NCBI GenBank assembly: GCA_037783415.1
Contig: JAZGTN010000119.1
Location: 186,001 to 250,000 of the forward strand
Length of the DNA stretch: 64,000 nucleotides
Direction of reading: 5' to 3'
DNA from: Leptasterias polaris
Taxonomy: Eukaryota > Echinodermata > Asteroidea > Forcipulatida > Asteriidae
Shown: positions 1-64,000 of the stretch, one piece after another
How the letters are laid out: the number at the start of each line of letters is the position of its first letter
How positions within the stretch are numbered: the stretch's first letter is position 1
Notes under the pieces: generated by a model
Databases searched by the model: none
The model's input: only the letters and a program-made list of their open reading frames with translations
What the model was told of the DNA's origin: nothing
Program-made: the position numbers and the translations under genes

Positions 1-182
1 CAGGTAGGCTTAAAATAGCTCAATCCAGCTAAGCACAACAACGTTTCGCTTACCAGAATAAGGTTACCAGCCAAACTACCATGTCACATGTACAATTTAT
101 GACTGGTATCCTGCTCATTTCTGCTTAGCAGACAGTTGTTTTGCAATATTTTCTGCTTAAGCAGCTCTATGAAATTGGGCCC
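1..182. mobile_element. MITE, GGGCCCAATTTCATAGAGC family (left end may be cut)
   Basis: Ends GCAGCTCTATGAAATTGGGC; internal CTGCTTAGCAGACAG, and a GTACAA/CATGT core in common with 9722-9916. Seven or more relatives occur in the window. Confidence 0.8.
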
Positions 183-2202
183 AGGTGATAAAGCTAGCAC
201 TTTGGGGTCAATACTCATGTTCTGCATGTTGATACAGACAAATATTAAGGCCGATACGCCCCCAAAAAGTGGGGGGGGATTGTGGGTATTATTAGTCCAT
301 AGGACACAGTCCAATAATTTCAGCTTTGGGCCAGTAACCTAATAACCGAACAAGTCTTGCATTCCAAGGCTTGAAGGACAAGGCAGTCTTTCCTTTTCAA
401 GGGAGTGTCGTCATGATCATAGCAGGCCTGTGACTGTACATGGAAGTATGACCTCTAACCCATAGCAAGTTCGAGTGTGCACATTTAGTCGACCTGTGAT
501 TGACCACTGACTAGCAACGTACATGCGCAGTGGCGTATTAACGGGAAAGATTCGTTTGGAAGCCTAGTCAACCATCGATACGGTATTCAACATTTCCATT
601 GCTTTATTCTGCCTCTTGCTATAGTGTCACTGGTTCCCTTCTGCGCTTTACACATGTTAGCATGGAATGAGGCTATCGGGACCACAGAATATGGTCCCGA
701 GGCTGGTTCCAAATGGTCGACCACAGTAGTCAACCATTGGTCGACCAGCCTGGGTTTGAGTCGAAATAGTCGACCTTTAGTTAACCATGGTGCGCACTCG
801 AACCTGCTCCCAGTTACTACATACTTTAACCAAATGGTGCTTTCTTTTACGTAGAAGAGTCCAATGTTTGAAAAAAAGTAATTGTTTTCTCTTGATTTTG
901 TTTGAACATGTTTACTGTTATCAAAATTCTAGAAAGAAAAGGTAATTGTTTTGATCCTGTTTATGTTTTATACTTGTTTTTGTTCTTAATTCTTTACTTT
1001 TTTTCATCACAACTACTTATCATTAATCTCTAGAACATTTGATAAATTCCATAAGTAATCATGGTTATGTGGCGTGTCATGGCCGAGTGGTCTAGGTCTA
1101 GTGGAACCTAATTCTTAGTACAGGGTGAAGAAACCATAATTTTTCTCTCATTATTTCGGTAAACAGGTCATTGTACTTCTGCGGTGGAATGGAATCTTGG
1201 GTTAAACGTATTTCTCTGTCCCCTTTGCACAGTTATATGAAACTACTGCACACACTATGGGTTTATGAGGTATCTTTTACTGGTAATTAGTAGGCCTATT
1301 TATGAGGAATTGTACAACATTGGTTTGCTAAAGAGTGAGAATACTTTAACAGGACACACTTCGTCTTGTTATTGCATGGCGTGTCGTCTCGTGGCTGAGT
1401 GGTCGAACCTCTGATCGGTATTATTGTTTCAAAACTTTTCAGCCAAGCTTGTGGAGTAATCATTTTCCTTTTGAAAATATTGTTGTCACAATGAAGTCCT
1501 GACTTGACAAAGGAAAGGCGACAAAGGTTTTCATAACAAGCTCTGGAATTTGTTGTTCTTTTTGTCCTGCTGCTGTGGAGTGTTTCTTGGAAATGGTGGA
1601 GGCTTATGCAGTGTGTAAAACAAATCCTTGGAATTGGTTTTTAAATGATGTATTTTTGTGGAACACTTTTCTCACCTTTCACAAGGTATTTTAAAGGGAT
1701 ATATATATTTTTTCAACTATTGTACTGTACACTTTGAATTTATTTATAAATTTGAAACTATTGCTCATGCGTAATTTGTGGCAAAAACACAAGTCTTGAC
1801 TACACGTTGTTGCTAATTTTTTCGTTGCATTGAGATCTCATCACCAGACCGCTGCGCTCACATCGCCCCTTTTGCAAATCAAACAATAGAGGACGCCCTT
1901 CAGAAAACCTTGTTTTTTGGTCAAACCACTCTCAACGACTCTTACAAACTAATTGCTGGCGATTTGAGGATACACCCTCTATTGGTGGAAATGTCGCGTC
2001 GCTGTGTAGTACAACTAGAAATGTAAGAACGTCTTGACCAAGACTACAAAGATACAACTATTTTGTATAATTTGCTTGAGTTTTTGACCTTTCAAAAATG
2101 TTTTTTTGATGGCATTAAACCCCTCAAATATGTACTTTTTTTATTGAACCTGAATAAATTGTTATTCTTGAATCTGAAGAGGCTTTTTCTGTCTGATTTT
2201 AG

Positions 2203-9227
<7,025 letters not shown>

Positions 9228-9446
9228 TACAGAGTTTGACTCATCGAGTGTCTTGCCAACTCAGGATATCGTACTCTCCCGGAGTTACACCATCCCTTAT
9301 CGGACTCCTCCACTGGGCACCGAGGCCCCTCTCCCCGAGAAGAAGGTTGTTCTTATTTTTCTACTCCGTCGACTGTTTTTAGATGTTGTCTAAGAGTAGG
9401 TTACCCTTAGCTCATGAAGTGTTTAAAAAAGGTAAACATGAAATGT

Positions 9447-9452
9447 AATAAA
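9447..9452 (+). promoter_or_regulatory. possible poly(A) signal of the KIAA0930 homologue
   Basis: AATAAA lies 220 bases after the stop codon at 9225. It is the first canonical hexamer downstream. It sits just before a degenerate tRNA-like SINE, so it may belong to neither. Weak evidence. Confidence 0.35.
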
Positions 9453-9721
9453 CCACTAGGGAAACTGAGTGGGTAAATTCTTTCGATTGTTGACAAGGCA
9501 AGAAACTGACTTGAGTGGGACTTGAACTTCTGGCACGTTATTCCGGAGGCCGCAGGTTCAAGTCCTGCTCTGGTAAATTTTTCCGTCTTCAACCAAAAAT
9601 TACAAATAAAAAAAATGATGAGTGCTTGCGTTTTGTTTACTAGAAATGGTAAAAACAGTTTTCCTATTTTTTCCAACAAGTTCCGAAATGTGTAAAAATC
9701 GCACAAAAAATAGCAAGTACT

Positions 9722-9916
9722 GGGCCCAATTTCATAGAGCTGCTTAAGCAGAAAATATTGCTTAACAATTGTCTGCTAAGCAGAAATGAGCAGGATACCA
9801 GTCAACAATTGTACATGTTACATGGTAGTTTGGCTGGTTACCTTATTCTGGTAAGCAAAATGTTGTTGTGCTTAGCTACTTTTTGTGCTTAAGCAGCTCT
9901 ATGAAATTGGGAACAG
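9722..9916. mobile_element. MITE, GGGCCCAATTTCATAGAGC family
   Basis: Complete copy with ends GGGCCCAATTTCATAGAGCT and complement. Degenerate copies follow at 10042-10225 and 10229-10400. Confidence 0.85.
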
Positions 9917-10949
9917 GTCTGTCCATCATGGGCAAATCATTGCAAGTCCGTGTAATGGCTGGAAATGTAAGCGCTACCTTAGGACTAGAGTCCGTTTGCA
10001 AATCCTGTTCTAATTCTGAAGACGTCGAGACCAAGGCCAGGGCCAAGTGTCATAGAGCTGCTCTCCGGGCAGAAAATCTTGCTTAACATATTTTTTCTGT
10101 TAAGCAAAGCTAAGCAGCAAACCAGTCAAAGGCGGTACTTGTGATACTGTATTTTGGCTGGAAAGCTGTTTACTACTGTTTTTTGTGCTGAGGTATTGTG
10201 TGTAGTTAAACAGCTCTATTGGCTAGGCCCCAGTGTAAATTGAACACATTTTTTAAGCAGAAAAATGTTGCTTAACATTTGTTTTTGCTTAGATAAAAAC
10301 TAAGCAGTGTGTGTATGATTTGGTATTCTGGCTGGTAACCACGTTCTGGTAAGCACAACTGTTTTTGTGCTAAGCTTCTTTTTGTGGTCGTTGTAAATGC
10401 AGAGCGTGTTTTTCAACAAAATCACCATTAAATTGGGCAAAAAGTTGACCTTTCTGTGGCTCTTCTAAGTGAAAATAGTCTTATTGTTCTTATTTATTCA
10501 ACCATTACAATACAAAATGTTAAAAAAATATATGGCAAACCAAAGAATTCGAAAACAGAAAACATCACAGCAAGAAAGCCAAGCCTCGTTCCCCCAAAAC
10601 ATGCAGAATAGCAATGTACACAAAAGATGATGACAGGAGGGCAACTAGACGAGCATGGAGAACGGCAGAATTATTATCATGGGGGAAAAATGAGAATGTA
10701 TGAAGGGAGCATGCAAGAATGAGAAGTCAATCTGGGGAAGGAAACAAGAAAACTGCTCAACAAGAAGGACGATTTAGTGAGGAATCCTGGAAGATTTGTT
10801 TGGCTTTGTGAGTATTTTTTAATGCTGTCATAGAAATCATTGCCAAAGTTGCAGTATTAGTATTGTTTTTGTAAAGCTTGCGTCACCAAATTAGCCGAGT
10901 GTTAAAAATTTGCTCTGATTAACAAATTGATTTTGGCATTTGTTGCACA

Positions 10950-11048
10950 GCAATAATGGTCAAGTGTCTTGGTTAAGGACACAAGTGTCACAACCGGGAC
11001 TCGAACCCACACCCTGCTGCTGACAACTCCAGAGCTTGGGTCCGTCAG
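10950..11048 (-). mobile_element. tRNA-Leu-derived SINE head fragment
   Basis: Reverse orientation; complement of the B box reads GGGACTCGAACCCACAC. Confidence 0.7.
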
Positions 11049-12232
11049 ATTTTTCAAGAACATTTCATAAAAAATGAATACCTTGTAGTATTTTGTCGCC
11101 AAACAAACTATTGTTTTTTTAATCAACAGGGAAATCGTTTTGTATAAATTTTAATGGATTTTGTGAAAAAGTCTTTATGTTGCAGGTATTATGTATAAAT
11201 TGAAGAAGAAAAAAGCTATTATATATATGTTGCAGAAGTAAGTTTGTAAGTTATGGAATTATGTTAAGAAATGTTTTTTTAACCAAACGTACCAAAAACG
11301 TTGTTTACAAAACAATGATGCAGTCTGGGTGGTGGTGTGTTTTTCGCATTCTGAGCTTACGGCCAATAGATATGTGTCTCACAATAGGTCTCAAACTTCA
11401 AAAAGTAGCTCCACATATATACCTTGCAGGAAAATACTGACCGTTGAAGCGCCTTGAGCGTCACTGAGTGACGGATATGAGCGCTATATAAGAAGCCACT
11501 ATTACTAGTATTACAAGGCGCCATTATTGGACCCGATCATGGTGGTTCATTTCACAAAGAGCTATTAAAGATTTCATTTCAATTCTTTTTATTTCAATTA
11601 TTCTGGTTGTGAAGCCAAGGACTCTCAGAAAAATGACCTTAGTCACTGTACTAGCTAAGAACACAAGGGAGAAAGTTTCAGCTTTAGATGGGGGGAGGAA
11701 AACCCATGCAATCAGGTAGGGACTGAAAACCCAATCCACATAGTGCCCGGTGTGATTTGGAACTGGGGTCCTAGAGGTTAGAGGTGAAAGGCGAGGAAAG
11801 ACACCACTATGCCAACCCAACCATTACTGTTTCTCAGATTGTGTATTCATTAGGGATTATCCTTTCTGTATGGACATAATCGCTCCAGATTTTCGGCGAT
11901 GTCTCAAAAATGCAACCACCTTTTGAAGCGAAACTTTCACAGGTTAGTTTTGTTCTATCTACATTTATATAGTATTAAAACAATCAAATGGTTCACAAAA
12001 ACCAAAGGTATTCTTTGCCTTCAAGTTGAGTTGTCAGCAGTGTATTGTGACATCACATTTTGCTTAGCAATTAAGATTTATTCCAACTTAACGACAAATC
12101 TTAGCTCTTTGTGCAATCGAGCCCAGGATAGGTCTAATTTTAATTTTCGGTGAACGCAGGCATGATATTTGTTCCTTGGGGAAAAAAGTAAGAATAGTTT
12201 ATCGAGTACAAGGGCTGACCTTACATATGCTC

Positions 12233-12578
12233 TAAAGGGTGTGTACAACATTGGTAAGATTGAAAATATAAATGTTCACAGATTTGCACATAACTTACAT
12301 GGTATAAAGATGGTCATGGTGGGAAAACTTCACTTGAAATAGTTTTGCTTGAAATGCCATAGTTTTTAGGAAATGAGTAAAACAATAGTCTTTATCCTGC
12401 AGGATAAAATCTGATGTTTGAAAACAAAGTTTTAACATATCATGGGGGTTTTTCACTGTTTTCTCATGACTTCCAAGATCGATTGAGCTTAAACTTTCAC
12501 AGGTTTGTTATTTCATGTATATGTTGGGTCACATCAAGTGTGTCTTTGGCATTTACCAATGTTGTACACACCCTTTAA
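12233..12578. mobile_element. MITE, AAGGGTGTGTACAACATTGG family
   Basis: This is a near-complete copy of the element at 46210-46561 in the same orientation, with the same terminal inverted repeats. Degenerate relatives lie at about 39209-39567 and 40108-40330. Confidence 0.85.
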
Positions 12579-12689
12579 TAGACTTATCAGGGCTATTTAA
12601 TCACAATATTTTAAATCTTTCCAAAGGCAATTTTTTTTCTCGGAAATCAGACTAAAGTAGGAAGAGTATCATGCATGTGAATGGAATCA

Positions 12690-13055
12690 TTAAAGGCACT
12701 GAACACGTTTGGTAATTACTCAAAATATATATTAGCATAAAAACTTACTTGGTAACCAGCAACGGAGAGCTGTTGATAGTATAAAACATTGTGAGAAACG
12801 ACTCCCTCTGAAGTAACGTAGTTTTTGAGAAAGAGGTCATTTCTCACTAAAATAATAAAAGACTTCTGGCCAGAAGCCTTTTATTCCTATCTGAAAGCAC
12901 ACTAATTTGTACAACAAGGGTGTTTTTTCTTTCATCATTTTCTTGCAACTTCAATGCCCAAATTTTCACAGGCTTGTTATTTTATGCATATGTTGGGATA
13001 CACCAAGTGAGAATACTGGTCTTTGACAATTACAAAACGTGTTCAGTGCCTTTAA
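12690..13055. mobile_element. MITE with TTAA target site, GGCACTGAACACG family
   Basis: Flanked by TTAA on both sides; inverted ends AAGGCACTGAACACGTTTGG and complement. A second copy in opposite orientation lies at 25493-25859. TTAA targets are typical of piggyBac-like elements, but no transposase is present. Confidence 0.85.
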
Positions 13056-14849
13056 TTAGGACTCGGTCAGTAGCATGTTTATTATAATTATTTCTGTGGA
13101 AAAACACTTAAATATTTTGTCCACATTCTATTCACCACAGCTAGAGTTAGACCAATGCATTACACATGTGTATTTATGATCCAAGCCCAATAGTTGTATT
13201 GTTACGTTTTGAAATATTATGTGTGTGCTAGAAATTTGAAGGTGGGGAAGGAAGCATTCTGCATGGTCATGATATGAGTTTTAGTAGAAGAAACTTATGA
13301 CTTGGGGGGGGGGGGGCAGTAAAATGGGGAAGTAAAACAGGCCAGTTTGCCTCAGGTACATTTACATTTATGATTTTAGTTAGTCTTGGGGTAATTGTTA
13401 ATTGATTCCACTCGCCTTGTGCTTTGAGAAAAGCCGAGGGTTCTTGTATTGATAATTTTGTTTAACCCTGGAATTTGGACCAACAACTTAAATGTACAAG
13501 TAGAGTGAAGGTCTTGAGCACACCCCAAAATTCTGCTTGATCCCGTGTATTTTTATATGCATCGGCAACACATTAAGCGTTTAAAACGGTCCCAAAGATC
13601 CGCAATTTATGTAGGACTTGCACAGATGTCTGCTCATTTCTTCTTCGTTAATTTTTTTTTAAAGTACAATCTGAACAATCATCAAAAAGAGAGATTTATT
13701 TTTCAATGTACGTGTAATTCTAGCAGGCGCAGTTTGTCATGTACTATGTGTAAGTTATAATTTTAGGGGGGGGGGGTGACATTATTGTTGCCCTGTTGTC
13801 TTAAACCTTGGTTTTTGTTTGTTTGTCCAGTATGCCAACAAACGTCGCAGTTGTTTAAACTTGACAAAGTAGGGTAGACTTAATACGAGAAAATGAAATA
13901 AAAGTTTCTCCGATATTACAGAAATTTAGTTTCCTTCGTTGGACCATCATTTGCCTCGATCCTGTAATAGTCATAAGTGAAACAAAAACCAATCCCTAAA
14001 CCCTAACTTTTACTCCGACCCCCTTAACCCAAACTCTCAACTCTTATCCTCACTCTCAACTCTTATCCTCACTCTCAACTCTTATCCTCAACTCTTATCC
14101 TCACTCCAACCCAAATAGTTGTTAACCTAGCCCCAACTCCCTAATGTAATCCTTCTCACTGCTGTTAACACTATCCCTACATAAATGTCCCCGTTCGGCA
14201 TCAAGACAAGGGCCTTATAATTCCTAAGCATAAACTTAAAAAAATCAATCCAGACATTTAGCCACATTGAAACCTGACCCAAACCCTGTGGCCCCCAAAA
14301 GTCACAACAAATTGTCTTTCTGTGTTTTATTTTGTCACTTTAATAATTGTATATTTGGTTTGCGGTAACACCATGTGTATATCTACTTGCTAGGTAGATT
14401 TTGTTCTTTGAGAACTTGTCTTGCTATTTATTCTCAGTTTTGAAAAGAGCTGTCCTGCTTATTAACTACTACCTGGGAAGGAGGTAGCAAATCAGCTGGG
14501 ACTACAACTTTCGCTATGTGGATCGGGGGGACTTCTCGTGCCGCGGAGTGAGTTCTTAATAGGTCTTGTTACGTTTCGACTAGCTTGCTCTAGTCATCGC
14601 CACTTTAATCATGTTGCAAAATGATTCACACAAACACTCATATTTCCACATAATTCAAATTCCAAATGAATGTATTATATGAACAAACAAAACCAGAACA
14701 CTGTAGTGAGTGGTACATGATAAGTTTCTTGAAAACAACAGGATCAAAAACGAATGAATACTCTTCTAAGAATAATATTTTATATACATATTTTTTTTGG
14801 GGAAACTTGAGGGTTTGAATTGGATGCGCTCAACCACCATTAGAGGTGC

Positions 14850-15009
14850 AGAGCTGCCAAGTTTTGCATCTTGCAATCGGAGATATTTAGAACTACAATT
14901 ATCAGAGTTTCCATGATCAGAGAGATTTCCAAATTTGTTCAACAGAACTTGGAAAGATTGTTTGATTTTCAGGAAACTTTCAGCAGAATCAGGGAGAGTT
15001 GGCAGCTCT
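14850..15009. mobile_element. MITE, AGAGCTGCCAA ends
   Basis: AGAGCTGCCAA at left and TTGGCAGCTCT at right. A degenerate relative lies at about 22775-22985 (GCATCTTGCAATCAGGGAGA). Confidence 0.7.
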
Positions 15010-15026
15010 GACGATGTACCATCCCT

Positions 15027-15960
15027 TTATGATTCTTGACAAATCTTTGAAAATACACAAAATTTACAAACACTTCAACAACACAAAGTAAGCTTGTTGA
15101 AACTTGTAAACATGCTCAAATTTGTAAAACTTTATGATGCATCAACCTTTTTCCCTTGGCTCCTAATAACTTATGACTAAGTTGTACATACTTCAAAAAA
15201 TGTTTGCATAACACTCTTAAGTATGCAAAATATACAAAAAGTTCAACAACACAAAGTATGCTGGTTGAAACTTGCAAAAATGTTCAAATTTGTAAAACTC
15301 TATGATGCATCATAATTTGTCTCTTTGCTCTAAATAACTGGGACCAAAATTTACATACATGTACTTAAAAAAAAAATGTTTGCATAACACTCTTAGGTAT
15401 GCAAAATATACAAAAAGTTCAACAACACAAAGTATGCTGGTTGAAACTTGCAAACATTTTAAAATTTGTAAAACTCTATGATGCATCATAATTTGTCTCT
15501 TTGCTCTAAATAACTGGGACCAAAATTTACATACATGTACTTAAAAAAAAAATGTTTGCATAACACTCTTAGGTATGCAAAATATACAAAAAGTTCAACA
15601 ACACAAAGTATGCTGGTTGAAACTTGCAAACATTTTAAAATTTGTAAAACTCTATGATGCATCATAATTTTCTCATGGCTATTAATAAATTATGACAAAA
15701 ATTTACATCTAAAAAATTTTTTTTTGCATAAAACTCTTAAATATGCAAACAATACAAACTGCTCAATAACTCAAAGGACACTGGTTAAAACTTGTAAAAA
15801 TGTAAAAATTCGCAAAACTCTACGATGCATCAACCTATGCCTCTGGCTCTTAATAAATTATGAGCGAAATTTACATACTTTAAAAAATGTTTGCATGAAA
15901 CTAAAACCTGTTCAGTTACGCAGAGAAAATGTTGGTTAAAATGGTACAGTGTATGTTAAA
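15027..15960. repeat. AT-rich satellite, ~176-bp period, five to six degenerate units
   Basis: The marker TGTTTGCATAACACTCTTA starts at 15201, 15377 and 15553 (spacing 176) and recurs in diverged form near 15721 and 15888. Each unit holds a palindromic ATGATGCATCAT. A remnant continues past the MITE at 16004-16277 to about 16400. Confidence 0.85.
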
Positions 15961-16003
15961 ATCTTTTAAATCTCTGATGCATCTTCCTATAGGCCTTTGG
16001 TAC

Positions 16004-16277
16004 TTAACCCTTTTAGAGGCCGCAAGAGGCTTGTACCAAAACGCCCATAGCGGCCGCAAAGTTTGACCTACTTCTATTCACATAAAGAGGTCAAAGTAAA
16101 GGTCACGACCACATATGATATTTTCCGATGTAGTATGTTGGCATAGTATCACAATTTCTAAACAAGAGACTAACTTTTCTCTTTCATTTTATTCATGTTG
16201 GAAATGAACAATTAATATTAGCAATGTCTGGGCGTTTTGTGATGAAATACGGAAATGAATGGTCTCTGAAGGGTTAA
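16004..16277. mobile_element. MITE with TTAA target site inside the 176-bp satellite
   Basis: Begins TTAACCCTTTTAGAGGCC and ends GAAGGGTTAA. Its inner part (GACCTACTTCTATTCAC through GTCTGGGCGTT) recurs at 18534-18775. Confidence 0.75.
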
Positions 16278-16828
16278 TAACTTATAACCCAAGTTTACAT
16301 ATTTACTCAAAATTTGCATGAAACTCTTAAATATGCAAATTGTATTAAACAATATGAAGGTACATGTAGGTGTGTAAAGTCAAAAGTTCTGAACATCATA
16401 AAACAATTGCACTCTAGAAGATGCCAACCTGATGTTTTCATGCTGGAATGCGCGGTGAAAGATTTGCCCTACCTATTGAACACATCTTTGTGAAAACGTC
16501 TCAAAATGGAAAACTCATTTAACTGGCAAGAATTAAGAATACCCAAGTCCTTGACTGGAGACCCTCCCACAATTTCCTTCCAAATCCTCCACAAAACTGG
16601 ATGAAGTACTTAATTGAAAACCAGAGAATGGAAATTAGTTAACTCTTCCAAAAACCAACGATGTCTTTCTCTTCAAAATAATTGTCTCACTTATTGTAAA
16701 TTATACAAGAACTAAAATCAGTTTTTGTTCACATTTCTCTTGATTCTGAAACCTCTTCTAAATGTCACTAGAGCCCACATAAATTGCCTGAAAGACGAAG
16801 GTAAAAAAAAAAAAGAAGAAAATCAGCT

Positions 16829-17091
16829 GGGCCCAATTTTGTGGCTCTGCTAACCGCCAAATTCTGCGCTTGCGATCGCCGTTCTCTGCTTACAGGGCAA
16901 AAGCGCCGAATTTCTGCGCTAGCTGTCTAAAGCGAAAAATGCCTAGTAACGTGGACTACGAAAGCAATGCATACAAGCAAATACTCCCTGCTAACCTGTG
17001 AAATACGCTTGACATACGCAGGAATTCCCTGCTTACGTAAGCGTTAATTTTTTGCTTACATCACAGTAAGCAGAGCCATGAAATTTGGCCC
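16829..17091. mobile_element. MITE, GGGCCCAATTT family, diverged long copy
   Basis: Left end GGGCCCAATTTTGTGGCTC, right end GAGCCATGAAATTTGGCCC. It lies 130 bases beyond the stop codon of the minus-strand bHLH-like gene and may be part of its 3' UTR. Confidence 0.75.
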
Positions 17092-17221
17092 TAATCTTGG
17101 GGAAACACAATTACCCCAATGTAGCACAAGCTGTTGCAGTCAATACAGGCACTTCCATGGGCCTGTTGGCTACCTTGATTACCTTAAAACAATAGCTCCG
17201 ATTCGTTGGTCCAATTGTTTG

Positions 17222-20200
17222 TCAATTGTTGATCAACCATTGCTGAAAAATTTGCAGGGCTTCGTCTGGAGATCCTCCATTTTCATACTGCATTCCCTGA
17301 TTTGAGGAGAGAATGGGGAAAAAAAATGAAAGCAAAACAGCCAATACAATTTAAATACAGTGTAAATAATATCTTAAATATTTCCAACAGGTGTATAATT
17401 TACAGGATTTTTTGTTATGATGTGGGAGGGCAGGAGAACCAAATTTACATGATGCAAAACAAGTAAAAGGAACTGGTTTTTCCATTGTTATTTTCATTAT
17501 TATTAATAATTACTTGGCCATGGCAGGCAGTCAAAGTAAGATAAACTATGAGTGAAGCAAGGAAACTCACTGAACCGCCTCATGCGGTCAAAATTACGGT
17601 CAATCTCAAACACAAATAATCCTGAAATCAGGACAAATCCTAACAAATAAGAGCCCTGCTCTCAGGAAAAACAAAAGCCAAACAACATTTTTGATATTCT
17701 CTGAAACAATCTCTTTTCATTTCTCGAATGCCGTGTCGTGGCTGAGCGGTCGCGCACTGCGCATGGACTCAACCTCGGTTGTAATTCTGACCAGCAGAGT
17801 CGAGTCCCCGTCTTGACACTTAAAGTGTCCTTAGGCTAGGGTTAAACATTCAAACAATCTTGTTATTACTGATATTGGTTTACATGCAAAAAACATGCTC
17901 ATCAATCTCTGCACTTTAGTTCCAGTTGAATTTTGTTTTTAGTGCCGACACATTTTTCTTAAATTCTTTCCACGACCAATTAAAAATTTATCCCTTACCT
18001 GTTCCTCAAACCCAGACTGAGACTGGTTCCCCGACATTCCCACAGGCTCCATGGTGTTAGCTTCATTACATGTGACGCTGGGTACCACCTGAAATTCACC
18101 TTGTAGGCTATCCACTGTCGACATAGTGTCCGAGCTGTTATTGGTCGTTAGGCAACAAAACGATGAGGCTTCAGACGACTGACTTGCGACCTGTTTGGTT
18201 GGTTCGTGAAAACTTGTAAATAATTTTGTGAAAGGACAAAAACACGCAAGGGTCTTTAATTTGATTCTCTTGACCCTGATAGTATTCCAGACGGAATCAT
18301 TTCTCTTGATTGAAGACTTTCATTCTTGAAATTGTGACCATCCTAACAAAAAATTGTTTTATGATGTGCCCTCAATGAATGGAAATTAATAAAAGTTTGT
18401 CAAAACAATTGAATCCTCAAAGATCGACTTTAGGCAATTTTTTTATTGTGTTGTGGTTTCTGTTTTAATGCTGCCCTCAATACGGCCAGAGATGCGGTTG
18501 GTACCCGCTAAACGTGGATGGATTTGATGTTCTTAACCTACTTCTATTCACACAAAGAGGTCAAAGTAAAGGTCATGGCCACATATGATATTTTCCGATG
18601 TAGTATTGACATAGTATCCAAATTTCTAAAACAAGAAACTAAATTTTCTCTTTCATTTTATTTATGTTGACATTTTTACTGACAAAATTTCAATGAAGAA
18701 ACTTAACAATATTAGCAATGTCTGGGCGTTAATTTGTGATGATTACACGGAAATGAATGGTCTCTAAAGGGTTAAGGAGGAAAACTTACATTTCTGCTCT
18801 CAACCCAAGTGGGTACCTCCATAGCACCAGTCACGTCTCCATCTCGGTAGCTACCTACTTCCCTATCCCTGACGTACCTGTAGCTGTTATAGTAACCCCC
18901 TAGGAACTCATCCTCCATGAGACCATCCAGAGACTCCTCGGATTCTAGCTTGACGGGATGATGATCGACAAAGTCCCACTCATCAAGATCTCTGCTGCTG
19001 ATGGAAGAGTTCTGCTGAGACAGGCTGTAAAACAACGAGGGAGGCATCAAACACTGGCCGCCATATAGCCGAAGCCAAACAATGCAAGCCAGTACAGCCC
19101 GCGCACTACTCTCAGCCAATGAGGTCTTTATTGATCTCAGCGAGGGCAGTTTTGGGCTTGAGACGTCATACACAAGGGGTCTATAATAGTTTGTGACAGG
19201 ATTGAGTGTGACTTCCTCAACAAACCCTTCTGGGAGAAAAAAATCACTTTTTCAATCCTTGAGACAATTATTCAATCCAAATACGAAATGTGGATGTAAA
19301 AAACAAAAGGAACTATAAAAAGGTTCATGCTTAATACCACAGGTTGGAGAAATAAACAAAATATAAAAGTAATACACCGATAGATATAATTATTTAAGTA
19401 TGTTATTAACTTCATTTTACAAACTTCCAAAGGTCCTCACCTGTAATGATCATTAGGCATTTCTGATGAATATGAAGTATCTAATGTGCTTTGAGACAAG
19501 TGGCCAAGACTCAGAGATGCTGAAGGTGTAGATGGTGTTACTGTCGACAAGGGAGACATATACGGTGGCGAGGTAATGTGGGATGCATCCGCAACGGTGT
19601 CAGAAGTGGGATACACTCCAGAACTATCCTCTGGGGTCCTGTCGACAAACTCTATGGCCAGAGGCACTGAGTACTGTAATGTGGATGGGTTTTTGGTTGG
19701 CGTTCCGGAATCGATGCAGATGAGCGTTGTCTGAGGTCGGACAGGATTGAACATCGGATGGACTTTGGTTTTGCTAACGACTTGACCATTCAGGAGCGCC
19801 TGTGTGGCTCCTTTGCTGTACACCTTCTCCCCATCGGAATTCTGATCGGTAGATTCCCCATCATTCTCAGACTGCTGGAAGCGACTTAGCGGGACAGAGT
19901 GGTTTCTCAAGGCACTTGAGGCAAAACGAGCAAATGACTCTGTTATCATTCTTCCCTGGTCTTGATCGGGACGACCTTTGTAGCAAACATCATCCTTTGG
20001 CAAAGTCTCATCTGGCCCACTCTTGACTGGGCTCAGCAAGAAATAGGACGCCCTCTCTGGACTCTTGTAAACACTGTGGCTAGAGACTTTAACAGGGCTG
20101 ATTATCACTGATGGACGGCAACTTGGGCTGCCTGTCTCATCCCCACTCAGTTGAAGGCCTTCCAAGAAGGCCTCCTGGTGCAGGAACTCCTGGAGCTGAT

Positions 20201-23200
20201 AAACATCCGGATTTGGAGACATGACTTCCATGACCTGGATTGTGTCATTTCCGGAGCAATCTGGTGAGCTGCGGGCGGTGCTGGAGCCAGAGTTAGACTC
20301 CTCCTCCAGCTCCAAGATGGTGAGAACAATCTCGTCATCAGATTTACTCAGGTTGAGGTTGACTTGAGTCGGTTGACTTTGTTGGAATGTTTCTGATAAA
20401 TTAGAAGATAAATTTGACAAAATTTGTGAACACAAGATTTAAAACTTTGTTAAAAAAAACCACCCAAAACCCCAAAACTATACTGGGACCATGATCCAAG
20501 AGCAAGTTCAGAGCTTGATTTTGCAGGAAATTTTCACTGAAGCTACATGTCTTGAATAAAAACTGTCTGTCTGATATCATGTCAGTGCAAACATGTTGTA
20601 TCTCCTAAAACAGCACTAATTATGTTACGTGCAAGTTTGAAATTGTCAAAAATAAAGTATCTTGCTTCAAATAGCCCAGATGTACACACAAAACAAATAC
20701 ACGCTGAGATACGACTTTTCTGTAAGCAGCATTTTTGTGCAATATACAAGAATGTTTTTGCAAAACCAAGATAAAAGGTTTTTGCACTGGTATATTTGCC
20801 GAGTGTTTGGAAGGTTTAAAATTGATAAAACCATTGACTGCTGGACGTGATCAAGTTTGGGGTTACTAGCCCAATGCTGAAACTAGTACAGTAGACTTTT
20901 GCCAACTATCAAGTGGGTATTTCAAACTCTGCCAGGTACTTTTTGCCAACAAGTCACATTCCAGGACATGACAAACAGAAAGAGAAAGATCCAAGCCCAG
21001 ATACACTTACCCTCAACGTCCTGATCTTGCAGGAAACAGTCGCTAGTCTCCCCATACATCAGTAATGGTGTTATAATATCATCTGGAAGGTGTGGTATCT
21101 CCTGGAGTAGAAGACTACCTTGGCTGGACAGTGGAGACAAGATAATAACAACAACAATGATAAATTGTAGTCTTATATAGCGCAGGTATCCACCAATAAG
21201 GCACTAAGGCGCTTGAACAAGGAGATACACTTTTTTAAGACAGGTTTTGAAGTAATTTTTTAAAATTGTGGGACAGATCCACGCAGCACCTTGCAAGAGT
21301 TTACTAGTGCTGCAACACAAATCTTTTGTCAATAAAATAAGGCATTCTTTACAACTACAATATACATTTTTTTAAACCGAGGTTTCAAAGACGCCGGGTC
21401 TTGTAAAGTTCACTTCATCGAGAGCACCAAAACGATGACCAGGCCTGAAATCATTACAACAATGACTTAGGACACAAACAGTAGAAACACTTACTGTAAA
21501 GATGCCAACCAGCACTGAAAAGACCAACACTGAAAAGACACCAACCGGCTCTTTTCAAAGCCAGCACTTCTTATTAGAAGAAATCAATATATGGCGTATC
21601 GGAAAGAAAAACAATAACATCCACCTCCCATCCTACAATGCCTCATATTATTCAAACACATAATAAATACCTGTTTTCTGTGTCTTGGTCTGTAGTGAGA
21701 GGAACACCTTGAAACAGCCCAGCATCTGAGGTGACACTGTCAAGAGATTGATAAACATGGCTAGCTATTTGTGTTTAGTCACTTCACACTCCCGGATGAA
21801 GAGAAGCAATTATATGGTTATACGTGCAAACCAAAGCTCTTAGCTTTTTCTTTATTTTGATGAGCAGGGAACGATTTCATCCTGTGAGACTTTGCAACTG
21901 ATGCATTTTGTGTAGCAATTTGCTCTGCTAGGGAAAACATTCACTGATCAGGATAAATACATATTTATAGTGGCATGGTTGTTTCGAAAACAAGTCGGAC
22001 GAGTCAATCAAATTATTTGTAGTTGAGGAAAGGGAAGAGAAGAAAAAGAAGGCAAGAAAATAAGTTTTCTTGTGTGCATTTTACCATTGTTCTAAAGCAC
22101 ATTGCAAATACATCCGTACAAAATAAGCACATTTAAAGTAAATTTTTCAACAATTAAATTCAAATAATTATAAAACTAAACATTATTATCACACATAATT
22201 AAATATCATTTAAAGTAACCCAATCTTTGTTTGGAAAGACTAATTTGATGTCTAATCAAATATATGATTAGCTTGGATGAATACAGGGCAGGGTAATAAG
22301 AATAATGTGCCTTTTTTGACTGTTTTTTACATCTTGCCTTCATACCAGAATGGCTTTTTAATTGTTCCTGTCTTTTACTCCCTTTTGTGCCATTAATCTT
22401 TATTCCATTTTTGTCTTGTAGGGATACTGCTTTGTTTTGTTAAATTATTAATGTTGTTGTTGCTCTATTTTCTAATGAATTTTTAACTGATTTTATGTAA
22501 ATTTAGACGCAATTCAATCTCTGATTGTGATGTCTTTTTGTATTTTTGAAATAATGAATAAACCATTTATAATAAAAATAATAAAAATAATAATAATCTT
22601 AAAAACAGAATGAAACCGAGCAGATTGCATATCACGAGGTAGTCTGTACCAGCTGAGTGTCAATGTGCAGCTTGTATGATTGACCGACCCGTTATAGATT
22701 TTTGCATTTTTTGAAAATGGGGCGGGGTTGGGGGTGGGAAGGAAGTAGAGATTATTAGTAGCGTTAAAATATGTGTAAGTTACAGAGATTGGCCAATATT
22801 TGCATCTTGCAATCAGGGAGATTTAGTACACTCCCAAGAATCAGAGAGATATTTAGAATTACATTCAACATAATAGAAAAAAAGATTTACATAATCAGAG
22901 AGATTTTTAAAACGTGTTCATCAAAACATGGAAAGATTTGTTTCTTTCCAGCAAACTTTCTGCAGACTCAGGGAACTCTGAAGTTACCTTGTTTGTTTTT
23001 ATTTCCATTCATACAACAAATAATAATAATAAATAATACACAAGCTGATAGACTACACCAGGTTATCATTTTTTTCTTCAAAATATAAACAAGACACATG
23101 TGTATATGAATTGGGGTGTCATCCGAGAGAAGGACAATGCCCTCTGTAGTGGAGCACCATAGACTGCTGTCAAGTTCAAAATAAGTAGATAAATAGCAAT

Positions 23201-26200
23201 TAAGAATAAACAATTCATTTCAGTTGCAGAAATTAGGATAAAATATAATTCCTTCAGGGACACACAATAACGAAGTTAAACTGAGAATAAATATTGCCTA
23301 GCTCCTAGGGCAGGAAAAGCAATTAAGATTAGTACAAAGGAAATGCTTGTACTTGTCAAAATAAAATTTCTTTAAATGCTTTGTGAACACCTTTTTAGAC
23401 AAATTCGTCAAGTCATGTCTCAATTCGTCAAGACAAATTTACCTTGTATTATCTCTACACCGTTTGACTGGGTTCACACTTTCAACATCCAGGAAGTCTT
23501 CCTCAGGACCCTCAGTGTCAGGTCTCAACTGGGTGTCTCGTTTCACCACACCTCTGGGCTGGTCCAGGGTCGCCCAGTTGGGTTTATCGCCACCCAGTAC
23601 GAAGTGAACTCTTTCCTCACTGGGGGTAGTCGTGGGCATCCAGAAGGACCCTTGATTCTGGGCGGTGAGCTGCTGAGCGGGTGGTTTGTTCGAGGGTTTC
23701 ATTTCGGACTTGGAGGGTGGATTAGGTGTTTTGGAGGGTGGATTAGGTGTTTTGGAGGGCTGGCTGGGTGCTTTGATCCTTCGCCTTGGTTGCTGGGAGG
23801 GTTGACTGGGTGGAGATGAACTCCTCTGGGGGCTTTTCTGGGTGAACTTCCTGCTGACTCCACTGGAAATAAAACAGCAATAACAAATTTCAAAACTTCA
23901 ATTTGAATATTAAATACCATTCATTTAAGGGTATTTAGCAGGATTGTTAATGATAACAAACATCATTGTTTAATTTTAGTCTGAAAGCTGACTGATTATG
24001 AAGTTTGTCCTAGAACCATGTTTTCTGTGAAATTATTTCCCTTTGAAATGAAATCATATTTGAGAAAACTATCCGAGACCTAAACAGAAAGAAAAAAACC
24101 CAGCTGTTTTTGTTTCCAACAACCAAAGTTCAATAAGTCCTCCTGACACACACAACGGATTAACCCCTGCTAATTGTCCGGTGATTTTTTTTCGGACTTA
24201 CTATAGGGGGCTGAGGACCTTCCGTGCAAGAGGGTCCCACGGTCTGATCCGGGCAGCGGTCGATCGCTTATGATATTTCTTTCTTCTTGTTGTCGGCTGC
24301 AAATAGAAATAAAAAACCACTGTCATTGTCACCCATTATTGGAAAGCTCCATTAAAGAATTTCCGAGTTCGGCCACCAAAACTCAGAAACTATCCTCTTT
24401 TTCAGTGAGTGTGGGTGTGTTTACATTGAATTACTTGGGTCATTAAACTATGGATGAGCAGTTATAATAATCAGCCTGGTGCAGTCAACATGCACTACTG
24501 GTTTGTTCTTGATCCAATTGCAAGACTAGGGTCCACTGTATGGGAAAAGAATATTTACTTGGAGATAACAGGTGTGAGTTGGCAAAGACAAGAAGGATGT
24601 ATTATTTTGGCCGCTTTCTTTGATGAAACTTTCCCGTAAAGACCCGAAATTAGTGTTTATGTTTATTTTTTAGAATTTCAAAAGGTCGTATCGAACATGA
24701 AATTTTACCATTAGAAAAAGTACAAGGACTCACCTACATATGGTGGACTTATTTTTTTTCAAAACTGTACCTTTGTTTTTTTCTCTTGAGTTTCCGTGAT
24801 CATGCTGTCCTTTCCCTCATCCCCATCGTCAAAGATGAGCCTTTTACATCGGTTGCTCTTCGACTGCAGCGACTCTCCTTCCTGGGAGAGTCTCATGTCG
24901 TTTATGAAACGGGAGGACCAGTTGGTGGCGCGCTTCTTCGGAGGAACACCTGGAGGCTTGGAGGCGGAGGCGACAATGCGCGACGAGCGAGGGGTGAGGT
25001 AAGTATTGGACTTCTTGGATCTGACAGAAGAAATTAGACGGACCACAAAAGTCAAAAATGTCTACAATTACAAAAATAGCAGAAAGGCAACTCCAGGGTT
25101 CACATCACACTGAAATATATATTTTTTCTCTCCCCTGAATAACTTTTTGGATCGCGGGTTTAAATTTCTTTTCACTAGCAACGAATTGAGGGGGGCAGGG
25201 AAAAACTTTGAAAACAAAGTCTTTACGTCAATTGTCAATGGTAGATGTAACCACACTAATGATAAAACATAATTAATCACACGGAGGCCACGCACGAGTT
25301 ATAGCATGGAGCAATAAACTATGGTTAGACATCATTTTCTAATGAAAGCGCCCTTATTGCCCGAATGAAAATGGCCTTGCCCTCTCAAAGATGAAATTCC
25401 AGGCCTTAAGTATACTAACAGTTAAGCTCAAATTAACACAGTAAGATTTTCAAATGGGACTCTAGGCAAAATGAAAATAGCCTTAAAGGCACTGAACACG
25501 TTTGGTAATTGTCAAAGACCAGTATTCTCACTTGGTGTATCCCAACATATGCATACAATAACAAGCCTGTGAAAATTTGGGCTCAATTGGTCATCGAAGT
25601 TGCAAGAAAATGATGAAAGAAAAAAACACCCTTGTTGTACAAATTAGTGTGCTTTCAGATAGGAATAAAAGGCTTCTGGCCAGAAGTCTTTTATTATTTT
25701 AGTGACAAATGACCTCTTTCTCAAAAACTACGTTACTTCAGAGGGAGTCGTTTCTCACAATGTTTTATACTATCAACAGCTCTCCGTTGCTCATTACCAA
25801 GTAAGTTTTTATGCTAATATATATTTTGAGTAATTACCAAACGTGTACAGTGCCTTTAAAGTTATTGTTGCACCTGTCTGACAAGTCTGAAAGAAAAAAA
25901 AGAGGGACATTTTGACTCACCGTTCCTCTTCCTGAAAGGACGGGATTTCCTCCTCGCACATCAAGTCTGGAGTAACTTTGTCGTCTCCTGCATCTTGGCT
26001 GGAGTCAAGATCTTGGGAGGAACTGTCCCATCCTCCTGGCTCACCTACAATTAAATATTTTAATTCAATTCTATGTTTCACTTATTTCTATTCTAAATAG
26101 CCCACACACTGAAGTAATCTTTCAAGAATTATTTTTTGGCGTCACTCCTTCGACGATTTTTCTAGTAAGAGTTTTGGGAGTGACACAAGAAACATTTTCG

Positions 26201-26311
26201 TAACTTGTTTTTCTTTTTCTTATTTCAAGAAAACAATTTCCTCTTCTTTGGTATGGAATCGAAGCTCCCTGAATGTACAGATTGTTACACATTCGAGGTT
26301 TACAGACTCTC

Positions 26312-26364
<53 letters not shown>

Positions 26365-29300
26365 TTATTCGGATAAAAATACAGCAAGAACATACCCAAA
26401 ATACATACATGTACATAACAACAGGAGAAAAGACAATGAAACAAGATAGAAATACTGCACAAAATTATCCAAGGATAGCCCCAAAAAAGCCAATAACTTA
26501 GACTTATTTCCATTGGGGTCCTTACAAACAACGGCAAAAAACACCTCCCCAAAAAGGGAGTATCGATCAAGAACAGACGAACCTAGTCAAGAGCAAAAAG
26601 ATGATTCAAGGAAAAACAAAGCAAGAGAACACATGAAAAATAAATAGAAAAATAGGAAAAACTAATATTTTAAATTAAAAAATAAATTAAATTAAATTAA
26701 ATTAAATCAATAAATAATATAAAAAATTGAAACCAAAAAGGAACCCAAGCTATGCTTCCTTAGAGGTGGCTTTTGTGGCAAGGTGGCATTTGACTAGTTT
26801 TTTAAATTGTTGCAGGCTAGTAGATTGTACATCAATACATCAATTGTACATCAATTGTACATCGATAGTACATTGTACATCATTTCATGAAGGTCTGGTC
26901 ATAACAAGGGCCAAATCTTTTCACCTCTGTGATGGCAAGGTTGCCTCTAGGCTTTCATGAAAATATGAAGGTGCAGAAAAAATCAGGAAAAATCGTGAAA
27001 TCAGGAAAAATGTAAGTGTTTCGAAAATAAAGAGACTGTATAAGGACTTGCTAATTAGTGTAGAGTTACTGGCCCAATGCTGTTTCTTGAAGAGGACATT
27101 TTATGAAGGTGCAGAATTTATAAGACTGTATTTATAAGTACTTGCTCAGTTTTAGAGTTACTGGCCCAATGCTGTTAATGAGGGGGGTAACACTGGGAAA
27201 GAAAACAATTACTGTTTGAAGTAATATAGGTTTTAATTTTGTTCTATTTCTGTTGATACATGATTCATGTAAGTGAGGTAGTCCGTTATAGAGACACCCA
27301 TTTTATGCAGACTGGTTTTCAGATGGGAAATGAACTAAACCGGCATGCAATATATTAAGATATCAGGTGGTGATATCACAGTACACAGATCAACCCTCCT
27401 ACTGTCTAACCATTCAATACCATTTGCTGAGGTTTTGAACGATAGATTATTTATGCCAGTCTGCAACATGATACCATGTGGTGATTGCATTTATGAACTA
27501 CATACACAACAGTATGTGTGGAGTTTTTTGGGATTTTTTTTCTGGAAAGAGATGTACCACCATACACACCATCAAGCAGTAATGCCATAATATGGTGTCA
27601 ATTGGTTGATTAATTTGCTGGAAAGTGTTACCAAATTTAAGAGGGTTTAGAGCAAACTTCCTCCATCGTTTTCAGACAGGCAAGACAGATATACAATGTA
27701 TCTCCTTCTGCCACGAGACATCCATATCGGTTGAACCTTCCCACTTTTACCTTGATCTAAGCTTTTGATTGTCCCGCCAACAATCTGGTACCGTTTGGAC
27801 GGGGTACCGACGAGATTGGACAAAAACGACCGTGTGAAGGGTGAGATGGGGTCCTCCTCCTGAGATAGGCTCCAGATTGCACCGACGATTGGGCTCCAGG
27901 CTGGGCTTGAGGGGTAGGGTTTAATTGGTGTCAACATCTGTGGTGACTGCGAGTAGATCCCTGTATGCAAAAAAAAAGGCAATTTTTAAAACTTCCAACG
28001 CAAAACTTGTCTTTGTTTTTCAAAAATGAAAAAAAAAATTGAGCTAAAATAAACGGGAAAAAATGAAAATATGAATGAAGTTTATATTTCGATCTCTGCA
28101 GGGAAGAATTCATTTGGAGTATGAGATTTTGCATGGTGGAAAGGAAGACAAGTGAATGTTGTACACCGTTTTCAGTGGTGGCCCTCCAGGTGCTGGGGGA
28201 GGGCGACAAAACCTGACCAAGGAGGCATTTTTAGTGAACTAATAATTAATTTGTTTTACCAGAACTGAACATTTTTTTAAAATATTTGCTGAGGATTTTT
28301 GAAATTTGTAAGTATCCATAGACAATGGTAAATTTTCACAATAATATGCGGTTGGAAGAAAACCAACCTGCAGGACTTATTCAGTCTTGGGAACTGGCCT
28401 GTTGCTAAAACTACTGGACTCTGGCCAGTGGTCCAGTGGATTATTTCAAGCACTGTTTCTCCTTATTAAAAAGTGCCTCTTTCTGTCGCAAACTTGACAA
28501 ACAAGAAAGTAGACTTGCCCAGATTCAACACTATTTTATGAGCCACTTACCGAAGTCTAAAGGAATGTTGATTTTTCGGGGGGTAAGCTTACTGGGCGGG
28601 ACAGGAGACTGTAGAGGGGTGTGGTTCCCTTTGTCCTGCTCGTCACAAATTAGGGACTTCGTAGGTACTGGACAACGAGCGCCACCGGTCGTAACTTGAG
28701 TTACAGATGGGACTGTATGAAATTAGTTGCATCAGGGAAAAAATACGAAGAAATCAGAAATGTGAGTGCACACCCCCCCCCAAAAAAACAACATATTTTA
28801 TTTTTATGCTGTTAGGAATATCTGCCCCAAAATTATGAACGACATAGTGGGAACATAATGTTAACTCAAAAATTCCACAGATGGCATGTCAGAGCCGAGC
28901 GGATAAGAGCACCAGACTCAATCTCTGGTGTTTCTGTTCAGCAGAGTGTGGGTTCGAGTCCCGGTCGTGACACTTGTGTCCTCAAGCAAGACACTTAACC
29001 ATTATTGCTTCGTCCTTCGGATGGGACGTAAAGCCGTTGGTCCTGTTTGTTAATGTGTAAGGCATGTACAAGAACCCAGTTACACTTATCGTAAAAGAGA
29101 AGGGGTTTGCCCCAGTGTTTCTGGCTGGTCCGGCAGCAATATGCGCCACCTCACCTTATATACCTTACAAGGTATTGCATCATTGTCTCATAAAATCATT
29201 CTCAACAAGCTCCAGCAAGTTTGCTATTTCGGCGCATTTATGACAGACATGGTGCATTACAAATGTACAGTATTATTATTATTTTGTTTTATTCACAATA

Positions 29301-32300
29301 TAAAAAATAAAACAATTCTGAGATGACATCAATTTTCTGTGGAAGTCATTCAAACTGGTTTGACCAGGTTGAATAAAACAATGCGTCATATTTTGCGGAA
29401 ATTATGAAATTTCATAAATTTTTATTCTGTTTGAGTTTGACTTTTGAAAATGCCGCACCTGTTTGACCATCCTCCTTGTTGATGCTCGTTCCACTTGCTG
29501 TTGTTTTTGCAGAGAGGGGAACTAACTGATCACATCTTCTTTGACGCGTTGAAACAACTGCTGGAACTGGTGACGCCCCTGGATCTTTAACAGCAACTTT
29601 CTTCGATTTGGGGCTGACCATTTTCAAAAACAGAAATACAACACATGTTTTTTCATGAAGTTCCAAAAGATTTACTTGGTAATCAAGCAATTAAGGGGCC
29701 GTTCAGAATAATAAGTGTTTAATGTCAATATTTTTTTCACAAATGTGGGTGAGGGGGTCCAAAGAAATGAGTAAAAGAGGTAAATATAAAGAGAAGGGAA
29801 AAAAAAGCGTAGCCAAAAAAATGAAAATACAGAGAGGCCTCCTCCAGATTGTATGTGATGTCCTTGCAGTTCCACCTTGTTTTGATAGCCGATACTGTGG
29901 AGATGGCTTGAACTTTCTCTTTCCTTACAAAGTTGCATGCTAAAAGCCAGAAAAGGCCGTCAATTGAAGACTACTGAGCTTGGAGAATAATTTGTTTTAA
30001 ATATCTGGCTCAATTTGAAGCACTACTTAGTTTTCCAGGAGAAAATGGTAAATGAAATAGTCAAAAGTTATATATTTAAAAATCAAATATTGGCTGGATG
30101 TGTGGGCCCAAAACAATTTCAACAAAAGATGGAAATTTTAAACATTGACTTTTCCAAATGGCTTCTAAGAAATGAACAAGTCTAAATACAGTCTCTTGAT
30201 TTTTCAAACACATGCATATCTTGTTCTTTTGATTTTCCAGTGAAAGTGCCCTTTGCCTGCAGGCCTGTGTATTTATTGCCATTTACCTGGTCTTCTTGGA
30301 CTGTTTGGAAGTCAATGTAGCATTCAGGTGACTGTCTCCATTCCCCTTACTCCTCTGTCTGTTCTTGAAGTGATATCTGTAGGCAAACTCTTTCCGTGCC
30401 ATTTGCAGATTATGTTGGCCCTTTCTTGGGGACACCTTTTTATTTTTGTCTAGAAATAACAATATTAATATCTGAGTTTGGTATTTCCCCTTAAAGCGAT
30501 AAACAAAAGCACTGCAACCTCGTACGAGTTGTGACTTGGACTCCAGTCCGACTTGAATCACATTTAATTTATTACTCGGTACTCACTCGGACAGAGACTA
30601 GATAGTCAATGCCTTGGACTAGGACTCATCTAGACTCAAACTTGGGACTCGGACTCAAAGTCTGTGACTCTGGACTCGACAGCAAAAAGTTTATTATTTA
30701 ATCATATTAATCTCTCAAATAAATGACTGTGAATACTCTGTGTATTTTTTTTGAGTCCATCGGAAATGTTTTTTGAGTGATCATCCAAAAGTAGTGGATA
30801 CCGTTGGAAAGCTCTTTTTCAAGAGTTGAAAACCGTTGGAAAGCTCTTTTCCAATTGTTGGAAACCGTTGAAAAGCTCTCATCCAAGTCTTGGATACCGT
30901 TGAAAAGCTCATATCCAATTGTTGGAAACCGATGGAAAGCTCTTTTCCAAGAGTTGAAAACCATTGGAAAGCTCTTTTTCCAAGTTTTGGAAACTGTTGG
31001 AAGGCTTATTTCAAAGTGCTTGATACCGTTAGGAAGCTTTTGCCAAGTGTTGGATACCGTTGGAAAGCTAGTGTTGGAAAGCTCATTTTCAACTGAATTC
31101 AGAAATGTACACCTCAGTTTAAGTAAGATACAAAATTACTTTAATAACAATTTTCTTTTGGTGAGTGTCAGACTAGGTCTTGTAGTTTAAGCGCTCAATA
31201 ATTAAGTTTTCTTACCAGTATAAATGGCCTGGCTTAACAGCATCACCACTGACTCCAGGTACTGCACTCTCTCAACCGTCTTCTGAACTATCACCTCCTG
31301 ATTGTGATAAAAAATGTTAAAAGGTGAAAAAATGATTGTATAACTCCTATAGTCTCCTGATGTGGTGCAAGAGCACTAAGGTAAAAATGACTATTGAGAT
31401 AAACCGTCTCTCAGCTCTTTCAGAGCTTCTCTAGTCCTCCACAGAAGAGAGCTAACCTCGATTACATCTTTTCTGGGGTGTGGCGACCAGGGCCCTGGGG
31501 GTGTAGGGGGAGTGTGTCACCACCCAATAACTTTCTCAGTCGGTATTTTGAGTCTTAAGTGGCAAACAAAGCACTTTCAAAATCAAATAGAACAAGGACA
31601 TCTTAACTAGAATTCAGTCATTTTGACAGTCGGATTCCATGCTGGGTGCCTTGGTATAAAACTGGTCGACACAACACAGAGAAGGTGAGTAATTTAAAAA
31701 GTATAATTTCTTGAATTAGTGGACAATATTGGTAGGTGACAAGTGGCTTTTCATATATGCCGCAACAGTCTTCCATACAACATTTGATGATTCAATTTTC
31801 AGGTGAATAAAGAAAATATTATCAGAACAGGTTTTTAACCTGCGACTTCCAGATTAAGGTACCCACACTCTACTAACTAAGGCACCAAAAATAAAGTAAA
31901 AACCATTCCGATGACTTTGTCTCAATTCAGACTTTGTCTCAATTCTGCGTCTTGGCCTATGCTATGGGTCGTCCAAAAGGCCCCCCTCACCCAATTTTGA
32001 AAAATTATGTGAAGAACCCCGTTTTATATCTACCTTTGAAACGCGTGATTTCTGGCAGCTTCTTGTGGGCAGAACTTTATTCTTCAAGTGATTAAAGCAA
32101 CAAGAGAGATTTGACCTCCACTTTGCATCCGATTCCCGTCGCTTCTTCTTTTTCTCCTCCTTCCCAGGAGAAACTTCTTGGGGCCGGAGTATCAACGACG
32201 GTGCCCGAGTTTTGGCGGGCTCAGCTGCACACAGTGGCCTTGGAACCGGTTGAGAGGGGGCACTACACGTCGCTATTTGTTGGTGACGGTTGAACTTTTT

Positions 32301-32414
32301 ATGGGACCAATTGAAAGGATCCCTCAGCGGTGAATAAAAGGATATCTCAGTTGTCGGAGAAAGAAGCGGCGGTGAAAGAGTTGTGCCTGAAAAACCATTT
32401 TTGATGAAGGGCAT
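17222..32414 (-). CDS. large Ser/Pro-rich protein with bHLH-like N-terminal domain, 16 coding exons
   Basis: Coding exons in transcript order (high to low coordinate): 32414-32034, 31297-31216, 30449-30287, 29613-29459, 28712-28551, 27960-27751, 26044-25921, 25020-24771, 24296-24202, 23862-23443, 21736-21671, 21123-21011, 20392-19441, 19229-18790, 18190-17999, 17296-17222 (TGA 17224-17222). All have GT/AG borders, and phases agree except at the 19441/19229 junction (see findings). Total about 1290 residues. Residues ~87-150 run KKKKRRESDAKWRSN, LSCCFNHLKNKVLPT, a short loop, then SKEVIVQKTVERVQYLESVV: the pattern of a basic region, helix 1, loop and helix 2 with an intron in the loop/helix 2 border. 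The rest is rich in Ser, Pro, Lys and acidic stretches with many SP/TP sites, suggesting a nuclear, phosphorylated protein. The start ATG (CAAAATGCC) is four bases into the exon after a 5' UTR exon. I do not recognise the orthologue. A germline or cell-cycle bHLH factor is possible but not shown. Confidence 0.8.
17731..17835 (+). mobile_element. tRNA-Leu-derived SINE head fragment
   Basis: CCGTGTCGTGGCTGAGCGG through GAGTCGAGTCCCCGTC, in the last intron of the minus-strand gene. Confidence 0.7.
18534..18775. mobile_element. partial copy of the TTAACCC MITE
   Basis: Shares the CCTACTTCTATTCACA...TGTCTGGGCGTT core and the AAGGGTTAA right end with 16004-16277; left end differs. It ends 15 bases from the donor of the exon at 18790-19229. 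Confidence 0.7.
25493..25859. mobile_element. MITE with TTAA target site, second copy (inverted)
   Basis: Reverse-oriented copy of 12690-13055, in an intron of the minus-strand bHLH-like gene; TTAA flanks are intact. Confidence 0.85.
26311..26361. repeat. (GATT)n microsatellite
   Basis: About twelve GATT units. Other simple repeats are (TTTA)n at 41708-41747, (ATTT)n at 61561-61594 and a poly-G run at 41812-41834. Confidence 0.9.
27391..27649. mobile_element. MITE, ACCCTCCTACTGTCTAACC family
   Basis: AACCCTCCTAC at the left and GAGGGTTTAG at the right. It shares internal sequence (CCATTCAATACCATT) with 59414-59634. Confidence 0.65.
28882..29180 (+). mobile_element. tRNA-Leu-derived SINE
   Basis: Head GCATGTCAGAGCCGAGCGGA with A box, a variable arm, and B box GGGTTCGAGTCCCGG, then the body CTTCGTCCTTCGGATGGGAC. 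A class II tRNA shape (GCCGAGTGG, CCAGACTCAA, long variable arm) points to tRNA-Leu. The 3' end is truncated. Confidence 0.85.
30795..31090. repeat. ~33-bp minisatellite in an intron of the bHLH-like gene
   Basis: About nine units of ATACCGTTGGAAAGCTCTTT with TCCAAGTGTTGG, each internally self-complementary (TTGGAAAGCTCTTTTCCAA). Confidence 0.8.
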
Positions 32415-32744
32415 TTTGCTGAGGAAAAAACAACAACCTGTATTTAATTTAAGAAAAGTAACAGTTTGTGTAACAGTGAAACACTGATCCTTCAGTCCTA
32501 ATCACAATGCTTCTTTTTTGTCGAAAGGGCACGGGCACCAAGACCCTTTCTCTTTGGTAAAAAGGCACCGCTACGAGATAATTGTAAATTTGTAAGATTA
32601 TCATGTAGCTCTTCCCTCCTATGACAAGAGATTCAATTGAATGGTTGGTTTACAGTTGAGCAAAACTAAAAATAGACCATCAGATTCACCTCTTTGATTT
32701 AATTTAGCAATAATTCTTGAATTAAATTGGGTTTGAACAAAGAA

Positions 32745-32870
32745 AAAATTACTAGAGCGGGACTTGAACCAACGGCCTTCTGTTTTAAATTTAACGTGCC
32801 AATGCTCTACCACCAACTGAGCTATCTTACGTTGGCGGTCTCCCTATTTTGTCAATGTTCTGAATAAGAC
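32745..32870 (-). mobile_element. tRNA-Asn-like SINE
   Basis: Reverse copy of the 8290 element, with AGAGCGGGACTTGAACCAAC and CCACCAACTGAGCTATC. Confidence 0.75.
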
Positions 32871-33385
32871 AAACTGAGGTGTGTCAGCAGTCAGAAGCCA
32901 TACGTACATTGATACAACCGTTCCCTGCCATGCCTGCTGTGGCTCTGGCTGTGCAGCCAGGGATCACACCCAAGTTTACGATACACCAAAGACCTGAGAC
33001 TATTATGAGAAGCGGCAGCCAGGGGATCCCGCTCTAGCCATGATGAAGCTATAAACTAGTATAAGTATTAAAAAGGTGGTGGTACTCATCAGTGCTTGAT
33101 CCCCGGGCCCCGTGGATAGCCATAGCCCCATGCCATGCATGCAACCCCTTATGTTAAAATCAATCTGAGAGAAAAAACACACAACCGCTGCAAACGAAAG
33201 ACCATAGAGTAGACTAGAGCAAGGACTATCTGACTATCCCCCTCTATTATCTATACTAGTTATGGTAAAAAGACCAAGCCAAGGTTGAGGTTATAAGGTA
33301 AGACTAGAGTAAGAAACCTTCCTCATTCGACAAACAAACATCAAAATATGTTCCTTTTCACTTACCACAACAAGTAGGAACTCAC

Positions 33386-33480
33386 TTGGAACCATTAAAT
33401 CGGCTGTCTGGGCCGGGTAGTTTTTGTCTGTCTTTCAAAAATTAGATCGAATTCCTCGCGTGTGCCTGCCATAGTGAGTG
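33386..33480 (-). other. 5' UTR exon with a short upstream ORF (gene at 17222-32414)
   Basis: On the minus strand an ATG at 33472 opens a 25-codon reading frame (MAGTREEFDLIFERQ...) that stops about ten bases before a good donor (exon end 33386, GTGAGT following). The next acceptor upstream of the main ATG is at 32420 or so (TTTTTTCCTCAG). The 5' end of the exon is not defined; 33480 is nominal. The uORF could dampen translation of the main frame, which is inference. Confidence 0.45.
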
Positions 33481-33486
33481 CTGAAG

Positions 33487-34690
33487 TACTTGAGGTCAAA
33501 TACTTGTTTAACCCCAGCAGCCGCCAGATCCAGGTACGCATCACGCGGTATGCGCGCTGTGATTGGCTAACGTTAGCTTGTAAGAACGAGTACTACCATT
33601 GGTTAAAAGTTTAAGGTAATTTATATGGCTGGAGGAAATAACAAAAGGTGGGTGGTCGTTTGAATTTGTACAGTTTCGGTTTTGTAGCCACTCCAACCTT
33701 TCAATTTCAGTAGAGCGTTTGATCTCTACAATGATCTGATAACCAACTTCCTTTTCCAAGTGCAAAACAAACATTGTGAAATCTTAAATGACGGTTATTA
33801 TCCCCGCAGATTTACCCCCACCCCGTTCATGAATGGTCCAACCTTTGGCTAAATAAAGACATTTCAAATAGATACTTTGTTGCAGTTATCATAATTGTTT
33901 ACTCATTTCGATCCATATCTTTATTAAATGTATCAATTTATTCATTTACACTTAAATATTTACCAAATAATAATTATGTACACGTCCCTACCTACCTGCT
34001 AAATGTGCAATTATGGAAATATTATTCTAAAATGGAGATCTTTTTGCAGTTGTATTTGTGTGTGTGTACTGTGAGTAGGTAACCACATTCAAACCGGGGA
34101 CCTATAACAAAAGAGGACAATAGGTCTACGGTTGCTATCACAAAGGAAAGCATTGTGGTCCACGGTTGCTATCACAAAGAGTTGAACAAAGGAGGAGGGT
34201 CTACGATTGCAGGCGGTTACACACTAATCTTGTGTGTGTGTGTGTACTGTCGAGAGAGAGGGGGGGGGGGGGGGGTAGTGCATTATTTACTTTACTTTCG
34301 AATATTATACACGGCTCGTGACAAATTGTATGTTGTGTGCCGTCAACTGAGCTGGAGTTTGTAATTCTTCAAGGCAATGTTAACATTGTTAGTAGTATAT
34401 AGTACACACAATTCCTGCAATTTAGTTGCGATAATCGTAACTGAGCTCCATCCGAGCTCCCCTATATTCTTATAATCTTAACTTGTGTCAAGATTTTTGA
34501 AAGTGGTAACAAATGAGCAAATCCGGTCACTAGTCTGTCTGGTCCTTGCTCTATGGTCTGACAGAAACGGTTGAAATTGCACAAGTTTGTGATTGCTTAT
34601 CTAGCTCGTAACCCTCCCTCCACCCACCCGGCCCCCTCCAATTCAAGCCTCCCCAACGTAGAGGGCGCACTATCCCAAAACAAAACCAAG
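33487..34690. other. head-to-head intergenic region between the bHLH-like gene and the PGP-family gene
   Basis: About 1.2 kb between divergent genes, so promoters of both should lie here. It contains GT-rich simple repeats, a G-run near 34260-34276 and degenerate tandem pieces of the type TTGCTATCACAAAG (34130-34185). No TATA box is convincing. An in-frame upstream ATG at 34571 exists for the plus-strand gene, but the one at 34691 (AAGATGG) fits the family start better. Confidence 0.5.
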
Positions 34691-37600
34691 ATGGCAGCCT
34701 GCACGGAGCTGACAGACGATCGAGCTCAAGAGTTTTTGGATTCATTTGACACGGTGTTATTCGATTGCGATGGTAAGTGTGGGACTGAAGGACATTGCAG
34801 GGAGAGGGTGAGAGTCCACCTGATTTTGTAAAAAAAAATTACATGGTTGTGAAAAAATACAAAAGTAAAAACTAAAGTTAAAGTAAATGAGGATTTATAG
34901 GAAGGAAATGGAATCTCGGGGCGTGCGGTCTGGCGGTGAAGCACCAGACTCTAGTTCGTGTAGTTCCGTGTAGTTCTTGTCCTCAAGCTCTGGGCCTAAT
35001 GCACGTATCAATTGTAGTCCCGGCCCTGGGGGACCCGGGACTTTGGCAGAGGTAGCCGGGACATAGACGGGGATGTGCAAAGAACTGTGCCCCGCTAGCC
35101 GGGACAATAGCGGGGTCTTTGCCGAGGTTGTACAAATTGTTTCCCCGCCCTACCGGGAAAATAGCGGTGACTTTGCCGAGGTTGTACAAATTGTTTCCCC
35201 GCCCTACCGGGACAATAGCGGATCGTGGAGTGTGTGACAAATGCCCTGCATGTCGGTCGGGGCCGGGATCGTGCGGGGGGTTGTTATAAATGCCCCGCAT
35301 GCCGGGGCAGGGTTCGTGCGGGGGTTGTTTTAAATGCCCCGCATGCCTGGGCCGGGATCATGCGGGGAATGTACAAAAACAAGTGCCCCGCCCCGGCCGG
35401 GCAGTAGCGGGGCATGGCAGGGACTATGACGCCAAGCCATTTTTACATCCCCGGCCAAGTCCCCGCTAGTCCCGGGTCCCCCAGGGCCGGGATTACAATT
35501 GATATGTGCATAATTTCATAGAGCTGCTTAACGGCTGATTCTTTGCTTACGTACGAGTTTCTATTTCATAGCGGTGCTAACCGTGAGCACATGAAAAGGC
35601 ATGCTAACCTTTCGGTGCTTACTCTTTAAGTCTTATCTTAATAATTACCGTCCTTTCTCAATGCTCTTTATACTTATAAGTCTTAGTCTAAGCTTAGTCT
35701 GCATGAAAATGAATGACGTAACCATGCAAATCCATTGTGAACGCGCGAGGCGGCCGCCTTATTTTTTGCTAACCTGTGAAATACGCTTTTATGCTTAAGC
35801 AAATTTGTTTGCTACAGTTAGCACCAAAATTTGCTTACCGTTTAGGCGGCAGAGCCTGGTGTTTCGACGGTGTTTCTGAATCCAATCTGACCAGCTGAGT
35901 ATGGGTTTGAGCCCCGCAGGTCGTGGGACTTGTGTCCTTGACATGATAGGAAGGCTCTTTCACTCCTAGACATCAGACATCACTTCTACTAGTTCTACTT
36001 CTAATTCTACTTCAAACCCACATTGTGTTGACTCACTCAGCCACTACATCTTGAATTCATGTTTTCTAGACTGTTGGCCACGACGCGTATGCCCCCCCAA
36101 AAAAAACTTTCCCCCTCCCTCCTCTCTCATGCCCCCCCCCCTTAGTTACATCACTGGATTGAGACTCCCAGTCATGGCATTAATAAATAGACCATTCCCA
36201 AGAAATATGTAGATTGCACATTGCGCGTGGGCACAAACACTTTGGTTGGCAAAATGATGGAACAACTCGCCTTTTGTATGGGGCTGATGGTGGCGTGACG
36301 CTGATGCGTTTGTGCGTCTGCTTAGTGCACATCTCTATGGCGTTTGCCAACCAATAGTGTCTGTACGCATGCGTGGATGTAATTAGCATATTTCATGGGA
36401 AGGTCTATTATGTCCAGTATGTTTTTCTACCAGGTGTGATTTGGACGGCCAAGTCTGCAATCCCCGGAGCGCAAGAAACACTGAAGAAACTGAGAGAATT
36501 GGTGAGAGTTTTTTATTAATAAATATCATACTGTCTGACCATTCAAAATCTTGCACATAAAAAGACTTTTATAATTTTTACAACATTGCTGAAAATGAGC
36601 AAAAACACAATTTATTTGTAGAATCGGTAAAAAAGTAGGCGGGAAGTGGTGGTTCCTCTTTGAATCTTAGAAATAAAAGAAACCCCAGGTCAAAATATAA
36701 ATGCAAAAAGTTTGTACATTCTAAAAAATTTGAGCATTTTTGCAAATTTTCCTAGCAAGCACACCATTATCATGTTTAGAATTTATTTGTATTTGGAACA
36801 TTACAAGACTTGCCTTAAGGCCAAGTAAAAAAACAAAAGAATTTCTCGTCCCCGCCCGCCTCCTTTTTGGCCGCCGCCTCCTTTTTTTACTATTTACTAT
36901 TTTCAGAAAAAATGAAAAAAAAAATAGAAAAAAAATAAATCTTAGGCCTTAATCAGATTTTTTTGAAGATTTAAAGCTGAAATCATATTTTTTGGATAAA
37001 ACTGAGTGGCTCTCTGATATTTTGAATCTCCTGAATCCAATTAGATGGGCCAAAATAGCAGCTTTGCCTCAAGAATTCCCAACTTTCTCATTAATATATC
37101 ATCTGTCTTGGCACCAAACCCAGCTGGGCATTCTTTTCAGAGCGGACAGCAACTGTTGTCGAAGGTGATGGTGCTGCGATTCTGCAGTGAAGGGTCTTAC
37201 AAATCATTTGTTTTGTCATAAATTGCATCAGTATACTCAAATAGCACAATATCTATGAATAAATATACCTTTGCCAGCCATATTTAGCTCGGCGGCCATC
37301 TTGGAAAAAATAGGTAAAAAATGAAAAAAAGTAAATAGTAACGCCCTGCCTCCTTTTTTTGAAAAAGTCCGGACGAGAAACTTTTTTGTTTGTTTTACTT
37401 GCCTTAATAATCTGGGTTTTTTTCTTCTTTGTTTCCTTCCCCAGGGTAAGCAAGTATTTTTCATCACCAACAATAGCACAAAGTCAAGAATACAGTATGC
37501 AAAGAAGTTTACCGACTATGGTCTCGGCAAAGTTTCAGTGGTATGTGAGACTAAATGTTTACAATTCTCGGGCTCAAAATTCAGGAAAAATCTTCACGAG

Positions 37601-40600
37601 AACACTAGTCTTGTTTCCAAGACGCTCCAGTTGTGTAATCACGAAGGCATGTCGTCACAAAAACCTAACTGCTATCTAAAACGCTATCATGCCCACGAAC
37701 CAATCTATTGTTCCTGTAAGCCCTATCACATGAGCGATAGCAGTTTGTAGTGTGATAGCGGTTACAGGAATGATAGCGCCCTCTAGTGATGATTGATTCA
37801 TGGGGTGATGGCCAATAAGAGATAGCGTTAGGTTTTCGTGACTACACAACTGGACCGTCGTGGAACACAGGTCCAGTGGCTCAAAACTTTCTCTGGACCT
37901 CAAGCAGATTGAAAACACCATAACTATTATGCCGATGTGTGTTAAGCACTGTATACTTTCCCGAGTTCTGTGAAAAAAAAAAATCCACAGGAAAATCACT
38001 CCGTCGGGATTTGGACCCACGACCTTTGCATTGCTAGAGCAGATGTCTTACCACTAGACCACCGAGTTAGCCTGATGGCTAGAGGCAGTTCGAATCCTTA
38101 GCAGCGGATATCGCAACAATAATAGATGTTAATTTTTGCAAAAATTAAAATTTATTAAACCATAACTTTGGACGTGTGTTGAATTTGGGGTTTGATTTTC
38201 CTGTTGTCTTTTTTCATCAGGATGATATATTCTGCACAGCCTATGCTGCTGCTCACTACTTAAAGGAGAAGCTGAAGTTCCAGGGTAAGGTGTATCTCAT
38301 CGGAGAGTCCGGTCTGGAGGAAGAGCTCAAACTTCACAATATTAGCTACACTGGACCCGGGGTGAGTGAGCTAAAGCCCTTTTCACACTACTCTATTCCC
38401 AGTGGGCAACCCCGTGGAATAACGGACGGCCTGTTCACACTATGATCGCTTCACCCCCCTGTCTGCCCCGGCAAGTGGGCATACCCCGGGGAATAGCCAC
38501 CCCTGCTCCGGAGTAGGGGTAAGCGGTAAAACCCTGGGGTATTCTTGAAACATGCAACAGGAGCCCTGTGGAATAGGGACCTAGGCGGGGATAGTGTGAA
38601 AGTGCGCCGGGGTAACCGTAGGGTAAAACAAAAAACGGGGCCTCCCCTGGGCTGTATTCCACGGGGGTAAGAGATGCGGTTTGAAAAAGGGCTTAAAACA
38701 GATAATATACAGGCCTGTCATAATGCGAACACACTCTGGAGAGATTTACTGGGATCCTAGGATCCAAATTATGACTAGGTCTACCCAGAGAGGTAATATT
38801 GAGAGAGTTGGAACTACTTGCAATTAGAAGCCATATTGTGTCCAAAAAAACCGCATGGGCGAACACAGGGTGCGAGTCTTGCCTGATCATTGGGTTGCAC
38901 TGCATTTGGGCATTTGGACCGAAAAATGGCGTCCAGCAACCATGTGACCAAAGAAAAGTGGTCCCTCTATGTCGCAACTCTCTCAATACACGGCTCTGGG
39001 TCTACCTACTTGTACTCAGTCCCTAAAGGAGACGATTCAGTCTTGAATAAAGACCAGTCTGGAGTAATGCCTACTAACCACTTGAAGAACACCGATCTGG
39101 AAGAACTTAATCCTCGCAACAATAACAACATGTAAACCTGACAGTGTACAGGCCAGTCATAATTTAATCTTCCTACATGCCCTACTAGAGTATTCAGCGT
39201 TCTCCCTTAAAGGCCCTGTACACTATTGGTAAAATCGAAAAACACAAATGTTCACAGATTCACACATAACTTACATGATTTAAAGTAAGTAATGGTAGAA
39301 AGGGTTCCTTAAAATATTTCTGCCTAAAATGCTATCGTTTCTGAGAAATGAGTAAAACAATAGTTTTTATCGCGCGCGATAATAAACTCGATGTTTGAAA
39401 AACAGAAAACACATAAGGTCTCTTTTCACTATTTTCTCGTGACCTCGATGACCAATTGAGCTCAAATTTTCACAGGTTTGTTATTTCATGTATGTGGTTG
39501 ATTACACAAAACATGAACACTGTCTGTGATTATTTTGTCAGCTCTGCCAATCCTGTATAATACCTTTAAGAGTGGTCCGCTGGCCAAATTTTGTTAAAAC
39601 ACCTGAGGACCAGTCAAAATACACTCCAAGTAGTCCGGCTGGCTAGCTCAGTGCTGAAAAGCATCCCTGTTCATTATGAATAATGGACCAGTGACAAGTT
39701 TTTACGGGACCAGTGAAATGACGAGCTAACTGGTCCCGCTGGCTAGTCAATGGGAAAGTTAAGGGCAAGTCCTGGTATTCCGTTGCAGTTCACAAGACTT
39801 GGAGTAGACCCCAGTGCCAAGCCACAACCTTAGCCACAACCTTCCTAGGTATTAACAGTTTTTTTAATTTTTCATTGATGCAGCCCGACCCAGTTGTGGG
39901 GTTTCAGAAAGATTGGTTGCAGATACCCCTGGATCCTGAGGTAAATGAAACCTTTGTTTACAAACCTTGACCCCACTTGGGTCAAATATTAATTACAGTA
40001 CTTAGTTATTAGTCACAAATGGTTAAGAAGAGGGCGATTGAGTGCACTTGTCAAAGTTGCTCACGGTAAGTAAAGAGTGAGATTTGAACCCACAATCTGC
40101 CACATTGAAGGTGTATAAAGATGGTCATGGTGGAAAGCTTCCCTTGAAATAGTTGTGCTTGAAATGCTATAGCTTTTTAGGTAATGAGTAAAACAATTAG
40201 TCCAAAACCCGATGATTGAAAAGAGTTAATATGTTTATATAATTGGGGTTTTCACTGTTTTCTCATGACTCCAAAGACCGATTTAGCTGAATCTTTCACA
40301 TATTTGTTAGTTTATGTTATCGTTTGGTGAAGTGTTCGTTTCATAAAGTCTGGATACTGGTTAAACAAACCAAGGAAACATAGTTTTTCAGAGAATTGTT
40401 ATGCTGTATTGGTTTTTCTGTTTACTACTTCCCCCCCTCCCCCTGTAGGTAAGAGCAGTGATAGTCAGTTACGACGTTCACATCAGCTACCTCAAAATCT
40501 TCAAGGCGGCAAGTTACCTTAGCGATCCATCCTTTCATTTCATCGCGACAGAAATGGACGGCCGAAATCATTACCCAGGGACAAACATTGTCAAACCTGG

Positions 40601-41713
40601 TAAGAGGATATAAATAATCGCAATGAAACGAAAGTTTGTTTGTTTTTTCTGCTTTTTCGTCTTTGTCAAAAGGTAAACGCTGTTTGCGTCGGTTTCGATC
40701 GAGAATTCACCTACATGAAGGTACTGAGGGCAGTGAGTTACTTGAATAAACCCAACGTTCCGTTCATCGGAACAAACACAGATTGTCGGTTCCCACCACA
40801 TGCTGATACGGGTATCGTTCTACCAGGTAAACCCAGAAACATTACATATTCGTCAAACCAGATACCATGGTGATCGGTGTTATACTTAACCTTTAACAAA
40901 ATTAAACGCTTTATGTCCTTGGGGCTGTATTTTTGTAGGTGTTTTAAGCTTCCTTTTGTTATATTTTAGGAAATATTCTTTTGTTAATGTCTTTTGTTAA
41001 CTATTTCAGTGCCAAGGTTGTACATGTCTGATCTATTTAATGTTATCTATTCTGGAAGTGACATTGTCGTACATGTATGATCTATTTTATGTACACAAAA
41101 ACTGTCATAAATCGTACATGTACGACCCATAATATACAAGTTATCATGAAAGGGCAGTATCACTCAAGAAATTCAAATGACTTTGGGATGTACCAAGGCA
41201 ACACATATCAGCAAAATACATTTTGTTTGGTGAGAAAGACTTATTAGTATTTTTTATTGCACACAATTTAGGAAAACAACAAAAAGCTGGGCATTTTATG
41301 TTCAAAACGGTAGCGGGCACTGAAAGAGTTAATATAATTTGTTTTTACCCTTCCCGAGTTCCGTGGAAAAAAAACCACAGGCAAATCAATTGCTAGAGCA
41401 GATGTCTTACCACTAGACCACACAGCTAGCCCGCAATGATTTAACATCTATTAAGTCTGTTGTTAATGCAAAGGATAGTTAATGGCCTGACGTTTCGACC
41501 CTAGCAGAGTCTTTCTCAAAGGCTAAATGACGACACAATGCACAATAAATAGGTATATAACTCACGTGTAACAGGGACTAACAGAAGCAGTCAAGTTGGA
41601 AGAAATTAAAGAAAGCACACGGCAAAAAAACAAGGGATGAGAAATGAAGAAGTAGACCAAGGGGGGAGGGCAAGGTGAGGGGGCTGGTCTAAACACCAGA
41701 GGTTTTTATTTGT

Positions 41714-41750
<37 letters not shown>

Positions 41751-44700
41751 ATGATAAGTATCTACAGACCCTTCAGAAGAGAAAAAAAACTTCCAGTTGA
41801 TACAACAAAAAGGGGGGGGGGGGGGGGGGGGGGTTTGATTGGTGCAAACAGCGTGTTTTCCTTATGAATGTTGGCTAAAAGATGCTGTGTAGATGAGTAG
41901 TGTAATTTGACATCATTAAGCTAGCAGGGAGGGTTGTGCAATGTACACGTAGGTCCAAGGCTCCATTTCACAAAGCACTAGGATTCACCTTTGAGATGAG
42001 ATTGCAATATTAATGCCACCGTGATTTGTGTTGTGACCTCACACTTTGCTTAGCAATTAAGATTGACGCACAGTTAAGATCAATCTTAGGTCTTTGTGAA
42101 ATCTGCCCCAGGGCCCAATCATAGAGCTGCTTCAGCAGAAATTATTGCTTAATAATTTTCTGCTAAGCAGAAATGAGCAGGATACCAGTCACAGATTATA
42201 CATGTTGCGTGGTAGTTTGGCCGGTAACCTTTAAGTATAATTTGTTGTGCTTAGCTACTTTTTGTGCTTAAGCAGCTCTATGAAATTGGGCCCAGTCCTT
42301 TTAAGAATAATAATAATAGTTTGTACCGCGCTTAATACTCTGTTTCTAAGCGCTGCAGTACTTTTCCTGCATGGTATGTGGAGCTAAAGTTTTGAAGTAC
42401 GAGACCTTTTTCCTTTACGTAGCAGCGATGGCACCACATAATGGTTTACAAGGTGCTGTGATGCAATATGCAAAGTACAAGACCTTTTTCCTTTACGTAG
42501 CAGCGATGGCACCACGTAATGGTTTACAAGGTGCTGTGATGCAATATGCAAAGTACAAGACCTTTTTCCTTTACGTAGCAGCGATGGCACCACGTAATGG
42601 TTTACAAGGTGCTGTGATGCAATATGCAAACTACGATACCTTTTTCCTTTACGTAGCAGCGATGGCACCACGTAATGGTTTACAAGGTGCTGTGATGCAA
42701 TATGCAAAGTACAAGACCTTTTTCCTTTACGTAGCAGCGATGGCACCACGTAATGGTTTACAAGGTGCTGTGATGCAATATGCAAAGTACAAGACCTTTT
42801 TCCTTTACGTAGCAGCGATGGCACCACGTAATGGTTTACAAGGTGCTGTGATGCAATATGCAAAGTACAAGACCTTTTTCCTTTACGTAGCAGCGATGGC
42901 ACCACGTAATGGTTTACAAGGTGCTGTGATGCAATATGCAAAGTACAAGACCTTTTTCCTTTACGTAGCAGCGATGGCACCACGTAATGGTTTACAAGGT
43001 GCTGTGATGCAATATGCAAAGTACAAGACCTTTTTCCTTTACGTAGCAGCGATGGCACCACGTAATAGTTTACAAGGTGCTGTGATGCAATATGCAAAGT
43101 ACAAGACCTTTTTCCTTTACATAGCAGCGATGGCGCCACATAATGGTTTACAAGGTGCTGTGATGCAATATGCAAAGTACGATACCTTTTTCCTTTACGT
43201 AGCAGCGATGGCACCACGTAATGGTTTACAAGGTGCTGTGATGCAATATCAAACTACGATACCTTTTTCCTTTACGTAGCAGCGATGGCACCACGTAATG
43301 GTTTACAAGGTGCTGTGATGCAATATGCAAAGTACGATACCTTTTTCCTTTACGTAGCAGCGATGGCACCACGTAATGGTTTACAAGGTGCTGTGATGCA
43401 ATATTCAAAGTACAAGACCTTTTTCCTTTACGTAGCAGCGATGGCACCACATAATGGTTTACAAGGTGCTGTGATGCAATATGCAAAGTACGAGACCTTT
43501 TTCCTTTACGTAGCAGCGATGGCACCACGTAATGGTTTACAAGGTGCTGTGATGCAATATGCAAAGTACGATACCTTTTTCCTTTACGTAGCAGCGATGG
43601 CACCACGTAATGGTTTACAAGGTGCTGTGATGCAATATTCAAAGTACAAGACCTTTTTCCTTTATGTAGCAGCGATGGCACCACGTAATGGTTTACAAGG
43701 TGCTGTGATGCAATATGCAAAGTACAAGACCTTTTTCCTTTACGTAGCAGCGATGGCACCACGTAATGGTTTACAAGGTGCTGTGATGCAATATGCAAAC
43801 TACGATACCTTTTTCCTTTACGTAGCAGCGATGGCACCACGTAATGGTTTACAAGGTGCTGTGATGCAATATGCAAAGTACAAGACCTTTTTCCTTTACG
43901 TAGCAGCGATGGCACCACGTAATGGTTTACAAGGTGCTGTGATGCAATATGCAAAGTACGATACCTTTTTCCTTTACGTAGCAGCGATGGCACCACGTAA
44001 TGGTTTACAAGGTGCTGTGATGCAATATGCAAAGTACGATACCTTTTTCCTTTACGTAGCAGCGATGGCACCACGTAATGGTTTACAAGGTGCTGTGATG
44101 CAATATGCAAAGTACAAGACCTTTTTCCTTTACGTAGCAGCGATGGCACCACGTAATGGTTTACAAGGTGCTGTGATGCAATATGCAAAGTACAAGACCT
44201 TTTTCCTTTACGTAGCAGCGATGGCACCACGTAATGGTTTACAAGGTGCTGTGATGCAATATGCAAAGTACAAGACCTTTTTCCTTTACGTAGCAGCGAT
44301 GGCACCACGTAATGGTTTACAAGGTGCTGTGATGCAATATGCAAAGTACAAGACCTTTTTCCTTTACGTAGCAGCGATGGCACCACGTAATGGTTTACAA
44401 GGTGCTGTGATGCAATATGCAAAGTACAAGACCTTTTTCCTTTACGTAGCAGCGATGGCACCACGTAATAGTTTACAAGGTGCTGTGATGCAATATGCAA
44501 AGTACAAGACCTTTTTCCTTTACATAGCAGCGATGGCACCACGTAATGGTTTACAAGGTGCTGTGATGCAATATGCAAAGTACGATACCTTTTTCCTTTA
44601 CGTAGCAGCGATGGCACCACGTAATGGTTTACAAGGTGCTGTGATGCAATATGCAAAGTACAAGACCTTTTTCCTTTACGTAGCAGCGATGGCACCACGT

Positions 44701-47700
44701 AATAGTTTACAAGGTGCTGTGATGCAATATGCAAAGTACAAGACCTTTTTCCTTTACATAGCAGCGATGGCGCCACATAATGGTTTACAAGGTGCTGTGA
44801 TGCAATATGCAAAGTACGATACCTTTTTCCTTTACGTAGCAGCGATGGCACCACGTAATGGTTTACAAGGTGCTGTGATGCAATATCAAACTACGATACC
44901 TTTTTCCTTTACGTAGCAGCGATGGCACCACGTAATGGTTTACAAGGTGCTGTGATGCAATATGCAAAGTACGATACCTTTTTCCTTTACGTAGCAGCGA
45001 TGGCACCACGTAATGGTTTACAAGGTGCTGTGATGCAATATTCAAAGTACAAGACCTTTTTCCTTTACGTAGCAGCGATGGCACCACATAATGGTTTACA
45101 AGGTGCTGTGATGCAATATGCAAAGTACGAGACCTTTTTCCTTTACGTAGCAGCGATGGCACCACGTAATGGTTTACAAGGTGCTGTGATGCAATATGCA
45201 AAGTACGATACCTTTTTCCTTTACGTAGCAGCGATGGCACCACGTAATGGTTTACAAGGTGCTGTGATGCAATATTCAAAGTACAAGACCTTTTTCCTTT
45301 ATGTAGCAGCGATGGCACCACGTAATGGTTTACAAGGTGCTGTGATGCAATATGCAAAGTACAAGACCTTTTTCCTTTACGTAGCAGCGATGGCACCACG
45401 TAATGGTTTACAAGGTGCTGTGATGCAATATGCAAACTACGATACCTTTTTCCTTTACGTAGCAGCGATGGCACCACGTAATGGTTTACAAGGTGCTGTG
45501 ATGCAATATGCAAAGTACAAGACCTTTTTCCTTTACGTAGCAGCGATGGCACCACGTAATGGTTTACAAGGTGCTGTGATGCAATATGCAAAGTACGATA
45601 CCTTTTTCCTTTACGTAGCAGCGATGGCACCACGTAATGGTTTACAAGGTGCTGTGATGCAATATGCAAAGTACAAGACCTTTTTCCTTTACGTAGCAGC
45701 GATGGCACCACGTAATGGTTTACAAGGTGCTGTGATGCAATATGCAAACTACGATACCTTTTTCCTTTACGTAGCAGCGATGGCACCACGTAATGGTTTA
45801 CAAGGTGCTGTGATGCAATATGCAAAGTACAAGACCTTTTTCCTTTACGTAGCAGCGATGGCACCACGTAATGGTTTACAAGGTGCTGTGATGCAATATG
45901 CAAAGTACGATACCTTTTTCCTTTACGTAGCAGCGATGGCACCACGTAATGGTTTACAAGGTGCTGTGATGCAATATGCAAAGTACGATACCTTTTTCCT
46001 TTACGTAGCAGCGATGGCACCACGTAATGGTTTACAAGGTGCTGTGATGCAATATGCAGCCAATCAAACAAGGAACACCGGGGCGAACCCCTTCTCTTTT
46101 CAATAAGTGCACTGGGCTCTTTTTTTTTTTTTAGCATTACACAACACACTGGACTTACGGCTTTAATTCCCATCCAAAGGACACAGAAATAATGGTCAAG
46201 TGTCTTGCCTAAAGGGTGTGTACAACATTGGTAAGATTGAAAATATAAATGTTCACAGATTTGCACATAACTCACATGGTATAAAGATGGTCATGGTGGA
46301 AAACTTCCCTTTGAAATAGTTTTGCTTGAAATGCCACGGTTTTTAGGAAATGAGTAAAACAATAGTCTTTATCACGCAGGATAAAATCCAATGTTTGAAA
46401 AAAAGTTAAAACATATAATGGAGTTTTTCACTGTTTTCTCATGACTCCGAAGACCGATTGAGCTTAAACTTTCACAGGTTTGTTATTTCATGTATATATT
46501 GGGTCACATCAAGTGTGGATACAGGTCTTTGACAATTACCAATGTTGTACACACCCTTTAAGGACACAAGTGTCATAACTGGGACTCGAACACACACTCT
46601 GCTGATCTTTTGCTAAACTTTCTACTCGTACTCCTTTTGTATTTGCAGGAACTGGATGTATAATTAACGCAGTCAAGACGGCTGCTCTCAGAGAACCTAT
46701 TCTGGTTGGTAAACCCAACAAATATCTCTTTGAATGTATCCAGCAAAGGTACGTAGAGTGCTGCACACTCCCTTTCTTAGTGGTACGGTCATGGATTATT
46801 TTTTTTGTCAAGGTAATACTGAGGTATTAGCAAAATTGTCATGAAATGTATAGTAAAAGTCAGCTGAATACAGTGTCTACTTGCTGAGAAAACAGCCCCC
46901 CCAAAAATGTCACAGTATTTTCACACGACATCAAATCCATCCACATTTAGCGAGGTGACAGTGGGTACCTACTGCATCTCTGGCCGCAGCATTCGCTACC
47001 GTGCACCTACCCTCGGAAATCTGAGAACAATTCATCTCAGATCCAAATGTTTTTGGGTGAAAAAAATCATCCAAACCATATTACTTCAAGGGGAATCTTT
47101 TCTCAAATTAGTTTATACTATCAACAGCTGCGGTGCTTCTCACCAAGTAAAGTTTTTATGGTCATTAATTGTTGGAGTAATAGGTGTTAATTTTTGCATC
47201 GGGGGGTAATGAATAGAATTTAGTTTTTACCCGACACGATGTGTGTTGAGCACTGTATACTCGGTACTTTCCCGAGTTCTGTGAAAAAAATCCACAGGCA
47301 AATCACTCGGGTGGGATTCGAACCCACGACCTTTGCATTGCTAGAGCAGATGCCTTACCACTAGACCACCGAGCTAGCCCGATGGCCAGAGGCGGTTCGA
47401 ATCATTGGCAGCGGGTACCGCACAATTTAATAGGTGTTAATTTTTGGAGTACTTACCAATGTATGACCTCCCACCTTTAACAACCAGCCCCTCCCCCTCC
47501 ACCCATAAATTGAGCAAATTGAAATATCTCTAACAAATATTTACGTTTCATGCCCAATGATCAGACACAAAGATGTAGTTCCCGAACGTACCCTCATCGT
47601 GGGCGACTCCCTCGGAACGGATATCCTTCTTGGAAGGAATTGCGGGATGAAGACGCTGTTTGTCTTGTCTGGAATCTCAACACTGGAGGAGGTTAGGCAC

Positions 47701-47802
47701 AACCAGGCTAGCAACTCAATCGAAGATCAAAAGCTCGTCCCGGATTTCTACCTACCTTCCATTAAAGAGCTTGGGGATCTGATTAGTAAAATAAAGTCGT
47801 AG
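34691..47802 (+). CDS. PGP: HAD-type phosphoglycolate / pyridoxal phosphatase (PGP/PDXP family)
   Basis: Exons 34691-34772, 36434-36501, 37445-37540, 38221-38361, 39884-39940, then 6a 40449-40599 or 6b 40673-40826, 46649-46748, 47565-47802 (TAG 47800). The product is 310 or 311 residues, close to human PGP (321). HAD motifs are all present: motif I LFDCDGVIW (D25, D27), motif II ITNNST (T58), motif III VGKPNKYLF (K220) and motif IV VGDSLGTDILLG (D246, D251). The C2-type cap lies between motifs II and III. Family members dephosphorylate 2-phosphoglycolate/glycerol-3-phosphate (PGP) or pyridoxal 5'-phosphate and cofilin (PDXP), with Mg2+, in the cytosol. Splice phases agree throughout only if exactly one of 6a or 6b is used. 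The intron between 40827 and 46648 holds a 3.7-kb minisatellite. I assign the symbol from overall similarity; this gene may predate the PGP/PDXP split, so either name could be used. Confidence 0.93.
34992..35855. mobile_element. MITE, GGGCC-AATTTCATAGAGC family, split by a younger element
   Basis: The left end GGGCCTAAT (34992-35000) and the continuation TAATTTCATAGAGCTGCTTA (35511 on) belong together. The right end is near 35855 (GGCAGAGCC). The split is the insertion at 35001-35510. Confidence 0.7.
35001..35510. mobile_element. GC-rich non-autonomous DNA element with ~43-bp terminal inverted repeats
   Basis: Ends pair as GCACGTATCAATTGTAGTCC / GGATTACAATTGATATGTGC and continue through CCGGCCCTGGGGGACCCGGG. 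The inside is GC-rich with repeats of GGGACAATAGCGG and GTTGTACAAATTGTTTCCCC. TAAT is duplicated at both borders (34997-35000 and 35511-35514). It lies in intron 1 of the PGP-family gene and is not a CpG-island promoter. Confidence 0.85.
36181..36410. mobile_element. MITE, AATAGACCNTTCCCA family
   Basis: Inverted ends AATAGACCATTCCCA / TGGGAAGGTCTATT. The window's last 16 bases (AATAGACCCTTCCCACG) look like the left end of another copy. Confidence 0.75.
37920..38150 (-). mobile_element. tRNA-Glu-like repeat element
   Basis: Reverse copy; CCACTAGACCACCGAG and GATTTGGACCCACGACC mark the boxes. A short fragment lies at 41350-41440. Confidence 0.7.
38374..38695. mobile_element. GC-rich MITE, AAGCCCTTTTCACAC family
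   Basis: Left AAGCCCTTTTCACAC, right TTGAAAAAGGGCTT, inside rich in CCCGGGG-type words. It starts 13 bases downstream of the donor of the PGP-family exon 38221-38361. Confidence 0.7.
40449..40599 (+). CDS. PGP: alternative cap exon 6a of the PGP-family gene
   Basis: The exon is 151 bp, enters in phase 0 and leaves in phase 1, with acceptor CCCCCTGTAG and donor G|GTAAGA. It encodes VRAVIVSYDVHISYLKIF...FIATEMDGRNHYPG...KPG. It is a clear paralogue of the exon 74 bases downstream, yet differs where the family is most constrained: GFD becomes SYD and GTN-x-D becomes ATE-x-D, followed by Asn-His rather than a hydrophobic residue. PDXP has ATD-x-D followed by Trp-His at this place, so 6a leans towards the PDXP type. 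Confidence 0.88.
40673..40826 (+). CDS. PGP: alternative cap exon 6b of the PGP-family gene
   Basis: The exon is 154 bp, phase 0 in and phase 1 out, with acceptor TTTGTCAAAAG and donor G|GTAAAC. It encodes VNAVCVGFDREFTYMKVL...FIGTNTDCRFPP...LPG. This matches the classical PGP cap (GFD-x-x-F-x-YMK, GTN-x-D followed by a hydrophobic residue) better than 6a. Used after 6a instead of replacing it, the frame shifts and stops within 27 codons at a TAA near 40747. Confidence 0.9.
42111..42293. mobile_element. MITE, GGGCCCAATTTCATAGAGC family
   Basis: Complete copy directly beside the SINE that hosts the minisatellite. Confidence 0.85.
42395..46058. repeat. 78-bp minisatellite, 47 copies
   Basis: The array spans 3664 bases, which equals 47 x 78 minus two single-base deletions (at about 43250 and 44887). 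Each unit begins AAGTACAAGACC and ends GTGATGCAATATGCA. Copies differ at a few sites only (AAGTACAAG/GATACC, CACGTAAT/CACATAAT, TTACGTAG/TTATGTAG). With 78 divisible by three and no stop in one frame per strand, the array reads open for hundreds of codons on both strands. It lies in the intron before the seventh exon of the PGP-family gene and has no start context or codon bias, so I treat it as non-coding. Confidence 0.97.
46210..46561. mobile_element. MITE, AAGGGTGTGTACAACATTGG family
   Basis: Terminal inverted repeats start AAAGGGTGTGTACAACATTG and end with the complement. The element splits the SINE at 42304-46610 (TTGCCTAA / GGACACAAG), showing it is younger than that SINE. Confidence 0.85.
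47178..47447 (-). mobile_element. tRNA-Glu-like repeat element with terminal direct repeats
   Basis: Reverse copy. AATAGGTGTTAATTTTTG occurs at both ends (about 47179 and 47430). Because other copies carry the same end word, it may be part of the element and not a target duplication. Confidence 0.7.
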
Positions 47803-47909
47803 ACAATCGAGTCTTATAACGTTGGTATTTAAGAAGATCTCGACCATGATGGGATGGTACATCGTTGGTTTGGGAGAGACAAAGTTCATTCATCGCCTCT
47901 AAGTTTTTT

Positions 47910-47915
47910 AATAAA
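47910..47915 (+). promoter_or_regulatory. poly(A) signal of the PGP-family gene
   Basis: AATAAA lies 108 bases after the stop codon, at a normal distance for a short 3' UTR. Confidence 0.55.
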
Positions 47916-48465
47916 CACACCATACGCAATCACATAACTCTTCTTTTTTTTTACATCCATGTGGATACATCTTTTGTTTTTTTGCTTTGTCCCTGTAGTT
48001 AACAACCTCCCTTAGAGTTTGTACATTGAGACCTTTTGCTTTCCCCTTTTCTGTTTTGTTTCAACTGTCCTGACTGTGGCAATTTGAAGACGGGCGAGCA
48101 ACTCCACCCTAGATCTAAAAAGTAAAGTAAAGTCATAGATGAGTCGGTCTTATAACTTTATCAAGAAGATCTTGGCCTACATGCGATTGTGTGTCATCGT
48201 TTTTTTATTTATAAATTATGAGATATCGTCTAACATCACAAGGCTGCGGACGGCCACTTCAAGGTGAGGTCTACACTTAGCTGATTTGGGCTGTCGACCC
48301 AAATCAACTGTCACTAGGGGCATGTTGCCACCTACTCCTGGGGCTGAAACAGGGTTACCCCCTTCACAGCCTGTAAGGGTGTAGGCATGGGTATCATCCA
48401 CTAGGAATCTAGGAGCCTGGCTGGTAGAGCAGAATACACTACCTTCCCAATTTGTTATGAAGCAA

Positions 48466-48585
48466 TTGGTATTAAGTGCCTTGGCCTTGGTCAAGGGCAT
48501 CCGGGATTCGAACCCACACTCTGCTGTTGACAACACCTGAGCTTGGGTCTGTTGAAGTAGACCACCCCGCCACGACATGCCAGAC
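48466..48585 (-). mobile_element. tRNA-Leu-derived SINE head fragment
   Basis: Reverse orientation; GGGATTCGAACCCACACTC and CCACGACATGCC mark the tRNA-like ends. Confidence 0.7.
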
Positions 48586-48655
48586 ATCATTTTTTGGGAG
48601 AAGAAATTAATTCCTCACCTCTATTTTTTTTTCTACACAAACCACACGGCCAATC

Positions 48656-48837
48656 TGGGCTAACTTTCATACAGCTGCTTTAAGCAGAAATCATTGTTTA
48701 AAATATTTCTGATAAGCAAAAATGAGTGGGATACCAGTCACAAAATGTACATGTGGCATAATGTTTTGCCTGGTAACCTTATTCTGGTAAGCATAATTTA
48801 GTTTTTCCCTACTTTTTTTGAAGCAGATCTATGAATT
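48656..48837. mobile_element. MITE, GGGCCCAATTTCATAGAGC family, degenerate
   Basis: Shares GCTGCTTTAAGCAGAAATC, the ATACCAGTCAC core and the CTTATTCTGGTAAGCA part with 9722-9916, but both ends are mutated. Confidence 0.65.
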
Positions 48838-48937
48838 AACAAGCCCCTTTTTAAAAAGTAAAAACAGCCAAGGAAAGTTAATGTAGTTTCGGCAGAGATT
48901 TTTTATATGTTAATTCTGACATAATGTGCTTGTTGCT

Positions 48938-49112
48938 ATAGACCTTATGCATTGACGTCACCAAGCCGCCATCTTAGAGGTAAACTGATGATGAAACAAT
49001 GGAAACGCGCTGATTTGTACGCGCGGCGCACAGGATTGGCCAATGAACATCTTCCTTTTGACCTCTAGGTGAGGGCGCCCTACTCAAATGACGTCATATG
49101 CATAAGGTCTAT
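48938..49112. mobile_element. MITE with TGACGTCA in both ends
   Basis: Inverted ends ATAGACCTTATGCATTGACG / complement with CATATGCATAAGGTCTAT. Each end contains TGACGTCA, a perfect CRE core. Confidence 0.75.
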
Positions 49113-49310
49113 TGTGGCAGGTTCAAGAAGAGGTTGAAGAAAAGGGAGAAGGAATAACAAATAATATTGAATTGGGGACTTTTTTTTGTAGACTGAAAAC
49201 TTTTTCTGTGGAGGATTGGTCCGGTAATAATCTTCATAATCAGTGAGCTTTTAATTTTTGGTAATTGCAAATTTGAATTTACATGAGATATTAAACTTGT
49301 TTTTCTATGG

Positions 49311-49680
49311 GGTGTCGTGGCCGAGTGGATAAGAGCACCGAACTCAAGCTCTGGTGTTTCTGTTCAGCAGAGTGTGGGTTCGAGTCCCGGTCGTGACACT
49401 TGTGTCCCTGAGCAAGACACTTAACTATAATTGCTTCTCTCCACCCAGGGGTAAAATGGGTACCTGTGAGGGCAGAGATGGTTCTTGTGATGGATTTAGC
49501 CTAGTAGCGCATATATCGCAGCACAGGCTGTATACTCCCCAGGGAGCTGAGATGGTTTCAGGATTGGAATAAAATGGCCCAGTGACCAGGGGTAATAATA
49601 TGCGCCTCGGAATAGGCTACCTAGATAGATGGCGCTTTATAAATGCTTGATATTATTATTATTATTATTATTCTTATTTT
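49311..49680 (+). mobile_element. tRNA-Leu-derived SINE, full head and ATT tail
   Basis: Head GGTGTCGTGGCCGAGTGG, B box GGGTTCGAGTCCCGG, tail (ATT)n at 49651-49671. The middle differs from the 28882 copy, so it is a different subfamily. Confidence 0.85.
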
Positions 49681-50427
49681 GAACTACGAACTGTTATTCA
49701 TGATCATCATGTAGATGCTGTAACCACTGATACAACTTGACAATAGTAGGTATGATGAGAGACTTTGGTGGCAGCAGACTTACCAGGTAAATTTTCAATT
49801 GTTCGCACTGTTTTGAGCATGTGCACTTTTTCAAGAACAATGGACATGCCTGGCAAGTCTACTGCCACCTATTGTTAGAAAAGTCTCCCATTATCATAAT
49901 AAAAAATCTATACGTTTTGGCCAGTAGTTACCCAAAGTACAGGAGCAGGGCATGACAGTCTGTATAACTGCAAATAGTTGTCTAAGACACAAAGACCTTG
50001 ACGAAAGGCTAAGTTCATCAAGGCGTTTTCTTCTTGTCAACTATTTGTTTCTTTTTGTATATTTAGTATTAGCAGACTTTTGAGTCGCATTGTTTGAGTA
50101 CACTTTTGTTAATCTTGGCTGCAACTGATTGTTTTTTGAGAACTGGCCGAATAAATAATAATAATAATACATGCATCCCACCATATTTGTTTGTGTGTGT
50201 GTGTGTGTAATACTGTGTTTCTCGTATTATGGTACGAGTGTGAAAAATAAAGTGTACATCAAATTATTTTTTCGTCATTTTATTTCAGTCATATTATCAT
50301 AATTTAAGAATGAACTTCAACTTTCCTGTTCTCAAATAAAGAGATCCATGTAGTTGAATTTGTGATGTCATTGGATTTTTTAGAATGTTGACAAGTTTAG
50401 CACTGGATGGGTATCAAATACGAAGAC

Positions 50428-50488
50428 TGTAATGTATTCACTTTAATCACGTCTGCCACTTTAAGAGTTACGCATGCGCATTCCAGTT
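50428..50488 (+). repeat. 61-bp inverted repeat, left arm
   Basis: Starts TGTAATGTATTCACTTTAAT and ends GCGCATTCCAGTT. It is a perfect inverted match to 51609-51669, immediately bordering the LINE fragment. Confidence 0.92.
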
Positions 50489-51608
50489 GTGTTTCTAATC
50501 ATTAATGCAACTTATAACACAAATGGTATTGCACTCCCTATATAACACATTGATTGGATCTTATCTTCATTATGGGATACTTGCTTGGGGAGCTAGTTCT
50601 GCTACTAATCTCAATCGACTTCTTATCTTGCAGAAACGAGCTCTTCGTATTATTAATTTTGCAGATTTTAACGCACATTCAGACCCCCTTTTCATCAAAT
50701 ATAATACTTTAAAAGTGAAAGATATTTATCGCCTACAGCTTGGGTCCCTGATGTATCGGCTGTCCTGCAAAAATTTACCTCCTGCAATTAATTAAATCAA
50801 TTTTTTCTTTAAATTCAGATGTTCATTCTCATTTTACCCGCCAAGCTTCTAATTTTCATATTCCTTACACTCGTACTTCCCTTGCTCGTAAAACGATTAA
50901 ACATGAGGGACCCATGCTGTGGAACGTGCTTAATGAACACCTTAGAGTTTCCAAAAGTGTATCTATCTTTAACCGTGTCTTTAAATCTGACACGTTGGAA
51001 TCTTATTTGTAGATGAGTGAACAGATATGTATGAATTTACCATGTACTTATTATCTAAACATGTACATGTACAGTGCTGACCGGGAATGGGTGGTCCCCT
51101 CCGCCGGGGATCCTCGCCCACATTGCCCATTTCCAAGCTTGTTTTTCCCTTGGTGGTATTATATCCTCTGGGTGTGATCACTCTGTTTCGGTCGGTACAA
51201 CTAGCAGACCTGCAAGGCCGTTGTGTTTAGTTTTTGTCCAGTGTTTTGTTTACGTCCTTTGTTCTATTTGTTGTTTAGTGTTTAGTTAAATTTATCATTG
51301 AGTTTACATGCATGTGCATTGAGATATATTTTTACTATTTTTTGAACTCGCCTCGCCCTCGGACCTTTTGGTTCGTCGAAGTGTAATTAATATGTGTCTC
51401 AATGCAAATGCATGTCTTTAGGGACCATTGCCTACAAGCTCTGCTTCTAAAATGGATCCCTCTGCGGTATCATATTTATTTTCATCTTGATATATCTTTA
51501 CTGTATTGTATTCTTTAAACTGATCGCTCTTGAGTGATAATGTATAGTTTTTAGTTGTTGATCTGTGGTAAATAAAATGAACCTATGAACCGGCCCTATG
51601 AACCTATG
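50489..51608 (+). mobile_element. 3' fragment of a non-LTR retrotransposon (LINE) reverse transcriptase
   Basis: Coding remnants at 50505-50792 (SYLHYGILAWGASS, LLILQKRALRIINFAD, DIYRLQLGSLMYR) and, in a second frame, 50817-51013 (NFHIPYTRTSLARKTIKHEG, GPMLWNVLNEHL, SIFNRVFKSD) are the C-terminal part of a jockey/L2-type ORF2. A frameshift and a 5' truncation make it inactive. The 3' end carries CCTATGAAC repeats (51575-51610). Confidence 0.85.
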
Positions 51609-51669
51609 AACTGGAATGCGCATGCGTAACTCTTAAAGTGGCAGACGTGATTAAAGTGAATACATTACA
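51609..51669 (-). repeat. 61-bp inverted repeat, right arm
   Basis: Starts AACTGGAATGCGCATGCGTA and ends GTGAATACATTACA; perfect complement of 50428-50488. Confidence 0.92.
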
Positions 51670-52029
51670 AAGACATACACGGTTGTATTTCAGCGTGAGG
51701 AATAGAGACAATTGTTATTTCCCCCCAACTTGTATAAGGATTCCAAGTGTTAAAATGCATACAACACTAAAACCATCGACCTCGAGCCCGTCTTTAAATT
51801 TACATAATACATCCATGGCTTAGAGAAGAAAATTCATTTTGTGGTGCATGATCATGTTGACATTTATGGTCTAGGTTTCGAAAATTAATAATCATAATTA
51901 ATTAAATTGTTTACGGCAAGCGAAATATGCAGTGGTGGGATCAGCAAATGTTTTGTTGTCTTTTGGCTTTTTAACACATTTCTGCCAAAAATACATTTCT
52001 GGAATATTGGTTCTTTGACTTCCACACTC

Positions 52030-52220
52030 ATAAGGTTTATCGCGATTCAGAATCGCAATGGATCATGGGAGGGGCAGAGGGGGCAAATGCTACAGTCGGT
52101 CCAGAATATTGCGAGTCGGTCGTCGTGCGCGAGTTCCCGGATTGCCCCTTTTCACTACACTATCATGCGCGGCAAAACAGCGCCCTCTCTTGGTATTTTG
52201 CTATTCGCGATAAACCTTAT
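52030..52220. mobile_element. MITE, ATAAGGTTTATCGCGA family
   Basis: Perfect 16-bp inverted ends ATAAGGTTTATCGCGA / TCGCGATAAACCTTAT. Confidence 0.8.
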
Positions 52221-53757
52221 TGTCTAAGAATATTTCATGCATGAAAATGATGGCTTTAAGATCATGTATCCTCCCCTGTCCGGTTTTCGATGTAGTATGC
52301 CTTTTTCTTTGAATTGAAAAAAAATCAAAATATCCCATAATCAACTGATGCCCTAATTACCTTCTTTTGTTTATAAGAAATATGCAAACATATATTAAAA
52401 CGTGGTGGACATTGAAACTTTCACACCACGCACCGATCTTCGATGACTTCAATAGCGTCCCATTTGTTTTGAGTTTGACCTGTTTTCGATGCAAACAATA
52501 AAGTATGGTGTCCGGGTGAAGCCATACGTGAAAGAAACATCTGCAGTGACTACAAGTCTTCTGTGAGACTTAGTGTATGACTCTATAGCCAGCAGTTTTC
52601 TTCATTTTATTCAACATATTTTTTATTTAGTTTTAAAAATAACCATGGTATTTTTCACAAACTTAAAAAAAATAAAAATAAAAATAAAAATGTAAATAAT
52701 TCTTGGCTTTCAAATCTTATTTTTATTTAGTTTTGTGTCTTTTTATGTTTCTTAACATTTATAATAAAGCATATAAATAAACAGTGATAATCGAATCACA
52801 AAGCTGATGTTTAAATTTTAATATTAATAACAAAAATGATAGAGTGTTACAAATAAAAATTATCCAGACTATTAGAAAATGATATAAGGCACGTGGCTTC
52901 TTTAAGCCTCTGTATTTTTTTCCCCAGAATGCTCAGCAGAATGTTCAGTCACATGATTTGATCATCGTGAATTGTGAATTGAAAAAGTGTTTGATGAAAC
53001 TTTTTCGGTGGGAATTTTTTTTTTTATGGCCCCGACAGTATGACATATTTTTGTACCTTGCAGAAATGCCTAAAATACCACAACTTTTTGCATAACAAGT
53101 GCAACTAACCAGTGGAGCCTTTACATGTTTCTAAGTTTTGGTCAAATGAGAGGAGACTCTTTGCTTGGCAAGTCAAACCACAAAAATTGTATCTAGGGAC
53201 TGTTTACATCGCGTGCAGAGAGGTAAAAGATTTGCCTCGATTTCAGGGACGCCCTGAATACAGGGCGTCCTACGATAGATTGACCCCAAAGTTTGTTGCC
53301 ATAAAAAACAATATCCTTTCAATGTTTTATCGCCTTGATAAAAAAAGGACAAGCTCAATACTCGGACTAGAAACTAACGGGAAAATATTGTTTAGCTAAA
53401 GTGAAGCTTTTGGTAAGCATAATTTTGTTGCGCGTAATAGTAACTATTATACTCTCTTTAACGAGAACCGTCGTATAAAAAAATAAGGGGAAGTCCCTTT
53501 TAGACCGAGAGTAGAGCTTGAAAATAGCCAAGCTACCTCAGTCGTTTCAGTATTGTAATTTGTCATTATTTTAATGAGTCAATACTGAAAATACATTATG
53601 ATCTAGTACCGTATGGCAGACATTGATGACACTCCCTTCGTTTTGACCCAAAAGCTGAAGGGTCGAACGACAAATATGACTAGTGTAGTATAACTTGTTA
53701 CAACATTCACACTACGTTTACATACATGTACATGATTTACCAGCTATATCCGTAAAG

Positions 53758-56700
53758 ATGGGTAACAACAGCTCCAACAGTGACAGTGAATCACCAGGTA
53801 TGTACAGTATTTCTTTCTTATTTGATTTTTTTTATTATCTTTATCCATGATTTCTCTATTCTGCTTCTACTTTTTCTAGCCTATCCATGCTAACCCCATG
53901 TTTGGCCAACACAATTGGGCCTAAGTATTTCTCAGTTCATACTGATCATTAGTTCAAGTTGCGATAATCGTAACCCTCATTCATATCGAAGGTCGGGAAA
54001 ACCCGGCTGTACATGACCAGGGTGTGGTACAAATGTAGACCTACAGACCCAGTAACTGGTGGTGCACGGTACTTGTTTTTTCGAAATTTTGACATCTGCG
54101 CTAATTATTACGACGACGGCAGATGTCAAAATTTCGAAAAACAAGTACAGCACCCAAGTTACTGGGTCTAGTATTATTAATGTAGGTATCATTATGACTG
54201 AGTATTAAAAAACAGAACAGTGGTCAGCCATTCCCCATTGTCAGAGTGGTTTTGAATGATGAGTTGCACTCTGATCTTCCCACAAAATTCGAGTCAATTC
54301 GTACTCGGCAGGCTTTTGGTGTATTTTTAGGCAAAACAAAAAACAAAAAACATGTTTAGTGCCTGCCTTTTTGAAAAAAGTAAGGAGGGCCCTTTTTTGT
54401 TGTTTCTGAAATGGCTGCCCGACTTATATTTCAAGACAAACTGGCCAGGCTATTTTTCAAAACGGTTGCCAGCTTTTTTCAGTGTGCATTTGTGTTTCTG
54501 TTCAGCAGAGTGTGGGTTCGATTCCCGGTCATAACACTTGTGTCCTAAGCAAGACACTACCATTATTGCTTCGTCCTTTGGATGGGCATAAAAAGCCGTG
54601 GGTCCCGTGTGTTGTGTAATGCATGTAAAAGAACCCAGCGCACTTATCGAAAAGAGAAGTGTTCGCCCCAGTGCACTTATCGAAAAGAGAAGTGTTCGCC
54701 CCAGTGCACTTATCGAAAAGAGAAGTGTTCGCCCCAGTGCTCCTGGTTTGATTGGCAGCATATTGCGCCATAGCACCATGTAAACCAATGCAGGAAAATA
54801 CAGACTTGAGCGTCACTGAGTGACGGGTATGAGCGCTTTATAAGAAGCCACTATTATTATTATTATTACGTACGTACGAGGGCTATCTTTCCATCTACTC
54901 TACTTTAAAAAACACATTTCACTCCATTGTACTATTTACTAGTACTAGTCCTCTAGTTAGTCCTGCAGTTTTATTACTTGTAGCTAGTTGGTACTAATTA
55001 GTATTTGAACAAAAATTTTCAGGGATTTTGCGATGTTTTGTGCACATCCATTACTCGGCTTAATTTTTTAAATTTTGGATTGGGGCATTGAAAACATTGA
55101 TATGAAGAGTTTTTAAATTTATTAGGCCAACCTTTTCCTTGACTTTGACGGTATTTCCGATGGAAGTATTTCCTTGCAGGTTTGACAGTGGCTATAAGCA
55201 ACAACCTTTCAGGTTGAGTAAACAAAAAATGTACAATGGGTTCCCTAGATTTTATTAGTTTTTTAATTAAATTTTTCCTTTTTTTTTTTTTATATTTTTT
55301 TTTAACAACATCCAATAGTGCAAGCGCCAATTAAAGGATGGATAAAAGATTTATTAAACACACAAAAAATTAACACTTTATATATTTATATGTTATAATA
55401 AACCACAAGGGAAATTGACTTGGTAAATTTTAAATGATTTTGGGTTGAACAAAGAAAACTTTACTAGTCAATTTTTCTTTGTTCAACAAAAAAACATATG
55501 TTAATATGTTAAAACACAATTAACATGTTCCTACTTTTTCCAAATTGTTATATTCCTGTTCAGGAAACACCTTGGACCTTGATCAGACAGTCTAGGGTTC
55601 GAACCTAACTATTTTGGTACTATTAGGCCTTCACGTTCTCATCAGAAGTATTTTTTTCTCCTCTCTTTCAAGTAGCGAAGCCACTAGTAAGTGACGCTAT
55701 TCAAGACCCGGATGGATTAGCAGACGATGCTGACTCTCTGAAAAGAAAAGGGGGCTCTTTGATACTGCCCGACCAGGAAGGTACGTATCAAGAGGCGTGT
55801 CATGACCACGCTGTCAAGTACGCTGGACTCGAATCTCTGGTGATTCTGACCAGCAGAGCGTGGGTTCGAATCCCAGTCCTGACAATTGCAAGTGTCCTTA
55901 AGCAAGACACTTTATTGCTTCGTTCTTTGGATGGGGCGTAGCTGTAGGTCACCTGTGTTGTGTAATGCACTAAAAAGAACCCAGTTACACTATTTGCTAG
56001 GAGTGCCCCATTGTTTCTGGCAGTGGCTGCTGAATGTGCCAATCACTTTGGAAACCTTTACAAAGTGCTACATAAATTGGTTTGAATTATTGTATTTTGT
56101 TTTGCTTTTTGTGGGGAATTACTTATAATATGCGCAGTGAATTATATTCATAGATGTGGCGCAATATAACTGTCAATTATTATTATAATTAGCCTTTATC
56201 TCTTCTCATCTTTGAAACCATTCCATATACCCAATTTACCCCCAGCATCATGCCCTAACCCATCCCAGCCCTGATCCCAGCCCTGATCCCATCAACCCCA
56301 AATCCCAACCTCATCCCAACTCAACCCAAACCGATGCCTTCATATCTCAACCCCAATCCTTACACTGTCCCATCCCCAAGCCTCTAATTCCCATCCAAAT
56401 CTCCAACAATTTTAACCCCATCCCACTATAAAGCTATCCCAAATCTCATTCCGCCCCATCCCTAGTCTAACCCTCATCCCACTCCACCCCAGTCTTATCC
56501 AAACCTCACCCCATACCAACCTCAACCCACCCGTACACCAGACTAACCACCTCAACCTCATCCCCTCCCAATCCAAACCCCAACCCCACCCCAACTCCAA
56601 CCTCCATCCCATAGTGCTCCCCGACCCATTGTAGCCCTTATTTTCATTCCATCCACCCCAACCCTTGCTCAATCCCAGTCTCCACATTTATCCAACCTCC

Positions 56701-59031
56701 TTATCATCCCAAACCCATCTAAACTTTCTCCAGTTTACCCTAAGAAACCCAGAACACTAATCGCAACCCCAACCTTTACCTCAACCCTTTTACCCACCCT
56801 GACCCTCTCCATCCCCGACCCACCCATAAAATTGTAGTCTCAATTTGCTATTTGTATGTCAATTTGTTTACTTTAGGAAAAGAGTTGAAAAAGAGGCTGT
56901 TTGAACATTACGCATTGTTAGAGGAAGCGGCACTGGGGTATGTCAGGAATCGTAGAGAGACAATCCAACTACTGGAGAGTCTAGCTGATGAGCTTACCAC
57001 TCATCATAGCAATGCACAAGCCGCCAAGGTATCGTTCACAACACACATTCCTCATTATAACACCCCTTACCTGCCTTTTGATTGGTTTAAAGTGCATCAC
57101 ATGATATGTCTTATAACACCCCTTACAAAGATTCTGCCTTCTGATTGGTTTAAAGCACGTCCCATGATATGTCTTATAACACCCCTTACAAAGATTGTGC
57201 CTTTTGATTGGTTTAAAGCGTGTCACATGATATGTCTTATAACACCCCTTAGAAAGATTGTGCCTTTTGATTGGTTTAAAGCGTGTCACTAGATATGTCT
57301 TATAACACCCTTACAAAATTCTTCCTTTTGATTGGTTTAGAGCGTGTCACATGATTTGTCTTATTTTTACTAGAAGGCCGCCATTAAACACCTCTTACAA
57401 AGACTCTGCCTTTTGATTGGTTAAGACGCGTCACATAATATGTCTTATTTTTACAAGAAGGCTGCCATTCTAACACTCCTTAAAAAGATTCTGTCTTTTG
57501 ATTGGTTTAAAGGGCATCACATGATTTGTCTTACTTTTAGAAGGCCGTGCGAACGTGGCGCGCTGTACACGCAGAAAACAAGGTACTATACCCGTAGCAA
57601 CAACAGCTTCTTGGTACCTTAACGTCAAGGCACAATATGTGTATGAGGTTTTATAAAACAAATATTGACTGCTTTTACTCGTGTTAGGTTGAAACTACAA
57701 CTCTGGGTGATCCCCGGAGCGGTCTACTTTCCCTCAACGGGAAAATAGAATGTGCCTAGGATCACCTCGGGCGTCGTAATTTTAACCATAGCACTCGAAG
57801 CAGCCAATATTTGTATACTATCTCACCCTTCCTTCAGCTCCATCAAAACTCAACACTCAAACTGTTTGACCCTAGTCACTGCAGTGTGCCTGAGCCAGTG
57901 TGAAGAATAATCGGTTTGCCTGTGCAGGTTCTCAGTCCAACACCATTCAGTAACTCAACACTCAAACTGATGAACTCTGATGATGAAGTGGTATAACAAA
58001 TCTCAAGTTTACTAGCAGGCATGGAATTTCATATTTGAGAGGGCAAGGCCATTGTAAATCGCCTTTTTGTCATTATGAATAATTGTCTTTATGTTTTCAA
58101 ACTGTCTTTTAATTTGGAAAATTGTACTTTTATTTTGAACTGTCTATTTATTTGATGCTTTGTCTTGTGTCTCCAATAATTGCAGGAAAAAAGGAGAATA
58201 AGATAAGAGTTTTGGGATCAGCTTACATTAAAACTAAAAAAAAGATGTTCTAAGTGTTTTCCGGTGTGCCTTTGAACAAATTTGAAGCCTCTACCATCAA
58301 GTTTTGAAGTGTCATTACAAGTCAGTTTGGTTGATAAGTAGTTTGCAATCATGTGTTTTCTTTTTCCTTTTGTCTAGATTTCCGGAGGAGTGGCCGGGAT
58401 AGTTGGATCCGGTCTGGCAATCGGTGGATTTGCGGCATCATTCTTCACATTTGGGATCTCCCTCGGATTGGTGGCTGCTGGAGCTGTAATCGGTGGTGCC
58501 GGTGGGTTAACTGCAGTTGGTGGAATCATGACAGAGGTGATTTCCTCGAAGTTGACGAGCAACAAGGCCAAGGAGATTCTTCTGCAAGACAACAACTCGT
58601 GTAATTTGTTTGTCGAAGCCTTGAAGAGTGTTGAAGCATCACATAAAAATCTGCTCAACACTGTGCGAGTCTCGGGCGGAATTATCGGAGGCGGTAAAAA
58701 CGTCCTTAACGTCGTCAATTCAGTGACTGACATGGTGAAAGTGAGCTCGCTGAGTGTGGAAGCAGCAGAAGGCTTTGGGCGAACTGCTTTTAGGGCAGCA
58801 TCAGCGGCGGGTAAGGGCGTTGCGATTGCCAGCGTCGTGCTAAGCGTGGTTACGATCCCCATTGATTTGTACATTATCATATCATCTGCACAGTACTTGC
58901 ACAGCAAAACAATCCCAGAGGTCGCCCGAGAGATTTATCGCATCATTGATGAACTGGACTGCCCCACGGAGAAGGCAATCAAACTCAGCATTTCTGAAAT
59001 GAAATGCAGACAACTGAAATGTATCGTGTAG
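53758..59031 (+). CDS. apolipoprotein L-like protein
   Basis: Four exons: 53758-53797, 55673-55780, 56877-57028, 58378-59031 (TAG at 59029). Phases agree and the product is 317 residues. Residues 1-6 are MGNNSS, a fit to the N-myristoylation pattern (Gly2, Ser6). Residues ~72-100 are an amphipathic helix (LLEEAALGYVRNRRETIQLLES is split across it). Residues 101-151 form a long Gly/Ala-rich hydrophobic hairpin (VAGIVGSGLAIGGFAASFF, then SLGLVAAGAVIGGAGG), the hallmark of the apolipoprotein L domain. A second hydrophobic stretch lies at ~246-270, followed by an amphipathic tail. There is no signal peptide, so an intracellular, membrane-associated protein like most vertebrate APOLs is likely. 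Vertebrate APOLs bind lipid and some form ion channels; whether this one does is not shown. Introns carry a SINE, a C-rich tract and a 63-bp tandem repeat. Confidence 0.85.
54045..54169. mobile_element. short hairpin MITE, GACCCAGTAACT ends
   Basis: The two halves are near-perfect inverted copies, including GTACTTGTTTTTCGAAAT and TTTTGACATCTGC, with a short central spacer around 54100-54118. Confidence 0.8.
54489..54868 (+). mobile_element. tRNA-Leu-derived SINE, 5' truncated, with internal 33-bp triplication
   Basis: Starts within the tRNA part (TGTTTCTGTTCAGCAGAG) and ends with (ATT)n. The segment GCACTTATCGAAAAGAGAAG is present three times in tandem at 54638-54736. Confidence 0.85.
55794..56190 (+). 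mobile_element. tRNA-Leu-derived SINE in intron 2 of the ApoL-like gene
   Basis: Begins GCGTGTCATGACCACGCTG, only 13 bases past the exon 2 donor; B box GGGTTCGAATCCCAG; tail ATTATTATTAT. Confidence 0.8.
56220..56830. repeat. C-rich, strand-asymmetric tract in intron 2 of the ApoL-like gene
   Basis: Irregular CCCAACC / CATCCCA words for about 600 bases with almost no G. No fixed period is seen. Confidence 0.85.
57057..57535. repeat. 63-bp tandem repeat in intron 3 of the ApoL-like gene
   Basis: About seven to eight units with CTTTTGATTGGTTTAAAGCG and CACATGATATGTCTTATAAC; the last units carry an inserted TTTTTACTAGAAGGCCGCC. Confidence 0.85.
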
Positions 59032-59413
59032 TCTAAAACCCCATAGACTGCAACCATCCTACGATATCTTTTTATCTGTTTTTTTTTCTGTTATTTAAAA
59101 TTACGCTATTAACTGAGGTGCATGTCGAAGATATTTGCTTATAAAAAAGTTGCATCCCCTTTTAGGTGAATCCTGGCTGCCGCTTCCCAGGTTGTTTAAT
59201 TGGTTGTTATCCCTGGCTCCACAACAGCTAACTGTTGCATGGTTTCCGACTTTCACCCCAAAATCAAAGATTTAGACAAAATAGGGAGACCATAGGGCTA
59301 TGATTTGGCAGTTGGCAGTTCGCCGGCTCGTTAGTATTTCTCTTTTTTCAATCCAAAATATTTCTCAATCTCAAAAAAGTTACCCATCCCAGTTTCCCTT
59401 AATATTGTAACAT

Positions 59414-59634
59414 TTAACCCTCTTGCTGTCTGACCATTCAATACCATTCACTGTGGTTTTGAAGGATAGATAAGCTATGCCAGCCTTGCAATATGATACC
59501 ATGAGGGAATGCATGTACACAGTACGCAGTTAGTTCTGTGCACAGTTGTGCCACCATACACAACTTTGGCAGTTGAATGGTTTCAAATGGTTGGTCAACT
59601 CACTTGAAAATGTTGCGAACAGTAGGAGGGTTAA
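59414..59634. mobile_element. MITE, ACCCTC family, TTAA ends
   Basis: Begins TTAACCCTCTTGCTGTCTG and ends TAGGAGGGTTAA; related to 27391-27649. Confidence 0.7.
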
Positions 59635-59770
59635 AGACAAAACTAACTGTAAGTCACAAAACTTGGCCTTTGCATGAAAGTGGCTGCTGTATAAACGTAA
59701 ACTGTACACTGTACACTTAGACTCTCAAGAAAGCCCCTCTCTCAAAAGTGACTCCTCAATGACAATAGAT

Positions 59771-59922
59771 CGATCCATTAAGCCCCGCCTCCTTACGAGT
59801 TGACCAATCACAGCTGCGAAACCCGATCACCATTAGTGCAAAGATCACCAAACGGCTCAAATGGTGATCAGATTTCGCGGTTGTGATTGGTCAATGAGAA
59901 ATGGGCGTGGCTTAATGGATCG
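59771..59922. mobile_element. hairpin MITE, CGATCCATTAAGCC ends
   Basis: Left CGATCCATTAAGCC..., GACCAATCACA; right complement TGTGATTGGTC ... GGCTTAATGGATCG. Imperfect stem about 65 bp per arm. Confidence 0.75.
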
Positions 59923-60398
59923 GTGTATTTGAGGCAGTATTATACAACCTAAAATTGATGAAAGGCCGTGTTGTACAATCCTACAATTCAACAAGAAGTT
60001 TGGTATCAGATTACGGGTTGGCTGCAATAACAATTTGCAACAAGCTGAAAGAAATTAAAAATAGACCTATATTATGATGTTTTACGTAAGACCATAGAGC
60101 AAGTGGTAAGACCTACATGTCACAAAACTGTAGCATGCCGTGTGTTTTCTTTAAAAATGTAACAAATAGCAAGAAACATTGCCATTAAAATCCCAATGAA
60201 ATCTAAACACCACATGATGTGAGTTCATGATCTGTTCTCCATTATTTATTAAACTCAATCCTCATCACTCAATATTTGCGTGTGGATGGAGGAAACGTTA
60301 GAGTTGACTTGATTTCAAGTCTGAGATCGCGGTTATTTCTCTGCATCAGCCACGCAATATCCACAAGAGGGCGCTATTTCAGGTAGACTAAAAACCAT

Positions 60399-61310
60399 AT
60401 GGTGGCCCTGAAGGGACATCGCATATCGCATACGTGTGCGCACACGTATGCAATGTCGTGAAACAATTCGCGAATATGTGCGCACACGTATGCAATGTCG
60501 TGAAACAATTCGCGAATATGTGCGCACACGTATGCAATGTCGTGAAACAATTCGCGAATATGTGCGCACACGTATGCAATGTCGTGAAACAATTCGCGAA
60601 TATGTGCGCACACGTATGCAATGTCGTGAAACAAATCGCGAATATGTGCGCACACGTATGCAATGTCGTGAAACAAATCGCGAATATGTGCACACACGTA
60701 TGCAATGTCGTGAAACAAATCGCGAATGTGTGCGCACACGAGTGCGAATATATTTGCAATGTCGTGAACGTTTATTGCATACCAAGTTGCATACCTTTGG
60801 GATGATGTCATAGTTGCAGACAATTTGTTAGAGACCTAGGGAGTACGTGGCGCTACAGTCAGGCTCCTGTAAGCATGGCTAAAAGAAATACGCCACCCGC
60901 CTCGCTTGCCTCACAACAATGACTACCGCTGCAATGACTACCGCTAATCTCACTGTAGGCAAGAAACCCCCCAGATCATTAGACATTTTATTCAAAGGTA
61001 TGCAACTTGGTATGCAATAAACGTTCACGACATTGCAAATATATTTGCAGACGTGTGCGCACATATGCGCGAATTGTTTCACGACATTGCATACCGTGTG
61101 CGCACACATTCGCGATTTGTTTCACGACATTGCATACGTGTGCGCACACATTCGCGATTTGTTTCACGACATTGCGTACGTGTGCGCACATATTCGCGAA
61201 TTGTTTCACGACATTGCATACGTGTGCGCACATATTCGCGAATTGTTTCACGACATTGCATACGTGTGCGCACACGTATGCGATATGCGATGTCCCTTCA
61301 GGGCCACCAT
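60399..61310. mobile_element. foldback (TU-like) transposable element
   Basis: Inverted arms 60399-60799 and 60994-61310 share ends ATGGTGGCCCTGAAGGGACA and are filled with 42-bp tandem repeats (GTGCGCACACGTATGCAATG followed by TCGTGAAACAATTCGCGAAT). There are about seven full units at left and five at right. The loop (60800-60993) is unique. Flanks are AAAACCAT (60391-60398) and AAAACCAC (61311-61318), an 8-bp target duplication with one mismatch. Sea urchin TU elements have this plan. Confidence 0.85.
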
Positions 61311-61560
61311 AAAACCACGATCACAGACTTGGAACCGAGTCTAACGTTGGGGTTGCTCGTGCTCAGTTTATACTACCCCCTTGATTATATCCCTGGCAGC
61401 CCCTCGTATTTCAGGAGTCTTACACTGTAATATACAAATGGCGTTTATAACATAAACACATTTCTTAGCACCTTGCTTGTACCCACTTTTTTTTTCACAC
61501 GTTAAGCCATCAACGTGTTTAGATTCTGAGTATCTGTGACATAGTTACCCCGAGACATGG

Positions 61561-61591
<31 letters not shown>

Positions 61592-61883
61592 TTTCGTCTT
61601 ATTTAACCAGGGTAGCCCCTTCAGTTTTCAATGAATCGTTCTCCCTGGGTGCCCTGGATAAATACAATAAAAATACACAATAATACAATAAAAATACACA
61701 ATAATACAAAACAATGACAGCTAAGATTAACCTACAAAAGAACACAATAAAGAAATTCAAAATTCAAAATATTAAAACACAGATACAAATCCAAAATGTA
61801 GAGATCAGCCATCCACTACCCTTTCGTCCAATACAGCCGTTCAAAAGTACCCATGTTTTTACATAATTTAATACTTGGATTGA

Positions 61884-62254
61884 AGAGAGTGTGGGTTCGA
61901 GTCCCGGTCGTGGCACTTGTGTCCTTAAGCAAGACACTTGACCATTGTTGCTTCGTCCTTCGGATGGGACGTAAAGCCATTGGTCCCGTGTGTTGTGTAA
62001 TGCACGTAAAAGAACCCAGTGCACTTATCGGAAAGAGAAGGGGTTCGTCCCGGTGTTCCTGGTTTGATCGGCTGCATATTGCGCCACAGCACCTTGTAAA
62101 CCGTTACATGGTGCTATGTAAAGGAAAAGGTCTCAAACTTCAAAAAGTAGCTCCACATATATACCTTGCAGGAAAATACTGACTGTTGAAGCGCCTTGAG
62201 CGTCACTGAGTGACGGATATGAGCGCTATATAAGAAGCCACTATTATATTATTA
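61884..62254 (+). mobile_element. tRNA-Leu-derived SINE, 5' truncated
   Basis: Carries the intact 3' body: TGCATATTGCGCCACAGC, ACATGGTGCTATGTAAAGG, GAGCGTCACTGAGTGACGG, then ATTATATTATT. This is the reference for the ancestor of the 78-bp array. A fragment of the same 3' end lies at 11384-11515. Confidence 0.85.
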
Positions 62255-62831
62255 ATTCGGGATCTTTTTTTAACTAGCAAATTAAAATGTTTATTTTGAA
62301 TGTCCGCCCAACGGTAATGAAATATTTTCGGCCGTTATGTAACATTGAATATAAGAGTGGCTAAAACCTTAAAAAAAGACACAGCGATTAAGATTTTATT
62401 TTCATCAAGCGAGTTCAAAAGAGGATGAGACTTAAATTTAAGACTCACAAAAACAGTCATTATTATTTCAGACCAAATTGCACTAGCGGATTACAATAGC
62501 ATGTCACAAATTAACACAGTATTTGCGTTGAGATACCAGTTAATAAAATCTAAATTTAAAAAGTTATGTTAAGCATTAGTTGTGAGATGCGAAACCTCGT
62601 CTTTTCTCTTATTACTTATGACCTTCGTTTTATAATCGTTAGCCTTATTATCAATTCCTTAATAAAATAAAGAAAAGTAAATCAGGTTTCAAATTGATTT
62701 TACTTTCTCTTCGGCTCACAATGGCAATAATTTGCTCGTATACTTTCGTAACAGTATTGTGTTGAATATAAAAACCGAAGCTTATCAGTTTGCACATCTT
62801 TCCGTTAATGTGACGGTGAGAATTTGAGAAA

Positions 62832-63858
62832 TTAAAAATTTTCCATCATATCGACAGTCATTACGAAATTATCGTTGGGCTTCTCCAGCTTATCCACGGC
62901 GATGTAATGCTGTAAGAGGTAAAAAAGACAAAACGACACTTTAGAGGGTCTGTGTGTACGTTTGGTTATCACTCTTAATTAATGGCAATACCAACTTACT
63001 TGGTTAGAAGTACAGCAGCTTTCGATAGTATAAAGTACTTTGAGAATCATTTCACTTCGAAGTAATGTGGTTATAGTTCATAGTTCATAGTTCATAGGTA
63101 GGTATGTTTGTATGTGTATCATTATATAGTCTGCTTTAAAAACACCTTGCCAATGATATTCATTTGATAACAATAGCCCAACGTGCCCTATCCGAAGGCA
63201 ACAGGTTCAACGGCGATCTGACAGATTTGTTTTAAACAATAACAACAAGAAAGATAGTGTCAGCAATAATGATTTCTCAACTTGAATGGGAACAGCTGGA
63301 ACTTCGGAGGGCCATCCAACGATTGTCACTTCTTTACAAATCTGTCCACAAGCTCGTTGCCATAGACACTGATTCATACCAGACCAATTAAGTATGTGGG
63401 GACGGGGTTGAAACGGCTGCGACTGCCTTCTTAAAGCACCCTGCACATAAAGACTGTTACAAATTTTCCTTCCTCCCAAGATCATTTTGCAGAATGGAAC
63501 AAGCTACAAGATATTCACCAAACACCAATTATAGCTATTTTTTAAGGAAAACTTCAAGCAATGGACATGGGTAACATAATCAGGGTGGCCCACTTTATGA
63601 AAATCTCGCTGCTCAGTCACCTGCATGTGTGTACATCCCGATATGTGGAGATTATATGCAGTATTTCACCAGAACCAGAACAAGAACGTATGTGTCCCTT
63701 TAAGTTCTCACACAATCAAATAACTAAGAATACAAAGATAGGAGGAAGGGTGTCTCACCTGGTCGTCGTTTAGAAACTCGGTCAATTGTTCGTAGATACT
63801 CTGGAAGCTTGGTCTACTGGAGGGAACCTCATGCCAGCAGTTTAGCATCATGTCATAC
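62832..63858 (-). CDS. receptor-type tyrosine kinase, last two exons (5' part off the window)
   Basis: Exon 63858-63759 encodes YDMMLNCWHEVPSS and RPSFQSIYEQLTEFLNDDQ, which is the C-lobe end of a tyrosine kinase domain (the CW-x6-RP-x-F signature, subdomain XI). It enters in phase 2 and leaves in phase 0. The terminal exon 62909-62832 encodes HYIAVDKLEKPND and ends MMENF-stop (TAA 62834-62832). The tail with Tyr just after the kinase (HYIAVD) resembles FGFR/VEGFR-class receptors, where EYLDL or DYIVL follows at this place. Cytoplasmic Tec-family kinases have a similar CWHE block, so the receptor class is a best guess. Upstream exons must lie beyond 64000. Confidence 0.8.
62910..63758 (-). 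other. intron of the tyrosine kinase gene
   Basis: I see no coding exon here. The stretch includes a TTCATAGTTCATAGTTCATAG triplet run near 63076 and otherwise unique sequence. Splice sites at both ends fit the exons described for the kinase. Confidence 0.6.
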
Positions 63859-64000
63859 CTATCAATTACAAGAAAGATGTTGCAATTTGAGACTTTGAGA
63901 CGCTAGGTGGTGGCAACAGAAATCTTTGAAGAAAAATCTACCCAAAACATTTTGTTGTTTGGTTTTAAAATCACTATTGACAATAGACCCTTCCCACGAA

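What the first reader, a model, noticed from the sequence alone, without database searches (positions are those of the whole stretch)
40449..40826. Frame-enforced mutually exclusive cap exons in a PGP/PDXP-family phosphatase
Exons 6a (151 bp) and 6b (154 bp) are tandem paralogues, about 17 of the first 39 aligned residues identical. Both enter in phase 0 and leave in phase 1. Using both gives a stop within 27 codons, and using neither also breaks the frame, so exactly one must be chosen. The intron between them is only 73 bases. The swapped segment includes the cap substrate-specificity loop of this family. 6b keeps GFD and GTN-x-D followed by a hydrophobic residue (PGP type). 6a has SYD and ATE-x-D followed by Asn-His, nearer to PDXP, whose specificity histidine lies there. 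One gene could thus make two phosphatases whose activities vertebrates split between PGP and PDXP. Exon structure is seen directly; the functional split is inference.
Basis: partly seen in the sequence, partly recalled or inferred. Interest (0 to 1): 0.88.

Follow-up and report, generated by a model that had tools for sequence, protein, structure and literature searches.

The report
Starfish phosphatase with swappable cap exon
A starfish gene for a metabolic clean-up phosphatase carries two alternative versions of the exon that shapes its substrate pocket, only one of which can be used at a time, and the same pair is conserved in distantly related starfish.

Summary
The window lies in an echinoderm genome, nearest to the starfish Asterias amurensis (94%). 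It holds one eight-exon gene of the phosphoglycolate/pyridoxal phosphatase family. Exon 6 is present twice. Either copy gives an open frame (310 or 311 aa); both or neither gives an early stop.

The pair is not a dead duplicate. Patiria and Acanthaster proteins named isoform X1 and X2 are identical outside exon 6; X1 carries 6b and X2 carries 6a. Between window and Patiria, 6a is 80% identical, 6b 75%, the rest 72-74%.

The 73-nt intron between them has no adenine at positions 35-68. The branch point therefore probably lies within 34 nt of 6a's donor, below the proposed steric threshold, which fits exclusion as in OGDH.

The PDXP reading is not supported. The specificity-His column is Asn or Lys in 3 of 3 6a sequences, and 6a scores 50 bits to PGP against at most 33 to PDXP. 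6a instead changes family-invariant residues in its own way, suggesting a third, unknown substrate preference. No transcript or activity data were available.

The parts
34691..34772 (+). exon 1 coding part (start codon at 34691)
   Evidence: matched by genome search
36434..36501 (+). exon 2
37445..37540 (+). exon 3
38221..38361 (+). exon 4
39884..39940 (+). exon 5 (ends in phase 0)
40449..40599 (+). exon 6a, 151 nt, alternative cap/specificity-loop exon
   Evidence: open frame, splice sites, 80% and 75% identical to isoform X2 of Patiria and Acanthaster
40600..40672 (+). 73-nt intron between 6a and 6b; adenines only at positions 3-34 and 69-72; 34-nt A-free tract at 35-68, 28 of 34 pyrimidines
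40673..40826 (+). exon 6b, 154 nt, alternative cap/specificity-loop exon (isoform X1 type)
46649..46748 (+). exon 7 (entered in phase 1)
47565..47802 (+). exon 8 to stop codon

Best explanation
This is a conserved mutually exclusive exon pair in the only PGP/PDXP-family phosphatase gene that my searches detected in a starfish genome. Exon 6 was duplicated before the window's lineage (near Asterias) and the Patiria/Acanthaster lineage separated, and both copies have been kept. Each mature mRNA carries one copy, so one catalytic core is fitted with one of two cap segments (strand-helix-strand plus the substrate-specificity loop). Exclusivity has two layers. First, the intervening intron is so short that the branch adenine for 6b's acceptor probably lies within 34 nt of 6a's donor, so 6a-6b joining is sterically blocked (inferred from sequence). 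Second, double inclusion or double skipping shifts the frame and stops early (shown). The most likely result is two phosphatases with different substrate preference: 6b near the PGP type, and 6a an altered, non-PDXP preference for a small phosphorylated metabolite not identified here (inferred). The caps also form the dimer interface in mammals, so mixed dimers are possible (inferred).
For: Frame and exon anatomy. Patiria and Acanthaster X1/X2 isoforms: residues outside exon 6 identical (148/148 and 110/110 in each species), exon 6 swapped. 6a window-Patiria 41/51 and window-Acanthaster 38/51; 6b 39/52 and 35/52; flanks 72-74%. 6a clade support 100/98 with stem 0.66. Both isoforms exceed the TIGR01452 cut-off (287 and 282 bits against 202). 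AF2 models of the Patiria isoforms have mean pLDDT 93.3 (6a) and 93.2 (6b) and both match mouse PGP best, TM 0.92. The catalytic motifs lie outside exon 6 (motif names recalled). 6a changes two residues that are N and P in 115 of 115 other homologues to E and H, in all three species. A PDXP-core/PGP-cap hybrid dephosphorylates phosphoglycolate (PMC9652372 passages), so the cap can carry specificity. No adenine at intron positions 35-68; OGDH precedent with branch points 25-41 nt from the donor (PMC7969005 passages).
Against: No RNA-seq or enzyme data. 'Isoform X' names look like automatic predictions, and their read support was not seen. No 6a-type isoform of Asterias appeared, although A. amurensis has an 'isoform X1'. 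The branch point is not mapped, and the steric threshold comes from vertebrate and viral work. The PDXP query of this genome did not complete, so 'only one family gene' rests on a 6b query and the family profile. 6b itself departs from other PGPs.
Confidence: 0.66

Rival explanations
1. 6a converts the enzyme to a PDXP-like pyridoxal phosphatase, so one starfish gene does what vertebrates split between PGP and PDXP.
For: Acidic Glu at the column where PDXP has Asp and PGP has Asn; a His in the loop in 3 of 3 sequences; Tyr in 2 of 3. Human PDXP scores higher with 6a than with 6b (profiles 33.3 against 30.5 bits; tblastn 39.3 against 31.2 bits). No second family gene was found in this genome by the family profile or the 6b query. 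Loop lengths differ, so the His could still sit near the PDXP position in space.
Against: His182 column is N/K/K; Arg62 of the PDXP core is Thr; Glu152 is Val; Tyr150 is Phe in Acanthaster; 6a is much nearer PGP (50.2 bits) than human PDXP (33.3) or mouse PDXP (27.0), and mouse PDXP scores higher with 6b (29.2) than with 6a.
Confidence: 0.1
2. The 6a isoform is a catalytically weak regulatory partner that pairs through the cap with the 6b isoform and tunes its activity, rather than having a substrate of its own.
For: PGP and PDXP homodimerise through the cap; 6a breaks two family-invariant loop positions.
Against: The core catalytic motifs are shared; the model of the Patiria 6a isoform is confident; 6a's loop residues are themselves conserved in three genera, which points to selection on a specific function.
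Confidence: 0.14
3. 6a is an unused or decaying duplicate kept by chance.
For: No transcript evidence was seen here.
Against: 6a is at least as conserved as the rest of the protein between genera, open, with usable splice sites, and present in proteins named isoform X2 in two species.
Confidence: 0.03
4. Choice is made by recursive splicing: joining exon 5 to 6a recreates a donor (GAG|GTAAGA) that can be used again to remove 6a and join exon 5 to 6b.
For: The regenerated donor scores 5.97, against 3.87 for exon 5's own donor and 4.91 for 6a's donor, on a recalled weight matrix.
Against: 4 of 24 codon choices for the Val-Arg start would give a donor scoring 4.91 or more, so it may be coincidence; no other starfish DNA was available.
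Confidence: 0.07

Closest known systems
coq-2 exons 6a/6e of C. elegans, helminths, annelids and molluscs (PMC7434440: outline, section 5 and passages; PMC8659336: passages)
   Same: Tandem mutually exclusive exons swap a segment at the substrate site of a metabolic enzyme; one form matches the pan-eukaryotic enzyme and the other carries lineage-specific residues; substrate switch demonstrated there.
   Different: A prenyltransferase, not a phosphatase; both exons 134 nt in C. elegans; substrates known; found in several phyla.
OGDH exons 4a/4b of vertebrates (PMC7969005: passages)
   Same: Mutually exclusive exons of a metabolic enzyme; short intervening intron with branch adenines near the upstream donor followed by a long polypyrimidine tract.
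   Different: Alters calcium response, not substrate; intron 118-131 nt in birds and mammals; branch points mapped there, inferred here.
Mammalian PGP (AUM) and PDXP (chronophin) paralogues (PMC9652372, PMC11164532: passages)
   Same: Same C2-capped HAD fold and family profile; the cap contributes to substrate choice.
   Different: Two genes in mammals, one gene with two exons here; 6a matches neither specificity signature.
'glycerol-3-phosphate phosphatase-like isoform X1/X2' of Patiria miniata and Acanthaster planci (P0001, P0002, P0004, P0005)
   Same: Orthologous isoform pair, same swap boundaries.
   Different: Deposited annotation only; searches listed no paper that describes the pair, but one search's one paper was not opened and one search showed 15 of 1,534.

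Membership tests
PGP/PDXP eukaryotic phosphatase family (TIGR01452, HAD class IIA) | Family profile above curated cut-off | tested here: met
   287.0 (6a) and 282.4 (6b) bits against 201.95
PGP/PDXP eukaryotic phosphatase family (TIGR01452, HAD class IIA) | HAD core motifs (DCDGV, TNN, GKP, GD..TD) present | tested here: met
   Invariant columns in A1; all lie outside exon 6. Motif names recalled.
PGP/PDXP eukaryotic phosphatase family (TIGR01452, HAD class IIA) | C2-cap fold like solved PGP/PDXP | tested here: met
   Models of the Patiria orthologues, TM 0.92 to 7po7; the window proteins themselves were not modelled
PDXP (pyridoxal phosphatase) subtype, for isoform 6a | Specificity-loop His182 (human) | tested here: not met
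   N, K, K in the column; His one column later; spatial place not measured
PDXP (pyridoxal phosphatase) subtype, for isoform 6a | Core Arg62 and cap Tyr150/Glu152 | tested here: not met
   Thr62; Tyr in 2 of 3; Val at the Glu152 column
PGP subtype, for isoform 6b | GFD, GTN-x-D and hydrophobic loop residue | tested here: met
   GFD and TN-x-D-x-R-F in 4 of 4 6b sequences (GTN in 3, ATN in Acanthaster); exon segment two residues longer than in Danio
PGP subtype, for isoform 6b | Phosphoglycolate phosphatase activity | not testable with these tools
   No assay
Mutually exclusive exon pair | Homologous tandem exons, one per protein, frame break otherwise | tested here: met
   isoform pairs in two species
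Mutually exclusive exon pair | Junction reads for each exon and none for both | not testable with these tools
   No RNA data

The most novel reading that the evidence does not exclude
Starfish evolved a third substrate specificity of the PGP/PDXP family, neither phosphoglycolate nor pyridoxal phosphate, and keep it as a splice-selected cap of their single family gene, so that a cell can switch, or mix in heterodimers, two metabolite-repair activities by splicing alone.
Probability: 0.35. Interest if true: 0.72.

Novelty: new member of a known kind. Interest (0 to 1): 0.56.

Why it matters
[quoted passage not shown] Here evolution has made a very clean pair: identical cores, two conserved cap segments, one locus. 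It offers a direct test of which loop residues set specificity in an enzyme family for which inhibitors are being developed (PGP, PDXP). It also adds a deuterostome case to the mutually exclusive exons placed at the substrate site of a metabolic enzyme, of which coq-2 is the clearest that I found.

Tried and rejected
Dead-duplicate reading: rejected on cross-genus conservation. A third exon-6 copy: none in the window at E<=0.05 and none in the genome; one search is insensitive, since its 6a query did not report even 6b, while one search did report 6a. A PDXP paralogue at C183:178324: the flagged exon was read out; it gave no match to the Patiria 6b-isoform query there and a weak one to PDXP (3.75e-05, 66 residues); it reads like HDHD2 (recalled, not searched), so it was set aside. 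RNA secondary structure of the 6a-6b region: z -1.56, 8 of 100 shuffles at least as stable, so nothing claimed. Exon-6 tree: 51 columns are too short to place 6b against other classes, so no claim on whether the duplication predates starfish; two of the 17 proteins that I chose for it (Callorhinchus, Ambystoma) were dropped because my pattern did not cut their exon. Recursive-splicing donor: kept only as a low-probability rival. My idea that an Asterias 6a isoform is hidden in P0003's two-member cluster was weakened, because the Patiria isoforms (92% identical) are separate clusters. Rows named PGP_hs are the mouse PGP chain 7po7, mislabelled. In literature seven papers were listed and only the coq-2 lead was read.

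Full report
What is there. The window sits at C119:186001-250000 of a 630-Mb, 334-contig genome. Its phosphatase gene encodes a protein 94% identical to Asterias amurensis 'glycerol-3-phosphate phosphatase-like isoform X1', so the genome is most likely a starfish near Asterias; the species is not known. The gene has eight coding exons, one of them doubled, with GT..AG introns. Exon 6 exists twice: 6a, 40449-40599, and 6b, 40673-40826. Lengths are 151 and 154 nt, both leaving remainder 1. Translation gives 310 aa with 6a, 311 aa with 6b, a stop 24 residues past 6a if both are used, and a stop 4 residues past exon 5 if neither is used.

The two exons are homologous. They share 22 of 52 aligned residues and 17 of the first 39. 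Their score of 96 stands against a maximum of 25 in 5000 shuffles. tblastn of 19 exon-6 sequences finds only these two places in the window at E<=0.05. In the whole genome a 6a query finds one place, but it does not report even 6b, so it says little about diverged copies. A full 6b-isoform query finds nine matches at E<=0.001, all at this locus, 6a among them. The family profile TIGR01452 finds six matches at E<=0.001, all at this locus, and three weaker ones elsewhere up to E 1. The best of those three was read out: no match to the Patiria 6b isoform there, a weak one to human PDXP (3.75e-05 over 66 residues). I take it for an HDHD2-type exon, from recall. The other two (E 0.23 and 0.51) were not examined. 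Human PDXP as a genome query did not complete.

The pair is conserved. A search with the 6a segment returned two proteins at E<=10 among 6 candidates: 'isoform X2' of Patiria miniata (P0001) and of Acanthaster planci (P0002). The Patiria 6a segment returned the same two among 5 candidates. A full 6b search (477 hits, 120 listed) returned the X1 isoforms of both species and of Asterias amurensis. Within Patiria and within Acanthaster, X1 and X2 are identical outside exon 6 (148/148 upstream, 110/110 downstream) and differ exactly at the exon borders seen in the window. Between window and Patiria, 6a is 41/51, 6b 39/52, upstream 106/148 and downstream 82/111. Against Acanthaster, 6a is 38/51, 6b 35/52, upstream 108/148 and downstream 82/111. 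6a is therefore at least as constrained as the rest. Same-type exons between the window and these two species (67-80%) are far closer than 6a and 6b within one species (42-50%), so the duplication predates the split of these lineages. An exon-6 tree groups the three 6a sequences at 100/98 with a long stem (0.66) but leaves 6b unresolved among other classes. The one protein that I fetched for each of Amphiura, Anneissia, Antedon, Holothuria, Diadema, Glandiceps and Saccoglossus carries a GTN/ATN-type exon, not the 6a type; 357 of the 477 hits were not listed, and other echinoderm genomes could not be searched. Against full symmetry: no Asterias 6a isoform appeared in the searches, although A. 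amurensis has an 'X1', and read support for the X models was not seen.

What the swap changes. In the model of the Patiria 6a isoform, exon 6 covers strand 149-154, helix 162-171, strand 178-181 and the following loop, with short strands at 187-189 and 196-198; in the 6b model the last two are single bridges. In mouse PGP the substrate-specificity loop is residues 202-215, the cap carries dimerisation, and a hybrid of PDXP core and PGP cap dephosphorylates phosphoglycolate (PMC9652372, passages). In human PDXP the inhibitor cavity is lined by Asp27, Asn60, Ser61 and Arg62 and by Tyr150, His182, Pro183 and Leu184, with Glu152 at the entrance; His182, Asn60 and Arg62 are also said to be important for PLP binding (PMC11164532, passages). 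Tyr150, Glu152, His182, Pro183 and Leu184 all fall within the exon-6 segment. Both isoforms keep the core motifs and pass the family cut-off. The AlphaFold2 models of the Patiria orthologues are confident (mean pLDDT 93.3 for 6a, 93.2 for 6b; the two loop blocks 73-84), and both match mouse PGP first and PDXP after it. Models of the window proteins themselves were not run.

Is 6a PDXP-like? Column by column against 115 other homologues (120 listed less the two 6a and three 6b rows), 6a alone has Glu183, where 115/115 have Asn and PDXP has Asp; His189, where 115/115 and PDXP have Pro; and Lys197. The column of PDXP His182 (Leu in 111 of 115) is Asn, Lys and Lys in the three 6a exons; HMMER places it the same way. 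Tyr156 (PDXP Tyr150) is Phe in Acanthaster, PDXP Glu152 is Val, and PDXP Arg62 is Thr in both isoforms. A 6a profile scores 50.2 bits to mouse PGP, 33.3 to human PDXP and 27.0 to mouse PDXP; a 6b profile scores 60.6, 30.5 and 29.2. So 6a has moved away from PGP by about 10 bits, and towards human PDXP by 3 bits but away from mouse PDXP by 2: no clear move to PDXP. Exon segments are 51 (6a) and 52 residues (6b) against 50 in Danio, so where the His sits in space is open. My reading is a third, unassigned specificity. 6b is not plain PGP either: Arg replaces the usual Glu (98 of 115) at 158, and the loop is RFPPH.

How one exon is chosen. The 73-nt intron has adenines only at positions 3-34 and 69-72; positions 35-68 are A-free and 28 of 34 are pyrimidines. 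Of 63,927 73-nt stretches of the window's plus strand, 93 contain an A-free run this long, though 3' splice sites are A-poor by nature. Positions 69-72 are too near the acceptor, so the branch adenine for 6b most likely lies within 34 nt of 6a's donor. In OGDH, branch points 25-41 nt from the donor, followed by a long polypyrimidine tract, enforce exclusivity; 41 nt is given for rat Tpm1, and under 50 nt as a steric threshold (PMC7969005, passages). The layout here is the same, so 6a-6b joining is probably blocked, and any leak is frameshifted. Which factor sets the ratio is unknown. Folding the 6a-6b region gave nothing beyond chance. A rival, recursive use of the donor recreated at the 5/6a junction, is possible but weakly supported.

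Known or new. Tandem exons that switch the substrate of a metabolic enzyme are known: coq-2 exons 6a/6e (PMC7434440, outline, section 5 and passages; PMC8659336, passages). I saw no paper on such exons in PGP or PDXP, or on this starfish pair, in searches (0 papers; 1; 1, not opened; 7, one read in part; 15 of 1,534 shown, none of the 15 with the exon term); the held library lacks most subscription journals. The isoforms are deposited as named proteins. I class it as a new member of a known kind, of more than usual interest because the swapped piece is a known specificity module on an otherwise identical enzyme.

Noticed in passing
window 42395-46058: A 78-bp minisatellite, 47 copies at 97% match, fills most of the 5.8-kb intron between 6b and 7 and is open in long ORFs on both strands.
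   Followed up: no
window 37996-38068 and 47303-47375, minus strand: Two tRNA-family hits (31.9 and 47.9 bits) inside introns of this gene, in similar repeated sequence; probably a tRNA-derived SINE (SINE reading is by eye).
   Followed up: no
window 58378-59028, plus strand: An open stretch of 217 aa matching Pfam ApoL (PF05461, 38.8 bits, cut-off 25.9).
   Followed up: partly
window about 50480-51000, plus strand: By eye, a stretch that reads like the decayed 3' end of a LINE-type reverse transcriptase gene.
   Followed up: no
window about 30790-31100: A degenerate direct-repeat array (AAACCGTTGGAAAGCTCTTTTCCAA-like units) seen by eye and as repetitive ORFs.
   Followed up: no
P0003 to P0005 and window 40673-40826: Exon 6b of starfish also departs from other PGPs (Arg for Glu at 158, loop RFPPH, segment two residues longer than in Danio), so the 6b isoform's activity should not be assumed to be plain PGP.
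   Followed up: partly
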